Positions 1 to 64,000 of a DNA stretch of 64,000 nucleotides are shown in pieces (the stretch's first letter is position 1; each line of letters starts with the position of its first letter). The translations under genes and the position numbers were made by a program. The DNA comes from a virus. Under the pieces are notes generated by a model, which saw only the letters and a list, made by a program, of their open reading frames with translations, searched no databases and was not told the DNA's origin. The stretch is taken from IMG/VR virus record IMGVR_UViG_3300046171_000208, positions 1 through 64,000 of that record, one strand, 5' to 3'.

Positions 1-90
1 AAACTGGATGAATATGATCCAAAGGCATTTATTAAGGACAACTTATCCTTTGAATGCTCTGTCAAAACTTTATTAGATATATTAAGATGA
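1..90 (+). CDS. C-terminal end of an upstream gene, probably in the surface-polysaccharide cluster
   Basis: The window opens inside a reading frame that runs from base 1 to a TGA at 88-90 and encodes 29 residues ending SVKTLLDILR. The TGA overlaps the ATG of the next gene in an ATGA junction, the usual arrangement of co-translated phage genes. Too little is present to name the product. The position in front of three glycosyltransferase/epimerase genes makes another sugar-modifying enzyme likely, but that is inference only. Confidence 0.6.
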   Translation, partial: KLDEYDPKAFIKDNLSFECSVKTLLDILR

Positions 91-782
91 AAATTCTTAT
101 TCTGACTATTGCAACTAATAAGTACATACAATTTGTAGAAAGATTGTATGACAATATTGAAGAGAAGTTTCTCAATGGTCACGAGATACAAGGTTTATTA
201 TTTACTGAACACGATGTAGAAACATCAGATAATATTAAGGTATCTCAAATTGACCACGAACCTTGGCCAATGCCAACTCTTAAAAGATACAATTACTTTG
301 TAAAAGAGAAAGATTATATTTCACAGTTTGATTACTGTTACTACTTTGATGTAGATATGGGAATCGTAGATAAGGTTGGTGATGAAGTGTTAGATGATTT
401 AGTTGCAACGATGCATCCCTATCAATCATTCTATCCAAAAGAGCAGAGAACATATGATCGTAATCCAAAGTCACTTGCATATGTACCACCAGGTGAAGAA
501 GGTGAGTTATATTATGCAGGTGGATTCAATGGTGGTTCAACAAAAAGATTTATGGAAATGGCAGAGATACTTGCCGATAGAGTCACAAAAGATTTAGAGA
601 ATGATGTCATTGCATTATGGCACGATGAATCACAGATGAATCGTTACCTGATAGATAATCCACCAACTAAATCATTGACACCATCATATTGTTTTGCAGA
701 GGAGCAAATGTATAACTCCGAGTATCCTTATGATGCTAAAATTATTGCATTGAAGAAAGACCACAATGAACTTAGATCTTAG
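87..782 (+). CDS. Glycosyltransferase family 6 (GT6)-like protein
   Basis: This 231-residue protein resembles retaining alpha-1,3-Gal/GalNAc transferases of family GT6 (the blood-group A/B family). Seen here: a DVD motif at residues 88-90 after YYF, matching the metal-binding DxD; a YYAGGFNGG stretch like the acceptor/donor loop; and WHDESQMNRY, matching the family WHDES-N-Y motif whose Glu is catalytic. It is much shorter than the animal enzymes and lacks their membrane stem, as expected for a soluble phage enzyme. The chosen ATG overlaps the previous stop; an in-frame ATG 33 bp upstream is less likely. Its 3' end overlaps the next gene by 17 bp. It probably modifies host or virion surface glycans. 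The family is secure from motifs; the substrate is unknown. Confidence 0.85.
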   Translation: MKILILTIATNKYIQFVERLYDNIEEKFLNGHEIQGLLFTEHDVETSDNIKVSQIDHEPWPMPTLKRYNYFVKEKDYISQFDYCYYFDVDMGIVDKVGDEVLDDLVATMHPYQSFYPKEQRTYDRNPKSLAYVPPGEEGELYYAGGFNGGSTKRFMEMAEILADRVTKDLENDVIALWHDESQMNRYLIDNPPTKSLTPSYCFAEEQMYNSEYPYDAKIIALKKDHNELRS

Positions 783-1404
783 AGAAATACCTGCTGTCTA
801 TATTAATCTTCAACAAGATGTTGAAAAAAAGAATAGTATTGTAGATGTATTAGACGAATGTGGATTTGAAAATATCATTCGTATAGATGGTGAGTATACA
901 CCAGACAGACCATTAGCAGGTTGTTCTTACTCTCATTACAAAGCATTGAATGAAGTAGAACCACCTTTTATTATATTTGAAGATGATTGCAAAGCAAAAA
1001 ACTTTAGAACTATTATTGATGTACCTGATGACTCTGACGCAGTTTATCTTGGCATCTCATCTTGGGGTAGGATGAATTCTCACTCTGGTCCTTGTGTTCA
1101 ATATGAAGAATTGAACGGTGGTCTTTTGAGAATATATAATATGCTGAGTGCTCATTCTGTGCTATACTTAGATGAGGAATATGTTTCTCTCTGTAGCAAG
1201 ATTGCACATCAATCTTTTGATACTGCACAACATCAAGATATTGGTTTCGCTGAAATACAAAGATACTATAATGTCTATGCATTTGATGACCCTTTGTTTT
1301 ATCAAACCAGTTCTAATGGAACAGATGACTCTTTGACTTCATATCCTACAATTGAAGTAATACAACCAAATCGTAATTTCTGGAAACCAACCGTTTTATA
1401 TTAA
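766..1404 (+). CDS. Glycosyltransferase family 25-like protein (LPS biosynthesis type)
   Basis: The 212-residue product begins with a VYINL strand and carries GCSYSHYKAL followed by FIIFEDDC at about residues 52-74. This is the conserved S-H-x-x and E-D-D-C order of GT25 enzymes that transfer galactose or glucose during lipopolysaccharide assembly. The C-terminal half (QSFDTAQHQDIGF, DDPLFYQ) is less conserved but fits the fold. It sits between a GT6-like gene and an epimerase with overlapping starts and stops, so it is probably translated with them. The TAATG junction at 1402-1406 links it to the next gene. The sugar donor and acceptor cannot be read from the sequence. Confidence 0.75.
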   Translation: MNLDLREIPAVYINLQQDVEKKNSIVDVLDECGFENIIRIDGEYTPDRPLAGCSYSHYKALNEVEPPFIIFEDDCKAKNFRTIIDVPDDSDAVYLGISSWGRMNSHSGPCVQYEELNGGLLRIYNMLSAHSVLYLDEEYVSLCSKIAHQSFDTAQHQDIGFAEIQRYYNVYAFDDPLFYQTSSNGTDDSLTSYPTIEVIQPNRNFWKPTVLY

Positions 1405-2300
1405 TGACAATTTCAATCGTTACTGGTGGTGCTGGCTTTATCGGGTCACACATCGTTGAAGAACTTAAAAGATTAGATCATATGGTCGTTGTGATTGATA
1501 ATGAGTATTCTGACAACGATAACTTTCATTGGAGAAAAGATACTTTAAATGTAGATATAGACATCACAGATTATAAAGGACTTAAGAATGCATTCACTGG
1601 TGCTGATTATGTATTTCATCTTGCAGCAGAAGCAAGAATCGGACCTGCGATTGAGAATCCAGTAAACGCACTCAATATTAATACGATAGGAACTTGTAAT
1701 GTATTACAATGTGCAAGAGAAGTTGGAGCAAAGAAAGTATTATATTCATCTACATCATCAGGTTACGGATTGAATGAAGCACCCAATATAGAGACACAAC
1801 CAGATGATTGTTTAAATCCATATTCAGTATCAAAGATTGCAGGTGAGAAGTTATGTAAGATGTATACAGACCTTTATGGACTTAAGACAATTGTATTTCG
1901 ATACTTTAATGTCTTTGGTGAAAGAGCACCTAGAAAGGGTCAGTATGCTCCTGTGACAGGTATATTTTTAAGACAGAAAGCAGCAGGTGAACCACTGACA
2001 ATCGTTGGTGACGGGGAACAGAGAAGGGATTACATATATGTAAAAGATGTGGCAAACGCAAATGTAATGGCAGCAATATCAAATCCAGATGATGATGCAT
2101 ACGGACAAGTATATAATGTAGGGTCTGGAAAGAACTATTCAGTGAATGAGATTGCATCTTTCATATCTGATGATACAATTAATATACCACCACGAATTGG
2201 AGAGGCAAGAAACAGTTTGGCAAATATTGATAAGATACGAAAAACATTTGCTTGGAAACCAGAAATGAATGTAGAGGAGTGGATTAAAACACAACTATGA
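1404..2300 (+). CDS. NAD-dependent sugar-nucleotide epimerase/dehydratase (extended SDR)
   Basis: This 298-residue protein is an extended short-chain dehydrogenase of the GalE/WcaG type, which interconverts or dehydrates NDP-sugars in the cytoplasm. Seen: the Rossmann glycine motif TGGAGFIGSH near the N-terminus, HLAAEARIG, a catalytic SSTSSGYG serine/threonine segment, PYSVSKIAGE giving the Y-x3-K dyad, RYFNVFGERAPRKGQY, and a DYIYVKDVANA motif. All expected elements are present and the length is normal. The start overlaps the upstream stop (TAATG) and its stop overlaps the next ATG. It likely makes the activated sugar used by the neighbouring transferases. Which sugar is unknown. Confidence 0.85.
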   Translation: MTISIVTGGAGFIGSHIVEELKRLDHMVVVIDNEYSDNDNFHWRKDTLNVDIDITDYKGLKNAFTGADYVFHLAAEARIGPAIENPVNALNINTIGTCNVLQCAREVGAKKVLYSSTSSGYGLNEAPNIETQPDDCLNPYSVSKIAGEKLCKMYTDLYGLKTIVFRYFNVFGERAPRKGQYAPVTGIFLRQKAAGEPLTIVGDGEQRRDYIYVKDVANANVMAAISNPDDDAYGQVYNVGSGKNYSVNEIASFISDDTINIPPRIGEARNSLANIDKIRKTFAWKPEMNVEEWIKTQL

Positions 2301-3078
2301 ATAAGGCAAAATTCAAATTAAAAGGACTTCCTCCAGTCTATTGTATTAATCTTGATGGTGAACCAGAAAGATGGGAATCTGCTGAAATATGTTTAAGGAG
2401 TGGGATGTTGAAAACTATACCCGTGTATCTGCATATGATGGTCGTGAAGATGATTTAAGTGATATATTAAAAGGAAAGTATCCTGATGGTATGACATCAA
2501 GTGAAGTTGGATGCACCACCTCACATCTTAAAGCAATGAAGATGTTTCTTGAAACTGATGCACCTTGTGCAATTATGATGGAAGATGATTGTGATATATC
2601 TACAGTACTTCATTGGGGATTTACTTGGAAAGATTTTTACTCAAAGATTCCTTATGATTATGATGTCATTCAATTAGCAATAATCAATCCTGCTACAGTA
2701 TATGCACAGTTACATCGTAGATTTATTAATGACTTTTCAACTGCTTGCTATTTAATTACAAGACATCACGCAGAGAAACTTGTAAGATTACATTGTCGTG
2801 GTGATAAGTATAAACTCGATCAAGGTTCAAAACCGAGAGCAGTTGCAGATGATTTAATATACAATTCTGGTAATACATTCGCAATACCTTTATTTCTTTA
2901 CAAACTTGAACTTGGTTCATCAATTCACGATATACACATTCATGTATTTCACAAATCAAGTTACGAAGGTATATGGCAATTTTGGAGATGTGAAGCAACT
3001 AATATTGAAAATTGGGATAATATGTTTGATTATGATCCATATTTTAATCGTGTTCCACCAGGTTTCGAGAACAAATAA
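2297..3078 (+). pseudogene. GT25-like glycosyltransferase broken by a one-base shift
   Basis: From the ATG at 2297, which overlaps the previous stop as ATGA, the frame reads LPPVYCINLDGEPERWESAE, the GT25 opening strand with its NLD-R motif. About base 2387 this frame turns into unrelated sequence and soon stops. The frame one base over then continues as MFKEWDVENYTRVSAYDGR, SEVGCTTSHLKAMKMF and IMMEDDCD, the rest of the GT25 core, to a stop at 3076-3078. Restoring one base near 2387 (GAA AT-ATG) would give a single protein of about 260 residues. The ATG at 2389 would give only a 229-residue protein without the first strand. This may be a sequencing error, a mutation or a programmed shift. 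Confidence 0.75.
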
Positions 3079-3162
3079 TAAGTAAAACTTATATTCTTTA
3101 TAATAATTTAATAATTATATCAGGGTTTCTTGACTGGGATCGGCATTTAATTGTAAAGTTTC

Positions 3163-3191
3163 TTGACAAAATTTTATATTTACTATATAAT
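3163..3191 (+). promoter_or_regulatory. Consensus sigma70 promoter for the hli operon
   Basis: TTGACA at 3163-3168 and TATAAT at 3186-3191 are separated by exactly 17 bp, 25 bp before the first hli start. Both boxes match the bacterial housekeeping consensus perfectly, so host RNA polymerase should read this early in infection. Confidence 0.85.
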
Positions 3192-3215
3192 ATTGTTACA
3201 TAAATTAATAATTCA

Positions 3216-3413
3216 ATGACAGTTACAACCGAATCAGGTGGAAGACAAAACGCTTTCCCAACTGAAACAAGACCTTATATCGATGAAAGTGCTTCCTACG
3301 ACGGATATCCTCAGAATGCTGAGAAAGTAAATGGTCGTTGGGCGATGATTGGTTTTGTTGCACTATTAGGTGCTTACATCACTACAGGTCAAATCATACC
3401 AGGTATCTTCTAA
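3216..3413 (+). CDS. hli: High-light-inducible (Hli) protein 1
   Basis: This 65-residue protein has a polar N-terminus and a C-terminal chlorophyll-binding helix with the Hli signature E-K-V-NGRWAMIGF followed by TTGQIIPGIF. Hli proteins are single-helix thylakoid proteins that bind chlorophyll and protect photosystem II from excess light; cyanophages carry them to keep photosynthesis going. It is the first gene behind the promoter at 3163 and its stop overlaps the next ATG (TAATG). No clear ribosome binding site is visible before the ATG. Confidence 0.95.
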   Translation: MTVTTESGGRQNAFPTETRPYIDESASYDGYPQNAEKVNGRWAMIGFVALLGAYITTGQIIPGIF

Positions 3414-3538
3414 TGGATCATCAGCATTCATATTGGAGATACGCAGAGAAGATTAATGGTCGTCTCGCAATGCTCGGTTTAGTAATCGGCACAGTCAACT
3501 ATGGTCTATTCGGATGGATAGCACCAGGTTTCTTTTAA
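3413..3538 (+). CDS. Hli-like protein 2 (41 aa)
   Basis: A 41-residue single-helix protein that starts in the TAATG overlap with hli 1. It keeps YAEKINGRLAMLGLVIG, the core chlorophyll-binding E-x-x-NGR-AM-G motif, but its tail is FGWIAPGFF rather than TGQIIPGIF. It is therefore a divergent member of the family. An in-frame ATG farther upstream lies inside hli 1 and is unlikely to be used. Confidence 0.85.
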   Translation: MDHQHSYWRYAEKINGRLAMLGLVIGTVNYGLFGWIAPGFF

Positions 3539-3587
3539 AAAAATGAAACTTAACACACAATTCACAATCAACCAAGAGGAAAAACTC

Positions 3588-3695
3588 ATGACTCCAGAAG
3601 CAGAAAGATTTAACGGATGGGCAGCAATGCTAGGTTTCGTAGCAGCAATCGGTGCATACGCAACAACAGGACAAATTATTCCAGGTATATTCTAA
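3588..3695 (+). CDS. hli: Hli-like protein 3 (35 aa)
   Basis: The sequence MTPEAERFNGWAAMLGF through TTGQIIPGIF is an almost minimal Hli helix. I chose the ATG at 3588 because AGAGGA lies 8 bp before it. An in-frame ATG at 3543 would add 15 residues (MKLNTQFTINQEEKL) but has no ribosome binding site. The usual R of the NGR motif is replaced by W, with an ERFNG context. The stop overlaps the next start (TAATG). Confidence 0.85.
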   Translation: MTPEAERFNGWAAMLGFVAAIGAYATTGQIIPGIF

Positions 3696-3838
3696 TGACA
3701 AACAAAACAGAAACAAGAACAATCGAAAAGGAAAAGTTTTTTGCAGAGAAGCTTAATGGCAGATTCGCAATGCTTGGCATCATCGCAGGATTAGGTGCTT
3801 ACTTAACAACAGGACAAATCATTCCAGGTTTCGTCTAA
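3695..3838 (+). CDS. hli: Hli protein 4 (47 aa)
   Basis: A 47-residue Hli with a charged N-terminus (KTETRTIEKEKFF) and the full motif AEKLNGRFAMLGIIAG followed by TTGQIIPGFV. The start lies in the TAATG overlap with the preceding gene, and the stop overlaps the next ATG in the same way, so the run is probably translated in series. Confidence 0.93.
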   Translation: MTNKTETRTIEKEKFFAEKLNGRFAMLGIIAGLGAYLTTGQIIPGFV

Positions 3839-3951
3839 TGAACAACAAAGATATCTTCGAGAGAGCAATCGGTAGACCTGCAATGATGGCATTCGTGCTA
3901 TTCGGTGGCATCTACCTAGCAACAGGTCAACTTATACCAGGTATCGTATAA
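3838..3951 (+). CDS. Degenerate Hli-like protein 5 (37 aa)
   Basis: A 37-residue membrane peptide whose second half, FGGIYLATGQLIPGIV, matches the Hli tail. The chlorophyll-binding part is altered: ERAIGRPAMMAF in place of E-x-x-NGR-AM-GF, so the Asn is gone but Glu and Arg remain. It follows in a TAATG overlap and hands over to the next small gene in another. It is likely an Hli paralog drifting toward a new role. Confidence 0.75.
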   Translation: MNNKDIFERAIGRPAMMAFVLFGGIYLATGQLIPGIV

Positions 3952-4040
3952 TGAAAAGTGTACCAGTACCCTTAAAAGTTGTACCTTACATCTTCATGGT
4001 TGCAGTTATGTCTGCTATACCTATGGGTGTACTGGTCTAA
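3951..4040 (+). CDS. 29-aa hydrophobic peptide of unknown function
   Basis: The product, starting MKSVPVPLKVVPYIF and ending MGVLV, is one hydrophobic helix with a Lys-rich start. Its start overlaps the Hli-like gene's stop (TAATG), which supports it as a real member of the operon. It has the size of small photosystem or cytochrome b6f subunits, but I could not match it to any of them (PsbI, L, M, N, T, X, Y, PsaI, J, M, PetG, L, N). A T-rich stretch follows. Confidence 0.6.
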   Translation: MKSVPVPLKVVPYIFMVAVMSAIPMGVLV

Positions 4041-4097
4041 TTTTTTTTCCTTAAAAACTTTACAAAACTAAATACTTTAGTAACAAATCTTAATTAT

Positions 4098-4268
4098 ATG
4101 ATTCCCTTCGCAGCAGAAACTTCAATATCACCGTTCATGGCAATACTATGGTGCTTCTATCCAGTAGCATTTCTAGTTGGATTGAACCTATTATTGACAG
4201 CGATGAGCGATGACGATGATGACGATGAAGGTGGTGGAGTAATGACACCAGTATACCAAGGAGCATAA
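4098..4268 (+). CDS. Small membrane protein with an acidic tail (56 aa)
   Basis: One transmembrane segment (about residues 14-36, WCFYPVAFLVGLNLLLTAM) is followed by six consecutive aspartates and a glycine-rich tail ending TPVYQGA. The ATG is separated from the previous gene by 57 bp that contain a CTAAATA box at 4068-4074. The stop overlaps the next start (TAATG). No family is recognised. The polar acidic tail suggests an exposed, possibly protein-binding end. Confidence 0.65.
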   Translation: MIPFAAETSISPFMAILWCFYPVAFLVGLNLLLTAMSDDDDDDEGGGVMTPVYQGA

Positions 4269-4342
4269 TGATTTACACATTAACATTCGCATGTGCAGTT
4301 GCATTTACTGCAGTTAACGGACTACCGTTCGTATTTTCGTAA
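4268..4342 (+). CDS. 24-aa hydrophobic peptide of unknown function
   Basis: A 24-residue peptide, MIYTLTFACAVAFTAVNG then LPFVFS, that begins in the TAATG overlap with the 56-residue gene. It looks like a single short membrane helix. The overlap is the main evidence that it is translated; a chance frame of this length would not be surprising. Confidence 0.5.
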   Translation: MIYTLTFACAVAFTAVNGLPFVFS

Positions 4343-4371
4343 AACTTAATAGCTGAGGAGTACAAGCTTAA

Positions 4372-4476
4372 ATGACCAAAAACTTTTTAAAAATCCCACC
4401 TGCATGGATGGGACTTGCAGAGTTCGCATTCTTTGTTGTAGTGGGAACTGCAGCAGGATCAGCAGGACTAATATGA
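4372..4476 (+). CDS. 34-aa single-helix peptide of unknown function
   Basis: The product reads MTKNFLKIPPAWMGLAEF and ends GSAGLI, with one helix across residues 12-34. GAGGAG lies 16-21 bp before the ATG, rather far for a ribosome binding site. The stop overlaps the next ATG as ATGA. I see no known photosystem subunit match. Confidence 0.6.
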   Translation: MTKNFLKIPPAWMGLAEFAFFVVVGTAAGSAGLI

Positions 4477-4574
4477 AACCAAAAGAAAAAATAAGAATGT
4501 TTTTACCGTTTAGTTGGGTTATCCCTGCAATGATATCTTTTTCTTATATCAATGCACACACATTAAACGTATGA
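4473..4574 (+). CDS. 33-aa peptide of unknown function
   Basis: A basic N-terminus (MKPKEKIRMF) leads into one hydrophobic stretch (PFSWVIPAMISFSYINA). It begins in an ATGA overlap with the previous gene and its stop overlaps the following start in the same way. Positive charge before a helix would favour an N-in membrane orientation. Confidence 0.55.
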   Translation: MKPKEKIRMFLPFSWVIPAMISFSYINAHTLNV

Positions 4575-4684
4575 ACTATTATCAGACTTTAGAGATGTTT
4601 ATAGCAATATTTTCAGGAACAGTGTTATTAACCACACTTTTCGTGGTAATGATGTCAACAATGATGGAAGAGACAGATATATAA
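4571..4684 (+). CDS. 37-aa single-helix membrane peptide of unknown function
   Basis: One membrane helix (residues 8-29, EMFIAIFSGTVLLTTLFVV) is followed by a Met-rich acidic end (MMEETDI). It is the last of the tiny overlapping genes and ends 239 bp before psbA. It resembles small photosynthetic-complex subunits in size only. Confidence 0.55.
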   Translation: MNYYQTLEMFIAIFSGTVLLTTLFVVMMSTMMEETDI

Positions 4685-4707
4685 AATTAATTGAGTATTT
4701 ATACTTA

Positions 4708-4741
4708 TTGACTTTTCTGTAAAGTTTTGTTAATATAAATA
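4708..4741 (+). promoter_or_regulatory. Overlapping early-type and late-type promoter elements upstream of psbA
   Basis: TTGACT at 4708-4713 is followed after 17 bp by TAATAT, a weak -10. The same place holds a perfect T4 late box, TATAAATA, at 4734-4741. Together they would let psbA be read both by host sigma70 polymerase and by the phage late machinery. Transcription would start about 180 bp before the gene. Confidence 0.55.
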
Positions 4742-4746
4742 AATGA

Positions 4747-4875
4747 GTGAGGGTTTCCTCACCATTAGAAAGGACTCGAAACAATCGTAACCCTGACTAC
4801 CAACTGCTCCCAACCAAGACCTACGTAGGCAGTATAATACTTCGTCTTTCTATCCAGTAGTGAGGGATTACTGGA
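4747..4875 (+). promoter_or_regulatory. Structured 5' leader of psbA
   Basis: The 239-bp space before psbA has no protein gene I can support. It holds a hairpin GTGAGG-GTTT-CCTCAC at 4747-4762, a 10-bp palindrome CCTACGTAGG at 4820-4829, and a hairpin TCCAGTA (4853-4859) pairing with TACTGGA (4869-4875) around a 9-base loop. None is followed by a T-run, so they are not terminators. They may control stability or translation of psbA mRNA. No ribosome binding site is seen right before the psbA ATG. Confidence 0.5.
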
Positions 4876-4923
4876 AATAAATATCGCAACTTCCCTGTTG
4901 CCCTATTTACAAACGTCTTACTA

Positions 4924-6012
4924 ATGACAACTCTTTCAAAACAAGGTAGACAGCAAAGTCTACTAGCAGGTTGGCCACAATTCTGCGAATGGGTAACATC
5001 AACTAACAACAGAATCTATGTTGGATGGTTCGGTGTCCTAATGATTCCATGCTTACTCGCAGCAGCAGCATGTTTCATCGTTGCTTTCATAGCAGCACCT
5101 CCAGTCGATATCGACGGAATCAGAGAACCAGTAGCGGGTTCTTTCTTGTATGGTAACAACATCATCTCTGGTGCAGTTGTTCCTTCATCAAACGCTATCG
5201 GTCTACACTTCTACCCAATCTGGGAAGCAGCAACAGTAGACGAATGGTTATATAACGGTGGTCCTTACCAGTTAGTTATTTTCCACTTCCTAATCGGAAT
5301 CTCTGCTTACATGGGCAGACAGTGGGAACTATCATACAGATTAGGTATGAGACCTTGGATATGTGTAGCATATTCAGCACCTGTATCTGCAGCATTTGCA
5401 GTATTCTTAGTGTATCCTTTCGGACAAGGTTCTTTCTCAGACGGAATGCCACTAGGTATATCAGGTACGTTCAACTTTATGTTCGTGTTCCAAGCAGAGC
5501 ACAATATACTAATGCACCCATTCCATATGGCTGGTGTTGCAGGTATGTTCGGTGGTAGTCTTTTCAGTGCAATGCACGGTAGCTTAGTTACATCATCTTT
5601 AATTAGAGAAACTACAGAAACAGAAAGTCAAAACTACGGCTATAAGTTCGGACAAGAAGAAGAAACATACAACATCGTGGCAGCACACGGTTACTTTGGT
5701 AGACTTATCTTCCAGTATGCTTCATTCAACAACTCAAGAAGTCTTCACTTCTTCCTTGCTGTATTCCCAGTAGTCTGTGTATGGTTAACCTCAATGGGTA
5801 TCTGTACAATGGCATTCAACCTAAACGGTTTCAACTTCAACCAGTCTGTAGTAGACGCTAATGGTAAAATTGTACCAACATGGGGCGATGTTCTAAACAG
5901 AGCAAACTTAGGAATGGAAGTAATGCACGAAAGAAATGCACACAACTTCCCATTAGACCTTGCTTCTGCAGAGTCTACAACAGTTGCTTTAACAGCACCT
6001 GCAATTGGTTAA
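4924..6012 (+). CDS. psbA: Photosystem II reaction-centre protein D1
   Basis: The 362-residue D1 protein is complete and uninterrupted. It has five membrane helices and the expected ligands: the Tyr-Z region [12 protein letters not shown] (Y164 and D173, equal to Y161 and D170 of Thermosynechococcus), the [10 protein letters not shown] segment carrying chlorophyll and manganese ligands, and the [12 protein letters not shown] quinone/iron region. The C-terminal processing site LDLA-SAES is kept. The residue equal to D1-130 is Gln (GRQWELS). D1 is the fast-turning-over PSII subunit; phages carry it to replace damaged host D1 during infection. A hairpin terminator follows, then psbD. It contains no intron. 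Confidence 0.99.
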
Positions 6013-6033
6013 TTACTTAACCCAAAACAACTC

Positions 6034-6056
6034 AAGGGGTCGCAAGACCCCTTTTT
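6034..6056 (+). terminator. Intrinsic terminator between psbA and psbD
   Basis: AAGGGGTC pairs with GACCCCTT around a GCAA tetraloop (6034-6053), followed by T's to 6056. This should stop most psbA transcripts, so psbD would be read by leakage or from its own promoter, though no clear one lies in the 58-bp gap. Confidence 0.9.
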
Positions 6057-6070
6057 CATAGGAAAAATTA

Positions 6071-7147
6071 ATGGTAGCATCTACTTTACAAGCACCTACA
6101 AGGGGTTGGTTTGATGTACTTGATGACTGGTTAAAGAGAGACCGTTTCGTATTCATCGGATGGTCTGGTCTTATACTTTTACCTTGTGCTTACCTTTCTA
6201 TCGGAGGTTGGTTCGTTGGAACTACTTTCGTAACAAGTTGGTATACACACGGTATTGCATCTTCATATCTTGAAGGAGCAAACTTCTTAACAGCAGCAGT
6301 GTCAACACCTGGTGATGCAATGGGTCATAGTCTTATGTTCCTTTGGGGACCAGAGGCACAAGGTTCATTCGTTCGTTGGTTACAACTCGGTGGACTCTGG
6401 AACTTCGTAGCACTTCACGGTGTATTCGGACTCATAGGTTTTATGTTAAGACAGTTTGAAATTGCAGGTCTTGTTGGGATTCGTCCTTACAACGCACTCG
6501 CATTTTCAGCAGTTATCGCAGTCTTCACTAGCATCTTTTTAATCTACCCACTAGGGCAGCATAGTTGGTTCTTCGCACCATCATTCGGTGTCGCAGCAAT
6601 CTTTCGTTATATCTTATTCATTCAAGGTTTCCACAATATAACTCTCAATCCATTTCATATGATGGGTGTAGCAGGTATATTAGGTGGAGCATTACTCTGT
6701 GCCATTCACGGTGCAACAGTACAGAACACTTTGTATGAAGATACTTCAGTCTATACTGATGGTAAGGTTCAGAGTTCTACATTCAGAGCATTTGACCCTA
6801 CACAGGAAGAAGAAACTTATAGTATGATTACAGCAAACAGATTCTGGTCACAGATATTTGGTGTTGCTTTTTCAAACAAAAGATTCTTACACTTCCTTAT
6901 GTTGTTCGTACCTGTGATGGGTATGTGGACATCATCAATCGGTATTGTAGGTCTTGCACTTAACTTAAGAGCATACGATTTTGTATCTCAAGAGATAAGA
7001 GCAGCAGAAGACCCAGAGTTCGAGACTTTCTATACAAAGAATATTCTTCTTAATGAAGGTATGAGAGCTTGGATGTCATCTGTTGACCAACCACACGAGA
7101 ACTTCGTGTTCCCAGAGGAAGTATTACCAAGAGGTAACGCACTCTAA
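6071..7147 (+). CDS. psbD: Photosystem II reaction-centre protein D2
   Basis: The 358-residue D2 protein is full length. Diagnostic segments include [16 protein letters not shown] near the N-terminus, [14 protein letters not shown] and [26 protein letters not shown] with the chlorophyll ligand His, and the C-terminus ending [13 protein letters not shown] lies 10-13 bp before the ATG. Together with D1 it forms the PSII core, so carrying both genes lets the phage replace the whole reaction-centre pair. A terminator and an HNH endonuclease gene follow directly. Confidence 0.99.
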
Positions 7148-7172
7148 ACTAAAATCAATATTTGATTACATT

Positions 7173-7205
7173 TACCTCGGAAAAAATTTCGGGGTATTTT
7201 TTTGC
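7173..7205 (+). terminator. Intrinsic terminator after psbD
   Basis: TACCTCG (7173-7179) pairs with CGGGGTA (7190-7196), including one T-G wobble, around a 10-base A/T loop. A run of T's follows at 7197-7205. Confidence 0.75.
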
Positions 7206-7254
7206 CCTTTAGACTTTTTTTTATTTCCTAAATAAAAATAACTCACAATAGTTT

Positions 7255-7626
7255 ATGGGCATTCTCCATTCTTCTAAAGCGTATGTTTTTAACTTACAAA
7301 CAACAAGTTCAGCAGAGGCAAAGAGATTATGGAGGAAAGACGTAAAAGAGAAATGGCACTTTAAATGTGCATATTGTGGTGATGGTAATAATTTGACAAT
7401 GGATCACGTTGTTCCTAGATCAAAAGGTGGAACAGACTTTACAAAAAATGTAGTCTGTTGTTGTTCTAACTGTAATCACAGTAAAGGGCATCAACCTTGG
7501 GAAGAGTGGTACTTAAATCAAGAGTTTTTCTCATATGAGAAATACCAAAAGATTAGAGAATGGATGGAACCAGATCCACCAACAGACTTATTTCAGTATC
7601 GTCCGAGAAGGAATAACGCTACTTGA
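7255..7626 (+). CDS. HNH endonuclease
   Basis: This 123-residue protein has an HNH nuclease fold. Two zinc-type pairs, CAYCG and CSNC, flank the active-site segment LTMDHVVPRSKGG, with the closing NCNHSKGHQPWEEW. These enzymes nick or cut DNA, and in phages they often act as free-standing homing endonucleases. A CCTAAATA late-type box lies at 7227-7234, 21 bp before the ATG. Its site right behind psbD recalls the F-CphI homing endonuclease next to psbA in cyanophage S-PM2, so it may promote spread of the psbA-psbD block. Neither psb gene has an intron here. Fold certain, role inferred. Confidence 0.88.
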   Translation: MGILHSSKAYVFNLQTTSSAEAKRLWRKDVKEKWHFKCAYCGDGNNLTMDHVVPRSKGGTDFTKNVVCCCSNCNHSKGHQPWEEWYLNQEFFSYEKYQKIREWMEPDPPTDLFQYRPRRNNAT

Positions 7627-7677
7627 ATAAATAAATCAGCAGTATATACTGCATACATCGGTAAATACCGTATATAA
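7626..7677 (+). promoter_or_regulatory. Late-type box and 14-bp palindrome before the first tail gene
   Basis: AATAAATA (7626-7633) resembles a T4 late -10 box. It is followed by the perfect 14-bp palindrome GCAGTATATACTGC (7639-7652), a small inverted repeat CGGTA-AA-TACCG, and a second box-like TATAAAT just before the ATG. This spacer is more structured than those between the later tail genes. Confidence 0.45.
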
Positions 7678-9348
7678 ATGGCAACTCCTTTTAAGTTAAA
7701 AAGGTCTGCAGTCACAGGCAAGCGTCCTGGTTTAGACGATATGCAGATCGGAGAACTAGCAATTAATTTTTATGATGGTCATCTATTCGCAGAAAGAGAC
7801 ACTCAAGGTGTCGGAATAGGAACAACTGTCGCACTACTTACCCCTTGGATAGAGAACTATGGTGGTGGGTCAATAAACTATAATGGAATTGTAACTGCCA
7901 CTTCATATCACGGTAATCAAGTAATCGGAACTCCTGCAGGTGGATTTAAGTCAGGAGCGTTTACGATAGGTAATGCAGATCATACAAAAGATTCAATCAA
8001 CGAATTAAATTTTATATTAGGAAAGTTAGTACCAACTGCACCTGATACATTTGCTGCTGCAAGTGTATCTTTAACAGGAACTGCAGGAAATGGTAGATTA
8101 TGTCAAGGATTTACACCAACTAATAATACAGGTGGTTCAGCACCATCAGCAGGTACACAATATACAAGGAATACAGATAGTACAATTACAACCAACTATC
8201 TTAACGATTACGGACCAGGCGATAATGGCACAGTCACTGGATTTGTAAACGCAGTCGGAGTTGGAACTACAACATTAACTACAGGTACAGATAACGCAAC
8301 AACAGGTGCAGTTCAGATAAATGACAACAAAGATGCATCAGAATCAACAAGAAATTCAGGTATTACATCACAGTTTTATCAAGTATATGATGTAAGATTA
8401 GTAAATGCAGCATCACCAGACGGATATAATAAGGCATTTTTAACTCACGGTTCAGCAACAACTGGTGAGGTTTTCTGGTATGAAGACCCAAGTACAGTCA
8501 GTGCTCCTGTAATTTCATTCAGTGGTGTAACAACACCTGCATCACAAACAGTTGCATATTCATCTGGTATCGCACACTATACAGAGTCAGCAAATAATAC
8601 ATTTACATATGTTCTGACAGTCACAAATGCATCAGGTGATATGTACACTCAAAATACATTCCTATCCTCTGATGGACAAGGTAGTGCATTCCAAAACTCT
8701 GGAAGTAAAAGTTATACAAACTTTACAGGTGGAACCAATCCACCAGCAAGGAACTACGGGGTTGGTGCAGGTGTAACAACACTAATATCAAGTGTTCCAA
8801 GAAATATACACGCAACGGTTACATCAAATCATTTTACTAGATATGATGCAAGCACACCTTATGGATCTCATAATAATCAGAGAGTCAGTTACAGTACAAA
8901 TTTAAATATTATGGGAACATCAGCAACAACATCACAAGTGGACGAAGATAATATATTAGTTTCATCTTTAGGTACAGGTTCAGGAAATGCAATCAGAGTA
9001 AATGCAGGTGCAACTGGTGATACACCTTCACCTATATCATCTACTTTCAATGCAAGTGCAACACCTGCTGTTTATGAAGCAATTGTAAGGGGTGGAACAT
9101 TAAGACACGACCAGACAAACTATACATCATACTTACCAGTTGGTCTTAATCTATCATCAGGTAGAAGTGGCACACAATATTTCCAAATGCTGATTACAAG
9201 AGCTGCTGTATCTCAAATGAATATAGTTGTTACTGGAACTTATGCAGGATGTTTTGTATGTCTTCCAGAAAACTCAACTTGGACTACTGGATTAAGTAGT
9301 ACAAATGGTTGGGCAGATATGTTTGACGCATATTCTGGTGCAGGGTAA
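7678..9348 (+). CDS. Tail-fibre/virion structural protein, C-terminus displaced by frame shifts
   Basis: The 556-residue product starts MATPFKLKRSAVTGKRP and GLDDMQIGELAINFYDGHLF, an N-terminal region typical of cyanophage and other marine phage appendage proteins, and then becomes Gly/Ser/Thr/Asn-rich beta structure. No enzyme domain is seen. The frame ends at 9348 after DAYSGAG, but the expected continuation (NPNNADNGCAV, then SGSSGTFTC and LVRFKLTSGQSIS) lies in the next two frames up to 9521. Taking out one G at 9343-9345 and one T at 9378-9380 would give a protein of about 613 residues. It opens the tail-appendage bank and is preceded by a late-type box. Confidence 0.75.
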   Translation: MATPFKLKRSAVTGKRPGLDDMQIGELAINFYDGHLFAERDTQGVGIGTTVALLTPWIENYGGGSINYNGIVTATSYHGNQVIGTPAGGFKSGAFTIGNADHTKDSINELNFILGKLVPTAPDTFAAASVSLTGTAGNGRLCQGFTPTNNTGGSAPSAGTQYTRNTDSTITTNYLNDYGPGDNGTVTGFVNAVGVGTTTLTTGTDNATTGAVQINDNKDASESTRNSGITSQFYQVYDVRLVNAASPDGYNKAFLTHGSATTGEVFWYEDPSTVSAPVISFSGVTTPASQTVAYSSGIAHYTESANNTFTYVLTVTNASGDMYTQNTFLSSDGQGSAFQNSGSKSYTNFTGGTNPPARNYGVGAGVTTLISSVPRNIHATVTSNHFTRYDASTPYGSHNNQRVSYSTNLNIMGTSATTSQVDEDNILVSSLGTGSGNAIRVNAGATGDTPSPISSTFNASATPAVYEAIVRGGTLRHDQTNYTSYLPVGLNLSSGRSGTQYFQMLITRAAVSQMNIVVTGTYAGCFVCLPENSTWTTGLSSTNGWADMFDAYSGAG

Positions 9349-9521
9349 TCCGAATAATGCTGACAATGGATGTGCCGTTTGGTACAGTGATGTCAGGGTC
9401 GAGTGGCACATTTACTTGTGTGTTTGGTGAAGAATCATCATCAAATGGTAACAACAAAATTTTGGTTCGATTTAAATTGACTTCTGGACAGTCGATTTCT
9501 ACAGTCAGATTCACATCATAG
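9344..9521 (+). pseudogene. Out-of-frame C-terminal remainder of the 7678 structural gene
   Basis: Bases 9344-9379 encode GNPNNADNGCAV in one frame. Bases 9381-9521 encode GTVMSGSSGTFTC followed by KILVRFKLTSGQSIS in another. Joined, they read as the usual end of this type of structural protein. The ATG at 9357 could start a 54-residue frame to the same TAG, but it has no ribosome binding site and its first residues do not fit. I therefore read this as the displaced end of the upstream gene rather than a separate gene. Confidence 0.65.
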
Positions 9522-9533
9522 AGGTATAATTAA

Positions 9534-12500
9534 GTGGCAGTAACAGACCAACAAAAACTCGACTTTCTACTCAAGAAAATTGGTTTCACAAAAACCAAGA
9601 CTGGTTCCGTTGTCGGAACTGGTGCGATAAGTGGTACTGGAAAGCAACCCTTTGCTGAAGCGATACCATCACCTCTGATTATTGCAAATGGTGCACTATG
9701 GAATGAGAGTGGTTCAATATCCACAACACCACCTGGTTCTGATACTGCACAAGTTAAAGTATATCTTGCTGGAACTTCTGGATTAAGAATGACAGCAGAC
9801 TCTACGAGTTCTGGTCAACGTGCTTATATTGCTTACACAACTTATAATGATGCTTCATCTACAAGATTAACTAACTGGATTGATACCCAGTTTGGTGCAA
9901 GTTATCTAATTAAAGTATATAAAGGAGATCCAAATTCAGGTGGTGTTGCATTATCTGCTGCTGGTTCAGGTTCAAATGATGGTTGGTTCTTTGATTATTC
10001 TGCTGGTGTACTAAACTTTAATGATACAAGCGTTCCCAGTGGTGTTACTGATACAAACATATACATTGTAGGTTACAGATACATTGGTAGTACTGGTGCT
10101 CCTACACCAACTGGTGGTGGTAATTTTACATATAATGACCTTGTAGTATCACGTAATTTTCAAGTAGCGGGACTTTCAACCTTCAATGGTCTTGTTGATA
10201 TTAATGCAGGAGGTCAAGCAAATACATTTAAAGTTGAAGATTTAACATCTGGTAGAGTTGTACTTGCTGGAACTGGTGGTGAATTAGAAGATAATGCTAA
10301 CCTAACATTTAATGGATCTACTCTTACAGTAGGTGGAAATGTATCTGCAGTTGATGGAACATTCAGTGGAAATGTTACTGCAGTCGATGGAACATTTAGT
10401 GGTAACGTATCCATTGGTGGAACATTAACATATGAAGATGTAGTTAACGTAGATTCAGTTGGTATCATAACTGCACAAGCAGGTATTCGTGTTACTGGTG
10501 GTGTAATTGAAGCACAAGCAGGTGAGAATAAAATACCATCATTATATTCTGCAATGGGTAATCTTCCATCTGCTGGAAGTTATCATGGTATGTTTGCTCA
10601 CGTTCACGCAACAGGTAGAGGATATTTTGCACACGCAGGTAATTGGTTAGAATTAGTTAATAGAGAAATCAATGGTGTAGTTGGAACAGGAACAGAGACA
10701 TATACTATTGGTAATTTAGTTTCAACATCTTCGACTGCAACATCATTGAATGTTTCAGGAGTTACAACTGTTGTTACTTTAGATGTAAATGGTGATTTAG
10801 ATGTAGATGGACATACAGAGTTAGACAACGTTAATATTGTTGGTGTAACAACATTTAATCATGCAGCTAATGCTATCCACCCATTAAAAATAATTAGCAA
10901 TAATAACACTGGAGGTCTTTCCACATACTTATTCACTACTGGTAATGGCGTTCACGATATTAGATTTGAACAAAGGTACAACGGTAACTGGACTCCTACT
11001 ACTAACCGACATATGAGATTGGTGTGGTCTGCACCAAATGAGAATAATTTTAGTTCTACAAATGGAGATATATTTTCTATAAACCCAAGCACTACTACTG
11101 GCGGTGGTTTAAGTCGAATAGATTTTAAACTAACAGATAGCACTACTGGATTAGTAGACTCATATAGGATGGCTTATGAATATCATAAATTTAATATAAA
11201 AGGAATTGTAGCACTTGAGGTAACTGAAACTGGAATTGGTATTACTGAGAGGTTATATCATCGGGGCGATACTGATACCTTTCTTGCTTTTCCTCAAGGT
11301 AATGTTATTGATTTTTACGCAGGTTCTGAAACAGATCGAAGGATAAACATTACAAGTAGTAGAGTAAGGTTTGAGAATTTATCTACTGGAGTGGATATAA
11401 ATGCAGACTTAGATGTAGATGGTCATACAAATTTAGATAATGTTAGCATAGCTGGTGTTACCACAATGAGTGGAGATTTAACAATTACTGGGGCTCAACC
11501 AGCTTTAAATTTTATAGATAATGGACAAAACCCTGATTATAAACTTTACAACAACAATGGAGCATTAAGACTTTACGATATAACAAATACTGCTGATAGA
11601 TTAGTAATAAACACAGATGGTCACGTTGATGTAACTGGCAATTTGGATGTTGGTGCAGGTATTGATGTCACAGGAAATGCTAATATAAGTGGAGACTTAG
11701 ATGTAGATGGTCATACAAACCTAGACAATGTTAGTGTTGCTGGTGTTACAACCTTTGCTGCAAACGCAAGATTTAATAGCACAATTACTGCTGGTGGTGC
11801 AACTGGATCAAATGGACAATATTTAAAAACAACAGGAACTGGTGTCGAATGGGCATCATTCCCAACAATGAGAACTAACCAGACATTTACTGCATCTGCT
11901 GGTCAAACAACATTCTCGTTCAGTTATACTGTTGGATTTTTAGATGTATTTGTTAATGGTGTTAAGTTAAGTTCAAGTGAATTTACTGCATCAAATGGTA
12001 GTTCAGTAGTATTAAGTGTTGGATCTTTTGTTGGTGATATTGTTGAACTTATTTCATACTACACCGTGTCTGGTGGCGGTGGTGGTGGAGGAGGTATCTC
12101 TAATGTTGTTGAAGATACTACACCTCAACTTGGTGGTAACTTAGATATTTTCAATAAGTCAATTACAGGAACAGGTAATATAAACCTTACTGGTATCGTA
12201 ACTGCTACTAATTTTGTTGGTGATGGTTCGGGGCTAACTGGTATTACTGCTTCTGGTTCAGGAGTTGTTGTAAAGAATAGTGGTTCAGTTGTTGGTACTG
12301 CTGGAACAATTGATTTTGGTGATAATTTATCTGTATCTCCTGCATCTGCTGGTATTGTAACCATTACAGGATCTGCTGGAGTATCAACAAGTCAATTTGA
12401 TGTTAATAAGTTAGATGTATCTGGTATATCGACATTCAAGAGTGCAGTTGATATCAACGCAGATATAGATGTAGATGGACATACCAATTTAGATAATGTA

Positions 12501-14324
12501 AGTATCTCTGGAGTTGTAACTGCAACAACATTTGTAGGTGCAGTAACTGGTAATGTTACTGGAAATGCAACAGGATTAAGTGGTAATCCATCAATTAATA
12601 TTACAGATTTAGATGTCGATGGTCATACAAATTTAGATAATGTTAATGTTGCTGGAGTAACTACTTTTGCGAGTGCAGTGGTTGCATCTGATATACAATC
12701 AAATGCTTTAAGTTTAAAAAATGCTGCTGGTAGTGCAACTTATGCAACCTTTGCGAATGGTGGTGCTTCTGTTCTTAAGTTTAATAACACTGATAGATTA
12801 GCAACAACAAACGCAGGTGTGACTGTAACTGGAACAGTTTCTGCGACTGCATTTAGTGGAGATGGAAGTGCACTAACTGGAATATCTGCTGGTTCAACTT
12901 CTGAAGTAAGAGCAAATACTTTAGTTGTTACAGGTGTATCTACATTCTCTGATACAGTTACAATCACAAAGGCAGCAAGTCCTTTAAAAGTTAATACTTT
13001 AACTACAAATGCTGCTATTGAGATACAAAGAAGTGGAAGTACAAAAGCATATCTTACACCAGAGAGTGGTGAGTTTAGAATACAAACATATAGTAGTGAA
13101 GATATAGCACTTCAAACTAATACTGGTGGTGGAACTGCTGGTGATATTACATTCAAGAGTGTAGATACTGAAATTTTTAAAGTAAAGGGTACTGGTAATG
13201 TTGGTATTCACAGCACTGTTCCAACAAGTAGATTAGATGTTGTTGGTGATGCAAAAGTTTCTGGTGTTGTAACAGCAACAACATTTGTTGGTGCTTTAAC
13301 AGGTAATTCAGATACATTCACAGTAACTGCAAACAACTCTACAAATGAAACTGTATATCCAGTCTTTGTTGACGGTGCTACTGGAAGTCAAGGTGCAGAA
13401 ACAGATACAGGATTAAATTATAATCCAAGTACAGGTGCACTTTCATCACTCAAATTTATTGGTGATGGTTCAGGACTAACTGGAGTTACTGGTTCAGGAA
13501 CTGGTATTGCAATTAAGAATAGTGGTTCAGTTGTTGGTACTGCTGGAACAATCAACTTCGGTGATAATTTAAGTGTATCTGCAATTTCTGGTGGTTCAGT
13601 AACTGTAACTGCAACTTCTGGCATCTCTACGATTAGTGGTGTTGTGAATATTGCTAATGATTTAGATGTAGATGGACATACCAATTTAGATAATGTAAGT
13701 GTTGCAGGTGTAACAACTTTTTCAAGTGACGTTGTTATTAGTAGCACTGGACCTAAAATAAGTTTAAATGATACAAACAACAATCCTGACTATGACATAT
13801 TAAATACTGATGGAACTTTCCAAGTTAACGACACTACAAACGGTTCTGTTAGATTCAGAATTAATAGTGGTGGTCGAGTTGATATACTTCAAAATCTTGA
13901 TGTTGGAAGCAATATAAAATTAGGAAACGCTGGTGTTGTAACTGCAACTTCTTTTGTTGGTGATGGTTCAAACTTAACTGGAGTAACACCTGCTATTGGT
14001 ATTACAACTAACCTTTCAGGATCATTTACTGCAAGTGCTGGATCTGCAGCAACAATCAATACTTTAACTGGGTATAGTGCAAATGATTTAGTTGTTGAGT
14101 ATACAATATACATTAAGAATGGAAGTGACTTCCAATCACAAAAACTATTAGCAATGAGAGATGGTACAACAATTCACTCAACACAGTTTGCAGTGATGTT
14201 TAGTTCTTCACTATTAGTTCAATGTGATGCAACAATCAGTAGCGGTAATATATTATTAAGAGCAACTCCTGAAACTGGAGTTTCTGGTTCAACAACCTAT
14301 AAAATAAAACGTGAGGTTATGTAA
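9534..14324 (+). CDS. Giant modular tail-fibre-like protein (1596 aa)
   Basis: This is the largest gene of the window. The N-terminus (MAVTDQQKLDFLLKKIGF) is a short helical anchor seen in cyanophage appendage proteins; the start is GTG, with AGAGGT 12-17 bp upstream. The rest is repeated beta modules: six copies of a DVDGHT(N/E)LDNV block, one GGTLTYEDV block, several VVTATTFVGDGS-LTG blocks, and a glycine-rich hinge (GGGGGGGG, about residue 850). Partly conserved stretches match lipid- or sugar-free fibre shafts rather than enzymes. The C-terminus ends in a compact beta domain (YKIKREVM). It probably forms part of a trimeric host-binding fibre. It overlaps the next gene by one base (TAATG). 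Confidence 0.85.
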   Translation: MAVTDQQKLDFLLKKIGFTKTKTGSVVGTGAISGTGKQPFAEAIPSPLIIANGALWNESGSISTTPPGSDTAQVKVYLAGTSGLRMTADSTSSGQRAYIAYTTYNDASSTRLTNWIDTQFGASYLIKVYKGDPNSGGVALSAAGSGSNDGWFFDYSAGVLNFNDTSVPSGVTDTNIYIVGYRYIGSTGAPTPTGGGNFTYNDLVVSRNFQVAGLSTFNGLVDINAGGQANTFKVEDLTSGRVVLAGTGGELEDNANLTFNGSTLTVGGNVSAVDGTFSGNVTAVDGTFSGNVSIGGTLTYEDVVNVDSVGIITAQAGIRVTGGVIEAQAGENKIPSLYSAMGNLPSAGSYHGMFAHVHATGRGYFAHAGNWLELVNREINGVVGTGTETYTIGNLVSTSSTATSLNVSGVTTVVTLDVNGDLDVDGHTELDNVNIVGVTTFNHAANAIHPLKIISNNNTGGLSTYLFTTGNGVHDIRFEQRYNGNWTPTTNRHMRLVWSAPNENNFSSTNGDIFSINPSTTTGGGLSRIDFKLTDSTTGLVDSYRMAYEYHKFNIKGIVALEVTETGIGITERLYHRGDTDTFLAFPQGNVIDFYAGSETDRRINITSSRVRFENLSTGVDINADLDVDGHTNLDNVSIAGVTTMSGDLTITGAQPALNFIDNGQNPDYKLYNNNGALRLYDITNTADRLVINTDGHVDVTGNLDVGAGIDVTGNANISGDLDVDGHTNLDNVSVAGVTTFAANARFNSTITAGGATGSNGQYLKTTGTGVEWASFPTMRTNQTFTASAGQTTFSFSYTVGFLDVFVNGVKLSSSEFTASNGSSVVLSVGSFVGDIVELISYYTVSGGGGGGGGISNVVEDTTPQLGGNLDIFNKSITGTGNINLTGIVTATNFVGDGSGLTGITASGSGVVVKNSGSVVGTAGTIDFGDNLSVSPASAGIVTITGSAGVSTSQFDVNKLDVSGISTFKSAVDINADIDVDGHTNLDNVSISGVVTATTFVGAVTGNVTGNATGLSGNPSINITDLDVDGHTNLDNVNVAGVTTFASAVVASDIQSNALSLKNAAGSATYATFANGGASVLKFNNTDRLATTNAGVTVTGTVSATAFSGDGSALTGISAGSTSEVRANTLVVTGVSTFSDTVTITKAASPLKVNTLTTNAAIEIQRSGSTKAYLTPESGEFRIQTYSSEDIALQTNTGGGTAGDITFKSVDTEIFKVKGTGNVGIHSTVPTSRLDVVGDAKVSGVVTATTFVGALTGNSDTFTVTANNSTNETVYPVFVDGATGSQGAETDTGLNYNPSTGALSSLKFIGDGSGLTGVTGSGTGIAIKNSGSVVGTAGTINFGDNLSVSAISGGSVTVTATSGISTISGVVNIANDLDVDGHTNLDNVSVAGVTTFSSDVVISSTGPKISLNDTNNNPDYDILNTDGTFQVNDTTNGSVRFRINSGGRVDILQNLDVGSNIKLGNAGVVTATSFVGDGSNLTGVTPAIGITTNLSGSFTASAGSAATINTLTGYSANDLVVEYTIYIKNGSDFQSQKLLAMRDGTTIHSTQFAVMFSSSLLVQCDATISSGNILLRATPETGVSGSTTYKIKREVM

Positions 14325-16246
14325 TGTACAAATATACTCTTGCTGTTACAAGTGCCGAGTATTGGAATACAATTCACAACGTATTAATAGTTGACTCAAA
14401 TGAAGATGGTATTCCAGACCGAAAGGTAGATTGTTCTGATACGAAAGAACATAGTCCGACTCGTGGAACTTATTGGTTGACACACGAAGAGGCAACTGGT
14501 ATATCAACTCACCCACAAGTCAAATGGATTGAGTTATCTCCGTCAGATTATCGTGAGGTATATCCAGATCCTGAACCTGATACAAAAAGATTTCGTAAGA
14601 ATGTAAAGGTATATCGTGATTTAAGTGCAAGTCCACCTCCTACACCTGCGACATCTGCAGAAGCTGATAGAACTAACTGGGCAGTTAAAAGAGTTGGTGT
14701 TACAACAAATGGAGATGGTTGGCCGAATGTAAATGGTAATCCAACAGCGATTACAAGTGATATAAGTTATAGTTTAACTGGAAAAAATGTTGATTTAATT
14801 ATACAAGATTCAGGAGTTCTACAATATCATCCTGAATTTTTAGATGATGATGGTAAGTCAAGAGTCAGAGATATAATACTTGATGGTCCTTACTATATTG
14901 ATCCAAGTTACTTTACATCAAATAGTTACACATATACAAAACCCGATGGTAGGATAGGAATTACAACTGCATCTGCACACTCTTGGTGGGAAAATTCAAG
15001 CAATCGTTCAGGTTCTTTTTCATCAGTTGGTACAATTTCAGTTCCTGATGCATATACAGTTGCAAACTCATTAGGTATTGGTGGCTCATCACATACAATG
15101 ACTAGTTCACACGGAACTGCGTGTGCTGGATTATCTGCTGGTCGAAATTTTGGTCTTGCTTTTGAATCAAACATATGGACTATATCAATATTTTCTCCTG
15201 CGAATATATCAACTGAAGCATCTTATGATGCAATAAAAATATTACATCAAAACAAACCTATTACTGCAGGTCGTAAAAATCCAACAGTTGTAAATGGTAG
15301 TTGGGGATATTATGCAGGATTTAATTCAGGCACTCAAGTTTATTATAGTTTTAAAGGAAGTGAAGGTAATTTTACTGGGTATAATTCAAGTAGTACTGGT
15401 GTACAGGCACTAGCATATGGATTAGATAATGGTACTGTTTATAATAAACAATTTGCCACATCCTCAAGATCAAACTCTATTGAAACTGCTGGAGATGAAA
15501 TGTCAGCAGCTGGTGTTATTTTTGTAACTTCAGCTGGCAATGATAATCAAAGATTAGGTATAGGTTCAGATGACCCTCATATAAATGATTATCTTACAAC
15601 TCTGAATAGTGCTGATACAAGATCAGGAATCCCACAATATTCTGGTGGTGGCACCTGTCCTTCAGGACATCGTAATTGGATTCATCCATCTAACGTTGGA
15701 TTTGATCATGTAAGAGATATTCACCCTGCTATTTGTGTTGGAGCAATGGAAGAGTATATTGGAACTATTGGTGGAAGTGCCGATTTTAAAGAACAAAAAG
15801 CATCATATTCAAATAATGGTCCAGGTGTTGATGTCTGGGCACCTGCAGATGAAACATTGTCTGCTGGAATGAGAGCAGCAAATGGCGACCAGTTAGGGAC
15901 AGATACAAATTACCCAAGGTATAGTTCTAATTTTGTTGATATGTATTTCAATGGAACATCAGCAGCATCTCCTGTTGTTGCTGGAATGGTGGCATTATTT
16001 TTAGAATCAAAACCAGATGCAACATCTGCTGAAGTATTAGATTTTATAAAAGAACAAGGTTCAAAAGTACTTCCAGCATCCGAGTGGTCTGACCCATATC
16101 CAAGTGATTCTGATGCAGATTATTGGAGACAAGCATATAATAATCGTGGAGCAGCGAGTAGAGTATTATTTGATCCAACTGCTTCGGATACTGAAGTAAA
16201 AATTTCTGGTGTGGAAATCACTGGTATATCATTCCAACAAACATAA
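14324..16246 (+). CDS. Subtilisin-family (S8) serine protease
   Basis: The 640-residue protein carries the full subtilase catalytic set: Asp162 in LIIQDSG, His263 in SSHGTACAG, the oxyanion Asn406 in VTSAGND, and Ser546 in NGTSAASPVVAG. About 150 residues precede the catalytic domain and are not a recognisable signal peptide. It has no export signal, so it likely works in the infected cell or as a virion part. Its place between fibre genes, with a one-base overlap upstream and a late box at its end, suggests a role in maturing fibres or cutting host surface proteins. All catalytic residues are present, so it should be active. The target is unknown. Confidence 0.93.
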   Translation: MYKYTLAVTSAEYWNTIHNVLIVDSNEDGIPDRKVDCSDTKEHSPTRGTYWLTHEEATGISTHPQVKWIELSPSDYREVYPDPEPDTKRFRKNVKVYRDLSASPPPTPATSAEADRTNWAVKRVGVTTNGDGWPNVNGNPTAITSDISYSLTGKNVDLIIQDSGVLQYHPEFLDDDGKSRVRDIILDGPYYIDPSYFTSNSYTYTKPDGRIGITTASAHSWWENSSNRSGSFSSVGTISVPDAYTVANSLGIGGSSHTMTSSHGTACAGLSAGRNFGLAFESNIWTISIFSPANISTEASYDAIKILHQNKPITAGRKNPTVVNGSWGYYAGFNSGTQVYYSFKGSEGNFTGYNSSSTGVQALAYGLDNGTVYNKQFATSSRSNSIETAGDEMSAAGVIFVTSAGNDNQRLGIGSDDPHINDYLTTLNSADTRSGIPQYSGGGTCPSGHRNWIHPSNVGFDHVRDIHPAICVGAMEEYIGTIGGSADFKEQKASYSNNGPGVDVWAPADETLSAGMRAANGDQLGTDTNYPRYSSNFVDMYFNGTSAASPVVAGMVALFLESKPDATSAEVLDFIKEQGSKVLPASEWSDPYPSDSDADYWRQAYNNRGAASRVLFDPTASDTEVKISGVEITGISFQQT

Positions 16247-16249
16247 ATA
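16242..16249 (+). promoter_or_regulatory. Late box CATAAATA containing the upstream stop codon
   Basis: CATAAATA contains the TAA stop of the protease gene and lies 21 bp before the next ATG. Similar boxes with an embedded stop occur at 23010, 25950, 29079 (GATAAATA), 32289, 33808, 35117, 35401, 36793 (TATAAATA) and 39953. Related boxes lie at 18036 (GCTAAATA), 29999 and 35131. They match the T4-type late promoter TATAAATA. Confidence 0.7.
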
Positions 16250-16262
16250 ATCAAAAAGTCAT

Positions 16263-18044
16263 ATGGCAGAGAAGGGTTTTGGTGTAAAGGAGATTAATTT
16301 GATTGGTGCGTCAGGAACACCAACGATTGAGAGTCCTAACAATTTAAATTTAAACGCTGTTAATGTTGCGATTAGTACAAACGCAACTATTGGTGGAACT
16401 CTTGCTGTGTCTGGAAATGTTTCTGTTGGTGGAACATTAACATATGAAGACGTAACTAATATAGATTCAGTGGGTGTTATAACAGCAAGAGAGGGAATAA
16501 AAATACCTGATGATAAGTATGTATATCTTGGATCTGATAATGATTTAGAAATTACGCATACTGGTAGTAATGGAAATATTAATAATAAAACAGGTGATTT
16601 AGTTATAAGAACTCTAGGTTCTGGTGATGATATTTTTATAGATGCTGTTGATGATGTTAATATAAGAGTTCAATCCACTGATAATGCTATTACTTGTATT
16701 GGTGATGGAGCTGTAACTTTACACTATAATGGTGGTGCAAAATTAGCAACTACTAATACAGGTGTGAATGTAACAGGAACTCTCGCTGCAACTGCAGTAA
16801 CGGGTGATGGTTCAGGATTAACAAGTTTACCTGCAGCAACTCCAACTGACTCTGATATTCAGGTTGTATATACTGTCACTGCAAACGGTTCTTCTGCATA
16901 TCGTTTTGCTGGTAATGGTGTTGTAAGTACAGCAGATGACCCAGATTTATATTTAATACGAGGACAGAAATATCGTTTCATTAATAATTCAGGCGGTTCA
17001 CATCCATTCCAAATTCGTGAAGCATCAGGTGGTACAGCATATAGCACAGGTGTAACAAACAACGGAGCATCATCGGGTAATATTGATTTTGCACCAACCT
17101 TTGATTCTCCAGCACAATTAGTTTATCAGTGTACTTCACACTCTGGAATGGTTGGTAATATCTATTTAAGAGATGCTGCTGGTGGTAATACAACTGTAGG
17201 AGTAAGTACTTTTAGTGGTAAAGTAACCATTGAGAGTTCTGTCAACCCTACTTATAATAAAGGTAATTTCGGACCAGGAAGTTTAACTTTACAAAACAAC
17301 TCTGCTGATAACACTGTTGATTTCTCACAAGGTATAGTATTCACTGATAATGCAAATAATGAAAGTAATGGAGGATGGGTACATGCAGCCATCTGTACTG
17401 TAGGAACCACTGGATATAATGGTAATATAATTTTTGGAGTTGATGGTAATGGTGCTGCAAATAATAACTTGTCTGGTATAACTGAACAACTTCGCATTGC
17501 AAATGATGGGTTTGTATCTTTTGGCGGTGATGCTGATTTAGGTTTTATAAGATCTGGAACTAATACACTTCAATGTAAAACAAATGGTACTTTATGTACA
17601 GAGTTTGCTGCTAACCAAAGAGTAAGAATGCCACAAGTGTATAGCACAAATGGTTCTAATATGAGAGATGTTCAGATAGAATCTGATGGTACATTATGTG
17701 CAGGTAATACTTCTATTCGTTTATCTAAAAAGAATATTACATCTCAATCAGATGTTTCTTGGTTATACAATTTAAATCCAGTTACTTTTAATTACAGAAA
17801 AAAAATTGTTGATAAGGTCACTGGTGAACATACTTACTTGGAAGAGGTAGAGGAAGAAACTTCTTATGGATTAATAGCAGAAGAAGTTGAAACTATTAAA
17901 AAAGATTTTTGTTTTTACAATAATAATAAATTAGCAGGGGTTCATTATAACCAATTAATTACTCCTTTATTAAAATCTTTGCAAGATCAAAAGAAAGAGA
18001 TTGATATTCTTAAGGCAGAGGTTGCTGCCCTCAAAGCTAAATAA
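16263..18044 (+). CDS. Tail-fibre protein with plastocyanin-like domain and S74 chaperone end
   Basis: This 593-residue protein has three parts. Residues 1-190 are shared fibre modules (GGTLTYEDV). Residues about 198-305 form a cupredoxin-like domain with a complete type-1 copper ligand set: His247 (GGSHPF), then Cys290, His293 and Met296 in YQCTSHSGMVG. The last ~110 residues (RLSKKNI, LNPVTFNYRKK, YGLIAEEVE, GVHYNQL and a coiled coil) are an S74 intramolecular chaperone, which helps a trimeric fibre fold and is then self-cleaved. The usual SD-x-K start of S74 is altered to SIRLSKKNI. The gene follows a late box. Copper binding is predicted, not shown. Confidence 0.85.
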   Translation: MAEKGFGVKEINLIGASGTPTIESPNNLNLNAVNVAISTNATIGGTLAVSGNVSVGGTLTYEDVTNIDSVGVITAREGIKIPDDKYVYLGSDNDLEITHTGSNGNINNKTGDLVIRTLGSGDDIFIDAVDDVNIRVQSTDNAITCIGDGAVTLHYNGGAKLATTNTGVNVTGTLAATAVTGDGSGLTSLPAATPTDSDIQVVYTVTANGSSAYRFAGNGVVSTADDPDLYLIRGQKYRFINNSGGSHPFQIREASGGTAYSTGVTNNGASSGNIDFAPTFDSPAQLVYQCTSHSGMVGNIYLRDAAGGNTTVGVSTFSGKVTIESSVNPTYNKGNFGPGSLTLQNNSADNTVDFSQGIVFTDNANNESNGGWVHAAICTVGTTGYNGNIIFGVDGNGAANNNLSGITEQLRIANDGFVSFGGDADLGFIRSGTNTLQCKTNGTLCTEFAANQRVRMPQVYSTNGSNMRDVQIESDGTLCAGNTSIRLSKKNITSQSDVSWLYNLNPVTFNYRKKIVDKVTGEHTYLEEVEEETSYGLIAEEVETIKKDFCFYNNNKLAGVHYNQLITPLLKSLQDQKKEIDILKAEVAALKAK

Positions 18045-18057
18045 CTAAAAAAATAAT

Positions 18058-18285
18058 ATGGCAAAGAACAGAGAATTATCACAAGTCGGAAATTTTATAA
18101 CGGTCAATGACTCGTCGGGTGCTATTGGCATAGCAAACTCTGTTGGAATTAATACGACTACACCTACAGGTTCTTATGCATTGGATGTTCACGGTACTAT
18201 AAATAGTAACACTGATGTTCAAGTAAATGGTGTCTCACTCGCAACACAAGGTGATGCAACAGCACTTGCAATCGCACTAGGATAA
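18058..18285 (+). CDS. Small structural/fibre-associated protein (75 aa)
   Basis: The 75-residue product starts MAKNRELSQVGNFITVND and carries GINTTTPTGSYALDVHGTI, a segment common in phage fibre proteins ahead of S74-type domains. It is too short for a fibre shaft. The start lies 13 bp after the previous stop, behind a GCTAAATA box, and the next gene begins one base after its stop. Confidence 0.65.
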   Translation: MAKNRELSQVGNFITVNDSSGAIGIANSVGINTTTPTGSYALDVHGTINSNTDVQVNGVSLATQGDATALAIALG

Positions 18286-18286
18286 A

Positions 18287-18613
18287 ATGGCAAATACCTT
18301 TAAATTAAAAACAAAAGCGAACGTTGGTATTACAACTCAAAATGTTTATGTTGTTCCAAGTGCAACCACAACTGTTGTAATTGGTATTACACTCGCAAAT
18401 ACTTCTGGAACTGGTTGTCTGGTTGGAGTTGGAATTACTCGTCCATCTACAGATGATGTTAAGTTATTAAAAAATGCTCCAATTCCTCAAGGATCATCTC
18501 TTGAATTTATGGCAGGAAATAAAGTTGTATTGGAAACTTCAGACACATTAACAGTAGATAGTGATCAAAATAATAGTATTGATGCTTCATTAACAATAAT
18601 GGAGATAACATAA
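18287..18613 (+). CDS. Small conserved appendage protein (108 aa)
   Basis: The sequence MANTFKLKTKANVGITTQ followed by a beta-sandwich pattern (TTVVIGITLANTSGTGC, PIPQGSSLEFMAGNKVVLE, TLTVDSDQNN) fits a small all-beta phage capsid or tail decoration protein of a type common in cyanophages. It is packed one base from both neighbours. No function beyond a structural role can be read. Confidence 0.65.
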   Translation: MANTFKLKTKANVGITTQNVYVVPSATTTVVIGITLANTSGTGCLVGVGITRPSTDDVKLLKNAPIPQGSSLEFMAGNKVVLETSDTLTVDSDQNNSIDASLTIMEIT

Positions 18614-18614
18614 G

Positions 18615-20912
18615 ATGGCATTAACCCGCATTACAAAGGGTGTCATCAAACCCAACGAGAATTACGATACACATAATATAAATTCAACAGGTATTGTTAC
18701 TTCAGTTGGATTGGATGTAAATGGAAACGCAGATATAAGTGGAAGTTTGTCAGTTGGTGGTGTACTGACTTATGAAGATGTAACAAGTATTGATTCAGTT
18801 GGTATTATAACTGCTCGAACTGGATTAGTTTCACCATATGCAGATATAGATGATTTTGTAAGTGTAGGAAGTAATATTCATTTAGGTAATGCTGGTGTTG
18901 TAACTGCAACAAGTTTTGTAGGAAGTGGTGCTGCATTGACAGGTATTGATGCAACTTCAATTAAAGACTCTGGTGGAAATGTAAAGATACAGGCACAAGC
19001 ATCAGGTGCGATTCATTCTGGTATATCAACATTCTCAGATGATGTAACATTTACAGGAGCAAACTATAATGTCGTATGGGATAAGTCAACTAACAGATTA
19101 AAATTTGATGCTGATGCACAATTAAGATTTCAGGATAGTTCATTTAGAATTTACCATGATGGTTCTGGAACTTCTTTTATTAGAAATACATCTACAAATC
19201 TTAGAATAACCTCTGATATTTTTAGAGTTAGAAAAAATAATGACAGCACTCATTATATTAATTGTGGATCAAATCGTGTTCAGTTATATGAAAGTGGTAA
19301 TGAGAAATTAGCAACCACTAGCACTGGAGTCAACGTCACTGGTAATGTTGTTGCCACAGGAGCAGATATTAATGGAGATTTAGATGTAGATGGTCATACA
19401 AATTTAGATAATGTAAGTATCGCTGGAGTTACAACATTTAGTGATGATCTTACATTAACTGGAGCATCATATAATGTCTTATGGGATAAATCAGATAATC
19501 AATTAGAGTTTGGAGATAATGCAAAGTTATCTTTCGGTGGATCGTCGGATATGCAGTTGTATCATGACTCAAATAATAGTTACATTGATGATTCTGGTAA
19601 CGGAAGTTTATTTTTACAAAGTAGTGGAACAGGTATATATTTTCAAGTCATAGGTGGGTCAAATAGAATGGCCGACTTTAATGTTGGAGGAGATGTTAAA
19701 CTATATCACAACGCAAATTCAAAATTACGCACAACAAACACAGGAGCACAAATAGATACCATTCTTAAATTATATGGAGCTGCTGGAACTGGAGGAGGTA
19801 AATTACAATTAGCAGAAGGTGGAGCAACAAGTGAAATAGGAGTTGAAAGAAGCACTGATACAAGTAGTTCATTACTATTTGGTACAGAGATTAGTGGAAC
19901 TACAGCCACGAGAGCAAAGATTGATACTGCTGGACACTTTATACCTGCTACTGATAGCACATATGATTTAGGATTAACTGGAACAAGATGGAGAAATTTA
20001 TATGCAGATACTTTATATGGTGATGGTTCTAACTTAACTGGTATAACAGGAACAACAATAAACAATAATGCAGACAATCGAATAATAACTGGTTCAGGAA
20101 CTGCGAATACTTTAAATGGTGAAGCAAACATACTTTGGGATGGAGCAACATTAAAAATAGGAAATACTGAATCTCCCTCAAATTATAATAGTGCTTCCGA
20201 TAATATAATGATAGGTAATCACTCTGGACATGGTGGTATTACTATACTATCAGGAACAAGTAGTGGTGGATTCATTATGTTCTCTGATAATAATGGAGGA
20301 AGTGCAAACGCATATCGTGGTCAGATTGAATATCAGCACGGTGGTTCAGATCCTGATCATATGCGGTTCCTTACTGATTCAACTGAACATCTTCGCATTA
20401 GATCAAAGGGAGCACTCATGATAAGTGGTACTGATACTAGTGGTAGCACTGATATGAAACACGGATCTGAAAGTGGTGGTGGTGATTCAAACTCAATTTA
20501 TATTCCGAGAGCAAATTCTACGTTTGATTGGAAGGGTGGAATGGTCATGCGTGGTGTTGGTGGTACTTGGGGATTAAGAATATCCGCACAAGGTGCTATG
20601 ACTACAAATTCTGATACTACTGGTGAAATATTTGGTGTACACCCAGTTGAACCCACTAACCCTACTCATGCTCAAAGTACAGTAGCTGATGCAGTTACTG
20701 ATGCATACTTCCGTGTGATGGGTAATGCAAAGATATTTGCTACAGTTCCAATCTATCAATCAGGTGCAAAACCATTCTATTATAATGCAACTGCAATTAC
20801 ATCGAATGAAACGATTACAACATCATATAATGCAATGTGTGTCGGAAATATGACGATAAATAGTGGAGTAACAGTCACTGTAAATAGCGGTGCTCGTTGG
20901 GTGATAGTCTGA
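18615..20912 (+). CDS. Modular tail-fibre-like protein (765 aa)
   Basis: The N-terminus MALTRITKGVIKPNENYD then HNINSTGIVTS is shared with the 29101 gene and marks one class of anchor. The body strings together shared modules: GGVLTYEDV, SPYADIDDFVSVGSNI, SGAALTGIDATSIKDSGG, DVDGHTNLDNV, NNNADNRIITGSGTAN and a FIPATDSTYDLG-TRWRNLYA segment. The last ~60 residues (NATAITSNETITTSYNAM to GARWVIV) form a small beta end domain, repeated in outline at the end of the 35424 gene. It is probably a fibre or adhesin subunit. The stop overlaps the next start (TGATG). Confidence 0.83.
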   Translation: MALTRITKGVIKPNENYDTHNINSTGIVTSVGLDVNGNADISGSLSVGGVLTYEDVTSIDSVGIITARTGLVSPYADIDDFVSVGSNIHLGNAGVVTATSFVGSGAALTGIDATSIKDSGGNVKIQAQASGAIHSGISTFSDDVTFTGANYNVVWDKSTNRLKFDADAQLRFQDSSFRIYHDGSGTSFIRNTSTNLRITSDIFRVRKNNDSTHYINCGSNRVQLYESGNEKLATTSTGVNVTGNVVATGADINGDLDVDGHTNLDNVSIAGVTTFSDDLTLTGASYNVLWDKSDNQLEFGDNAKLSFGGSSDMQLYHDSNNSYIDDSGNGSLFLQSSGTGIYFQVIGGSNRMADFNVGGDVKLYHNANSKLRTTNTGAQIDTILKLYGAAGTGGGKLQLAEGGATSEIGVERSTDTSSSLLFGTEISGTTATRAKIDTAGHFIPATDSTYDLGLTGTRWRNLYADTLYGDGSNLTGITGTTINNNADNRIITGSGTANTLNGEANILWDGATLKIGNTESPSNYNSASDNIMIGNHSGHGGITILSGTSSGGFIMFSDNNGGSANAYRGQIEYQHGGSDPDHMRFLTDSTEHLRIRSKGALMISGTDTSGSTDMKHGSESGGGDSNSIYIPRANSTFDWKGGMVMRGVGGTWGLRISAQGAMTTNSDTTGEIFGVHPVEPTNPTHAQSTVADAVTDAYFRVMGNAKIFATVPIYQSGAKPFYYNATAITSNETITTSYNAMCVGNMTINSGVTVTVNSGARWVIV

Positions 20913-21478
20913 TGGCAAAATTAAAAACAAACGGAGTAACAGATACATCTGGTAATCAGTATGGATTTATAAACGGACAAATAATTCAAGTTCGTAATTA
21001 CATGTATACTGATATATACGAAGATACCATAACAAGTGAAAGAGATCTGCCTGGAATTTTGGGTAATGGATTAGCTGGAATTAAAACTCATAGTAATCGG
21101 AATTGGATACAGTTTGAGGCAACGATACACGCTGGTCAAAATGACACTTGGCGAACTCAAGGATATCGTGTATATTGGAGAGTAGGTCAGAGTGGAAGTT
21201 GGAATGCTTTAAATAGTGCAAATTTTACATCAACAACTTATATTGAAGGAAGTAATGGTCATTGTCGTTCAACAAGTACGATTGCACGATTTGATCCAGT
21301 AGCGGGGTCTTCTGCTTCGGTTGGTGATAATGTTTATTTCAAAATATCATTTGAAGGACATGATAATGGAAATGGATTACACATTAATAAAAACTCATCA
21401 CAAAATACCACTGCACAGGAAAACTCATTTTCTGTTGCATCAACAATGACACTTAGTGAATTATGGAGGGATAGTTAA
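20912..21478 (+). CDS. Fibre-tip-like protein, first of three paralogs (188 aa)
   Basis: After a short N-terminal link (MAKLKTNGVTDTSGN) comes a compact beta domain with IIQVRNYMY, LPGILGNG, AGQNDTWRTQGYRVYWRVG and GHDNGNGLHINKN. The next two genes have the same order of motifs (DMPGILGNG, STWRS, GH--G-TLHLNQ), so this is a tandem gene family. The ATG overlaps the previous stop; an in-frame ATG at 20897 lies inside the previous gene. It likely forms a receptor-binding or decoration domain. No enzyme motif is seen. Confidence 0.75.
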   Translation: MAKLKTNGVTDTSGNQYGFINGQIIQVRNYMYTDIYEDTITSERDLPGILGNGLAGIKTHSNRNWIQFEATIHAGQNDTWRTQGYRVYWRVGQSGSWNALNSANFTSTTYIEGSNGHCRSTSTIARFDPVAGSSASVGDNVYFKISFEGHDNGNGLHINKNSSQNTTAQENSFSVASTMTLSELWRDS

Positions 21479-22026
21479 TGAGCACGGTAATTGCAAATTC
21501 AGTATTAAGACCTGGTGATGATAAAGTAATACTTCGTAAATCAGGTTGCATTATGCAAAGTCAACAATATGAGTATAGTAGTGTATATGAAAATAGTAAT
21601 TCAAATAATGTTGAAAGTGATATGCCTGGTGTTTTAGGTAATGGTAGTGCAACCATTACACCATATTTTACAAGCAGTAAGATATTATTTACTGGATTGA
21701 TACATTGTGGACATGAATCTACTTGGAGAAGTAATTTCTTCAAAACTTTTTATCGTATAAACAGTGGTAGTTGGACTCAATTTTCTGGTGGTTTTGGTAG
21801 TAATTTATATTCAGGTACAAATTCAATGTCTCAGACAATTAAATGTTCTTACCTCCTAAGTCCATCTTATTCTTCTGGTAACTCAATTGGATTTAAAATT
21901 AGACATATTGGTCACGCAAATGGAGGTACTCTGCATTTAAATCAAATTAATTTAACAAATACGACTGCTGCCAATAATGTGATTAATGCTCACTCTAAGA
22001 TTTATTTACAGGAGGTGGCACAATGA
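21478..22026 (+). CDS. Fibre-tip-like protein, second of three paralogs (182 aa)
   Basis: Same fold as its neighbours: IMQSQQYEYSSVYE, DMPGVLGNG, HCGHESTWRSNFFKTFYR and IGHANGGTLHLNQ, ending in a beta strand (HSKIYLQEVAQ). Its N-terminus (MSTVIANSVLRPGDDKVIL) differs from the first copy, as if anchors had been swapped. It starts in a TAATG overlap and itself overlaps the third copy by four bases. Confidence 0.75.
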   Translation: MSTVIANSVLRPGDDKVILRKSGCIMQSQQYEYSSVYENSNSNNVESDMPGVLGNGSATITPYFTSSKILFTGLIHCGHESTWRSNFFKTFYRINSGSWTQFSGGFGSNLYSGTNSMSQTIKCSYLLSPSYSSGNSIGFKIRHIGHANGGTLHLNQINLTNTTAANNVINAHSKIYLQEVAQ

Positions 22027-22652
22027 GTGAAGTTGTAGTATCAAAAATACATTCACAAGCATCTGACCAGTATCTATGTGCTGCAGATGAACCTGGTTCA
22101 ATTCTTCAGGTTAAGATGTTTGAATATACATCTGTTCATGAAGACAATGCTAATAATGAAAAAGAAAGAGATATGCCTGGTATTTTAGGTAATGGAGGGA
22201 TGTTTATAGAATGTGAAGTAGGAAATCGTATCTTGGTTGAATGTAACATGCAATTGGGGCAAGAGTCTACTTGGAGATCAATTTTTATGAGAGTTTATTG
22301 GAATGGTGGTATGAACCGAGCACCAAGTGGACAACAAGTTTCTGGTGGTAATGGTGCAAATACAACATCAATCACCAACAGTGCCCGTCCAGATGATTCA
22401 TTACTATGGGCAGGGGGTAGTGGTCATAATTATACTCAAAATTATAGTGGAATGTTACATACAGCAAATTGGACTGTTCTCACTCCTCCTGTGATAAATA
22501 AAGGTGCAGTTAATTTTAGAATGACTCAAGTTGGACACAACCAAGGAAACACGTTACACCTTAATCAAAATAACACGACTAATTCAGGTGGTGCCAATAA
22601 TGCTATTCAGTGTGCATCAACAGTCATATTAAAGGAGGTTTATTATCCATGA
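22023..22652 (+). CDS. Fibre-tip-like protein, third of three paralogs (209 aa)
   Basis: The motifs ILQVKMFEYTSVHED, RDMPGILGNG, QLGQESTWRSIFMRVYW and VGHNQGNTLHLNQNN mark it as the third member of the tandem family. It has an extra ~25-residue Gly/Asn/Ser-rich insert near the middle (SGGNGANTTSITN), the place where the three copies differ most. AGGAGG lies 7 bp before the ATG, inside the second copy. Confidence 0.75.
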   Translation: MSEVVVSKIHSQASDQYLCAADEPGSILQVKMFEYTSVHEDNANNEKERDMPGILGNGGMFIECEVGNRILVECNMQLGQESTWRSIFMRVYWNGGMNRAPSGQQVSGGNGANTTSITNSARPDDSLLWAGGSGHNYTQNYSGMLHTANWTVLTPPVINKGAVNFRMTQVGHNQGNTLHLNQNNTTNSGGANNAIQCASTVILKEVYYP

Positions 22653-23014
22653 ACGTATCACAAGCAATACGAAGTCTTATACCAAATGCAAAATTTACAA
22701 TTACGAACGGTGATTATTCTACAATTGAATGGAGTGATAGTCGCACACAACCAACACAAGGTGAAGTAAATACTGAAGTGAGTCGTTTGATCGCTGCAGA
22801 ACCAATGAGACTCTTAAGAGTTGAAAGAGATAAGTTACTTACAGAGACCGATTGGGTTTCTACAAAGTCAATTGATACTGGTGTGGGTATATCAACAGAT
22901 TGGAAAACATACCGACAATCACTAAGAGACTTACCTTCAAGTGCAAGTCCTGTGATCGATTCTTCTATTATGTGTGGTATATCAAGTGTCACTTGGCCAA
23001 CGAAGCCATCATAA
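22649..23014 (+). CDS. Phage_tail_APC-like tail-assembly chaperone protein (121 aa)
   Basis: The C-terminal half has the pattern LLRVERDKLLTETDW, WKTYRQSLRDLP and a final VTWPTKPS. It matches the Phage_tail_APC family, small proteins next to tail-fibre genes thought to help fibre assembly. I chose ATG 22649 because AAAGGAGG lies 12 bp upstream and it overlaps the previous stop by four bases; an ATG at 22610 is inside the previous gene. The 47946 gene is a second member with a different N-terminus. Confidence 0.8.
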   Translation: MNVSQAIRSLIPNAKFTITNGDYSTIEWSDSRTQPTQGEVNTEVSRLIAAEPMRLLRVERDKLLTETDWVSTKSIDTGVGISTDWKTYRQSLRDLPSSASPVIDSSIMCGISSVTWPTKPS

Positions 23015-23030
23015 ATAGTCAAAAAGTAAT

Positions 23031-25610
23031 ATGGCGATAACCATAAGTGGTGCTAATAATGTAGATAAGATTCTGGCAACGGATGGAGTCTTAGATTCAA
23101 TATCAGGATTTAATGTAGTCGGTGTGATGACTGCAGGAACTTTTGATGTGACTGGAAAAACAACTACTGGTCATCTTAATATTGGAAGTAATATACAGAT
23201 AGGAAACGCAGGTATTATAACTGCAACAACATTAATTGGAAATGTAACAGGTAATATAAATGCTACATCCAATCTTCTTCTTCAGATTGGTGGTAGTGAA
23301 AAATTTAGAGTCGCATCTTCAGGTCAGTTAGGAATTGGTGGTGCAAACTATGGATCTGCAGGTCAGGTATTAACAAGTGGTGGTTCAGGTAGTGCACCGA
23401 CTTGGAGTACGATTGCATCAGATAAAATCACAGAAGGAAATACAGAAGCAGAAGTAGTAGATACAGGATCAGACGGATATTTCAAAGTTACAACTGAAGG
23501 TAGTGAAAGGCTTCGCATCGACTCAAGTGGAGACGTGCTGATCGGCACAACTGATGATGCCATTTACGGTGATAGTTCAGGTGAAGGTATAGTTCTACGT
23601 AGTGGAGAGTGTATTGATATTAATAGGACTGGTGACTCTATGCTGAACTTAAACAGACTGGGTAGTGATGGTCCAATTATGAATTTTCGTCGTGATGGTT
23701 CTGTAAAGGCTGCTCTTGGCACAAGAAGTAATGCGTTCTGTATTGATGTTAATGGTTCAGAAAGACTTCGCATCAGATCAGATGGAAAATTAGGTATAAA
23801 CACAACAACTACCAATGATTCAAGTGAACTGTTATGTCTCATGGGACCAAGTGGTGATAATGCAACCATAGGAATTAAATGTAATAGCACCACTCATGCT
23901 GGAATACTTGGTTTCCATGACACAGCTGGAACTTTTAGAGGAAGAGTACAATATAGTCATAATACCGATCACATGCAGTTTAATACTGCTGGTAGTGAAA
24001 GACTTCGCATCGGATCGAATGGTTTATTAACTGTTAATGCAACCACTTATGATGCTTTAACAATAAACACAACTGAAAATGGAACAAATGGCCCACAAGT
24101 ACAACTCACACACATTTCGGCATCACCTGCTGCTGGTGATTATGTTGGTCAATTAAGATTTAGTGGAAAGGATAGTGCTGGTAATACAGATCTTTATAGT
24201 AGAATTAGCACAGTCATAGATGATCCTACAAGTGGTCAGGAAACTGCACATTTACAATTTTCTACAAGAGGTGCAGCAGCATTTAATCCTATACTGCGTC
24301 TGAAAAACAGAGGTACTGCAAGTGCTCCAAGTTATACCACAGATGATATTAATGGTATCATTCTTGATGTTTATAATACAGGAAATCCATATCCAAGATA
24401 TATGAATTTCATTGCTAAAAGTGCTGGAAACACTGATAGTAATATTGGATTCTGGACTGAAGCAGTTGGTGGTTCTCCAACAGAAAAACTTCGTATCGCA
24501 TCAGACGGTTTTATAGGTATCGGTGAAGATGATCCACAGACAAAACTTGATGTCAGGGGAACTATTTCCACTGGAAGAAACGTTGCGAGAGAGTTAGGTA
24601 CAATCATTAATATAAGTGCAAACTATGATGGTTCAAGAGTTGGTGGTAATGTAATAAATGGTAATAAAAATTATGAGGCTGGTGCTGATTGGCTTGTTAA
24701 TTTTCCTGCTAATGCTAACCTCACCATTGATTTAGGATCATCAATACAATGTGATAGATTTGTAATATACAACCAGAATGAATATCAAGATTCAAAAAGA
24801 GAAGTTAAAAACTTTACTCTTGAGGGTTCTAATGATAATTCATCTTGGACAACTGTTCTTGATGATAATTGTGGAGCATCAGGTGCTCATGAACCAAATC
24901 CAGGTTTTAGTTTTAGAATGCCAGCAAGTTACTACGATGATGACGAAGGTGTAACTTATCGTTACTGGAAATTTACTATGAAGACTTTCCACGGAAGTGA
25001 TGGTTATGGTGGAGTCATGGAATTGGAATTGTATGCACATTCTACAACCATTCATGGAACGAGTGAAATAATTACTAGTTCTTTGGTTGCTGGAGACACT
25101 TCTGCTGAAACACTTCAAGGTATCAAACGTTTATATGCCTCGAAGGGAATGAACATTTACACTTCTGGAATTAGTGATACTTGGGAAATTACAGAGACAG
25201 GACAAACCACAAATGGTAGTTACATAGATAAAAGCACGATAAGACATAAGAGAGGTGTGATGGCAGTATCATCCTCCTATAATTCTGGAGACTTATTCAT
25301 CAGAATTGATAATCTATATCCTTTATCAGGTAATGCTTGGTGGGTTTGTGGATTAACTATATTGTCAAATGAAATTCAAGGAGGTCAGGGAGGTGCACAC
25401 CATTATGTGACCAGTCTTCAACTTATGGGTTTGGGTACTTGGAATAGTGTTAGCACACAAAATATCGTGGGTAGCATGAGTGTATCGGTCAATCAAAGTG
25501 GATCTAATTATGTTGAATTATTTGTTAACGTCAATGACAGTTCAAGAGGACCTTGTACTGTTATATGTAACGGTGGTACTTTTGATCCACCTCGTATTTC
25601 TTTCCATTAA
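23031..25610 (+). CDS. Tail-fibre protein with an F5/8C-like (galactose-binding fold) domain (859 aa)
   Basis: The shaft carries repeated (S/G)SERLRI-S-G segments (about every 100 residues), a module typical of phage fibres. At about residues 515-675 it has a discoidin or F5/8 type C-like domain: NANLTIDLGS, CDRFVIYNQNEYQDSKREV, NFTLEGSNDNSSWTTV, YRYWKFTM and GGVMELELYAH. Such domains bind carbohydrates or membranes, so this is a good candidate host-recognition module. The final 180 residues (GQTTNGSYIDKST onward) are another beta domain. A CATAAATA late box precedes the gene. Confidence 0.82.
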   Translation: MAITISGANNVDKILATDGVLDSISGFNVVGVMTAGTFDVTGKTTTGHLNIGSNIQIGNAGIITATTLIGNVTGNINATSNLLLQIGGSEKFRVASSGQLGIGGANYGSAGQVLTSGGSGSAPTWSTIASDKITEGNTEAEVVDTGSDGYFKVTTEGSERLRIDSSGDVLIGTTDDAIYGDSSGEGIVLRSGECIDINRTGDSMLNLNRLGSDGPIMNFRRDGSVKAALGTRSNAFCIDVNGSERLRIRSDGKLGINTTTTNDSSELLCLMGPSGDNATIGIKCNSTTHAGILGFHDTAGTFRGRVQYSHNTDHMQFNTAGSERLRIGSNGLLTVNATTYDALTINTTENGTNGPQVQLTHISASPAAGDYVGQLRFSGKDSAGNTDLYSRISTVIDDPTSGQETAHLQFSTRGAAAFNPILRLKNRGTASAPSYTTDDINGIILDVYNTGNPYPRYMNFIAKSAGNTDSNIGFWTEAVGGSPTEKLRIASDGFIGIGEDDPQTKLDVRGTISTGRNVARELGTIINISANYDGSRVGGNVINGNKNYEAGADWLVNFPANANLTIDLGSSIQCDRFVIYNQNEYQDSKREVKNFTLEGSNDNSSWTTVLDDNCGASGAHEPNPGFSFRMPASYYDDDEGVTYRYWKFTMKTFHGSDGYGGVMELELYAHSTTIHGTSEIITSSLVAGDTSAETLQGIKRLYASKGMNIYTSGISDTWEITETGQTTNGSYIDKSTIRHKRGVMAVSSSYNSGDLFIRIDNLYPLSGNAWWVCGLTILSNEIQGGQGGAHHYVTSLQLMGLGTWNSVSTQNIVGSMSVSVNQSGSNYVELFVNVNDSSRGPCTVICNGGTFDPPRISFH

Positions 25611-25615
25611 TAATT

Positions 25616-25954
25616 ATGGCATTTACAACAAGTTGGTCAGTAACTGACCTTGGCAACAAAAAATATGGAGACATCACAAATATAGTGACTGTTGGTGTAA
25701 AGTGCACTGTAGCAGAAGATTCTTACAAAGGTGAGTGGACATCAAGTTTTAAGATTGGAACTGCTGATACGACTGCAGCAGGTTATATTGGATTTACATC
25801 AATCACAGAAGCAAATTGTTTAGAGTGGGTAAAGGTTGCAATGGGTAGCACTACAATGAGTGATGCTCAAGCATATGGTAAACTGATGATTGAAAATCAA
25901 AAATCAAATAGTAGTAATGTTGGGGTGGTTACTAATACTATTCCTTGGTCATAA
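25616..25954 (+). CDS. Small conserved tail-associated protein (112 aa)
   Basis: The product starts MAFTTSWSVTDLGNKKYGDI and contains WTSSFKIGT, FTSITEANCLEWVKVAMG and ends TNTIPWS. It is a mixed alpha-beta protein of a type often found beside cyanophage fibre genes, but I cannot name a function. It starts 5 bp after the F5/8C fibre gene. Its stop is buried in the late box of the next gene. Confidence 0.65.
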   Translation: MAFTTSWSVTDLGNKKYGDITNIVTVGVKCTVAEDSYKGEWTSSFKIGTADTTAAGYIGFTSITEANCLEWVKVAMGSTTMSDAQAYGKLMIENQKSNSSNVGVVTNTIPWS

Positions 25955-25972
25955 ATAACTAAAAAAATATAA

Positions 25973-28900
25973 ATGGTATTAAGTAGACTCACAAAGATAA
26001 CTGGACCTGGTGTTGCGACAGACACCAACTGGGTGGGTAATAATGCCGATTTTACTGGTATCACTACCACTGCTACATCATTTAACATTGGTGTAACAAC
26101 AATTCATTCTAATCTAATTGAAGCTCATAATATCAAATCTACAGGTATTATAACTGCAACTGGTGGATCTTTTTCAGGAAATGTTACTGCAGTTGATGGA
26201 ACTTTTACAGGTAATGTTTCAATCGCAGGTACATTAACATACGAAGACGTAACTAATATAGATTCAGTTGGTATAATTACTGCACCAGCACTCGATGTTG
26301 ATGACTTTTTAGATGTAGGAAGTAGTATAAAATTAGGTAATGCAGGTGTCATAACTGCAACAAGTTTTGTAGGTAGCGGTGCTGCCTTAACTGGTATTGA
26401 TGCAACTTCAATTAAAGACTCTGGTGGTAATGTAAAGATACAAGCACAGGCATCTGGTGCAATTCATTCTGGTGTTTCAACTTTTCAGGATATAGATGTA
26501 GATGGTCATACAAATTTAGATAATGTAAGCATAGCTGGTTTATCAACTCATAGTGAAGGGATATTTTTACCTGATAATAAGAAATTAGAATTTGGAAATA
26601 TTAGTGGAAATCCAGATTTTAGCATATATTCTAGTCCTACGTATGAACAGGGTATTATAGATTATAAACGTTCTGGAACTGGTAGAGTATTAAGAATCAG
26701 ATCCACGAATACTCAAATTGAAAACTGGAATGGTCTTGCTCCTATCGCAAAATTTGTTGGTGGAGTTGGAGTTGGTCACGTTGAGTTGAACTATGCGGGA
26801 GATAAAAAATTTGAGACTACTACTAAAGGCATCCAAGTTGGAACTGGTGTCACAATTGAAACAAACGGACAGGCAACATTCACAGGTATTGTAACTGCTT
26901 CTACTTACTATGGAGATGGAAGTAATTTAAGTAATATTACATCAACAACAATAAACAATAATGCAGATAATAGAGTAATAACTGGTTCAGGAACTGCGAA
27001 TACTTTAAATGGTGAAGCAAGTTTAACCTTTAATGGAACTGACTTGATAATGAATACTTCTGGTGGAAGAATATTTTCAACAAGAACAACTGGTGAAGCA
27101 GCATTATTATTAGGTTCAAGTAATGCTGGTGGTGCAAGATTGTACTTGGATGGTGACTCAAATGGCGATTGGTCTGGTAATGATTATGCATATATTCATC
27201 ACGATTCATCTGGCGATTTAAACATAGTTGGAGATAATCCAGCAAACGCATCAAATATTATATTTAAAACAAATACTACTACTGAAAGATTTCGCATCAC
27301 ATCAGATGGTCAAGTTCGCATCGGAAATCCAAATAATTTAGCTGCTTGGGGACAAAATAATAGATTACAAGTAGCAGGAACTGATTGGAGTACTTCTGGT
27401 GTGACCATAGCAAAAATGGCAAATGCTGGATCAGTTCCAAACTTAGTGTTTGGTGCAAGTAGAGGAACAACTCCAGGTACAGTAATCCAAAATGGTGATC
27501 GTTTAGGATATATTAGTTTTACTGGAGATGATGGAACTGATATGCACACAGTTGGTGCTGCAATAGTATCAGGAACAGATGCAGCCTCATCTTCTAACAA
27601 TATACCTGGAACTCTGCAATTCTATACAGCATCTGGTGGTAGCAATACAGAAAGACTTCGCATCACATCAGCTGGTCAATTGGTGATGGGAGCTACTACT
27701 TCAAAGGCAAAGTTTGAAATTAAAGATAATGGTTATTCATCATCTACTGTACTACAAAGAATATCAGGAGATGATGCTAACCCTTACGCACTTATTATTG
27801 CAAATGATACTTGCAATACTGCTGCTGCGTCAGGTTTACAGTTTTTTGTAAGTGACACTGGTGAACATTATGTAAGGGCAAGAGGAAGTTCAACTGCTGG
27901 TAACAATAATTTACGCTTAGTTGCTCAAAATAATGTTTTATTATATTCTGGATCAAGTGAAACTGAAAGACTTCGCATCACATCAAGTGGAAGGTTTGGT
28001 CTTAATCGATCAGCACCACATTATGCAATGCATTTGAGTCCTGCTGATGGTGAGACTCGTATTGATTTACATATGACCAATGATACTACTGGTCATAATT
28101 CTGGAGATGGTGTTCAGTTTGGTTATCAAAATACTGCTGGTGCGTATATCTGGAACTTTGAAAATACTCCTATTTACATGGCAACAAATAATGTTAAAAA
28201 ATTTGAAATTCATGCAACTGGAAGCACTCAAATATACAAGGGTGATTTATTACTTGGACCAGATAGTGTAAGTCAGATGGAAGCCACAATTAGAGCGTGG
28301 GGATGTTCATTATGGTATACTACCATTGATAGTAACTACTACCATGATAGTGGTGGAGAGTTTAGACAGTTTTATAATAAAGGATCATATAGAGGTGATA
28401 ATTACTTAACTGCTTTTAATTGTCCAATTCAATCAGGTGTCGGACCACAGAATCGAAATTTTTGGAGAGGTGCTCAATCTGATACAAGAGCAGAAGGAAG
28501 TTTAAATCTTAATGTTGGTTATAGAGGTGCTTGGTTCGCCATAAGTAGGACAGCACCAAATTACACAGGAAGTTCGTATATTTTTGATGGTAATAGTGGC
28601 GGTAGAGTCTCTATAAGTTTCGACGGATTTGGTAACAACATGGATTCAACAGAATTAAGTTTTCATGCGGGAAGCTCACCTGGACTTAATTCAGGTGATA
28701 GTACTGTAGGTGGTAGATTAGGAAATGCATCCAATGATACCACTTTAAAAATGTATGCAGTCGGTGTAAATATGGAAAATTATAATGCACCTAATAGTAA
28801 GAGAGCAGGAAATCATTTAGGTATATCTGTAATAAATGAAGATGGTACTGATTATACAGCAACTACTGCAAGTCGTTTATCAGAAAATTTAATTAATAAT

Positions 28901-29083
28901 GGTGTTGGTGGTGGCACTAATACTACTAGTGAATTTAACTGGGGAAATCGACACTCCAATGATAGGACTGCTTCTAGTGGTTTGCAATTCTCACAGATAC
29001 TATACTTCGATGATATTCAATTGAATAGTGCACAATGGGATTATCTTGAGCATTATTTCAAAGTAATGTATGGTAACGGATAA
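25973..29083 (+). CDS. Modular tail-fibre-like protein (1036 aa)
   Basis: The N-terminus MVLSRLTKITGPGVATDTNW is an anchor class of its own. Modules follow in this order: GGSFSGNVTAVDG, AGTLTYEDV, DDFLDVGSSIKLGNAGV, SGAALTGIDATSIKDSGG, DVDGHTNLDNV, NNNADNRVITGSGTAN, and four TERLRITS-G segments. The last ~300 residues hold a jelly-roll-like C-terminal domain (WYTTIDSNYYHDSGGEF, SYIFDGNSGGRVSISFDG, QWDYLEHYFKVMYGNG) that may be a concanavalin-like glycan-binding head. This end is unlike the other fibre genes here. Late boxes flank it on both sides. Confidence 0.82.
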   Translation: MVLSRLTKITGPGVATDTNWVGNNADFTGITTTATSFNIGVTTIHSNLIEAHNIKSTGIITATGGSFSGNVTAVDGTFTGNVSIAGTLTYEDVTNIDSVGIITAPALDVDDFLDVGSSIKLGNAGVITATSFVGSGAALTGIDATSIKDSGGNVKIQAQASGAIHSGVSTFQDIDVDGHTNLDNVSIAGLSTHSEGIFLPDNKKLEFGNISGNPDFSIYSSPTYEQGIIDYKRSGTGRVLRIRSTNTQIENWNGLAPIAKFVGGVGVGHVELNYAGDKKFETTTKGIQVGTGVTIETNGQATFTGIVTASTYYGDGSNLSNITSTTINNNADNRVITGSGTANTLNGEASLTFNGTDLIMNTSGGRIFSTRTTGEAALLLGSSNAGGARLYLDGDSNGDWSGNDYAYIHHDSSGDLNIVGDNPANASNIIFKTNTTTERFRITSDGQVRIGNPNNLAAWGQNNRLQVAGTDWSTSGVTIAKMANAGSVPNLVFGASRGTTPGTVIQNGDRLGYISFTGDDGTDMHTVGAAIVSGTDAASSSNNIPGTLQFYTASGGSNTERLRITSAGQLVMGATTSKAKFEIKDNGYSSSTVLQRISGDDANPYALIIANDTCNTAAASGLQFFVSDTGEHYVRARGSSTAGNNNLRLVAQNNVLLYSGSSETERLRITSSGRFGLNRSAPHYAMHLSPADGETRIDLHMTNDTTGHNSGDGVQFGYQNTAGAYIWNFENTPIYMATNNVKKFEIHATGSTQIYKGDLLLGPDSVSQMEATIRAWGCSLWYTTIDSNYYHDSGGEFRQFYNKGSYRGDNYLTAFNCPIQSGVGPQNRNFWRGAQSDTRAEGSLNLNVGYRGAWFAISRTAPNYTGSSYIFDGNSGGRVSISFDGFGNNMDSTELSFHAGSSPGLNSGDSTVGGRLGNASNDTTLKMYAVGVNMENYNAPNSKRAGNHLGISVINEDGTDYTATTASRLSENLINNGVGGGTNTTSEFNWGNRHSNDRTASSGLQFSQILYFDDIQLNSAQWDYLEHYFKVMYGNG

Positions 29084-29100
29084 ATAACTAAAAAGCAATA

Positions 29101-30000
29101 ATGGCATTCACCAGGATACTTGGTCCAGGTATTCATACCGCATCCAATATAAACAGTCACAATATAAATTCGACAGGTATTATCACTGCGACTGCTTTTG
29201 TTGGAAACTTAACTGGAAATGTAACTGGTGGTGCTAGTAGTATTACAGGTAGTCCATCTGTATCTTTAGGAAATGTAAATGCAGGGATTGCTACATTTAC
29301 AGGAGCACTAACAGGAACCACTGCAAACTTTAGTGGTAATGTAAGTGTTGGTGGAGTCTTAACATATGAAGATGTCAAGAACGTAGATTCTCTTGGTATC
29401 ATTACAGCAAGGTCAGGTGTAGATGTAGATGACTTTTTAGATGTAGGAAGTAATATAAAGTTAGGAAACTCTGGTGTTATCACTGCCACAACATTTAAAG
29501 GTGATGGTGACTTTGTAGAGTTAGATGTAGATGGTCATACTAATCTTGATAATGTAAGTATTGCTGGAGTTGCAACAGCAACATTATTCAGTGGTGCTTC
29601 ACAAATAGGTATTCAATCTGCAGGTACTCAAATTGGTGCTGGTATTACTCAACTTAATTTTGTAGGAACAGGTAATACATTTGCAGTCAATGGAACCACA
29701 GTAGATATTAGTATTGCAGGTGGTGGTGGAGGAACTGGTGCTGGTGGAACTTGGAGTACATACACTGCTGGTATTGCAACCACTAAATCAGTTGGAGTTA
29801 ACACATCAAATCTTGATGATACTGATCTAACTGGTATTGGTAATTCATTCAAAGGATTATACATAAGCAATGGAATGATTGTTCATGATAATGTGTTGAA
29901 TGGCAATCATTATATTGGCACATCAATGAATGGTTTAATGGCAGGTCCAGTAACTATTGATGGTAATCTTGAAATTGACGGTAATTATGTCGTCGTATAA
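29101..30000 (+). CDS. Modular tail-fibre-like protein (299 aa)
   Basis: A short fibre with the HNINSTGI N-terminal class shared with the 18615 gene, then GGVLTYEDV, DDFLDVGSNIKLGNSGV and DVDGHTNLDNV modules. It has a glycine-rich hinge (GGGGGTGAGGTWSTYTAG) and a short end domain (NGNHYIGTSMNGLMAGPVTI to YVVV). The end resembles C-terminal segments of many cyanophage structural proteins. It starts 22 bp after a GATAAATA box. Confidence 0.8.
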   Translation: MAFTRILGPGIHTASNINSHNINSTGIITATAFVGNLTGNVTGGASSITGSPSVSLGNVNAGIATFTGALTGTTANFSGNVSVGGVLTYEDVKNVDSLGIITARSGVDVDDFLDVGSNIKLGNSGVITATTFKGDGDFVELDVDGHTNLDNVSIAGVATATLFSGASQIGIQSAGTQIGAGITQLNFVGTGNTFAVNGTTVDISIAGGGGGTGAGGTWSTYTAGIATTKSVGVNTSNLDDTDLTGIGNSFKGLYISNGMIVHDNVLNGNHYIGTSMNGLMAGPVTIDGNLEIDGNYVVV

Positions 30001-30019
30001 TAAATAAAAATAAAATCAT

Positions 30020-32293
30020 ATGTCAGCGATAAGTCAAAAAAGTATATCTGGTATCACGAGTATCACATCCCCTGCAGGTACTGATGATCAAATTTCGCTG
30101 CATACAAGTAATACAAACGAAGCATTAAAGATAGATGGTGCTGGTAATATTCATATTCATAACCACGTTAGTACAACTGGTATATCTTCAGCATCTAATT
30201 TTAAAACAGGTACATCTGACTTACACTCAGCTGGTCTTAATGTAGCATATGCTGATGTAGATGATTTTGTAGATGTAGGTAGTAATATAAAATTAGGAAA
30301 TGCAGGTGTCATAACTGCAACCTCATTCGTAGGAGATGGTTCTGACTTAACAAATCTACCTGCTGGATTAGGAACAGCATTAAGTGCGACTGCAACAAGT
30401 CCTCTTAATAAAATGTACTACACCAATCAAGTTCTTGGTGTTCCTTCTTCTATAACAGTTGATGTTCCAGCATCTGCATCAAAAGCATATACACAGTATG
30501 CAGATATTAAAGTTGAGAGTAGTGCTGATTTAATCGTTGCTGAAGGAGATGATTTAATACCTGATGTTTTAGGACTAGCAGACTTTGGAACCTTTGGTGG
30601 TGGTGCAAGTGCTGGTAGAATCAGAGTCAATTCAATATCAAATGCTGCGAATGATGGATCACCCACAGTTCAAAAAGGATTAGTTGTCACTGGAGTTACA
30701 ACTTCAACATCATTCAGTGGAAGTGGTGCAAACTTAACAAGTTTACCTGCTGGTCAACTTACTGGCACAGTTGCTGATGCTAGAATATCTACATTAACTG
30801 CATCAAAACTTTCAGGTGCTTTACCTGCAATTAGTGGTGCAAACTTAACTTCATTGCCATCACAGTTAACATTATCTAACAATGCCGACAACAGAGTAAT
30901 TACTGGTGGTAGTGGTGTTAATTTAAATGGTGAATCTACTCTTACATTTAATGGAACACAACTTCATGTAAATGCAGGTGCTGGTTCTAATGTACAAGTT
31001 GATGGAACTGGAAGTTATGGGCAGTTTGCTGGTGTAAAAGTATGGATGGGTTTAAATAGTCTTGCTCATAATACTGCTGTTGGAAATGGTGCATTAGGTA
31101 GTGCGACTGGTGGTGATGACTGCACCGCTATTGGCCATAATGCATATCAGAACGGAACTTCTGGAACAGACAATACAGCTATTGGTTCACATTGTATGGT
31201 CGGAACCGTTACAGGAAGTAGAAATGCTGGATTGGGCCATGGTGCATTAAATAAACTAACTTCTGGATATGACAATACTGGGTTGGGAAGACTTGCTGGA
31301 CTTGAGATGCTAGGTGGATATCAGAATACATATATGGGCTCTTCTGCAGGTGAAAAAACAATCGGAGCAAATAATAATACATTTTTAGGCTTTAAAGCAG
31401 GTATTGATATTACTAATTCTGGAAATCAGAATGTAGCAGTGGGATCTTATGCCTTTAATAAACAAACTGAAACAAGTTTTAATGTAGCAGTGGGTGCCTA
31501 TTCACAAGCTTATAGTAGTGGAGTGGGTGCTGGAAATAATGTTTCTGTTGGTCATGAGGCTCTTAGAGGTGCGAGTAATGCCTCTCCTCTAACAGGAGGT
31601 AGAAATGTTGCAATCGGTAGGGGATGTATGGAGGATTGCCGAAGTGGATATAGAAATACTGCGATTGGCTGGGAGTCATTAAGAAATATAAACACTGGAT
31701 ATGAAAATGTCTGCTTGGGATATGAAGCTGGACGCACAATTAGTACGGGAAATGAGAATATTCTGATTGGAGCTTCAGCAGCACCCTCTTCTACTAGTGT
31801 AAGTAGAGAGATGTTCATAGGTAATGCTACCTCTGGAAATGGTGCTAATACTTTTTATGTTCACTCAACAAGCGGAGCATATAACGGAACTAATAACGCA
31901 AACTGGAACCAAACATCTGATCAAAGAATTAAAAAAAATATAACAAATTATGATGTTGGTTTATCAATCATTAACCAGTTACAGGTAAGAAACTTTGAAT
32001 ATAAAACCAAAGATGAAATTAAGTCTGCAAATCCAGAATTGACTGACGCACTCCAAAGTATGGAAAATGTGTTAGACATTTCAGGTGTGCAGAAAGGATT
32101 AATCGCACAGGAAGCTGAGGCAGTCTCATCTGCTTTCGTGACTACACCATCCACAGGAGTTAAAGCGTTAGTTCCTGATGAAATATTTTGGCATATGCTT
32201 AACTCAATTAAAGAACTGTCAGCAAAGAATGATGCTTTGGAGGCAAGAATTCAAACTCTTGAAACAAAGGTCGCTGCCCTTGAGGGTTCATAA
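30020..32293 (+). CDS. Tail-fibre protein with YadA-head-like repeats and S74 end (757 aa)
   Basis: After fibre modules, residues about 350-595 form at least ten turns of a left-handed beta-roll like the YadA adhesin head (NTAVGNGALG, CTAIGHNAYQ, NTYMGSSAGE, NVAVGSYAFN, NVCLGYEAGR). The last ~125 residues are an S74 intramolecular chaperone: TSDQRIKKNI with the S and K of the self-cleaving site, FEYKTKDE, KGLIAQEAEAV and a final coiled coil. This indicates a trimeric adhesin whose end is cut off after folding. A CATAAATA box overlaps its stop. Confidence 0.87.
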   Translation: MSAISQKSISGITSITSPAGTDDQISLHTSNTNEALKIDGAGNIHIHNHVSTTGISSASNFKTGTSDLHSAGLNVAYADVDDFVDVGSNIKLGNAGVITATSFVGDGSDLTNLPAGLGTALSATATSPLNKMYYTNQVLGVPSSITVDVPASASKAYTQYADIKVESSADLIVAEGDDLIPDVLGLADFGTFGGGASAGRIRVNSISNAANDGSPTVQKGLVVTGVTTSTSFSGSGANLTSLPAGQLTGTVADARISTLTASKLSGALPAISGANLTSLPSQLTLSNNADNRVITGGSGVNLNGESTLTFNGTQLHVNAGAGSNVQVDGTGSYGQFAGVKVWMGLNSLAHNTAVGNGALGSATGGDDCTAIGHNAYQNGTSGTDNTAIGSHCMVGTVTGSRNAGLGHGALNKLTSGYDNTGLGRLAGLEMLGGYQNTYMGSSAGEKTIGANNNTFLGFKAGIDITNSGNQNVAVGSYAFNKQTETSFNVAVGAYSQAYSSGVGAGNNVSVGHEALRGASNASPLTGGRNVAIGRGCMEDCRSGYRNTAIGWESLRNINTGYENVCLGYEAGRTISTGNENILIGASAAPSSTSVSREMFIGNATSGNGANTFYVHSTSGAYNGTNNANWNQTSDQRIKKNITNYDVGLSIINQLQVRNFEYKTKDEIKSANPELTDALQSMENVLDISGVQKGLIAQEAEAVSSAFVTTPSTGVKALVPDEIFWHMLNSIKELSAKNDALEARIQTLETKVAALEGS

Positions 32294-32309
32294 ATAATCA
32301 AAAAGTAAT

Positions 32310-33812
32310 ATGTCCAGAATACGAACTAATCTAATAACAAATAGAATGGCAAACGGTGCCCCTACCGTTTCCAATGGATTAGTCATATCTGGAGTTACAA
32401 CCTCTACAAATGTTTCAGTTGCTAGTTCAGTAACTGCGACAACTTTTTATGGCAGTGGTGCAAATTTAACTGGTATCACCCAGACAACAATCAATAATAA
32501 TGCAGACAATAGAGTTATAACTGGATCTGGAACTGCAAATACATTAGAAGGTGAAGCAACCTTAACATATAATAGTGGCACTATGTTCCTTTCAAATAGT
32601 GGAGGAGATGCATATTTAAAATTATCAAGAAATGCATCTGTATCTGATGGAACAGCGATAGGTACAATTGATTTTTGTAATAATACTGGTAATACAACCA
32701 ATGCTAGAGTTGCTGCATATGCTAGTGGGGGAAGTAATGTTGGAGGACACCTATACATTGAAACCAGAGACCCATCTAATTCAACACTAAGTGAAAGACT
32801 TCGCATCACATCAGACGGAAAATTTGGTATTGGCATAAATTCTCCTGACCAGACAGTTCATATTCATAAAGGTAGTGCTGGAAGTATAGATTCTTCAACC
32901 GCTAGTGTTCTAACTTTAGAAAATAACACTACTGCAGTTTTACAATTTTTGACTCCAAATAATGTTTCTGCACAATTGCGTTTTGGTGATCCACAAGATA
33001 ATGGTGCTGGATTTATTGACTACAGCCATTCTTCAAATACGATGGCTTTCGGAGTGTATGGTCCAACAAGAATGCAACTTGATAGTAATGGTCATTTAGG
33101 ATTAGATGTAGCGAGTACTACTCAACTTGCTAATAGTAAAATACTAACACTTAGACCAGGTAATGATGATGGTATAAGATTTGTAAGACCAGGTGATAGT
33201 AGTAATAGTCCAAATATACATTTAGATTTGACCACAACAACATCTGGTAGTGCTTTCCCAAGTGGTGAAGCATATACAACTAAGTATAAGACTACAAATT
33301 GTGACCAGATATTTGAAACTTATGAAGGTGGTGGAACTGGTGGTAATATTTCATTCAGAACTCAAAGTTCTAGTGGTGAATCACTTCGCATTAACAAAGA
33401 TGGACAAGTAACACAACCAGCTCAACCATCATTTGCTGCATATAGAAACCAAGATGGTTACGGTTTGAATAATGAAGTATTTCCATTCAACGTAACTAGA
33501 CATAATACTGGTAGTCATTTTAATACAGGAAATCATAGATTTACTGCACCAGTAGCTGGAAGATATTTATTTACATTTTATTCAATTCTTAATACTCAAA
33601 TTAATAGTGGAGTTTATTCTTTTAGAGTTAATAACTCTACAAGTTATGGACATAATGTTCACTTTACTACTGTTAATGGTAATTGGGATCATGTATCCAC
33701 TTCACAAATAATGAATCTTAATTCAAATGATTATGTAACACTGTGGAGTAACTCAAACATAAACTGGCATGGTAATGGTTGGCAGATATTCTGCGGTGAA
33801 CTTCTCTCATAA
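32310..33812 (+). CDS. Tail-fibre protein with C1q-like head (500 aa)
   Basis: The N-terminal class MSRIRTNLITNRMANGAPTV then NGLVISGVTTST is shared with the next gene. Shaft modules include NNNADNRVITGSGTAN and SERLRITSDGKFGI. The last ~135 residues are a C1q/TNF-like jelly roll: PSFAAYRNQDG, FNTGNHRFTAPVAGRYLFTFY, NDYVTLWSNSNINWHGNGW. Such trimeric heads often bind surface ligands. The same head is duplicated in the following gene with high DNA identity. Confidence 0.83.
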   Translation: MSRIRTNLITNRMANGAPTVSNGLVISGVTTSTNVSVASSVTATTFYGSGANLTGITQTTINNNADNRVITGSGTANTLEGEATLTYNSGTMFLSNSGGDAYLKLSRNASVSDGTAIGTIDFCNNTGNTTNARVAAYASGGSNVGGHLYIETRDPSNSTLSERLRITSDGKFGIGINSPDQTVHIHKGSAGSIDSSTASVLTLENNTTAVLQFLTPNNVSAQLRFGDPQDNGAGFIDYSHSSNTMAFGVYGPTRMQLDSNGHLGLDVASTTQLANSKILTLRPGNDDGIRFVRPGDSSNSPNIHLDLTTTTSGSAFPSGEAYTTKYKTTNCDQIFETYEGGGTGGNISFRTQSSSGESLRINKDGQVTQPAQPSFAAYRNQDGYGLNNEVFPFNVTRHNTGSHFNTGNHRFTAPVAGRYLFTFYSILNTQINSGVYSFRVNNSTSYGHNVHFTTVNGNWDHVSTSQIMNLNSNDYVTLWSNSNINWHGNGWQIFCGELLS

Positions 33813-35118
33813 ATATTCAAAAATAATATGTCCAGAATAAGAGCAAACCAAATAACAAATCAGTCTGCGGATGGAGCACCTACCGTTCAGAATGGTCTTG
33901 TAATTTCTGGTGTGACAACCTCTACAACTTTCTCTGGTTCTGGTGCAAGTTTAACTAATATACCATCAGCACAATTAACTGGTGCATTGCCAGCGATTAG
34001 TGGTGCAAACTTAACTGGTATCACCCAGACAGCAATAAACAATAATGCTGATAATAGATTAATTACTGGTTCAGGAACTGCAAATACTTTAGAAGGTGAA
34101 GCAACTTTAACTTTTACCAATTCTGGTTCAGCTGGTCAACTAAATTTAAAGAGGTCAACTTCAACTGATCAAGAAACAATTTTCTATTATAGTTCAAGTA
34201 ATTTAGAGATTGAAACTAGAGAAGCAACTGGTATAAAACTTAAAACAAATAAAAGTGATAGAGTTAACATCACAGCAACTGGTCAAGTTCAACTTCCAGT
34301 AAATGGTCAACAATTAACTTGGGGTGCATCCCAACAGATGAAGTTCTACTATGAGAATAGTGAAGAACGTATGTATCTACAAGGTGATGGTGCATATGGT
34401 TTTGCCTTCAGAGTTAATAGTGGAAATCGCATAGAAATTAGTAAGACCTACTGGTGATGTAACTATGCAAGGTGCATCTGGTAGAAACTTCCTGTGGGAT
34501 AATTCAGATGCAAGTTTATATCTAACTGATAGTGGTTCTGGTGCGAGTGCTAGACTTAAAATAGGATCTGGTCAAGACCTTCAACTATATCACGATGTTG
34601 GTGGAGCAAATCATATAACTTGTGCTACTAACCAAGAGTTAAAAATTTCAGCAAATAAACATACATTTTATGATTATAGTGGTGTTACTAAAAGAATGGA
34701 AATCAATGCCTCTGGACAAGTAACACAATCAGCTCAACCATCATTTGCTGTATATAGAAACCAAGATGGTCATACGTTGAATAATGAAGTATTTCCATTC
34801 AACACAGCAAGATATAATATTGGTAGTCATTTTAATACAGGAAATCATAGATTTACTGCACCAGTCGCTGGAAGATATTTGTTTAATTTTTATTCAATTT
34901 ATAATACAGGTGGTTCATCTCATCAAATTGCATACAGAGTTAATAACTCTACAAGTCAAGGGATGTTAATTCATTTTTCTCACGCTGGTGGTTGGGATTA
35001 TGTATCCTATAGTCAAATGTTTAATCTTAATGCAAATGATTACGTAACAATGTGGAGTACTTCAAACATTAACTGGCATGGTAATAGTTGGCAACTATTC
35101 TGTGGTGAACTCCTCTCA
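33414..35118 (+). repeat. Direct duplication of the C1q-head coding region
   Basis: Bases 33409-33812 and 34718-35121 encode the same head. Long runs are nearly identical, for example around AACCATCATTTGCTG, GGAAATCATAGATTTACTGC and TCAAACAT-AACTGGCATGG. Differences cluster in short surface stretches such as ILNTQINSGVYSF against IYNTGGSSHQIAY. The coordinates given span both copies. Confidence 0.85.
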
Positions 35119-35121
35119 TAA
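33828..35121 (+). pseudogene. Second C1q-headed tail-fibre gene, split by a one-base shift
   Basis: The frame from 33828 gives MSRIRANQITNQSADGAPTV and fibre modules, then stops at 34457 after GNRIEISKTYW. A second frame from upstream of 34465 continues as RPTGDVTMQGASGRNFLWD, a segment that normally follows R-I-E/D-x in these proteins, and runs to the C1q-like head and a stop at 35121. Removing one A in AGTAAGACC near 34443 joins them as EIS-RPTGDVTM, giving about 430 residues. Without repair only a headless N-terminal fragment (209 aa) and a C-terminal head (218 aa from ATG 34465) could be made. Confidence 0.78.
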
Positions 35122-35159
35122 ATACCACAGTATAAATAAACAAAAGACTTTATTTTAAA

Positions 35160-35405
35160 ATGATACATACAAGTTATTCAGTCGGCATTACAACAGGTGA
35201 ATATAAAGCACTTCAGTATGTAATGATTGATCAAAAGGAATGGATTGAAAATGCAATCCAAAATCGTGCAAGAATTGCAACGGTTGAAATACAGAATCTT
35301 TATACTCAATATAAAATCAACAAAGGTGAAGCAATCACTGCAGTTGGAAGTACAGCAATTATCGAAGCAGCATATAGTGAGGGTGTGATAGGTATTGCCA
35401 CATAA
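35160..35405 (+). CDS. Small conserved structural-region protein (81 aa)
   Basis: An 81-residue, mostly helical protein (YKALQYVMIDQKEWIENAIQNRARIATVEIQNL) of a type found among fibre genes in cyanophages. TATAAATA at 35131-35138 is a full T4 late box 29 bp before its ATG, and the stop lies in the next CATAAATA box. Function unknown. Confidence 0.65.
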   Translation: MIHTSYSVGITTGEYKALQYVMIDQKEWIENAIQNRARIATVEIQNLYTQYKINKGEAITAVGSTAIIEAAYSEGVIGIAT

Positions 35406-35423
35406 ATAATCAGAAAGATATAA

Positions 35424-36797
35424 ATGGCATCCGAGATACGAGTAAATAAAATTAATAACCGTGCTGGGCTGGGTACTGTAGAGTACACTCCCACAGGTAT
35501 TATAGTATCTGGAATTGTCACTGCTTATGAGTTCGATGGAAACTTTGATACAACACCAGGCATTGTTATCACAGGTATTGGAACTGCTCAATCATTAGAT
35601 GTAGATGATTTTGTAGATGTAGGAAGTAATATAAAATTAGGAAACGCAGGTGTTGTTACAGCAACCACATTTAGTACTGCAAATGTTGATATTAATACAG
35701 ATAAAATTGTTGTAGGAACTGGTGTCACAATCGAAGCAAATCAAGTTGCAACTGGTCAGGCAACATTCACAGGTATCGTAACTGCAAGTGCATTTAAATT
35801 ATCAGATGGAAGTAATGTAGGTGGTACTGATTCTGATAGTATGCTGAATACTGTCGGTGGAACTTTGTCTGGTGCTGATATTGTAATTGGTGGTAATAGT
35901 GGTAGTAGTGGAAATGATAATACTTTGTTTGGATATTCAGCTGGAAGATTTATAGCTCTAGGAGATGGGAATTCATGTTTTGGAATTACAGCAGGTAGAA
36001 ATATTGGTGCAGGTATGTGGAATACTTTTATTGGTGGTCAAGCAGGTCGGAATATGTCTTCAAGCAACAATACTTGTGTAGGATATCAAGCTGGTTACAT
36101 GAATAATACCTCTGGTAATACTATTGCGTTTGGATATCAAGCTGGTTACAATGCAACAGGTTCTGGAAGACTTACTGCGATAGGATATCAGGCAGGTAAA
36201 GCTCATACTGGTGGAAATGGTAACACCTATCTTGGATATCAAGCAGGTCATCTAAATGGTAATGGCGACAGGAACGTTGTTATTGGTGATCTAACCGTAT
36301 CAGGATCAAGTGATTATAATCGTGTTACGGTCATTGGTGCTGGTGCTGCTGGTGGATTTGGATCAAATGCGAATGATAATACTGTGATTGGTTATGGTGC
36401 TGGTGGTTCTACATTAACAGGAACAAACAACATTATAATAGGATCTGGTGCGAATCTTTCAGGCAATGTCTCTAACGAAATAACTTTAGGTAATGCAAAT
36501 ATTAATCATTTAAGAGTACCAGGCATTGGAGTTAGTTTCAGTGCAGGTGGTGCTGTCATTAGTGGTATCGTTACTGCAACATCTTTCTCTGGTGATGGTA
36601 GTAATCTATCTAACTTACCTGCTGGTGCTCCTGTTGGTGGTGCATCAACTAACACAGTATTCTTTGAGAATGATGTAGCAGTGGCAGTCAACTATCAGAT
36701 AACTTCAAATAAGAATGCGATGAGTGCAGGACCAATTGCAATTAATGCTGGAATTGCAGTCACAGTTCCATCAGGATGTTCTTGGACTATTGTATAA
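35424..36797 (+). CDS. Tail-fibre protein with YadA-head-like repeats (457 aa)
   Basis: N-terminus MASEIRVNKINNRAGLGT, then shared modules (DDFVDVGSNIKLGNAGV, TGVTIEANQVATGQATF). Residues about 165-350 form beta-roll turns with a repeated G-YQAG motif (CVGYQAGYM, AFGYQAGYN, AIGYQAGKA, YLGYQAGHL), and the DNA GGATATCAAGC-GGT is repeated four times there. It lacks an S74 end; instead it closes with the small beta domain ending GCSWTIV, like the 18615 gene. It is probably another trimeric adhesin. Confidence 0.83.
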   Translation: MASEIRVNKINNRAGLGTVEYTPTGIIVSGIVTAYEFDGNFDTTPGIVITGIGTAQSLDVDDFVDVGSNIKLGNAGVVTATTFSTANVDINTDKIVVGTGVTIEANQVATGQATFTGIVTASAFKLSDGSNVGGTDSDSMLNTVGGTLSGADIVIGGNSGSSGNDNTLFGYSAGRFIALGDGNSCFGITAGRNIGAGMWNTFIGGQAGRNMSSSNNTCVGYQAGYMNNTSGNTIAFGYQAGYNATGSGRLTAIGYQAGKAHTGGNGNTYLGYQAGHLNGNGDRNVVIGDLTVSGSSDYNRVTVIGAGAAGGFGSNANDNTVIGYGAGGSTLTGTNNIIIGSGANLSGNVSNEITLGNANINHLRVPGIGVSFSAGGAVISGIVTATSFSGDGSNLSNLPAGAPVGGASTNTVFFENDVAVAVNYQITSNKNAMSAGPIAINAGIAVTVPSGCSWTIV

Positions 36798-36819
36798 ATA
36801 TTGATGAGGAAATAATCTT

Positions 36820-37386
36820 ATGCCAGTAACTATTAACGGAGACGGAAGCATCACAGGACTCTCAGTTGGGGGTTTAGGTTCTGGTGTTGTAAATACAGCA
36901 TCCATAGCTGATGGTGCAGTGTCAGCTGTTAAAAGGTCTGAAGGTTCTGTTTTACAATTATTGACAGGAGCTATTTCTTCTTACAGTGCAACAACTTCTA
37001 CTTACACAGAAAAAGGAACTCTAAGAATCACACCAAAGAGAGCTGGTTCATCATTCCTAATTATGTTAAGTTTGTATGTTAATAATTATAATAGTAGTAA
37101 TTCAAACTCTTATGCAGCAGTTAAATATTACAGAGATGTAAATGGTGGTGGTGATGTTGATATAGGTGGAATGGAAAGAGCCAATAAAGTTTATGGTCAG
37201 TCTATAGGTACTTTAATTGCTCTTGGTAATATGTGTGGGCCAATACATAAGGTTGATACACCCTCATATAGTTTAGGTAATTATATTGATTATTCAATAC
37301 GGTTAGCACAAACAGGAAGTGGAACCGCACAATTTGCTGCAACCTCAGACTCTCATTATTATAGTATTATGGAGATTGCAGGATGA
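36820..37386 (+). CDS. Short appendage/fibre-tip protein (188 aa)
   Basis: The protein begins MPVTINGDGSITGLSVGG and VVNTASIADGAVSAVKR, a link found in many phage fibre proteins, and then has a compact beta domain (YTEKGTLRITPKRAGSSFLIML and DYSIRLAQTGSGTAQF). It recalls the head fold of the 20912-22652 family, but similarity is weak. AGGAAA lies 11-16 bp before the ATG and TATAAATA at 36793-36800 is the late box. It overlaps the next gene by four bases. Confidence 0.7.
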   Translation: MPVTINGDGSITGLSVGGLGSGVVNTASIADGAVSAVKRSEGSVLQLLTGAISSYSATTSTYTEKGTLRITPKRAGSSFLIMLSLYVNNYNSSNSNSYAAVKYYRDVNGGGDVDIGGMERANKVYGQSIGTLIALGNMCGPIHKVDTPSYSLGNYIDYSIRLAQTGSGTAQFAATSDSHYYSIMEIAG

Positions 37387-38066
37387 GCGAACTTAATTTT
37401 ACACATTCAAATGGTAATAAGGTCAAGTTAACAACACCTGATACTTTGGCTGCAAGTAAAACTTTCAAGTTACCTGGTGCCGACGGGAGTTCTGGGCAAT
37501 TTTTGAAAACTGATGGATCGGGTGCACTCTCATTCGCAACAGCATTAACTGGACCAACAGCACCAAGTTGGACAACAGCAGCGTCTTATGATTGTGCATC
37601 TGCCAATCCAAGTGATCTTTTTGCTACGGGATTAACCAATCCACAAGTCATTATGTATGTTTTTCACGAATTAAAACATAGTGCATCTAGTAGATGTATA
37701 ATGCGGATTGGTTCTTCGAGTGGATATCAAACAGGTGGTTATTTTGATATAGGATATTACACTCAAGCTGGTGGTACACCAACTCGCACAAGAGGACATA
37801 ATCAAGGTCAATGGTATCCTCTTGATTATAATTTTACTAATAATTCTAATTTATACAGCGGTAAAATAGTGTTAACTCGAACTTTCAATCGTTGGTCTTA
37901 TCAAACATCCTGTGATGTAAGTTACAATGGTCAGAACACACAGTATGATGTCGGATGGAGAGGTCATAATCGTGATTTTTCATCATCATTAGATCGTGTA
38001 AATATGTATAATGATGGTGGTGGAACTTTCACTTCAGGGTATGTAACTATTTTAACACAATCATGA
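37383..38066 (+). CDS. Tail-fibre tip-like protein (227 aa)
   Basis: The start MSELNFTHSNGNKVKL then LAASKTFKLPGADGSSG-FLKTDGSG is a linker seen before many phage fibre tips (the 9534 gene has a similar NGQYLKTTGTG link). A beta-rich end domain of about 150 residues follows (YVFHELKHSASSRCIMRIG, WSYQTSCDVSYNG). It overlaps both neighbours by four bases (ATGA). A receptor-binding role is inferred from position only. Confidence 0.7.
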   Translation: MSELNFTHSNGNKVKLTTPDTLAASKTFKLPGADGSSGQFLKTDGSGALSFATALTGPTAPSWTTAASYDCASANPSDLFATGLTNPQVIMYVFHELKHSASSRCIMRIGSSSGYQTGGYFDIGYYTQAGGTPTRTRGHNQGQWYPLDYNFTNNSNLYSGKIVLTRTFNRWSYQTSCDVSYNGQNTQYDVGWRGHNRDFSSSLDRVNMYNDGGGTFTSGYVTILTQS

Positions 38067-39259
38067 GTACATTAAAAGTAGACGCAATAAGACACAATAG
38101 TGCAACGAGTGATGCAATCACAACAGTATCAGATGGAACTTGCACTGCAAAATTAACTTCGGTAGGAGGAGGACAACTCTCTCATCGCAACATCATAATC
38201 AACGGAGCCATGAACGTGGCCCAAAGGGGAGTGACATCAACCAATACTGGTTATCAAACTGTTGATAGATTCTCTTGTGGTGCTGGTGGTGTTAATGAGG
38301 CTCCTACTTTCGCACAAGTTGATGTTGCAAATGGAACTACTCCATACACTTTAGGTTTTAGAAAATCATTAAAAATAACTAATGGAAATCAAACATCTCT
38401 TGATACTGGTGATGAAATTAATATAGTTTATAATATTGAAGCTCAAGATTTAATTGCAAGTGGTTGGAATTATAAGTCAAGTTCAAGTTTTGCTACTTGG
38501 TCTTTTTGGATAAAATCGAGTGTTGCACAAAACTTTCGTGGTTATATAAGAACTTATGATAATACTGCAACAGCTTATGCTTTTGAAACAGGAACTCTAT
38601 CAGCTAACACTTGGACAAAAATTGTAAGAACAATTCCTGGTAATTCTGGTTTAGATATTGATAATGATAATGGAACAGGACTTCAAATAAGACTTTTAGC
38701 GTACATAGGCACTGCTTATACCGACAACTCAACACCTACACATTCATGGGTTACTTATAATAGTTCAGCAAGAACTCCAGACAATACTTCAACTTGGTAT
38801 CAAACAAATGATGCAACATTGGAGATCACAGGTTATCAATTTGAAGTCGGGGACACAGCAACCTCGTTCGAGCACCGTACCTATCAAGATGAATTCTTGC
38901 GTTGCTGTAGATATTATCAACAATTAACTGGTGATGATAGAGGATATAATGGAGGTGGTAGTACTGGGTCATTTAAAAACTCAGTAATAGGAATTTATAA
39001 TTCAGCAACTGATGTAAGATGCATCTACTATCATATGGTTCCCATGAGAGATTCTCCTACTTTTACTTTGCTTGGTGCAGTGTCTGATTTTGATCTTGAA
39101 CCATTTGATCGTGCACCAAGTAGTATTGCATCAAATAGGATGAGCCCCTTTCAATCAACACTTCTCATAGCTGATAGCACAGGTGCTACTACAGGTAATG
39201 CTTGTCAACTTACAATTGACCAAGCAGCTGGAGGATTAGCATTTTCAGCAGAACTATAA
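38063..39259 (+). CDS. Phage tail/appendage protein with INGAMNVAQRG signature (398 aa)
   Basis: The segment HRNIIINGAMNVAQRGVTS then TVDRFSC is a signature found in many phage and prophage tail proteins; a carbohydrate-binding-like beta domain follows (SFWIKSSVAQNFRGYI, WTKIVRTIPGN, ITGYQFEVGDTATSFEHRTYQDEFLRCCRYYQ). The N-terminus MSTLKVDAIRHNSATSDAIT is the anchor. It is the last gene of this sub-operon before a sigma70 promoter. Its receptor-related role is inferred. Confidence 0.8.
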   Translation: MSTLKVDAIRHNSATSDAITTVSDGTCTAKLTSVGGGQLSHRNIIINGAMNVAQRGVTSTNTGYQTVDRFSCGAGGVNEAPTFAQVDVANGTTPYTLGFRKSLKITNGNQTSLDTGDEINIVYNIEAQDLIASGWNYKSSSSFATWSFWIKSSVAQNFRGYIRTYDNTATAYAFETGTLSANTWTKIVRTIPGNSGLDIDNDNGTGLQIRLLAYIGTAYTDNSTPTHSWVTYNSSARTPDNTSTWYQTNDATLEITGYQFEVGDTATSFEHRTYQDEFLRCCRYYQQLTGDDRGYNGGGSTGSFKNSVIGIYNSATDVRCIYYHMVPMRDSPTFTLLGAVSDFDLEPFDRAPSSIASNRMSPFQSTLLIADSTGATTGNACQLTIDQAAGGLAFSAEL

Positions 39260-39260
39260 C

Positions 39261-39289
39261 TTGACACTTTGAAAACCTTGATATATAAT
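39261..39289 (+). promoter_or_regulatory. Consensus sigma70 promoter
   Basis: TTGACA at 39261-39266, a 17-bp spacer and TATAAT at 39284-39289 sit directly behind the stop of the 38063 gene and 22 bp before the next ATG. A host-type early promoter is unexpected inside the late tail-gene bank. Confidence 0.85.
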
Positions 39290-39311
39290 AAAGTCAAATA
39301 TATTTTTAGTA

Positions 39312-39524
39312 ATGGCAACTGATCAACAAAATCATTTAAAGTCTGTAACAGAGCAAGCACAAGGTCTTGTGAATGAAATTAATCAACTCGAAGGACAAGC
39401 AAAATCAAAAAGAGATATGCTTTTAAAACTTCAAGGTATCATTGAATATCTACAACAAACTGGTGTTGAAATGCCTGTAGAAGAGGAACCAGAGGTTGCT
39501 CCTGCAGAACCAGTTGAATCTTGA
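39312..39524 (+). CDS. Small coiled-coil protein (70 aa)
   Basis: A 70-residue acidic protein with a heptad-like helix (LKSVTEQAQGLVNEINQLEG, then MLLKLQGIIEYLQQ) and a Glu/Pro-rich tail (EEEPEVAPAEPVES). It is read from the sigma70 promoter at 39261 and followed by a perfect TATAAATA late box. It might be a chaperone or adaptor for fibre assembly; that is a guess from its coiled coil and position. Confidence 0.7.
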   Translation: MATDQQNHLKSVTEQAQGLVNEINQLEGQAKSKRDMLLKLQGIIEYLQQTGVEMPVEEEPEVAPAEPVES

Positions 39525-39525
39525 T

Positions 39526-39533
39526 TATAAATA
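39526..39533 (+). promoter_or_regulatory. T4-type late promoter box TATAAATA
   Basis: A perfect TATAAATA lies 2 bp after the stop of the coiled-coil gene and 30 bp before the ATG at 39556. Confidence 0.7.
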
Positions 39534-39555
39534 AAAAGAAAGAGTTAAAATTTAG

Positions 39556-39957
39556 ATGCCATATATTGGTCGTCCGCAATCATCAGGTGCGTTTGCTAAA
39601 CTTGATGATGTAAGTTCACAATTCAATAATAGTAAAACTGTTTTCAATTTAACGATTGGTAATCAAGCATTTTTTCCTGGCAATCCTTATACATTATTAG
39701 TATCATTAGGTGGTGTTATTCAAGAACCAATAACATCATTCACAATTAATGATGACCAAATAACTTTTGCATCAGCACCACAATCTGGTGCTAACTTTTT
39801 TTGTGTAGTCTTATCTACAACACTCAATACTGAACCATTAAAAACTCTAACTGTAGGAGCAAGGTCAGGGGCACAAACTCTTGATTTACATGGAAGAACA
39901 TTAGCAATAGCAGATCGCTCTGGTACTAAACATACTATCGGTTTCAACCTCACATAA
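39556..39957 (+). CDS. MPYIGR-class structural protein (133 aa)
   Basis: It begins MPYIGRPQSSGAFAKLDDV, matching the start of the 44246 fibre (MPYIGRNHIAG). It then has one beta domain (TVFNLTIGNQAFFPGNPY, LLVSLGGVIQEPITSF, ITFASAPQSGANFFCVVL) like the VFVNGVKLSSSEFT-type domain used inside the large fibres. It may be a free-standing anchor or base subunit for a fibre. A CATAAATA box covers its stop. Confidence 0.72.
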   Translation: MPYIGRPQSSGAFAKLDDVSSQFNNSKTVFNLTIGNQAFFPGNPYTLLVSLGGVIQEPITSFTINDDQITFASAPQSGANFFCVVLSTTLNTEPLKTLTVGARSGAQTLDLHGRTLAIADRSGTKHTIGFNLT

Positions 39958-39982
39958 ATAAAAAGAAAGCTTTAACGATATA

Positions 39983-42900
39983 ATGGCGAATAGATTTCCG
40001 TTAATACTGAATACGAGCTCCAATCAAATACAAGAGTTAGCATCTGGAGATACTCTTGACTTGACTGGATCTGGATTGAACTTGACTGGTATTACTACAT
40101 TATCTAGTTCTGCACAATTAAATTTACAAGGTGGTACAAACTTAAATACTGGTACAAGAGGAGATATATTATTTTATAATGCAAGTGGAACAATACAAAA
40201 ATTAAGTTTAGGTGCATCTGGAAAGGTATTAAAATCAAATGGTTCTGATTTAGTATATGGTGATACTGGTTCAATAGCAAATGTATATTATGTTTCTACA
40301 AGTGGTACAGATGCAAGTGGTTTTGGTTCTGCAATAGACAGACCATTTAGATCCATCAAATATGCAGTTGCTAATATTGGCACACCATCAGCAACAGCAC
40401 CTGCGATTATATTTGTAAAAGCAGGTGTATATGAAGAAGCACAATTGCCGATTGTAGTTCCTGCACATACAACTGTTGCAGGTGATAGTTTAAGAGCAAC
40501 AATAGTTAAACCAGCATCTGGATTAGATTCAGGTGGTTCGATACAAAATAATCGTTCAACTCTATTCAAAATGAGTAATGCAAGTGTATTGCAGGATCTC
40601 GTGATGGATGGAATGGGTGGTTATACACCAGGAAGTCCAAATTATAAACCAGAAAGTGCAACAGTTGGTGGTGTCTATCTCGCATTAAACAATGCAAGTC
40701 CAGTCTTAACGAAGTCACCATATATTTACAACGTAACATCATTTGGTAATGGTGCAACTGGTGCTGTATTAGATGGTTCAGTACATGCGAGTGGTAATCG
40801 TAGTATGTTATTCCATACTTATACTGCTGTACATAGTGATGGATTAGGTATTTGGTTGAAAGCAAATGCGAACGCAGAATTAATATCAACATTTACATAT
40901 TATTGTACGATTGGTCTTGCTGTTACAGGTGGTTCAAAGATAAGATCTCTTAACTCAAGTAATGCTTATGGAGAGTATGGTGTTTATTCTGCTGGATTCG
41001 ATTCAGGAGAAACAGCAAACTCTGGAACAATTAAAGGACAGATGCTTGTTTATACAAACGTCCTTACAACATCGTTTACAGATGGTGAACAAGTAACTGG
41101 TGGAACATCAGGTGCAACTGCTTACGTTGTAAACGTACAGGCAGAACCGAAGAGAATGTATATTGTTCAAAGGTCTGGAACATTCCAGTCAAATGAAACA
41201 GTTACAGGTGGAAGTTCTGGTGCAACTGCAACGATGACATCAGGAACTGCAACAGTCAATCAGTCAGGAAGAATACTTGTAACAACATTTTCAACTGCAC
41301 CTGATGCTGGTGACTCTCTCCAATTTGCATCCACAGATGGTAATGCATATCAAATTCAATCAGTAAGTTCCGTAACTGCAAATAGTGTTGCATATAAGAT
41401 ATTAGTATTTTCAACATCAAGAGCAACTGCAGTCGCAGCAGATGTTGCAGTACACGCACGAAAGGAATATAGTCTTGCAAGATTAACTGGTCACGATTTC
41501 CTACAAGTAGGTACTGGTGGAACTGATACAACTAACTGGCCAAATAATCCAACACAATCTCCCGCACAAGCAGATCAAATAGTTACAAACGAAACCGATC
41601 CTGGTCGTGTTTACTATACTGCAACTGATGATTTAGGTAACTTCTATGTTGGAGATCAATTTAAAGTAGACCAAGCAACAGGTAATGTTACTTTGGATGC
41701 GTCTGCATTTAACTTATCTGGTCTTGAATCATTAAGACTTGGTTCAGTTGGTGGTTTGATTGGTGCTGCTGTTGGTGAGTTCTCAACAGATATCACTATG
41801 TCACAGAATAGTGATACAAAAGTTTCAACACAGAAAGCAGTTAAGACATATGTTGATACACTAGATGACATCACTCCAACTGGTGGAACATTTACACTTG
41901 CTGGCATATCCACAGTCACAGGAACTACACAATTTACAAAGCAATTAAACGTATCTGGTGTTTCTACATTCCACGGTAATGTAAATCTATTAGATGGAGA
42001 TCGTCTTCGTGTCGGAAGTTCGGAAGATTTACAAATATATCATGATTCAAATCACTCATACATCGCAGAAAATGGTGGTGGTGACTTAAAGATACAAGCA
42101 AGTGCTGGTAGTATATTCATACAAAAATCTACTGGCGAAGAGATGATCAAAGCGACTGTCGATGGTTCAGTCGAATTGTATCATAATGATATTGTTAGAT
42201 TAACCACTACATCAACGGGTGTGAGTATCGGTGGTTCTTTAACAGTTCCTGGTAATGTATCAATTGGTGGAACATTAACATATGAAGATGTAACAAATAT
42301 TGATTCTGTAGGAGTTGTAACAGCGAGAAGTGGTGTAATTTCACCTTATGCTGATATTGATGACTTTATAAGTGTAGGTAGTAATATTCATCTTGGTAAT
42401 GCAGGAGTATGTACTGCAACAACATTTAGCGGTTCTGGTGCGTCTTTAACTAATTTAAATGGTTCTAATATTGCATCAGGAACTGTTCCTGTTGCACGTA
42501 TTGGAACTGGAACCAAGAGCACTTCAACATTCTATCGTGGTGATGGTACGTTTGCTACAGTTACTCCACCTGCAATTACTACAATCAATAGTGCATCTAA
42601 TAATCGAATAGTTACATCTGATGGTGGAACAACTGTAACCGCTGAAGCAGATATAACCTATAATGGTACTTCTTTAGGTTTAGCTGCTGGTAAAGATATT
42701 AGACTTACAACTGGAACTTGGACAGGAGAAGTAGCTGGTAAGATACAATATCATTCAAATAAAATGTATTTCCAAGGTGGTACTAGTGGACATCAATTAA
42801 GAGATCCTTCTGGAGGCACTACATTTGAAATAGGCACTACTGGTACCTGTGCTGGAGTGAATCTTACACTGGGTCAAGATGTCACATTTAACGGTGGAGC

Positions 42901-43303
42901 TGGTGCTGTAACTGTTAATGCTAATAGTGATATTAGACTTTCTAGTGGAAGCTGGACAGGAGAGGCTACAAAAATTCAACATCATGCTGACCATTTATAC
43001 TTACAAGGTGGTTCTGGTACTTATGGAATTATTTTTAGAGATCACGCTGGAACAGATAGGTGGTCAATACTAGATAGTGGTAACTTACACCCTATGGCTA
43101 ACAACAGTTACGATATAGGTTCTTCATCAAACAGAGTAAGAAACATCTATACTATGGATTTACAATTAAGTAATGAAGGTAGTAAAAATGATGTCGATGG
43201 AACTTGGGGAGATTTCACAATTCAAGAAGGTGAAAGTGATTTATTCCTAATAAATAAACGTAATGGTAAAAAGTATAAATTTAATCTAACAGAGGTTTCA
43301 TAA
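39983..43303 (+). CDS. Tail-fibre/tailspike-like protein with beta-helix (1106 aa)
   Basis: Residues about 100-355 carry a right-handed beta-helix signature: VYYVSTSGTDASGFG, RPFRSIKYAVANI, IIFVKAGVYEEAQLPIVVP, then repeated short strands. This domain is common in phage tailspikes and pectate lyases; no catalytic set is obvious. Two G-xVTGG-SGATA repeats follow, then shared modules (GGTLTYEDV, SPYADIDDFISVGSNI), two related RLSSGSWTGEA segments, and the end segment NNSYDIGSSSNRVRNIYTMD. It closes with a short domain ending KYKFNLTEVS. It overlaps the next gene by one base (TAATG). Confidence 0.83.
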   Translation: MANRFPLILNTSSNQIQELASGDTLDLTGSGLNLTGITTLSSSAQLNLQGGTNLNTGTRGDILFYNASGTIQKLSLGASGKVLKSNGSDLVYGDTGSIANVYYVSTSGTDASGFGSAIDRPFRSIKYAVANIGTPSATAPAIIFVKAGVYEEAQLPIVVPAHTTVAGDSLRATIVKPASGLDSGGSIQNNRSTLFKMSNASVLQDLVMDGMGGYTPGSPNYKPESATVGGVYLALNNASPVLTKSPYIYNVTSFGNGATGAVLDGSVHASGNRSMLFHTYTAVHSDGLGIWLKANANAELISTFTYYCTIGLAVTGGSKIRSLNSSNAYGEYGVYSAGFDSGETANSGTIKGQMLVYTNVLTTSFTDGEQVTGGTSGATAYVVNVQAEPKRMYIVQRSGTFQSNETVTGGSSGATATMTSGTATVNQSGRILVTTFSTAPDAGDSLQFASTDGNAYQIQSVSSVTANSVAYKILVFSTSRATAVAADVAVHARKEYSLARLTGHDFLQVGTGGTDTTNWPNNPTQSPAQADQIVTNETDPGRVYYTATDDLGNFYVGDQFKVDQATGNVTLDASAFNLSGLESLRLGSVGGLIGAAVGEFSTDITMSQNSDTKVSTQKAVKTYVDTLDDITPTGGTFTLAGISTVTGTTQFTKQLNVSGVSTFHGNVNLLDGDRLRVGSSEDLQIYHDSNHSYIAENGGGDLKIQASAGSIFIQKSTGEEMIKATVDGSVELYHNDIVRLTTTSTGVSIGGSLTVPGNVSIGGTLTYEDVTNIDSVGVVTARSGVISPYADIDDFISVGSNIHLGNAGVCTATTFSGSGASLTNLNGSNIASGTVPVARIGTGTKSTSTFYRGDGTFATVTPPAITTINSASNNRIVTSDGGTTVTAEADITYNGTSLGLAAGKDIRLTTGTWTGEVAGKIQYHSNKMYFQGGTSGHQLRDPSGGTTFEIGTTGTCAGVNLTLGQDVTFNGGAGAVTVNANSDIRLSSGSWTGEATKIQHHADHLYLQGGSGTYGIIFRDHAGTDRWSILDSGNLHPMANNSYDIGSSSNRVRNIYTMDLQLSNEGSKNDVDGTWGDFTIQEGESDLFLINKRNGKKYKFNLTEVS

Positions 43304-43896
43304 TGGGGATAAATTTTTCAAACGGTACAATGGATTATCCGTCGTATGTTTATCATACGGTTTATGTGCAGGATAATACGAGAGAAAGTTTTAGTAATGG
43401 TACCTCTAGTAGAGCGTTAGATCGTTATCAACTAAACAATATAAAAGTTGCCACTACAACTGATATAGTTCATCTTGATTGTAGAATTTATAATCAGTTT
43501 GACGATCACGATGATGAATTTGGATACTCTTGGGAATACAAGAATAGTGGTGGTGGTTGGACAGAAATTAATCAAAATAAAACTAGAGGTATTGATATAA
43601 ACAGTAGAACAGGATTCGCTGGTCACGGTACTCATGACCGTCTTCATTCTAGATACGGTGGACATACATATAGTTGGGGAATAATTTGGAAACCAGGAAG
43701 CATATCAGGTGTTTCACCTGGTGCAATCGATGTCAGACCCTTCATTAAATGTCATGGTAATACAGGTCACACTATGCGTATAAATCATTTTGATGATGGA
43801 TACAATGGTAATAATAGTGAATGGAATAGAGCATCATCAAGTTGGGCTATGGCAGTAGTTTACAGTACAAACGGAGTTATAGATGACACGAACTAG
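43303..43896 (+). CDS. Fibre-tip-like protein (197 aa)
   Basis: A beta-rich protein with PSYVYHTVYVQDNTRESF, FGYSWEYKNSGGGWTEIN, RYGGHTYSWGIIWKPG and GHTMRINHFDDGYNG. Its order of motifs recalls the 20912-22652 family (strand, -W-, GH--G--L-IN) without close identity. It starts one base into the previous stop and overlaps the next gene by 14 bp. A role as host-binding tip is plausible; nothing shows an enzyme. Confidence 0.7.
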   Translation: MGINFSNGTMDYPSYVYHTVYVQDNTRESFSNGTSSRALDRYQLNNIKVATTTDIVHLDCRIYNQFDDHDDEFGYSWEYKNSGGGWTEINQNKTRGIDINSRTGFAGHGTHDRLHSRYGGHTYSWGIIWKPGSISGVSPGAIDVRPFIKCHGNTGHTMRINHFDDGYNGNNSEWNRASSSWAMAVVYSTNGVIDDTN

Positions 43897-44239
43897 AATC
43901 GACATGATAACTGCCATAAAATTGGTGGTTGATTTAAAAAAAGAGGAATGGAATGGTTTCGCTGTTATAGAACCTGATGATGGATTTTGGTCTGATTTTA
44001 CAGATGAACAGTGGAATACTTATGTCACGATACCTGCTAGTTCAACAGTGACTGCTGTTGATGTTAGGGCAAATTTAGATACACATATTTCTAATTTAAA
44101 TCTTAATGTGGTAAGGGAAAATCGTAGATCTGAATATCCTTCAATAGAGGATCAATTAGATGTGATTTATCATAGTGGAATAGATGCGTGGAAATCAAAA
44201 ATTAAAGAAACAAAAGATAAGTATCCAAAATCATCATAA
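43883..44239 (+). CDS. Small tail-assembly-type protein (118 aa)
   Basis: The C-terminus RRSEYPSIEDQLDVIYHSG followed by WKSKIKETKDKYPK is a pattern seen in small phage proteins next to fibre genes, often with the tail-chaperone families. The N-terminal half (WNGFAVIEPDDGFWSDF) is not recognised. The start overlaps the fibre-tip gene by 14 bp. Confidence 0.65.
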   Translation: MTRTRIDMITAIKLVVDLKKEEWNGFAVIEPDDGFWSDFTDEQWNTYVTIPASSTVTAVDVRANLDTHISNLNLNVVRENRRSEYPSIEDQLDVIYHSGIDAWKSKIKETKDKYPKSS

Positions 44240-44245
44240 AAAATA

Positions 44246-47200
44246 ATGCCTTATATTGGTCGAAATCATATAGCGGGTGATCACACAAGCAATTTCAAAG
44301 TGTTAGATGACATCTCATCTTATACTGCGACTTTTGATGGTTCATCAACTAATGTAGTATCTACTGCAAATGAAACATTAAGAATAGTAGAACATCGTTT
44401 CATACAAGGACAGAGAGTAACATATACAAATGGTGGTGGTGGAAATATTGGTGGTTTAACAACAGGTACAGCATACTTCGTTACCCTTGATACTCATAAT
44501 ACAATAAAGTTAGCAACAAGTTTAGCAAACGCAAATAGTAATACAAATATAAATTTATCATCTGTTGGTAGTGGTTCATCTCACACATTGACTGCTGCTT
44601 TTGATGGTGTTAATCAAAATTTTAAAGCAACTCATAGTGGTGGTTCTGATGTAAGAATTAATAATTCAACTCAATTACAAATTGCAATCAATAATGTAAT
44701 TCAAAAACCAAATAATAATTCATCATATACTGAAGGTTTTAGAGTTGTTGATCGTGAAAAAATACAATTTAAAACTGCTCCTACATCAAATGATGTATTT
44801 TGGGGAACTGTAATTTCAAATACGATTGAATCATTTGATATAAGTGATCATACAGTTGATAATTTTACTGGTGATGGTAGTACTACTCAATTTTCACTTT
44901 CAAAAGATGTTCCAAATACTCAAAGTTTACTGGTTACTCTAGATGGTGTCACACAACATTCAAGCGATAAGTCAACAACAAGATCATACAGTTTAATTAC
45001 TGATAATACACTTCAATTTACAGCAGCACCAGGTAATGGTGTTGAAATACAAGTTAAACATCTTGGATTTGCTGGAGCCGCAACTGGAGGAGTTTCTGGT
45101 TTTTATGGAAGAACTGGCAATGTTACACTTACTTCTAGTGATCATATTACAACTGGAGACATCACACCTAGAAATATAAATGCATCAGGAATTGTTACCG
45201 CATCTACTTTTAGTGGTGGTTTTTCAGGTAACATAGTAGGAACATCTGCAACATTTACTGGTAATCTATCAGTCGGTGGTGTATTGACATATGAAGATGT
45301 AACTAACGTAGATTCAGTTGGCATTATAACAGCACAAAAAGATATTCACGTTGGTGCTGGTGTTTCTGCTGTTGGTGTAGGAACTTTTGGTAGTTTAGAT
45401 ATAAGTGGGGATATAGATGTAGATGGTCATACAAATTTAGATAATTTAAGTGTTGCTGGTGTTACCACTATGAGTGGAAATTTAGAACTAAGTTCTGGTT
45501 TTCCAAAAATAACATTTACTGATACTAACAATGATTCCGATTATGAAATAGCTAATGCCAATGGATTATTTCGTATCAGAGATGCTAGTAATTCAGTTGA
45601 TAGACTTACTATCGCAGCAAATGGTGATGTTACCATAAATCAAGACCAAAGAGTACAAGAAAATCTTACTGTCGATGGTGATATAGACGTAGATGGACAT
45701 ACAAATTTAGATAACGTAAGTGTCGCTGGTATAACCACGATGACTGGTAATTTACATGTCGCTAATAGTCAGCCATCAATTTACCTTAATGATCTTGATA
45801 GTGAAAATGATTATTCATTAATGAATAATAATGGTACTTTTGTAATAAGAGATAATGATAGAGGTGTCAACGCATATGAATTATTGGCAAATGGCACTAA
45901 TAAATTTAATGGACTAGTTAATATTGTAAATGGTTTAAATATTGATACAGATTTAGATGTAGATGGTCATACAAATTTAGATAATGTAAACATTGTCGGT
46001 GTCACTACTGCTGCTGGTAATGTTCACGTTGGAACTGGTGTCACAATTGAAACAAATGGTCAGGCAACCTTTGTTGGTGTTGTCACCTTCGGTTCAGGTT
46101 CAACTACGATTGATAATAATGTAGTAAATGTTGGAACAGCATTAACAATAGGACATACACAGGGTTTACAGTTTCATACACAAAATTTACACTCTGCAGG
46201 ATTTGAAGTAAATCAAATTAATTCTTCAGGAATTATTACAGCATCATCGTTCAGTGGTTCAGTTGCTGCATCTAATTTAACAGGAACAGTTCCTACTGCT
46301 AGATTGGGTTCTGGAACTGCTAATAACACCACATTCTTGAGAGGAGACTCAACATTCCAAACTGTTGTTACAGATTTAGTTAATGATAGTTCACCGCAAC
46401 TAGGAGCTAACTTAGATACTAATACCAAATGTATTGATTTTGGAGATAGTAATACTGGTACAGTTAATCGTTTAAGATTTGGAGCTAGCACAGATTTAGA
46501 AATATTTCATAATGGTACGAACAATCATATTGACTGTCATACTGCTGGACAAGATCTTTATATAAGACCCACCAAAGATGTTTATATTCAGGATTATAGC
46601 ACTGATGATATTCATATAAAAATGATAAAAGATGGAGCCGTAGAATTATATCACAACAACGTTAAAAAGCTTGAAACAGGAGCAGATAGAGTAAGTTTCT
46701 ATGGTCATGTAACTATAGCAGATGGCTCTGCATTGTTTATACAGAATGGTTTTACAAATGCTTCGGTTCAAATGAGAAACTCTGGTGGTTCTACTGATGG
46801 AAACTTTGAATTTCTTGTAAGAGATGGTGGAGGTTCATTAGTTGAAGCATTAGAAATTACAAAAGATGCTCATATACGAATACCAAATGATAATAAAAGA
46901 TTAAAACTTGGAGCTGGTGATGATTTTGAAATCTTCCATGATGGTACAACGAATAGATTCCAAAGTAATGGATTAAAAAATTTCCAATTTAATCCTAAAG
47001 ATACTGATGTAGGATTAAAAATTATCGGAGATGGAGCCGTTGAACTCTACCATGATGGTACAAAGAAGGCTGAAACGGTTTCGGGTGGGTTTACAATTTC
47101 AGGAACTTGTACTGCTACTGCATTTAGTGGTGATGGCTCAAATCTAAGTGGAGTTGCTGCATTTCCTGCTGGAACCCGAATGCTATTCCAACAATCATCA

Positions 47201-47602
47201 GCACCAACTGGATGGACAAAAGTAACTTCTGGAGTTGAAAACAAAGCTCTAAGAATTACCACTGGTACTGTTGGTAGTGGTGGTAGTAATAATTTTACAA
47301 GTGTTTTAAACAACAATGTTAGTAGTGGTGGTTCTGGATCTGTATCTGCACATACAGTATCAGAAAATGAATTGCCGAATCACAGACATAATGTTGATAC
47401 ATATAATGAATTTGGTAACAGATATAGCAACTGGACTACTGAAGGTGGATATAGACAGGCACACGCTCACGGTACTAGAAGACCTCCATACACATCTTAC
47501 AGTGGTGGTGGTAATTCACACAATCACTCATTCTCTTTCTCTGCTGGAACATTTAACTTGAATGTTCAGTATGAAGATGTTATAATAGCAGCAAAGAATT
47601 AA
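44246..47602 (+). CDS. Modular long tail fibre with collar-like tip (1118 aa)
   Basis: An MPYIGR N-terminus leads to several beta domains, including two VTLDGVTQ/IAINNVIQ-type units, then GGVLTYEDV and three DVDGHTNLDNV modules. The last ~145 residues form a tail-collar-like tip: FPAGTRMLFQQSSAPTGWTK, NELPNHRHNVDTYN and GGGNSHNHSFSFSAGT. The H-R-H and H-N-H motifs match the metal-binding HxH pairs that hold together T4 gp12/gp37-type trimers. This is the best candidate here for a distal receptor-binding tip. It has no S74 chaperone, so a separate chaperone (perhaps the 47946 product) may be needed. Confidence 0.85.
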   Translation: MPYIGRNHIAGDHTSNFKVLDDISSYTATFDGSSTNVVSTANETLRIVEHRFIQGQRVTYTNGGGGNIGGLTTGTAYFVTLDTHNTIKLATSLANANSNTNINLSSVGSGSSHTLTAAFDGVNQNFKATHSGGSDVRINNSTQLQIAINNVIQKPNNNSSYTEGFRVVDREKIQFKTAPTSNDVFWGTVISNTIESFDISDHTVDNFTGDGSTTQFSLSKDVPNTQSLLVTLDGVTQHSSDKSTTRSYSLITDNTLQFTAAPGNGVEIQVKHLGFAGAATGGVSGFYGRTGNVTLTSSDHITTGDITPRNINASGIVTASTFSGGFSGNIVGTSATFTGNLSVGGVLTYEDVTNVDSVGIITAQKDIHVGAGVSAVGVGTFGSLDISGDIDVDGHTNLDNLSVAGVTTMSGNLELSSGFPKITFTDTNNDSDYEIANANGLFRIRDASNSVDRLTIAANGDVTINQDQRVQENLTVDGDIDVDGHTNLDNVSVAGITTMTGNLHVANSQPSIYLNDLDSENDYSLMNNNGTFVIRDNDRGVNAYELLANGTNKFNGLVNIVNGLNIDTDLDVDGHTNLDNVNIVGVTTAAGNVHVGTGVTIETNGQATFVGVVTFGSGSTTIDNNVVNVGTALTIGHTQGLQFHTQNLHSAGFEVNQINSSGIITASSFSGSVAASNLTGTVPTARLGSGTANNTTFLRGDSTFQTVVTDLVNDSSPQLGANLDTNTKCIDFGDSNTGTVNRLRFGASTDLEIFHNGTNNHIDCHTAGQDLYIRPTKDVYIQDYSTDDIHIKMIKDGAVELYHNNVKKLETGADRVSFYGHVTIADGSALFIQNGFTNASVQMRNSGGSTDGNFEFLVRDGGGSLVEALEITKDAHIRIPNDNKRLKLGAGDDFEIFHDGTTNRFQSNGLKNFQFNPKDTDVGLKIIGDGAVELYHDGTKKAETVSGGFTISGTCTATAFSGDGSNLSGVAAFPAGTRMLFQQSSAPTGWTKVTSGVENKALRITTGTVGSGGSNNFTSVLNNNVSSGGSGSVSAHTVSENELPNHRHNVDTYNEFGNRYSNWTTEGGYRQAHAHGTRRPPYTSYSGGGNSHNHSFSFSAGTFNLNVQYEDVIIAAKN

Positions 47603-47621
47603 TTATTTTATAAAATTTGGT

Positions 47622-47933
47622 ATGAAACTTGAAGTTGGTAAATTTTGTCCTCTAATTGGAAAAGATTGTATAGGTATGGAATGCTCTTGGTTCACTCAAG
47701 TTAGAGGTAGACATCCACAAACTGGAGAAGAAATTGATGAATGGGGTTGTGCAGTTACTTGGATGCCCGTTCTTTTGATAGATAATACTCAACAACAAAG
47801 ACAAACAGGTGCTGCTGTTGAATCATTTAGAAATGAAACTGTAAAAAAACTACAAGATTCGGTTACTCAAATGAAAATAAAAAACTCAAGTAACACTAAT
47901 AGTTTTGACATAAATAAATTGAAGGAAGTATAA
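47622..47933 (+). CDS. Cysteine-containing conserved phage protein (103 aa)
   Basis: The N-terminal part has four cysteines in the order GKFCPLIGKDCIGMECSWF and DEWGCAVTWMPVL, which could hold a metal. A helical tail follows (FRNETVKKLQDSVTQMK). I recall proteins of this kind in many cyanomyoviruses but know no function. The spacer before it holds no clear promoter. Confidence 0.7.
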   Translation: MKLEVGKFCPLIGKDCIGMECSWFTQVRGRHPQTGEEIDEWGCAVTWMPVLLIDNTQQQRQTGAAVESFRNETVKKLQDSVTQMKIKNSSNTNSFDINKLKEV

Positions 47934-47945
47934 GATAAAAAAAAA

Positions 47946-48404
47946 ATGAACACTTCATTAACTATATTAGTACCAGATAGATTTATTAGCATTGGAGGAA
48001 CAGGAATAACTGGAATTACTACAGATTTATCTTGGATACCAAGTGATGTATGGGCGGTTCAGTGGAATGGTTCTACAGGACATATAGAATATAATGATGG
48101 GAAGAATAATTTAGATATCAATGATATAGGAATATATTCACAAGCTCAGACTTCATATGATAATGAATTAAGTTGTATTGCAAATGATCCAAATTCTTAT
48201 GATAACAATGTAACTTATCAATGGGAAGTTTTGAGAAATGAAAGAGATGATTTATTATTAATGTCGGATTTTAGTCAATTAGAAGATGTTGGATTCACAA
48301 CCAGTAAAAAAGCAGAGTGGATTGCATATAGAAAATCACTTCGTGATATGCCATTGAACACAAGTGATCCAAAAAATCCTACTTGGCCAACAAAACCTTC
48401 ATAG
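47946..48404 (+). CDS. Phage_tail_APC-like tail-assembly chaperone protein (152 aa)
   Basis: Residues about 95-152 show the family pattern WEVLRNERDDLLLMSDF, EWIAYRKSLRDMP and a final PTWPTKPS, as in the 22649 gene. The first ~90 residues are different and partly beta (TGITTDLSWIPSDVWAVQW, THIEYNDGK-like segment). It follows the long fibre with the collar-like tip, the usual site of fibre-assembly helpers. Confidence 0.8.
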   Translation: MNTSLTILVPDRFISIGGTGITGITTDLSWIPSDVWAVQWNGSTGHIEYNDGKNNLDINDIGIYSQAQTSYDNELSCIANDPNSYDNNVTYQWEVLRNERDDLLLMSDFSQLEDVGFTTSKKAEWIAYRKSLRDMPLNTSDPKNPTWPTKPS

Positions 48405-48406
48405 TG

Positions 48407-48415
48407 TGATATAAT
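48407..48415 (+). promoter_or_regulatory. Extended -10 promoter before the glutaredoxin gene
   Basis: TGATATAAT (48407-48415) is a perfect extended -10 (TG-N-TATAAT). No good -35 lies 17 bp upstream, but extended -10 promoters often lack one. The glutaredoxin gene starts 41 bp downstream. Confidence 0.5.
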
Positions 48416-48456
48416 AAGAAAACATTAAATTTATAAATCATTATTTAACAAGACAT

Positions 48457-48696
48457 ATGAACTTCGCAGTTTATTCAAAAGAGAGTTGCCCATATTGTGA
48501 TAAAATCAAACAAGTATTAGACTTGACAAAAACCAGTTATGTAGTGTATAATTTAAATGAACACTTTGATCGTAATTCATTTGAGGATGAATTTGGTCAA
48601 GGATCAACCTTTCCACAAGTGGTGGTTGATGGTAAAAAACTAGGAGGTTGTTCTGACACAATCGAATTCTTGCGAGAAAACCAAATCGCAAAATAA
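48457..48696 (+). CDS. Glutaredoxin
   Basis: A 79-residue glutaredoxin with the dithiol active site CPYC at residues 11-14, the cis-proline segment FPQVVVDG and the glutathione-binding GGCSDTIEFL. It reduces disulfides using glutathione; in T4 the similar nrdC product feeds ribonucleotide reductase. It is complete and should be active. Confidence 0.93.
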   Translation: MNFAVYSKESCPYCDKIKQVLDLTKTSYVVYNLNEHFDRNSFEDEFGQGSTFPQVVVDGKKLGGCSDTIEFLRENQIAK

Positions 48697-48700
48697 CGAC

Positions 48701-48871
48701 ATAAATAAATCAACCGACCACATTGATCGTGGTTTTGAGTTGATTCTCTCAGGAGGTAAAAGAAAGAGACCTAAAACATTTCGTCTATTGTTAGATAAGA
48801 TGATATCTTTCTTTAACAAGGACATAAACATTCACCTTGACTTTTATGTGAATGTAAAAACCAAAAAATAA
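48701..48871 (+). CDS. Possible 43-57 aa basic protein without an ATG start
   Basis: A frame open from before 48701 to a TAA at 48869-48871 encodes NKSTDHIDRGFELILSGGKR, then KTFRLLLDKMISFF and IHLDFYVNVKTKK. The composition looks protein-like and the frame fills the gap up to the next ribosome binding site. There is no ATG before the middle of the frame. TTG at 48740 (43 residues) or an ATA at 48701 are the only other choices. A CATAAATA late box at 48700-48707 overlaps its start. Real but uncertain start, or a remnant. Confidence 0.4.
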   Translation: MNKSTDHIDRGFELILSGGKRKRPKTFRLLLDKMISFFNKDINIHLDFYVNVKTKK

Positions 48872-48884
48872 TCTCAGGAGAATT

Positions 48885-49106
48885 ATGTTAGCAGTAAGCA
48901 TTGTGTTCGCAGCATTTCTGTTTATATTGTTTCTAATTGTAGGAGTAATAGGTGGATGGGTTGCAAGGGATTACATGATGAATTATCAAGAGGTTGAAAA
49001 AATTCATCCAGAGATGTATGATAGAAATGGTAATATAGTTCCTGACGAAATAGTAGCATTCAGATTTGAAAATCATGACAACAACGACGAAGATGACGAC
49101 GACTAA
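48885..49106 (+). CDS. Small membrane protein with acidic tail (73 aa)
   Basis: One N-terminal membrane helix (VSIVFAAFLFILFLIVGVIG) is followed by a conserved-looking WVARDYM, HPEMYDRNGNIVPDEIVAFRF and a run of acidic residues. CAGGAG lies just before the ATG. The helix-plus-cytoplasmic tail form suits a membrane anchor. It overlaps the next gene. Function unknown. Confidence 0.75.
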   Translation: MLAVSIVFAAFLFILFLIVGVIGGWVARDYMMNYQEVEKIHPEMYDRNGNIVPDEIVAFRFENHDNNDEDDDD

Positions 49107-49671
49107 ACCAAAAGTGGTAAAAGCAAAGACAACAGCAATTCCAAAATTACCTAACATTCCATTTTGTTATGAGGTATTGGAAGCTGCATCAAAACAAAGA
49201 ACTAAAGCAAAGAAAATTGAAGTTCTAAAAACATATGCACACGATTCTATAATGGCAGTATTGATTTGGAATTTTGATGAATCAATAGTATCATTACTTC
49301 CAGAGGGTGATGTTCCTTATGGTAATACAAGAGAAGATAACAGTGTGACTGGTTCTTTATCTGATAAGATTAATGATGCAGTCGGTATGATGAGAGAATC
49401 AGGTTCAGCATCATTGGGGTCTCAAGACCAAGGGAAGGCATCAATTCGTGGAGAGTATACAAAGTTCTATAACTTCTTAAAAGGAGGTAACAGTGGACTT
49501 TCTGGACTCCGTAGAGAGACAATGTTCATCAATATTCTTGAAGGATTACATCCACTTGAAGCAGAGATACTTGTTTTGGTTAAAGATAAAAAATTAACTG
49601 ATAGATATAAAATTACAAAGGATATTGTATCTGCTGCATATCCACAAATTACTTGGGGAGGACGTTCATGA
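49075..49671 (+). CDS. Conserved cyanophage protein, DUF6433-like (198 aa)
   Basis: After a Thr/Lys-rich start comes a conserved region: NIPFCYEVLEAASKQRT, VLIWNFDESIVSLLPEGDVPY, and further on GLHPLEAEILVLVKDKKL and KDIVSAAYPQITWGGRS. I recall this as a family present in T4-like cyanophages with no proven function. Starts at 49066, 49075 or 49093 are all possible; none has a good ribosome binding site, and all overlap the previous gene. Its stop overlaps the next start (ATGA). Confidence 0.75.
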   Translation: MTTTTKMTTTKPKVVKAKTTAIPKLPNIPFCYEVLEAASKQRTKAKKIEVLKTYAHDSIMAVLIWNFDESIVSLLPEGDVPYGNTREDNSVTGSLSDKINDAVGMMRESGSASLGSQDQGKASIRGEYTKFYNFLKGGNSGLSGLRRETMFINILEGLHPLEAEILVLVKDKKLTDRYKITKDIVSAAYPQITWGGRS

Positions 49672-50036
49672 CTAAACCACTAGGTGAATTATCACAATCT
49701 GAAAAATCAGAGAAACCAGAAAAGAGAGAAACATATTGGACTTCAACTGAAAAAGAATCTCTTAAAGAATCATATGGTACAGAAATATTAGTTGAAAATG
49801 GTGCTCCTGCTGATGTACGGACAAAAGATGCACCAACTGATGCATCTATCGTAACCTATACTGTTGATGGTAAAGAGCATCAAGATTTAACTAGAGGTCC
49901 CAGAGTCAAGTTGTTTGATATGTATTATGATAAGTTTACGAATCTCAAACGTATTGACTACGGACAGGGAATGATTAAACCATCCTTATGGGGATACAGT
50001 GGTGAAGCAGCACCCAAAAAGAAAAAACGGAAGTAG
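49668..50036 (+). CDS. Conserved hypothetical protein (122 aa)
   Basis: A charged protein: Lys/Glu-rich N-terminus (KPEKRETYWTSTEKESLKES), a central TYTVDGKEHQDLTRGPRVKL, LFDMYYDKFTNLKRIDYGQG and a Lys-rich end (APKKKKRK). The ATG at 49668 overlaps the previous stop; an ATG 15 bp upstream lies inside that gene. The basic tail might touch nucleic acid. It is the last gene before a strong terminator. Confidence 0.7.
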   Translation: MTKPLGELSQSEKSEKPEKRETYWTSTEKESLKESYGTEILVENGAPADVRTKDAPTDASIVTYTVDGKEHQDLTRGPRVKLFDMYYDKFTNLKRIDYGQGMIKPSLWGYSGEAAPKKKKRK

Positions 50037-50045
50037 TTTTCAAAT

Positions 50046-50075
50046 ATGGCGGGAAAAAATCCCGCCATTTTTTTT
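50046..50075 (+). terminator. Strong intrinsic terminator
   Basis: ATGGCGGG (50046-50053) pairs with CCCGCCAT (50061-50068) around a 7-base AAAAAAT loop, followed by T's to 50075. The next 110 bp to the promoter at 50185 are AT-rich and hold no gene I can support. Confidence 0.93.
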
Positions 50076-50184
50076 GTCCTGTAGGGTTTTCACGAAACAA
50101 AACCAATTATTTAGATTAAAAACAGGTTAAAAATCAGTTAAATGTAAAGAATATATAAAAATGTATCGTAAATTACAAAACTAC

Positions 50185-50213
50185 TTGCATATATAGAGTG
50201 AATGTGTTACTAT
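50185..50213 (+). promoter_or_regulatory. Sigma70-type promoter with extended -10
   Basis: TTGCAT (50185-50190), 17 bp, then TACTAT (50208-50213) with TG-T in front, an extended -10. It drives the 50232 gene and probably the riboswitch leader after it. Confidence 0.6.
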
Positions 50214-50231
50214 TAACACAACGTTCATCTT

Positions 50232-50426
50232 ATGGGCATCCTATTATCAGCTTTAACTCTTATTGCTAGTCACGAACCAGTCCATTGGACTATTAAGTGT
50301 GATAGGTGGATGGAACTCGCTTATGAAATCAAACAAGATCCATATCTTGATGATGCAAGTAAGTTGGGTTTAATCAACCATTTCAAGTATAAAGTAGAAG
50401 AAGCTTGTAATGTCGGGGAGACATAA
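50232..50426 (+). CDS. Small conserved phage protein (64 aa)
   Basis: The protein, MGILLSALTLIASHEPVHWT then CDRWMELAYEIKQDPYLDDA and KLGLINHFKYKVEEACN, has a hydrophobic start and two cysteines. I do not recognise a family with known function. It lies between a promoter and the riboswitch leader. Confidence 0.7.
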   Translation: MGILLSALTLIASHEPVHWTIKCDRWMELAYEIKQDPYLDDASKLGLINHFKYKVEEACNVGET

Positions 50427-50455
50427 GACGCAAGTAAGCCGACTCGGAACGGGTT

Positions 50456-50498
50456 CGTTCATCTCCTACGGGAGACGCACAAGTTGACTGAAGGAACG
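50456..50498 (+). ncRNA. Glutamine-II (Downstream-peptide) riboswitch aptamer
   Basis: The core matches the Downstream-peptide RNA of marine cyanobacteria, which binds L-glutamine. CGTTC (50456-50460) pairs with GAACG (50494-50498) to form P1. A hairpin TCTCC-TACG-GGAGA (50462-50475) follows, then GACGCACAAGTTGACTGAAG carrying the conserved loop bases. The next gene is a small peptide gene, the arrangement that gave the motif its name. The hairpin GGAT/ATCC (50498-50514) and AGGAG (50524-50528) lie between aptamer and ATG and probably act as the expression platform. An upstream GAACG (50447-50451) could pair with the same CGTTC and compete with P1. Confidence 0.82.
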
Positions 50499-50535
50499 GA
50501 TATTAAAAACATCCAATTACTTTAGGAGAAAACCA

Positions 50536-50643
50536 ATGGCAAAAGTCACTTATCGTGGTGTTGTTTACGACACCAACAGAAACAAAGCTCAGCAAACAAA
50601 AGAGGTCGAACTCACATATCGTGGCATTGCTCACGCTAAGTAA
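50536..50643 (+). CDS. DUF4278-like short peptide under riboswitch control (35 aa)
   Basis: The 35-residue peptide has two copies of a (K/L)-x-YRG-x-x-(Y/H) unit, KVTYRGVVYD and ELTYRGIAHAK, the hallmark of the cyanobacterial DUF4278 family. AGGAG lies 7 bp before the ATG. It is the first gene behind the glutamine-II riboswitch, so its level probably answers to glutamine, hence nitrogen status. The molecular job is unknown. The stop overlaps the next ATG (TAATG). Confidence 0.8.
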   Translation: MAKVTYRGVVYDTNRNKAQQTKEVELTYRGIAHAK

Positions 50644-50735
50644 TGTTAGTTACTGCAGAAATTTTAGCAGCATCTGCTATATTTCTAACTATCATTTACG
50701 CTGAAGCTAGATTCTTGTATGGATACAAGTTCTAA
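50643..50735 (+). CDS. 30-aa membrane peptide
   Basis: A single hydrophobic helix (EILAASAIFLTIIYA) with an aromatic/basic end (RFLYGYKF). It begins in the TAATG overlap with the riboswitch-controlled peptide and ends just before a terminator, so the two likely form a small glutamine-responsive unit. Family unknown. Confidence 0.6.
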   Translation: MLVTAEILAASAIFLTIIYAEARFLYGYKF

Positions 50736-50740
50736 ATTAT

Positions 50741-50768
50741 AAGGAGGGGTTGTTACCCTCCTTTTTTT
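50741..50768 (+). terminator. Intrinsic terminator closing the riboswitch operon
   Basis: AAGGAGGG (50741-50748) pairs with CCCTCCTT (50756-50763) around a 7-base loop, followed by T's to 50768. Confidence 0.92.
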
Positions 50769-50769
50769 G

Positions 50770-50778
50770 TGCTATAAT
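50770..50778 (+). promoter_or_regulatory. Extended -10 promoter TGCTATAAT
   Basis: A perfect extended -10 (TGCTATAAT) begins 1-2 bp after the terminator T-run and 20 bp before the next ATG. A matching -35 is not evident. Confidence 0.65.
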
Positions 50779-50797
50779 AGTTGAAACAATAATAACT

Positions 50798-50962
50798 ATG
50801 GACAGAGACAAACTCAAACTAATGGTTCGTAATTTGGAATTATTGGTAGATGACATAAAGGCAGAGGTCTTTTCTGATGTGGAATCTTATGTTGCTCCAC
50901 CTCCTTCTATATCTCAAGATTATGATGAAATATTAGAGGACGACGATGGCTACCCCGATTAG
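50798..50962 (+). CDS. Small acidic protein (54 aa)
   Basis: A helical start (MDRDKLKLMVRNLELLVDDIKAE, shown in part) and an acidic end (DYDEILEDDDGYPD). The ATG at 50798 lies 20 bp after TGCTATAAT; an in-frame ATG at 50750 falls inside the terminator and is rejected. It overlaps the next gene by 17 bp. Function unknown. Confidence 0.65.
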   Translation: MDRDKLKLMVRNLELLVDDIKAEVFSDVESYVAPPPSISQDYDEILEDDDGYPD

Positions 50963-51116
50963 CAGAGTAAAAAGATTAGTTAAAATGCTTGAAAGATTAA
51001 ATAAACAACCTTATCTTTATGATGAGGATCAAGTCAAATTAATTAAAGAACAACTAAAGATTGCTAAAAATGAATTAGCAATGATTGAAGAAAAAACATC
51101 AAAAGGATTTAAATGA
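50946..51116 (+). CDS. Small basic helical protein (56 aa)
   Basis: The protein MATPISRVKRLVKMLERLNK then DEDQVKLIKEQLKIAKNELA and MIEEKTSKGFK is almost wholly helical with heptad-like spacing, opposite in charge to the preceding acidic protein it overlaps. The two may bind each other (inference). The stop overlaps the next start (ATGA). Confidence 0.65.
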   Translation: MATPISRVKRLVKMLERLNKQPYLYDEDQVKLIKEQLKIAKNELAMIEEKTSKGFK

Positions 51117-51649
51117 TTGAAATTTTAGATTGTCCATTTGCCGATGAAATCAAAGGTAATTTAATTAAATGGTTTAAATTAGAAAAACAAAATAAAGCAT
51201 CTGGACTTGTTTTGAAGTCAAAGGAACATACTGAACCAGAGACTCCAGAGATTAAAAGATTATTTGAATGGATAGAGAGTGTAGTTCCTGATGTTGCTAT
51301 AAAATTAGCACAAAGTTCAAATTCATTATTTAATGCTGAATATAGAAGGCATACAGCTAATTTTAAAATAGATGCATATTGGGGTCTTTATTATAATTCA
51401 AATTCATTCGTATATCCTCACTCTCATTTTCCTCACGCACTATCTTTTGGATATTATATAAATGTTCCTGTAGGAAGTTCTCCTTTTACATTAATGCAAA
51501 ATAATAAAGAGGATATGGATTTTTATCCTAAAGAAGGAAATTTATTCATTTTTGATAGTTCTATTCAGCATGTTGTAAATCCATCTCCAGTTGCAGGTCG
51601 AATGATGCTTGCAGGAGATATTGCATACCTATCACGTTTTGGTAATTAA
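51113..51649 (+). CDS. 2OG-Fe(II) oxygenase-like protein (178 aa)
   Basis: The C-terminal half shows the double-stranded beta-helix pattern of small 2-oxoglutarate/iron oxygenases found in phages: WGLYYNSNSFVYPHSHFPHA, LSFGYYINVP, EGNLFIFDSSIQHVV and AGRMMLAGDI. Likely iron ligands are His103 or His105 with His153, and Arg163 for 2-oxoglutarate. The usual H-x-D is H-x-H here, as in some members. Substrate unknown; it may modify proteins or nucleic acid. thyX follows immediately. Confidence 0.75.
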   Translation: MIEILDCPFADEIKGNLIKWFKLEKQNKASGLVLKSKEHTEPETPEIKRLFEWIESVVPDVAIKLAQSSNSLFNAEYRRHTANFKIDAYWGLYYNSNSFVYPHSHFPHALSFGYYINVPVGSSPFTLMQNNKEDMDFYPKEGNLFIFDSSIQHVVNPSPVAGRMMLAGDIAYLSRFGN

Positions 51650-52291
51650 ATGGAAGTTAAATTAATTAGTGTTTCACCTGATGCCGAAAAACATATGGCA
51701 TATTGTGCTCGTGTGAGCAATCCAAATAATCAGGAAAATGATAATTACGCAGGTCTTTTAAAATACTGCATCAAACATCAGCATTGGTCAATTTTTGAGC
51801 AAGCATTTATGACTCTTGAAATCAATACGACAAGAGGACTTGCTGCACAAATATTAAGGCATCGCTCTTTTACATTTCAAGAGTTTAGTCAAAGATATGC
51901 AGATACAAATTTATTAGATGTAAATATACCTTTACCAGAATTAAGAAGACAGGATACAAAGAATCGTCAGAATAGTATTGATGATATACCAGAGGAACAA
52001 AGTAAAATGTTACTTGGTAGAATACAAAATTATTTTAATGAAGGACTTGATTTATATAATGAACTATTGAGAGAAGGTATTGCAAAAGAATGTGCAAGAT
52101 TTGTTCTTCCATTAGCAACACCAACCCGCATTTATATGTCTGGAAGTGTTCGTTCTTGGGTACATTATATTGACCTTCGTTCTGGACACGGAACACAAAA
52201 AGAACATATGGATATTGCAAATGCCTGTAAGTCAATATTTATTGAACAATTTCCTACTGTATCAGAGGCATTAGAGTGGAGTGAGAGTTAA
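51650..52291 (+). CDS. thyX: Flavin-dependent thymidylate synthase
   Basis: A 213-residue ThyX. The signature RHR-x7-S is present as RHRSFTFQEFSQRY (residues 70-83), with the FAD/dUMP-binding end PTRIYMSGSVRSWVHYIDLR and HGTQKEHMDIA. It converts dUMP to dTMP with methylenetetrahydrofolate and FADH2, supplying thymine for phage DNA. Length is typical. It starts right after the oxygenase stop and overlaps the halogenase start by 11 bp. Confidence 0.96.
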   Translation: MEVKLISVSPDAEKHMAYCARVSNPNNQENDNYAGLLKYCIKHQHWSIFEQAFMTLEINTTRGLAAQILRHRSFTFQEFSQRYADTNLLDVNIPLPELRRQDTKNRQNSIDDIPEEQSKMLLGRIQNYFNEGLDLYNELLREGIAKECARFVLPLATPTRIYMSGSVRSWVHYIDLRSGHGTQKEHMDIANACKSIFIEQFPTVSEALEWSES

Positions 52292-53777
52292 ATCAATTTG
52301 TATAGTTGGTGGTGGTTCATCAGGATGGATGTCTGCTGCACTATTATCAAAAAACTTACCAGAAACGAAAATAATATTAATTGAATCAAACACCATCAAA
52401 CCAATTGGTGTTGGTGAGTCAACTTTGGCTGAATTTAATTATTATTTGAATGCTCTCGGATTGGAAGATAAAGATTGGATGCCATATTGTGATGCTACTT
52501 ATAAAACATCAATAGCATTTAAAAATTTTAGAGATGGAGACGGTGAAAGATTTCATTATCCATTTGGTCATTATGATTTGAGTGGCAAAGAATCTTTGGA
52601 AATTTTTTACTTACTACAAAAAAAATATGGTGAAGAAATATATTCCCCCGAAGAGTTTGCAAGATTTGTTAATAAAGATGTATATTTGGCAGAATTTAAT
52701 AAAATTTCAAAAACTACACCGAATTCAACATTTGACTTTAAATTTAATATAGCATATCATTTGAATGCCAATAAATTTGGAGAATTTTTAAAGAATAAAT
52801 TTGCAATACCAAATGGAGTTACAATAATAAATGCTGATTTAAATACTATCAAACTTGATGATCAAGGATACATTGATTATATAATTGCTGACAATAAACT
52901 TGTAAAAGCAGATTTGTTTCTAGATTGCACTGGATTTAAATCTTTATTACTTGAAAATTCAGTAAATTCTGAATTTATATCTTTTGAAGATCAACTACCT
53001 AATAATTCTGCATTAGTTTCGCATATACCATATACTAATAAAGAGACTGAAATGAAGAATTACACCGATTGTGTTGCCATGAATTATGGATGGTCATGGA
53101 ATATTCCATTATGGAGTGATATTGGTGTCGGTTATGTTTACTCAGATAAATTTGTTGATGATAAAGAAGTCGAAAGTGAATTCAAAAAATTTTTAAACAT
53201 AGATTGTGATTTGAGAAAGATTAATATCAAACATGGTAAACATAAAAAGGCTTGGTTAAAAAATGTGATTGGTATAGGATTATCATATGCTTTTATCGAA
53301 CCTTTAGAGTCAACAGGTTTACTAACCACTCATCAAAATTTACTTGTATTATCTAACATCCTTAAAGATAGAAAAGTAATTAATAAATTTGATATTGATT
53401 TCTTTAATCAAAAAACCGATAATTACATTGATGTAATGAAAAATTTTGTTGTATTACATTGGATTCTATCATCAAGAGATGATAATGAATATTGGAATTT
53501 TTGTAGAGAAAAAATTGATTATAGAGGAGATATTTTTAACGTGATGGAATCTTTACTTAATAAAAAAACAGATAATGTAGGATTTACTTATATTATGGCA
53601 GGTATGAACTACAAATTGCAATTTCCAATCATTGATGATTATTCATATTATTATGGTGATAAGTGTAATCATATTCATGATGGATATATGCAAGAAAAGA
53701 AATATATGTTACAATGGATAGAGGATCAACAATCTCACTATCATTTTTTATGTGATAATGTATATGGGTCTAAATAG
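52281..53777 (+). CDS. Flavin-dependent tryptophan halogenase-like protein (498 aa)
   Basis: The N-terminus CIVGGGSSGWMSA is the FAD-binding motif, followed by PIGVGEST and Lys75 (ATYKTSIAF), equal in place to the catalytic Lys79 of PrnA. The family signature W-x-W-x-I-P is present as GWSWNIPLW, and the C-terminal YAFIEPLESTGL region is typical. Such enzymes chlorinate or brominate tryptophan or similar indoles. The start is taken as GTG at 52281, overlapping thyX. Cyanophages are known to carry this gene, but its substrate and purpose in infection are not known. All key residues are present. Confidence 0.93.
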   Translation: MRVKSICIVGGGSSGWMSAALLSKNLPETKIILIESNTIKPIGVGESTLAEFNYYLNALGLEDKDWMPYCDATYKTSIAFKNFRDGDGERFHYPFGHYDLSGKESLEIFYLLQKKYGEEIYSPEEFARFVNKDVYLAEFNKISKTTPNSTFDFKFNIAYHLNANKFGEFLKNKFAIPNGVTIINADLNTIKLDDQGYIDYIIADNKLVKADLFLDCTGFKSLLLENSVNSEFISFEDQLPNNSALVSHIPYTNKETEMKNYTDCVAMNYGWSWNIPLWSDIGVGYVYSDKFVDDKEVESEFKKFLNIDCDLRKINIKHGKHKKAWLKNVIGIGLSYAFIEPLESTGLLTTHQNLLVLSNILKDRKVINKFDIDFFNQKTDNYIDVMKNFVVLHWILSSRDDNEYWNFCREKIDYRGDIFNVMESLLNKKTDNVGFTYIMAGMNYKLQFPIIDDYSYYYGDKCNHIHDGYMQEKKYMLQWIEDQQSHYHFLCDNVYGSK

Positions 53778-53798
53778 TACACATAACTTTATAATTAT

Positions 53799-54047
53799 AT
53801 GGCAACATACCCTGTAGTAAATACAAAAACTGGTGAACAGAAAGAAGTGATGATGAGTATCACAAAATGGGATCAGTGGTGTAAAGATAATCCTGATTGG
53901 TTGAGGGATTATTCTGATCCCTCTACTATGCCAGGTGTTGGTGAAGTCGGAGAATGGAAAGATAAGTTAAGAAAGAGTAAACCAGGTTGGAATGATGTGC
54001 TTAAAAAAGCACAAAAATCACCAGGTTCTAGAGTAAAACCACTTTAA
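53799..54047 (+). CDS. Conserved T4-like cyanophage protein (82 aa)
   Basis: The protein has MMSITKWDQWCKDNPDWLRD, YSDPSTMPGVGEVGEWKDKL and PGWNDVLKKAQKSPGS. Similar proteins in marine T4-like phages are often called FmdB-like regulators, but the zinc-ribbon cysteines of FmdB are absent (only one Cys). I leave its function open. It comes just before phoH. Confidence 0.75.
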   Translation: MATYPVVNTKTGEQKEVMMSITKWDQWCKDNPDWLRDYSDPSTMPGVGEVGEWKDKLRKSKPGWNDVLKKAQKSPGSRVKPL

Positions 54048-54051
54048 TCAA

Positions 54052-54810
54052 ATGCCAAGAAAAAAGAAGACTAATGGGGATCAACCCATAGGTATCGGTT
54101 TAACTACGAAACAAATGAAACGTAAGAAACCGATTGGAAATAGTTACCTTCTTGATATTGAACCCATCACAGATAATCAAAAAAAACTTTTTGATGCATA
54201 TGCAGAGGATAAACATCTAGTTGCATATGGTACTGCAGGGACAGGTAAAACATTTATTTCATTATATAATGCTCTTGCAGATATTCTTGATGAAACTACA
54301 CCATACGAAAGAATATATCTCGTTCGTTCTTTAGTTTCAACTCGTGAGATTGGGTTTTTACCTGGTGACCACGAAGATAAAGCTGATATTTACCAGATAC
54401 CATATAAAAATATGGTTAAGTATATGTTTCAAATGCCAACTGATGCTGACTTTGAAATGTTGTATGGTAATTTAAAAGCACAAGAGAGTATAAAATTTTG
54501 GAGTACTTCTTTTATAAGAGGAACTACATTAGATAATGCGATTGTAATTGTTGATGAATTTCAGAATCTTAATTTTCACGAATTAGATTCAATTATGACT
54601 CGTATTGGTGAAAATAGTCGCATTATGTTTTGTGGTGATGCTAGTCAATCTGATTTGGTTAAAACAAATGACAGGAATGGCATACACGACTTTCTTAACA
54701 TCTTGCGTAAAATGCCATCCTTTGATATAATAGAGTTTGGTATCAATGACATAGTTCGTTCTGGACTTGTCAAAGAATATATTATTGCAAAACTTGATAT
54801 TGGTCTTTAA
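54052..54810 (+). CDS. phoH: PhoH-like P-loop ATPase
   Basis: The protein has a Walker A GTAGTGKT at residues 60-67, a Walker B IVIVDEFQNL, and a sensor-like MFCGDASQSD, the typical PhoH order after an LFDAYAEDKHLVAYG lead. PhoH proteins are ATPases related to the helicase family; the gene is almost universal in marine phages and once was tied to phosphate stress, but its role in infection is unproven. At 252 residues it is normal for phage PhoH. It ends one base into the next gene (TAATG). Confidence 0.95.
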   Translation: MPRKKKTNGDQPIGIGLTTKQMKRKKPIGNSYLLDIEPITDNQKKLFDAYAEDKHLVAYGTAGTGKTFISLYNALADILDETTPYERIYLVRSLVSTREIGFLPGDHEDKADIYQIPYKNMVKYMFQMPTDADFEMLYGNLKAQESIKFWSTSFIRGTTLDNAIVIVDEFQNLNFHELDSIMTRIGENSRIMFCGDASQSDLVKTNDRNGIHDFLNILRKMPSFDIIEFGINDIVRSGLVKEYIIAKLDIGL

Positions 54811-55493
54811 TGTTTAATCATGTTGATATTGATCTTCCAAAATTAAAAAGGGAAACTATAGATGGTGTTCGTTACTATTCTGTTCCTGACGAAGATGAAT
54901 TAATTAAATTAGTTTCAATCACATCTGTTACCAGTCATTTTAATAAAGACATCTTTGTTAAATGGCGAAAAAGAGTAGGTGATGAAGAAGCAAACCGTGT
55001 TACTAAGGCAGCTACCACCCGTGGTACTGATTTTCACACTCTAACTGAACATCATTTATTGAATGATGAGAAACTTCCAAAAGTTCCTCCGATTTCTAAT
55101 TTTCTGTTCAGTGTGGCGAAACAAAAAATTGGTAATATAAATAATATTTACGCTTTAGAGGGTTCGCTCTACAGTAGGCAACTAGGAATTGCTGGAACTG
55201 TTGATTGTATTGCAGAATACGAGGACGAGTTAGCGATAATAGACTTTAAGACTTCAAAGAAACCAAAACCAAGAGACTGGATAGAACATTACTTCGTCCA
55301 GTGTATGGCATACGGTTGTATGTTGTATGAATTAACGGGTATATCTGTTAAAAAATTAGTAATTATTATGTCCTGTGAAAATGGAGAATGCATCGTCTAT
55401 GAAGAATACAACAAAGCAAAGTACATCAAACTCCTCGGAGAATACATTAACAAATTTGTTCAAGATAAACTGGAAATCTATGGAACCGAATAA
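54810..55493 (+). CDS. PD-(D/E)XK exonuclease, Cas4/RecB-like
   Basis: The core motifs are TTRGTDFHTLTEHHL, GTVDCIAEYEDELAIIDFKT and YFVQCMAYGCMLYELTG. This gives the RecB-type active site D (GTVD) and D-x-K (IIDFKT) with the downstream Q-x-x-x-Y. No cluster of Cys for an iron-sulfur centre is seen, unlike many Cas4 proteins. It likely degrades or processes DNA ends in replication or recombination. It overlaps gene 33 by 14 bp. Confidence 0.85.
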   Translation: MFNHVDIDLPKLKRETIDGVRYYSVPDEDELIKLVSITSVTSHFNKDIFVKWRKRVGDEEANRVTKAATTRGTDFHTLTEHHLLNDEKLPKVPPISNFLFSVAKQKIGNINNIYALEGSLYSRQLGIAGTVDCIAEYEDELAIIDFKTSKKPKPRDWIEHYFVQCMAYGCMLYELTGISVKKLVIIMSCENGECIVYEEYNKAKYIKLLGEYINKFVQDKLEIYGTE

Positions 55494-55743
55494 AGAACTA
55501 GAACAGGCAATCGAGAATAAATTCTTGACCCCATCTAAATTTGCAATCGAAATCGAAAAGATTGTTGCAGCAGAAGAAGACTTCAATTACATTGATGCAA
55601 TCTGCTACTATTGCGAAACTAACAATATTGAGGTAGAATCAGTATCGAAGTTAATATCCAAACCTTTAAAAGAAAGATTAAAATGGGATGCAACCCGTCT
55701 TAACTTTATGAAACCTACATCAAGAGCAAAATTGCCTTTATAA
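55480..55743 (+). CDS. 33: Late-transcription accessory protein gp33-like (87 aa)
   Basis: The 87-residue product has DFNYIDAICYYCETNNIEVES, then SKLISKPLKERLKWDATRLN (both shown as short stretches), fitting cyanophage gp33. In T4, gp33 bridges the RNA polymerase beta flap and the sliding clamp to activate late promoters. Position supports it: T4 also keeps 33, 59 and 32 as neighbours. I chose ATG 55480; upstream in-frame ATGs lie inside the nuclease gene. It is the expected reader of the TATAAATA boxes together with a gp55-like factor not in this window. Confidence 0.75.
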   Translation: MEPNKELEQAIENKFLTPSKFAIEIEKIVAAEEDFNYIDAICYYCETNNIEVESVSKLISKPLKERLKWDATRLNFMKPTSRAKLPL

Positions 55744-55946
55744 TGAAAAAATCAGAATTGATTCATTGGAGATTGCAAGCGATGCTTCGTGAGCATTCTT
55801 TCCCTGATTTACAATACTTGGGTGTAAGACCTGACAGTATCGGTGTTGACCAACACTGGTATAAAATAGGAGAAGCAGAAGTTCCTGTTGACTCAATTAC
55901 AGAATTAGATAGTGAAGAGGAAGAAGATGAAAGTGACTCCATTTGA
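55743..55946 (+). CDS. Conserved small acidic protein (67 aa)
   Basis: The sequence WRLQAMLREHSFPDLQYLGV and HWYKIGEAEVPVDSITELD ends in a very acidic tail (EEEEDESDS). It sits between gene 33 and gene 59, overlapping both by one and 20 bp. No function known to me. Confidence 0.7.
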   Translation: MKKSELIHWRLQAMLREHSFPDLQYLGVRPDSIGVDQHWYKIGEAEVPVDSITELDSEEEEDESDSI

Positions 55947-56523
55947 AACCTACCAATCATATCTATCAATGAAAAGTCATTTTACGAACCGTAAGTATGA
56001 CTTTTTTAGGTATGGTGGTAAATCTCGTGCAACTATGACATCCTTTAATAAAAGGAAAGATAAGTATTGGTTTGAGAAAACGTCGAGAAAATATTCTGAT
56101 GACCAGATTGTTGATTTTCTATTAGCAAATTTTGTGACTACAGATAATCCAAAAAACTTATGGATTGGTGAGATTATCAATTCTGGGGAAAGAACATATG
56201 CAGATTGGACAAGAAGACAACAGAGTATTTCTTATCTGTTTAAAGAAGAATGTTCTAAATTATTGGAAGAATATAAACTTGATGAGTTGTTTGAGTGTGG
56301 AAAAGGACATCCGATTATATTGAAGAGATTTCTAGGTGGTGATATATCATTAGAAACATTTGTTATCTTTGATATTATATTTGCGTTTTCAGATAAGTTT
56401 GATGAAAAACTACTCGATCCCGTATGGGAAACCGTAAGTTTGAAGATAAGGAAGTATAAACCTTTCCTAAATATTAATGTATTCAACTTTAAAAAAATAC
56501 TACGGGAAATCGTAAATGAGTGA
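55927..56523 (+). CDS. 59: Loader of gp41 DNA helicase, gp59-like
   Basis: A 198-residue protein, close to T4 gp59 in length, with TPFETYQSYLSMKSHF near the start, then FRYGGKSRATMTSFNKRKDK (short stretch) and YWFEKTSRKY, matching the T4 family core, and a helical C-terminus. In T4 it loads the replicative helicase onto gp32-covered DNA at forks. The gp32 gene lies one gene downstream, as in T4. I used ATG 55927 because it follows a GAAGAGGAAGA stretch; one 15 bp upstream is also possible. Confidence 0.85.
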   Translation: MKVTPFETYQSYLSMKSHFTNRKYDFFRYGGKSRATMTSFNKRKDKYWFEKTSRKYSDDQIVDFLLANFVTTDNPKNLWIGEIINSGERTYADWTRRQQSISYLFKEECSKLLEEYKLDELFECGKGHPIILKRFLGGDISLETFVIFDIIFAFSDKFDEKLLDPVWETVSLKIRKYKPFLNINVFNFKKILREIVNE

Positions 56524-56848
56524 TTTTTTCGATTCAAACATAGTTCGTGAAGAACTACAAGAGATAAACGAATTGCAGTTATCTATTTACAAGAATGCAA
56601 TGAAGTTTGGAACTTTTAGTCGTGAAGATAAAGTTGACCACATAGAAAGACTTACTGAATTATTAGAAAGACAAAAAGTAATGTACACTCGCATTAGTCT
56701 CTCTGATGACCCAGAAGCAATTGAACTCAAGATTCATTTACAAAAATCAGTTGAACTTATGGGTTTCCCAGAAGGAACTGATATGTTGTTATTATTCTCT
56801 GGTATGTCAAATACTATCGAGAATCTTAAGAACTCTATTGACAATTGA
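56516..56848 (+). CDS. DUF1825 family protein (110 aa)
   Basis: The protein has FFDSNIVREELQEINELQLS, REDKVDHIERLTELLERQKV and GFPEGTDMLLLFSGM (short stretches). It matches DUF1825, a family shared by cyanobacteria and their T4-like phages. It is an all-helical protein without a known role. Its last codons contain the -35 box of the gene 32 promoter. Its place between 59 and 32 suggests a link to replication, by inference. Confidence 0.85.
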   Translation: MSDFFDSNIVREELQEINELQLSIYKNAMKFGTFSREDKVDHIERLTELLERQKVMYTRISLSDDPEAIELKIHLQKSVELMGFPEGTDMLLLFSGMSNTIENLKNSIDN

Positions 56849-56866
56849 TTCTTAATCTGTTATAAT
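56838..56866 (+). promoter_or_regulatory. Consensus sigma70 promoter for gene 32
   Basis: TTGACA (56838-56843) and TATAAT (56861-56866) are 17 bp apart, and the -10 also has TG-T in front (extended -10). It starts inside the end of the DUF1825 gene, 40 bp before the gene 32 ATG. Confidence 0.9.
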
Positions 56867-56905
56867 CTAATTATCCAAAATATCCAATTTATCCGAGGTA
56901 TCTAA

Positions 56906-57793
56906 ATGTCTTTTAAAGACCTTAAAAAGCAGTCTAAACTTGGCTCTTTAACAGCAAAACTAGTTAAAGAAGTTGAGAAGATGAACAACACGGGCGGTAA
57001 CGCTGATGACCGAATCTGGAAGCTAGATGTAGACAAAGGAGGTAACGGTTATGCTGTTATCAGATTCCTACCTGCACCCGAAGGTGAAGATTTACCATTT
57101 GTAAAACTATATTCACACGCATTCCAAGGACCTGGTGGATGGTTCATTGAGAACTCACTCACAACACTTGGACAGAAAGACCCAGTTTCCGAGTATAACT
57201 CATTACTCTGGAACAATGGTACTGATGCTGGAAAAGAAACAGCAAGAAAGCAGAAGCGTAAGTTAACTTATGTCAGCAACATTTATGTTGTAAAAGACCC
57301 TGCAAATCCTGATAACGAAGGTAAAGTATTTCTATACAAGTATGGAAAGAAAATCTTTGACAAGCTTACTGCAGCAATGCAACCAGAGTTTGAAGATGAG
57401 GAAGCAATCGATCCATTCGATTTCTGGCAAGGTGCTAACTTTAAGTTAAAAGCAAAGAATGTCGCAGGTTATAGAAACTACGATAGTTCTGAATTTGCAG
57501 CACAAAGTCCTCTACTTGATGACGATGATGCAATGGAAACACTCTGGAAAAAACAGTTCTCACTTTCTGAAATTGTTGCACCAGACCAGTTCAAGGCATA
57601 TGATGAGTTAAAGACTCGTCTAGATTATGTTCTTGGAAATAAGAAGTCCGCTGCACCACAGTTTGAAGAGGAAGATAATGATCGTGGTCAAGCAGAAGAG
57701 TTAGTAACTGCTGCTGTATCAAAACCAACTCCTGCTGTTGCAGAAGAAGAGGATGATGCACTATCATACTTTGCGAAACTCGCAGAAGAATAA
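56906..57793 (+). CDS. 32: Single-stranded DNA-binding protein gp32
   Basis: A 295-residue gp32 with the LAST-like N-terminal cooperativity region (KKQSKLGSLTAKLVKE), the OB-fold core (GNGYAVIRFLPAPEG, LPFVKLYSHAFQGPGGWFIE) and the conserved KLTYVSNIYVVKDP then GKVFLYKYGKKIFDKL. The C-terminus is acidic (EEEDDALSYFAKLAEE), as needed to contact replication proteins. The T4 zinc-binding Cys residues are absent; the protein has no Cys in that loop. It coats ssDNA in replication and recombination. It has its own consensus promoter and terminator. Confidence 0.95.
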   Translation: MSFKDLKKQSKLGSLTAKLVKEVEKMNNTGGNADDRIWKLDVDKGGNGYAVIRFLPAPEGEDLPFVKLYSHAFQGPGGWFIENSLTTLGQKDPVSEYNSLLWNNGTDAGKETARKQKRKLTYVSNIYVVKDPANPDNEGKVFLYKYGKKIFDKLTAAMQPEFEDEEAIDPFDFWQGANFKLKAKNVAGYRNYDSSEFAAQSPLLDDDDAMETLWKKQFSLSEIVAPDQFKAYDELKTRLDYVLGNKKSAAPQFEEEDNDRGQAEELVTAAVSKPTPAVAEEEDDALSYFAKLAEE

Positions 57794-57810
57794 TTACAAA
57801 GTAATTGTGT

Positions 57811-57837
57811 AGGGGGTCAAACGACCCCCTTTTTTTT
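57811..57837 (+). terminator. Intrinsic terminator after gene 32
   Basis: AGGGGGTC (57811-57818) pairs with GACCCCCT (57823-57830) around an AAAC loop, followed by T's to 57837. It separates gene 32 from the converging gene 53 on the minus strand, whose stop codon begins at 57838. Confidence 0.93.
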
Positions 57838-58561
57838 ATGGATTTACAGTTTCGGTATTATCTGTTGCAACTAAACTTGATGTTATATAATTTGAACTCT
57901 TATCATACCTAAGAATATCTCTTAAATCATTAATAAATGTTTGAACAAATCCATTTTTTAATACATTTATTTTTCTCTTTTCTTCATTTTTCTTATATTC
58001 ATATTCTAAATTAGTTACTGCCCTCGCTATTTTATCTGTGGTTACTGTGTATTCAGTTTTATCATCAAGTTGATTGTTTCCCTCTTGTGAAATTAAATTG
58101 TATCTATTTGTACCAAATTGAGTCGATGATCCATATATTTTAAAATCAACATCAACAATAAGATTAGGTGGTAATATTTGACGATCCTGACTATCTCTTA
58201 TTTCAAAGGTTTCATAATATCTTATAGCACTCATTTTTTCTTCTGAACCATATTTTTCTAAGGCATAGTCATAAACTTGGTAATCTTGTAATGGCCATTC
58301 GTGATTGATGTTAGTTATTCCAGCAACTAAAATTACAATATAATCTAATGAAGAATCACCATATAGAAAGTCTGCAAGTGTATCAGGTCTATCTCCATCT
58401 TTTATAACTAATTTTTGTTGAGCGATTACACCACTTCTTACATAATCCATCAACTTAGCACTACGAAATATATTTTTTATAATAATGTAATCACTTGCTG
58501 AATTTTTATGTGATAATGGCGATTGATATGCTATATCTGGTAATTCTCTGAATAATCCCAT
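57836..58561 (-). CDS. 53: Baseplate wedge protein gp53-like
   Basis: This 241-residue minus-strand protein has the gp53 core: VIKDGDRPDTLADFLYGDSS followed by LDYIVILVAGI and a WPLQDYQVYDYA segment, with an early ELPDIAYQSP. In T4 gp53 closes the baseplate wedges around the hub. The C-terminal ~60 residues are charged and helical. It begins one base into the end of the gp48-like gene (overlap at 58561), so the two are co-translated. It converges on gene 32. Confidence 0.88.
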   Translation of the reverse strand: MGLFRELPDIAYQSPLSHKNSASDYIIIKNIFRSAKLMDYVRSGVIAQQKLVIKDGDRPDTLADFLYGDSSLDYIVILVAGITNINHEWPLQDYQVYDYALEKYGSEEKMSAIRYYETFEIRDSQDRQILPPNLIVDVDFKIYGSSTQFGTNRYNLISQEGNNQLDDKTEYTVTTDKIARAVTNLEYEYKKNEEKRKINVLKNGFVQTFINDLRDILRYDKSSNYITSSLVATDNTETVNP

Positions 58562-59793
58562 TAGTATCCAACTCCTGGTCCTGCACCTACTTGCTGATAA
58601 TCTTCATGATAGATTGGATTGAGCTCTTTAAATGTTAAACTCATTCTGATATTCACTGGTGTTCCATCTTCATATGAAGTATATGTACCTGCATTAGTAT
58701 AATTAACACTCATACCAGTTAACGCACATAATTTGAATGAATGTAGAAATGGATGATCAACATCATCTTTTAAAAATTTAAGTTGAAAAACATCTGGTGA
58801 TTGTATGAATATACCTGCAGCAGTTCCGTTAAATTCTCCTGCTTTTGCTGCCATTGATGCTTTTAAGCGTCTTATAATTTGTTTTACAACATCGCCTTCT
58901 TTGGGACTTCTTGGAGAAAATGTTATACTATATGGAAAAGTTCTTAAATTTACTCCTTTGAAAAGTAGTTCTAAATTATTATTAAGAATTTGACCTGTAG
59001 AACGTGAGATAACACTTTGTGGACTCACGTTTGAACCTAATGCTCCAATCGCTGCACCAGATAATGCTGCTCTTACTGCACCTTGAGTTTCAGGTTTCAA
59101 ACCAGGAATATCAATTCCAGTATTTAATGCAGTAACTGCTGCTTGTGCTGCAGCTACTCCATCTTCGACAAGATTGCCACCCATTGCTTTTTGTGCAACT
59201 GCAAGTGCACCAAGTTCAAGTGCGTTTGCACGATCTTCACCCCAAGTAATTGAATTTGAATCAGTTAAATCTTGAGGGATAGGTAGTTCAATTAAATATT
59301 TCATTAATCTATTTGCATCTTTACTCATTCTTGAGTTAGCATCAGTTACTTTAAAATCTATTCCTGGTCTTTCTGAACCATTCATCAATTTTCCTTTCTC
59401 ATTATATACCTTTAGTTTATTCTTATCACCTTCAGGTAGAGCCATCTTTTTTTTATCTTCTGAAGTTATTGCACTAACTTTACCGTTAGCACCTTTTTCT
59501 TTTTTAAACATATTAACTGGTGTTACTGTTGCTCCAGCACCAGATTCTGGTGGTTCAAATTTTAGACATTTTATGACAAGTCTGTCACCAGTTCTTTGAC
59601 TTGGACCTGTAGCAAGTGGGTAACTCAATGGTGGTAATTTTTTATTTCTTGCTCTACTTGTAATTTTTCTATCTCGTGTAGCATAAGTAGGTAATTGATT
59701 GCCAGTTTCCAAAGCCTGTTCAACACCATCCTTATACTCTTGTGAAGCGTAATATGATTCTTGCTGTTTATAATCGGCAGGATAATTAGGCAT
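58561..59793 (-). CDS. 48: Baseplate tail-tube cap protein gp48-like
   Basis: The 410-residue product has a disordered N-terminus (ADYKQQESYYASQEY, TRDRKITSRARNKK), an Ala-rich helical middle (AAAQAAVTALNTG-like) and a C-terminal tube-like domain (NLRTFPYSITFSPRSPKEGD, IIRRLKASMAAKAGEF, then FIQSPDVFQLKFLKD and LTFKELNPIYHEDY). This matches cyanophage gp48, which with gp54 starts the tail tube on the baseplate. Neighbours gp53 and gp4 agree with T4-like order. It is longer than some family members because of the central Ala-rich part. Confidence 0.75.
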   Translation of the reverse strand: MPNYPADYKQQESYYASQEYKDGVEQALETGNQLPTYATRDRKITSRARNKKLPPLSYPLATGPSQRTGDRLVIKCLKFEPPESGAGATVTPVNMFKKEKGANGKVSAITSEDKKKMALPEGDKNKLKVYNEKGKLMNGSERPGIDFKVTDANSRMSKDANRLMKYLIELPIPQDLTDSNSITWGEDRANALELGALAVAQKAMGGNLVEDGVAAAQAAVTALNTGIDIPGLKPETQGAVRAALSGAAIGALGSNVSPQSVISRSTGQILNNNLELLFKGVNLRTFPYSITFSPRSPKEGDVVKQIIRRLKASMAAKAGEFNGTAAGIFIQSPDVFQLKFLKDDVDHPFLHSFKLCALTGMSVNYTNAGTYTSYEDGTPVNIRMSLTFKELNPIYHEDYQQVGAGPGVGY

Positions 59794-59804
59794 ATATAAT
59801 TTTT

Positions 59805-60152
59805 TTAACTATTTAGACGGATTTTGACAAAAGGCAGAGTTCTTAAATCTCTTAACTCCATTTCATCTACTTTATACAGTCCTCCAACAACTTCTGGGAA
59901 TGTATATTGTCTCATTTCACCCCAGTGATAATTTAATCCTTTGAAACCCCAAGAGTAAACGTTAGTTACTGCAACGAGTGGATGTTCATCATATGCAATG
60001 TTGGGTGTCTTTGGTTTATATACAAAAACGTAGTAATTTCCTTCTTCAGGTACATTACTTCCTTCAGTTAAAACACCTAGTATTTCCTGTGTTAAATCAT
60101 CAGCACTCTCGGTGCCATACAGGTTTTGCATTATAGGATCTAAACGACTCAT
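59805..60152 (-). CDS. Conserved T4-like cyanophage protein (115 aa)
   Basis: The protein has an N-terminal helix (DPIMQNLYGTESADDLTQEI) and a beta-rich end (NYYVFVYKPKTPNIAYDEHP, VTNVYSWGFKGLNYHWGEMR), then ELRDLRTLPFVKIRLNS. It is packed between gp48- and gp4-like genes and overlaps the gp4-like gene by four bases. A structural or assembly role is likely from its place, but I do not recognise a T4 counterpart. Confidence 0.75.
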   Translation of the reverse strand: MSRLDPIMQNLYGTESADDLTQEILGVLTEGSNVPEEGNYYVFVYKPKTPNIAYDEHPLVAVTNVYSWGFKGLNYHWGEMRQYTFPEVVGGLYKVDEMELRDLRTLPFVKIRLNS

Positions 60153-60583
60153 ATATCTAACTCTTTTTCTGTAATTACTTTAAACTCCCACATTCGGTCA
60201 GCACAATACTCTCTTGCTGCTTTCCATTTTGCTTGGTTTCTTGCATATTCAAATGCTTCACGAATATAACCTTTGGTTTGTCTTTTTGGTCTTTTTGGTT
60301 TAGTTGTTTGTTTAAGTGGTTTCACTTCAATCAGATATCTTTTTATTTTACCTGTGTTCTCTTGAACCTTGATATAAAAATCTGGAAAGTACCTATGTAC
60401 TCGACTATCGTGAGGTGAGATGTATGGGAGAGCAATCTCTTCACTTCCCCACTCAAGAATTTTAGTGTTTTTATCACAGTACACCATAAACTTTCTTTCC
60501 CAAAGTGACCTGTAAATAATATTAGTCGGATCACCTTTATACTTTCTAGGATATGATGGATAGTATTTTCCCCTATAAGCCAT
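60149..60583 (-). CDS. 4: Head completion protein gp4-like (TnsA-fold nuclease-like)
   Basis: The 144-residue protein matches T4 gp4 (gp50/gp4 head completion protein): IIYRSLWERKFMVYCDKN, ILEWGSEEIALPYISPHDSR, HRYFPDFYIKV and RYLIEVKPLKQT. The E-W-S, PDF and EVK residues form a TnsA/RecB-like nuclease site (E-x..D-x..E-x-K), all present here. In T4 it finishes filled heads before tail joining. The start codon lies beside a divergent pair of late-type boxes. Confidence 0.9.
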   Translation of the reverse strand: MAYRGKYYPSYPRKYKGDPTNIIYRSLWERKFMVYCDKNTKILEWGSEEIALPYISPHDSRVHRYFPDFYIKVQENTGKIKRYLIEVKPLKQTTKPKRPKRQTKGYIREAFEYARNQAKWKAAREYCADRMWEFKVITEKELDI

Positions 60584-60613
60584 CTAAATAACTATACTAT
60601 AGAAGTATTTAGA
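60583..60613. promoter_or_regulatory. Divergent pair of late-type boxes
   Basis: TCTAAATA (60583-60590, plus strand) and its exact inverted copy TATTTAGA (60606-60613, reading TCTAAATA on the minus strand) face away from a 15-bp centre. Each lies before one of the two divergent structural genes (60614 on plus; gp4-like on minus). Confidence 0.55.
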
Positions 60614-61444
60614 GTGCCAGCACCAAGACCAAGAGGGATATCAGATATAATGCCTAAGTTACAGAATGTAGCTCAGACATCTCAATTTTTAGTTAAATTT
60701 GTTGTACCAAGAGGTGATTGTCGTAGATTTTTAAGACAGAAAGGAATAAATGATCGTTTTATATCAGATAATGTAGGATTACTTTGTAGTGATGCAGTTT
60801 TGCCTGGAAGTGCAATGGCAACTCTTAATACTGCTGGTGATTATCAAGGTGTTATAGAAAGATTTGCTCATACAAGAAATTTTACACAAATTAATTTTGA
60901 TTTTTATGTTGATAATGAATATAAATCGTTAAAATTTTTAGAGCACTGGATGGAATTTATATCAAGTGGATCAATTGCCGATCCTTCATCTGATACCTAT
61001 CATTTTAAAATGAAATATCCTGATGAATATAAATCAAATGATACGAGGGTAGTTAAGTTTGAAAGAAATCATTCTCAATTTTTAGAATATAGATTTATTG
61101 GAATGTTTCCACTGTCTCTTAATTCTACACGAGTTTCATATCAAAATTCCACTGTACTAAAAGCAACTGCAACGTTTAGTTTTGACAGATACGTTTGTGG
61201 TGAAACTAGTTCTCTTGCAAGAGCTTTAGGATTAGATTTGAATAATCAAGCTGCGAGAGATAAAAGAGCATCAGCAAGGCAAACTGAAAGAAATAATAAT
61301 AGTTTGAGTAGAATAATGAATGACGATTTAGCACTACTTAATTCTGGAACAGCATATAGAAATCTACCTCCTGAATTAGTTGGTGGAGGAATCACAAGAA
61401 GATTTGGAACAAATACTACTTTGACACCATTTAGCGAAAGATAG
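60614..61444 (+). CDS. Tail-tube-like baseplate protein, possibly gp54
   Basis: A 276-residue protein with a central tube-like beta domain: FLVKFVVPRG, LCSDAVLPGSAMATLNTAGD, FAHTRNFTQINFDFYVDN, LEHWMEFISSG and YRFIGMFPLSLNSTRVSYQ, followed by a low-complexity helical tail. The AVLPGS and FD-YVD features are seen in T4-like tail tube and tube-initiator proteins (gp19/gp54). Near gp48 and gp53, gp54 is the better guess. The start is GTG at 60614, behind a TCTAAATA box; an ATG at 60650 would be the other choice. Confidence 0.6.
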   Translation: MPAPRPRGISDIMPKLQNVAQTSQFLVKFVVPRGDCRRFLRQKGINDRFISDNVGLLCSDAVLPGSAMATLNTAGDYQGVIERFAHTRNFTQINFDFYVDNEYKSLKFLEHWMEFISSGSIADPSSDTYHFKMKYPDEYKSNDTRVVKFERNHSQFLEYRFIGMFPLSLNSTRVSYQNSTVLKATATFSFDRYVCGETSSLARALGLDLNNQAARDKRASARQTERNNNSLSRIMNDDLALLNSGTAYRNLPPELVGGGITRRFGTNTTLTPFSER

Positions 61445-61457
61445 ATTCCAAAAACAC

Positions 61458-61466
61458 CTATAAATA
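61458..61466 (+). promoter_or_regulatory. T4-type late promoter CTATAAATA
   Basis: CTATAAATA (61458-61466) is a perfect T4 late promoter box, 26 bp before the ATG of the gp26-like gene. Confidence 0.75.
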
Positions 61467-61491
61467 ATCATACTGAAGTGTAGTAATTATT

Positions 61492-62211
61492 ATGCCTTTA
61501 CCAACCATTTCAACTCCAACGTATGAGTTGACATTACCATCATCTAATAGAAAAATTAAATATCGTCCTTTTTTAGTTAAAGAGGAAAAGATTTTAATTA
61601 TAGCGATGGAAACCCAAGATACAAAACAAATTGCAAGAGCAGTAAAAGATGTTCTAGCAAAATGTATATTGACAAAAGGAATCAAAGTTGATAAACTTGC
61701 AACTTTTGATATTGAATATTTGTTTTTAAATATTCGTGGAAAATCTGTGGGAGAACATATTGAAGTGATGGTCACTTGTCCTGACGATGAAAAGACTCAA
61801 GTTCCAATGTCAATCAATATTGATGATATTAAAATTAAAAAAGAGAAAGATCATTCTACTGACATTTCTTTAGATGGTACTTATACTTTAAGAATGAAAT
61901 ATCCATCTTTGAGCGAATTTATTAAAAATAATTTCGATTCAATGACTGATATGAAAGTTGAAGATACTTTTGAATTAATTTCATCTTGTATTGATCAAGT
62001 ATATTCAGAGGAAGAAACGTGGTCGCATCAAGAATGTACAAAGAAAGAGTTATCAGATTTTGTTGAATCTCTTAATTCCAATCAATTTAAGTTGGTTGAA
62101 AATTTCTTTACAACTATGCCTAAATTATCTCATACTGTTAAAGTTACTAATCCAAATACAAAAGTTGATAGTGAAATTAAACTAGAGGGGCTGCAGAGTT
62201 TTTTCGGATAA
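61492..62211 (+). CDS. 26: Baseplate hub subunit gp26-like
   Basis: The 239-residue product has the T4_baseplate family layout: PTYELTLPSSNRKIKYRPFL, VKEEKILIIAMET, LAKCIL, then FDIEYLFLNIRGKSVGEHIE, a TFELISSCIDQVYSEEE segment and FVESLNSNQF. T4 gp26 (and its relative gp51) work in building the baseplate hub. The gene follows a perfect late promoter box and is followed by a 59-residue gene and the tape-measure-like gene, as expected for a hub cluster. Confidence 0.85.
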   Translation: MPLPTISTPTYELTLPSSNRKIKYRPFLVKEEKILIIAMETQDTKQIARAVKDVLAKCILTKGIKVDKLATFDIEYLFLNIRGKSVGEHIEVMVTCPDDEKTQVPMSINIDDIKIKKEKDHSTDISLDGTYTLRMKYPSLSEFIKNNFDSMTDMKVEDTFELISSCIDQVYSEEETWSHQECTKKELSDFVESLNSNQFKLVENFFTTMPKLSHTVKVTNPNTKVDSEIKLEGLQSFFG

Positions 62212-62213
62212 GT

Positions 62214-62393
62214 ATGGCACACGAGGATCTTGTGTCATACTATAAGTTAAATTTTGCTTTGATGCAACACCATAAATATAGTTTAACTGAACTTGAGAAT
62301 ATGATTCCGTGGGAGAGAGAAATTTATGTTTCACTTTTACAACAGTATATTGAAGAGGAAAATTTAAAAGCACAACAAGAACGTAATGGATGA
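62214..62393 (+). CDS. Small hub-cluster protein (59 aa)
   Basis: The protein MAHEDLVSYYKLNFALMQHH then YSLTELENMIPWEREIYVSL and LQQYIEEENLKAQQERNG is helical. Its IPWEREIYVSLL pattern recalls short tail-assembly chaperone proteins that sit before tape-measure genes in other phages. It starts two bases after the gp26-like stop and overlaps the next start. Assembly helper is the best guess. Confidence 0.7.
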   Translation: MAHEDLVSYYKLNFALMQHHKYSLTELENMIPWEREIYVSLLQQYIEEENLKAQQERNG

Positions 62394-64000
62394 GGAACAA
62401 GGTTTACAATCACCAATAGCAGGAGGTATTAGAGGCATCAGGAGAAGTGTATCCTCCAGTGTCTTTACAGGTCGTGCTGTTGCACCTCAAGCAGTTCAAC
62501 CTGTTTCTCCAATGATTCAGGCACCACCTCAACCACCACAACCAGATCCACAAACAACAAGTTTACTTAGTCAGAACTCATTAACTTTAACAAGTGTTTC
62601 GGGACAATTATCTGCCATATCTGAACAGATATTTTCTTTGAATAGTTCACTATCAGTAATTAAATCAAATTTAGATGTAAGTGATCAAATAGATAGACAA
62701 AGAGAAGGAGCAAAACAAAAAAGAGATGCGATATTAGCAGAGCAAGGATTAAGGGAAGGAAAAGAATCAGAACTAGAAAGAAAAATACAAACTGCTTTAC
62801 TTGCTCCAGTAAGAAGAGTTGCAGGTTTTGCTCAAGGTATATTAAGTAGATTGGGTAATTTTTTATTCATTCTTACTGCAGGTTGGTTAACTGACAAAAC
62901 TTTATCATTTTTAAGACTAACATCCGAAGGAAATGTTGATAAATTAAATGAATTTAAAAGAAAATTCTTAATTGACCTTGCACTTTTAGGAGGTATAGGT
63001 TTAGCACTGACTATAGGAATTGGAAAAATAGTTGCAACAGTAGGTGCAATATCAGGTTTAGCTTTAAAATTTGCATTCTCTGCATTACTAGCAGCACCAT
63101 TTCTTGCAGCATTAAAATTTATTAAAAATAATGTTGATAATTTTGTCAAGAATTTTGGATTATATGTGCGAAATCTTCTTACAAAAGGTCCAGGAAAAGT
63201 TGTACAAAAGTTAGGATTACCTTTGTTAGGAGTGGGTGGTGTTGCAGCACTGTTCCCTAAAAAAATTGGAAAATTTTTTAAATCAGTATTTGGAAAGAAG
63301 ATAATTGGTGAAGCAGTAGAAGGAGCTGCGAAAACAGGTGCAAAAACGGGAGCAAAAAGTGGTTTAAAAGCTTTAGGACCAATTGGAATAGGTCTTGAAT
63401 TAGCATTAGCACCTATCTTCGCATTCTTTGATTATAAAGACAGAAAAGAAAATCTAGGTCAAACAGAGGGACAGGCAAAAACTGGAGCAAGTGCAACTGC
63501 GATTGGTGGTATAGCTGGTACTCTAATTGGATTAACTTTAATACCAGAACCACTAACAAGTGCTACTGGTTTGATAGGTCTTGCATTATTAAGCATGTTC
63601 GGTGGAATGGGTGCTGGAAAATTAGCTGATACAGTAACTGGGGCTAATAAGAATAAGGGGGATTCAGCTCCAGAATATACAGTTGAAGGAAGGGCAGATG
63701 GTGGTCCTGTCGATGCTAAAAAACCATATGTAGTTGGAGAAAAAGGACCTGAACTATTCAGTTCAGAAGTTGCTGGAATGATAACACCAATTAACTTTAA
63801 AAAAGATTCAAAAGTATCAGACCTTATATCATCGTTTGATCAATCGGCAGAGGTCACAGTTATTCCTTTAAGCACTTCAGAAAAAGGAATACCAGCAAGT
63901 GCAACTATGGCAACTAGTTCAAGCACTCCGAGTGATTCTTTACCAAATATACCATCATCTGATTTTGCAAATAGTTTTATTGGATTTTCTGAATCTGTGT
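62386..64000 (+). CDS. Tape-measure/baseplate-hub protein, gp29-like (3' end outside window)
   Basis: This frame is open from ATG 62386 to the window end (at least 538 residues). It starts with a disordered Pro/Gln-rich region (QAPPQPPQPDP), a helical coiled region (residues about 65-155), then hydrophobic segments likely to cross or enter membranes (LFILTAGWL, LALLGGIGLALTIGIG, FAFSALLAAPFLAAL). Further on comes YTVEGRADGGPVDAKKPYVV and EKGPELFSSEVAGMITP, a motif typical of tape-measure proteins (G-G-V..PY-VGE-GPE-F). It begins four bases before the small gene's stop ends. T4 gp29 has this role. Confidence 0.75.
   Translation, partial: MDEEQGLQSPIAGGIRGIRRSVSSSVFTGRAVAPQAVQPVSPMIQAPPQPPQPDPQTTSLLSQNSLTLTSVSGQLSAISEQIFSLNSSLSVIKSNLDVSDQIDRQREGAKQKRDAILAEQGLREGKESELERKIQTALLAPVRRVAGFAQGILSRLGNFLFILTAGWLTDKTLSFLRLTSEGNVDKLNEFKRKFLIDLALLGGIGLALTIGIGKIVATVGAISGLALKFAFSALLAAPFLAALKFIKNNVDNFVKNFGLYVRNLLTKGPGKVVQKLGLPLLGVGGVAALFPKKIGKFFKSVFGKKIIGEAVEGAAKTGAKTGAKSGLKALGPIGIGLELALAPIFAFFDYKDRKENLGQTEGQAKTGASATAIGGIAGTLIGLTLIPEPLTSATGLIGLALLSMFGGMGAGKLADTVTGANKNKGDSAPEYTVEGRADGGPVDAKKPYVVGEKGPELFSSEVAGMITPINFKKDSKVSDLISSFDQSAEVTVIPLSTSEKGIPASATMATSSSTPSDSLPNIPSSDFANSFIGFSESV

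Follow-up and report, generated by a model that had tools for sequence, protein, structure and literature searches.

A predicted glutamine-I riboswitch of cyanophages with two interlocked modules and a gene in its P2 loop

The window analysed here, a 64,000-nt stretch of DNA from a virus record of 101,693 bases and of marine cyanophage source, probably contains a glutamine-I riboswitch of new architecture, in which two aptamer modules interlock, a translated gene serves as the P2 loop of module 1, and a two-way output is predicted. The aptamers of riboswitches are usually regarded as leaders that do not code for protein. The unit consists of three genes enclosed between a terminator at 50046-50068 and the one listed in Table 1. 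A sequence-only reading had placed a two-gene unit with its own terminator, preceded by a glutamine-II riboswitch, at 50427-50735; the terminator was recovered, but a third gene lies between the halves of module 1, and the span, which includes module 2, begins exactly at the module 1 3' half, whereas the element reaches approximately 205 bases further upstream. The CGTTC/GAACG pair, the UACG-capped hairpin and the AGGAG that the same reading listed are all present in the sequence, the AGGAG ahead of the ATG at 50536.

Table 1. Features of the riboswitch locus (window coordinates)
Feature	Position	Strand	Evidence
Promoter-like TTGCAT-17-TACTAT; aptamer begins 8 nt further on	50185-50213	+	Sequence
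Module 1, 5' half CGTTCATC (outer P1 5' strand and start of P2)	50222-50229	+	Repeats; relatives; outer P1 covariation
P2 stem 5' strand UCUUAUG, with ORF1 start codon; partner at 50422-50428	50228-50234	+	Stem covariation; ~79% of predicted ensemble
ORF1, 64 aa, phrog_6471, in P2 hairpin loop	50232-50426	+	phrog_6471 E=6.7e-15; dN/dS; homologues in aptamers
Module 1, 3' half GACGCAAGTAAGCCGACTCGGAACGG (E-loop AGTA; P3 5' strand 50437-50444; inner P1' strand GAACG 50447-50451)	50427-50452	+	P3 covariation
Module 2, without ORF (in order: CGTTC 50456-50460; P2' hairpin 50462-50475 with UACG loop; GACGCA; P3 3' strand 50482-50489; GAA; GGAACGG)	50456-50499	+	RF01739 35.5 bits; four-strand covariation
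Outer P1 3' strand, within module 2 GGAACGG	50494-50498	+	
Predicted OFF helix CUGAAG (50488-50493)/CUUUAG (50520-50525)	50488-50525	+	Minimum-energy fold; covariation in relatives
Shine-Dalgarno AGGAG of DUF4278 gene	50524-50528	+	Sequence
DUF4278 peptide, 35 aa (ATG at 50536)	50536-50643	+	PF14105 30.6 bits (gathering cut-off 25.3); phrog_5049
Hydrophobic peptide, 30 aa; start overlaps DUF4278 stop (TAATG)	50643-50735	+	Overlapping ORF kept in relatives
Intrinsic terminator	50741-50763	+	Terminator scan

A repeat scan detected two copies each of GGAACGG, CGTTCATCT and, with one mismatch, GACGCAAGTAAG around the locus, and related viral contigs carry a complete aptamer upstream whose 3' half is the sequence that forms the module 1 3' half of the window. 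Module 1 of the window is split: its 5' half is followed by the 64-codon ORF1 and then by the 3' half, and no further 3' halves of the module were detected elsewhere in the genome of this virus. The loop is closed by the stem UCUUAUG/CAUAAGA, which holds both the start and the stop codon of ORF1; no Shine-Dalgarno sequence was seen ahead of this ORF. Across the ORF, positions of the P2 stem covary to an extent matched by none of 2000 shuffles, and the split stem is part of the unconstrained minimum-energy fold of the window; given that the relatives are not independent, this and the other shuffle-based p-values are optimistic. That the stem has to close around a 187-nt translated loop counts against the interpretation preferred here. 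Where module 2 carries an ORF, the coding sequence runs into the aptamer core, from which the last codons and the stop are drawn (W D A N D stop, TGGGACGCAAACGACTGA).

According to the covariation, the two modules interlock, with the 5' end of module 1 pairing with the 3' end of module 2 and the inner strands forming a hairpin. For the common P3 types, the observed pairing was reached in 40 of 5000 shuffles; because this statistic is only moderately strong, rare module 1 P3 variants were deliberately fetched as a held-out set. In these variants, module 2 compensates (71 of 84 paired, whereas none of 10,000 shuffles exceeded 65), with an ORF between the strands in most cases, for example AAUCG/CGAUU, AUUCG/CGAAU and GAGAUAUG/CAUAUCUU. 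In the common form, all four P1 strands have C-G at the variable pair and are uninformative. At 48 loci, the inner GAACG and CGUUC change together (CAACG/CGUUG) while the outer pair is unchanged, and at 4 loci the outer pair changes to U-A as well. These 52 loci fit nested pairing and none fits two separate, sequential aptamers; the four P1 strands are decisive for the nested arrangement. The sequential tandem fold, which these variants contradict, is also less stable in all 26 ORF-free tandems, and RNAalifold yields the nested fold unprompted. In the window, formation of the complete nested fold in the absence of ligand carries a penalty of about 6 kcal/mol, and the fold therefore depends on binding. 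The P3 helix of the window has one C-A mismatch; in one subgroup of relatives, A-C mismatches are found repeatedly at the same positions of P3.

The assignment to class I starts from a marginal RF01739 match at 50454-50502 (35.5 bits, cut-off 35, E 5.6e-4; Rfam, 64 kb), accompanied by scores of 35.3-46.2 bits in relatives, one of which (L022) has an RF01739 match of 43.6 bits that covers both modules. The features of a glutamine-I aptamer are found when the two modules are considered jointly: the P1 CGUUC/GAACG with its conserved partner strand in the other module, the P2 hairpin as a 7-bp stem around ORF1 that covaries in the family, and the E-loop AGUA/GAA with P3 across the modules, in a three-way junction without a pseudoknot. 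The core motifs CGUUCA, ACGCA and GGAACGG, in which known glutamine aptamers have their ligand-contacting bases (PMC6698751), are kept in both modules, and the variation in P1 is confined to the pair described there as less conserved. The element is accordingly classified, from its sequence features, as a glutamine riboswitch of class I with putative ligand binding. A covariance-model search gave a significant glutamine riboswitch match, as the earlier reading had anticipated, in RF01739 and not in the Downstream-peptide family (RF01704) that it had named. That a glutamine riboswitch precedes a DUF4278 gene, as also proposed there, is supported, and it is a fair inference that the phage would sense host nitrogen status through this predicted riboswitch.

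In a junction scan of IMG/VR, in which counts are lower bounds and the window entered twice (as itself and as the copy L001), at least 133 tandem junctions were identified, at least 95 of them with an ORF in at least one loop. Among the matches listed, the types of module 1/module 2 were complete/split (54), complete/complete (28), split/split (27), split/complete, the type of the window itself (14), and other (10). In GenBank, the ORF-bearing layout is present in P-SSM2, P-SSM3, P-SSM4, P-SSM7, P-HM1, P-HM2, MED4-213, P-RSM1, P-RSM3, P-RSM6, S-SSM4, S-SKS1 and metaG-MbCM1, and the tandem without an ORF in P-TIM68, S-PM2, Bellamy and S-CREM1; the same design was also seen in Syn33, ACG-2014d, S-CAM4 and S-TIM4. 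Because most carriers are cultured isolates, an assembly artefact can be discounted, and the split-aptamer design, as judged from these sequences, recurs across T4-like cyanophages. A host origin of the tandem was considered and rejected: only 6 matches came from the genome collection, and both that were checked are cyanophage DNA, one resembling P-HM2 (L189) and the other being a contig filed as Nonlabens xiamenensis (L186, NZ_RMVE01000006.1), with 98.1% identity to P-TIM40 over the 8 kb tested. Among the variants, one locus (L171) has three successive modules with an ORF splitting the middle one, and in three others (L214, L231 and L238) the ORF1-type protein is located in module 2, not module 1, and the P2 of module 1 opens with G-C instead of U-A.

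Both families of loop ORFs, phrog_6471 (ORF1) and phrog_504 (ORF2), neither with an annotated function, are under selection at the protein level, with a median dN/dS of 0.22 for the ORF1 family and 0.24 for the ORF2 family, the aptamer-coding ends left out, and with an excess of third-position changes. Where module 2 carries an ORF, the linker between the modules becomes GAG, which yields GGAG ahead of the start codon, a Shine-Dalgarno sequence for ORF2 (54 of 82 split against 0 of 41 complete second modules among the matches listed, p=2e-14). At 47 loci fetched by ORF1 protein similarity alone, the aptamer 5' half was present in all 46 evaluable cases and the 3' half in all 45; two loci (L208 and L209) have just one glutamine-I aptamer of the standard kind, in which P3 is an ordinary hairpin and the ORF occupies the P2 loop. 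Of 80 ORF2 loci, fetched with a query stripped of the aptamer-encoded tail, 59 match the initial motif patterns of both halves, another 20 with complete flanks have recognisable variants of these motifs, and one ends at a contig edge; with tblastn, relatives of ORF2 were detected in 297 phage records. ORF1 has no Pfam match above the cut-off, and its predicted structure, a helical hairpin between two conserved cysteines (pLDDT 78), has no significant match in the PDB.

Upstream of the aptamer, the promoter-like sequence of the window scores below a stricter promoter scan; in relatives, TTGACT-17-TATAAT is located 7-8 nt 5' of the first CGTTC, and a dyad is enriched. In the window, the dyad TGTGTTA/TAACACA (50203-50220) contains the -10 region just 5' of the aptamer, and in relatives its sequence changes while the symmetry is kept (arms of at least 6 in 88 of 127, against 64 of 635 shuffled). 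Downstream, the 35-aa peptide ends within DUF4278 and lacks the C-terminal, GS-inhibiting part of gifB (IF17), of which DUF4278 is only the N-terminal part (PMC6316151). In the window and relatives, the second small ORF, which overlaps the stop codon of the DUF4278 gene, has at least two forms that look unrelated, a hydrophobic one (MLVTAEIL...) and a basic one (M(K/Q)KLN(F/V)LQLIK...).

The CUGAAG/CUUUAG helix covers part of the DUF4278 Shine-Dalgarno sequence and covaries in relatives, in which an A of the arm is never opposite C (p=7.5e-8) and a C never opposite A (p=6.7e-4). Because its arm shares bases with P3 and the E-loop GAA, the ligand-bound aptamer and the hidden Shine-Dalgarno would be mutually exclusive, as in an ON switch; such a switch is predicted for DUF4278, in line with the ON behaviour of cyanobacterial glutamine riboswitches (PMC6316151, PMC6698751). 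An alternative OFF helix, UCUCCUA (50462-50468) with UAGGAGA of the Shine-Dalgarno region, is complementary but competes with the stable P2' hairpin, and it is CUGAAG/CUUUAG that covaries instead. For ORF1, whose start codon is located in the aptamer stem, control opposite to that of DUF4278 is predicted.

We infer the following direction of switching and physiology. The outer P1 (CGUUC of module 1 with GAACG of module 2), the inner hairpin and the shared P3 would constitute one standard and one circularly permuted glutamine site. At low glutamine, CUGAAG/CUUUAG would hide the Shine-Dalgarno of DUF4278, and translation of ORF1 would begin at a start codon with almost no leader. Closure of the composite aptamer at high glutamine would free this Shine-Dalgarno, turning ON DUF4278 and the membrane peptide, and would bury the ORF1 start codon, turning ORF1 OFF; ribosomes translating in the loop might provide a second input. 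The arrangement suggests that two small proteins could be under the simultaneous control of a single glutamine sensor. In its fullest form, to which we give somewhat less than an even chance, the proposal is that of a natural two-site riboswitch in which a normal and a permuted aptamer share one P3, the loops house translated genes, one metabolite switches the loop genes OFF and the downstream genes ON, and ribosomes gate the sensor.

Several other explanations have to be weighed. The architecture could be real and the ORF a mere passenger in the loop, with glutamine controlling DUF4278 alone and the translation of ORF1 uncoupled from aptamer folding. Loops with and without ORFs coexist and ORF types swap modules, which implies that the aptamer works without an ORF; nevertheless, the start codons fall exactly in the covarying stem and the stop codons within the aptamer core, the linker turns into GGAG only in the presence of an ORF, and the ORF1 family was never found outside aptamers at the evaluable loci, all of which makes an uncoupled passenger unlikely. 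We see a smaller chance still that the fold is as described but responds to a protein or a metabolite other than free glutamine, or mainly couples translation. The ligand assignment is drawn from sequence, and the inner site lacks the AGUA E-loop; against this, the ligand-contact motifs (PMC6698751) are kept in both modules and P1 varies only at its less conserved pair.

Two simpler readings of the locus are already contradicted. A lone, ordinary glutamine-I aptamer at 50454-50502, with the upstream half-repeat as decayed debris and the 64-aa gene as a separate unit, draws on the fact that this segment by itself exceeds the Rfam cut-off; it is highly improbable in view of the four-strand and P3 covariation that tie module 1 strands to module 2 and of the half-module kept in every evaluable ORF1 homologue. 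Least probable of all is the glutamine-II riboswitch favoured by the sequence-only reading. Riboswitches of this type do precede DUF4278 genes in marine picocyanobacteria (PMC6316151), but the RF01704 score of 30.3 is below the cut-off of 33, 4 of the 8 pairs of the defining P2 pseudoknot helix are non-standard, and the class I E-loop and P3 are present across the modules. True class II riboswitches do occur in other viral contigs (L004, 49.8 bits).

Open reading frames in or beside the loops of structured RNAs are known from group I and II introns and OMEGA RNAs; the phage element likewise houses a gene in a structured RNA, but those are ribozymes or guide RNAs, whereas this one is a predicted ligand-sensing aptamer. 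With glutamine-I RNAs (glnA RNA, RF01739, for example the Synechocystis gifB leader), it shares P1, P2, the E-loop, P3, the ligand-site motifs, a target of the DUF4278 family and the translational context, but differs in that its two modules interlock, its P3 strands can be separated by as much as about 250 nt, its second site is permuted and its P2 loop houses a gene. Glutamine-II RNAs resemble it in the CGUUCA hairpin GACGCA ... GGAACGG motif and in the small DUF4278 proteins encoded downstream in marine picocyanobacteria; the phage element lacks their pseudoknot P2. Earlier work has described glutamine riboswitches of T4-like cyanophages and glnA RNAs in tandem (PMC9964418, PMC9602691, PMC2864571), as well as DUF4278 as a glutamine riboswitch target (PMC6316151). 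The tandem glnA RNAs also have two glutamine aptamers in a row, but only their tandem occurrence is noted (PMC2864571), whereas the phage pair is interlocked by covariation and not independent. Phage-borne glutamine riboswitches are likewise reported for S-CREM1 (PMC9964418), a tandem without an ORF, and Melnitz (PMC9004378); the portions of these reports consulted contain no description of a split aptamer, nesting or ORFs. In the open-access literature, no earlier report of an ORF within an aptamer or of a nested glutamine tandem was found. Across T4-like cyanophages, the conserved protein families phrog_6471 and phrog_504 live in aptamer loops, where the same bases serve coding and RNA pairing. 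Because the split module escapes standard Rfam scans, similar elements may hide elsewhere. Two-output sensing, and the way in which abundant ocean viruses might read host nitrogen, could both be studied on this natural model.

Additional elements were observed at or near these arrays. In ten loci (L019, L059, L069, L072, L106, L127, L132, L139, L152 and L169), a recurrent insert, ACGGATC-hairpin-(G)A(G/A)AAGGT, is located between the aptamer and the Shine-Dalgarno sequence and may be another RNA element. An identical hairpin, TTCGCTATTCGCAAATAGCGAA, fills P2' in L023, L062, L081, L125 (S-PM2), L147 and L153 and is possibly a mobile palindrome. A manA RNA adjoins the glutamine array in L126 (1820-2005) and L100 (586-780), and the window itself contains a PhotoRC-II RNA at 4788-4888 (+), with a score of 58.1 bits, above the Rfam cut-off.
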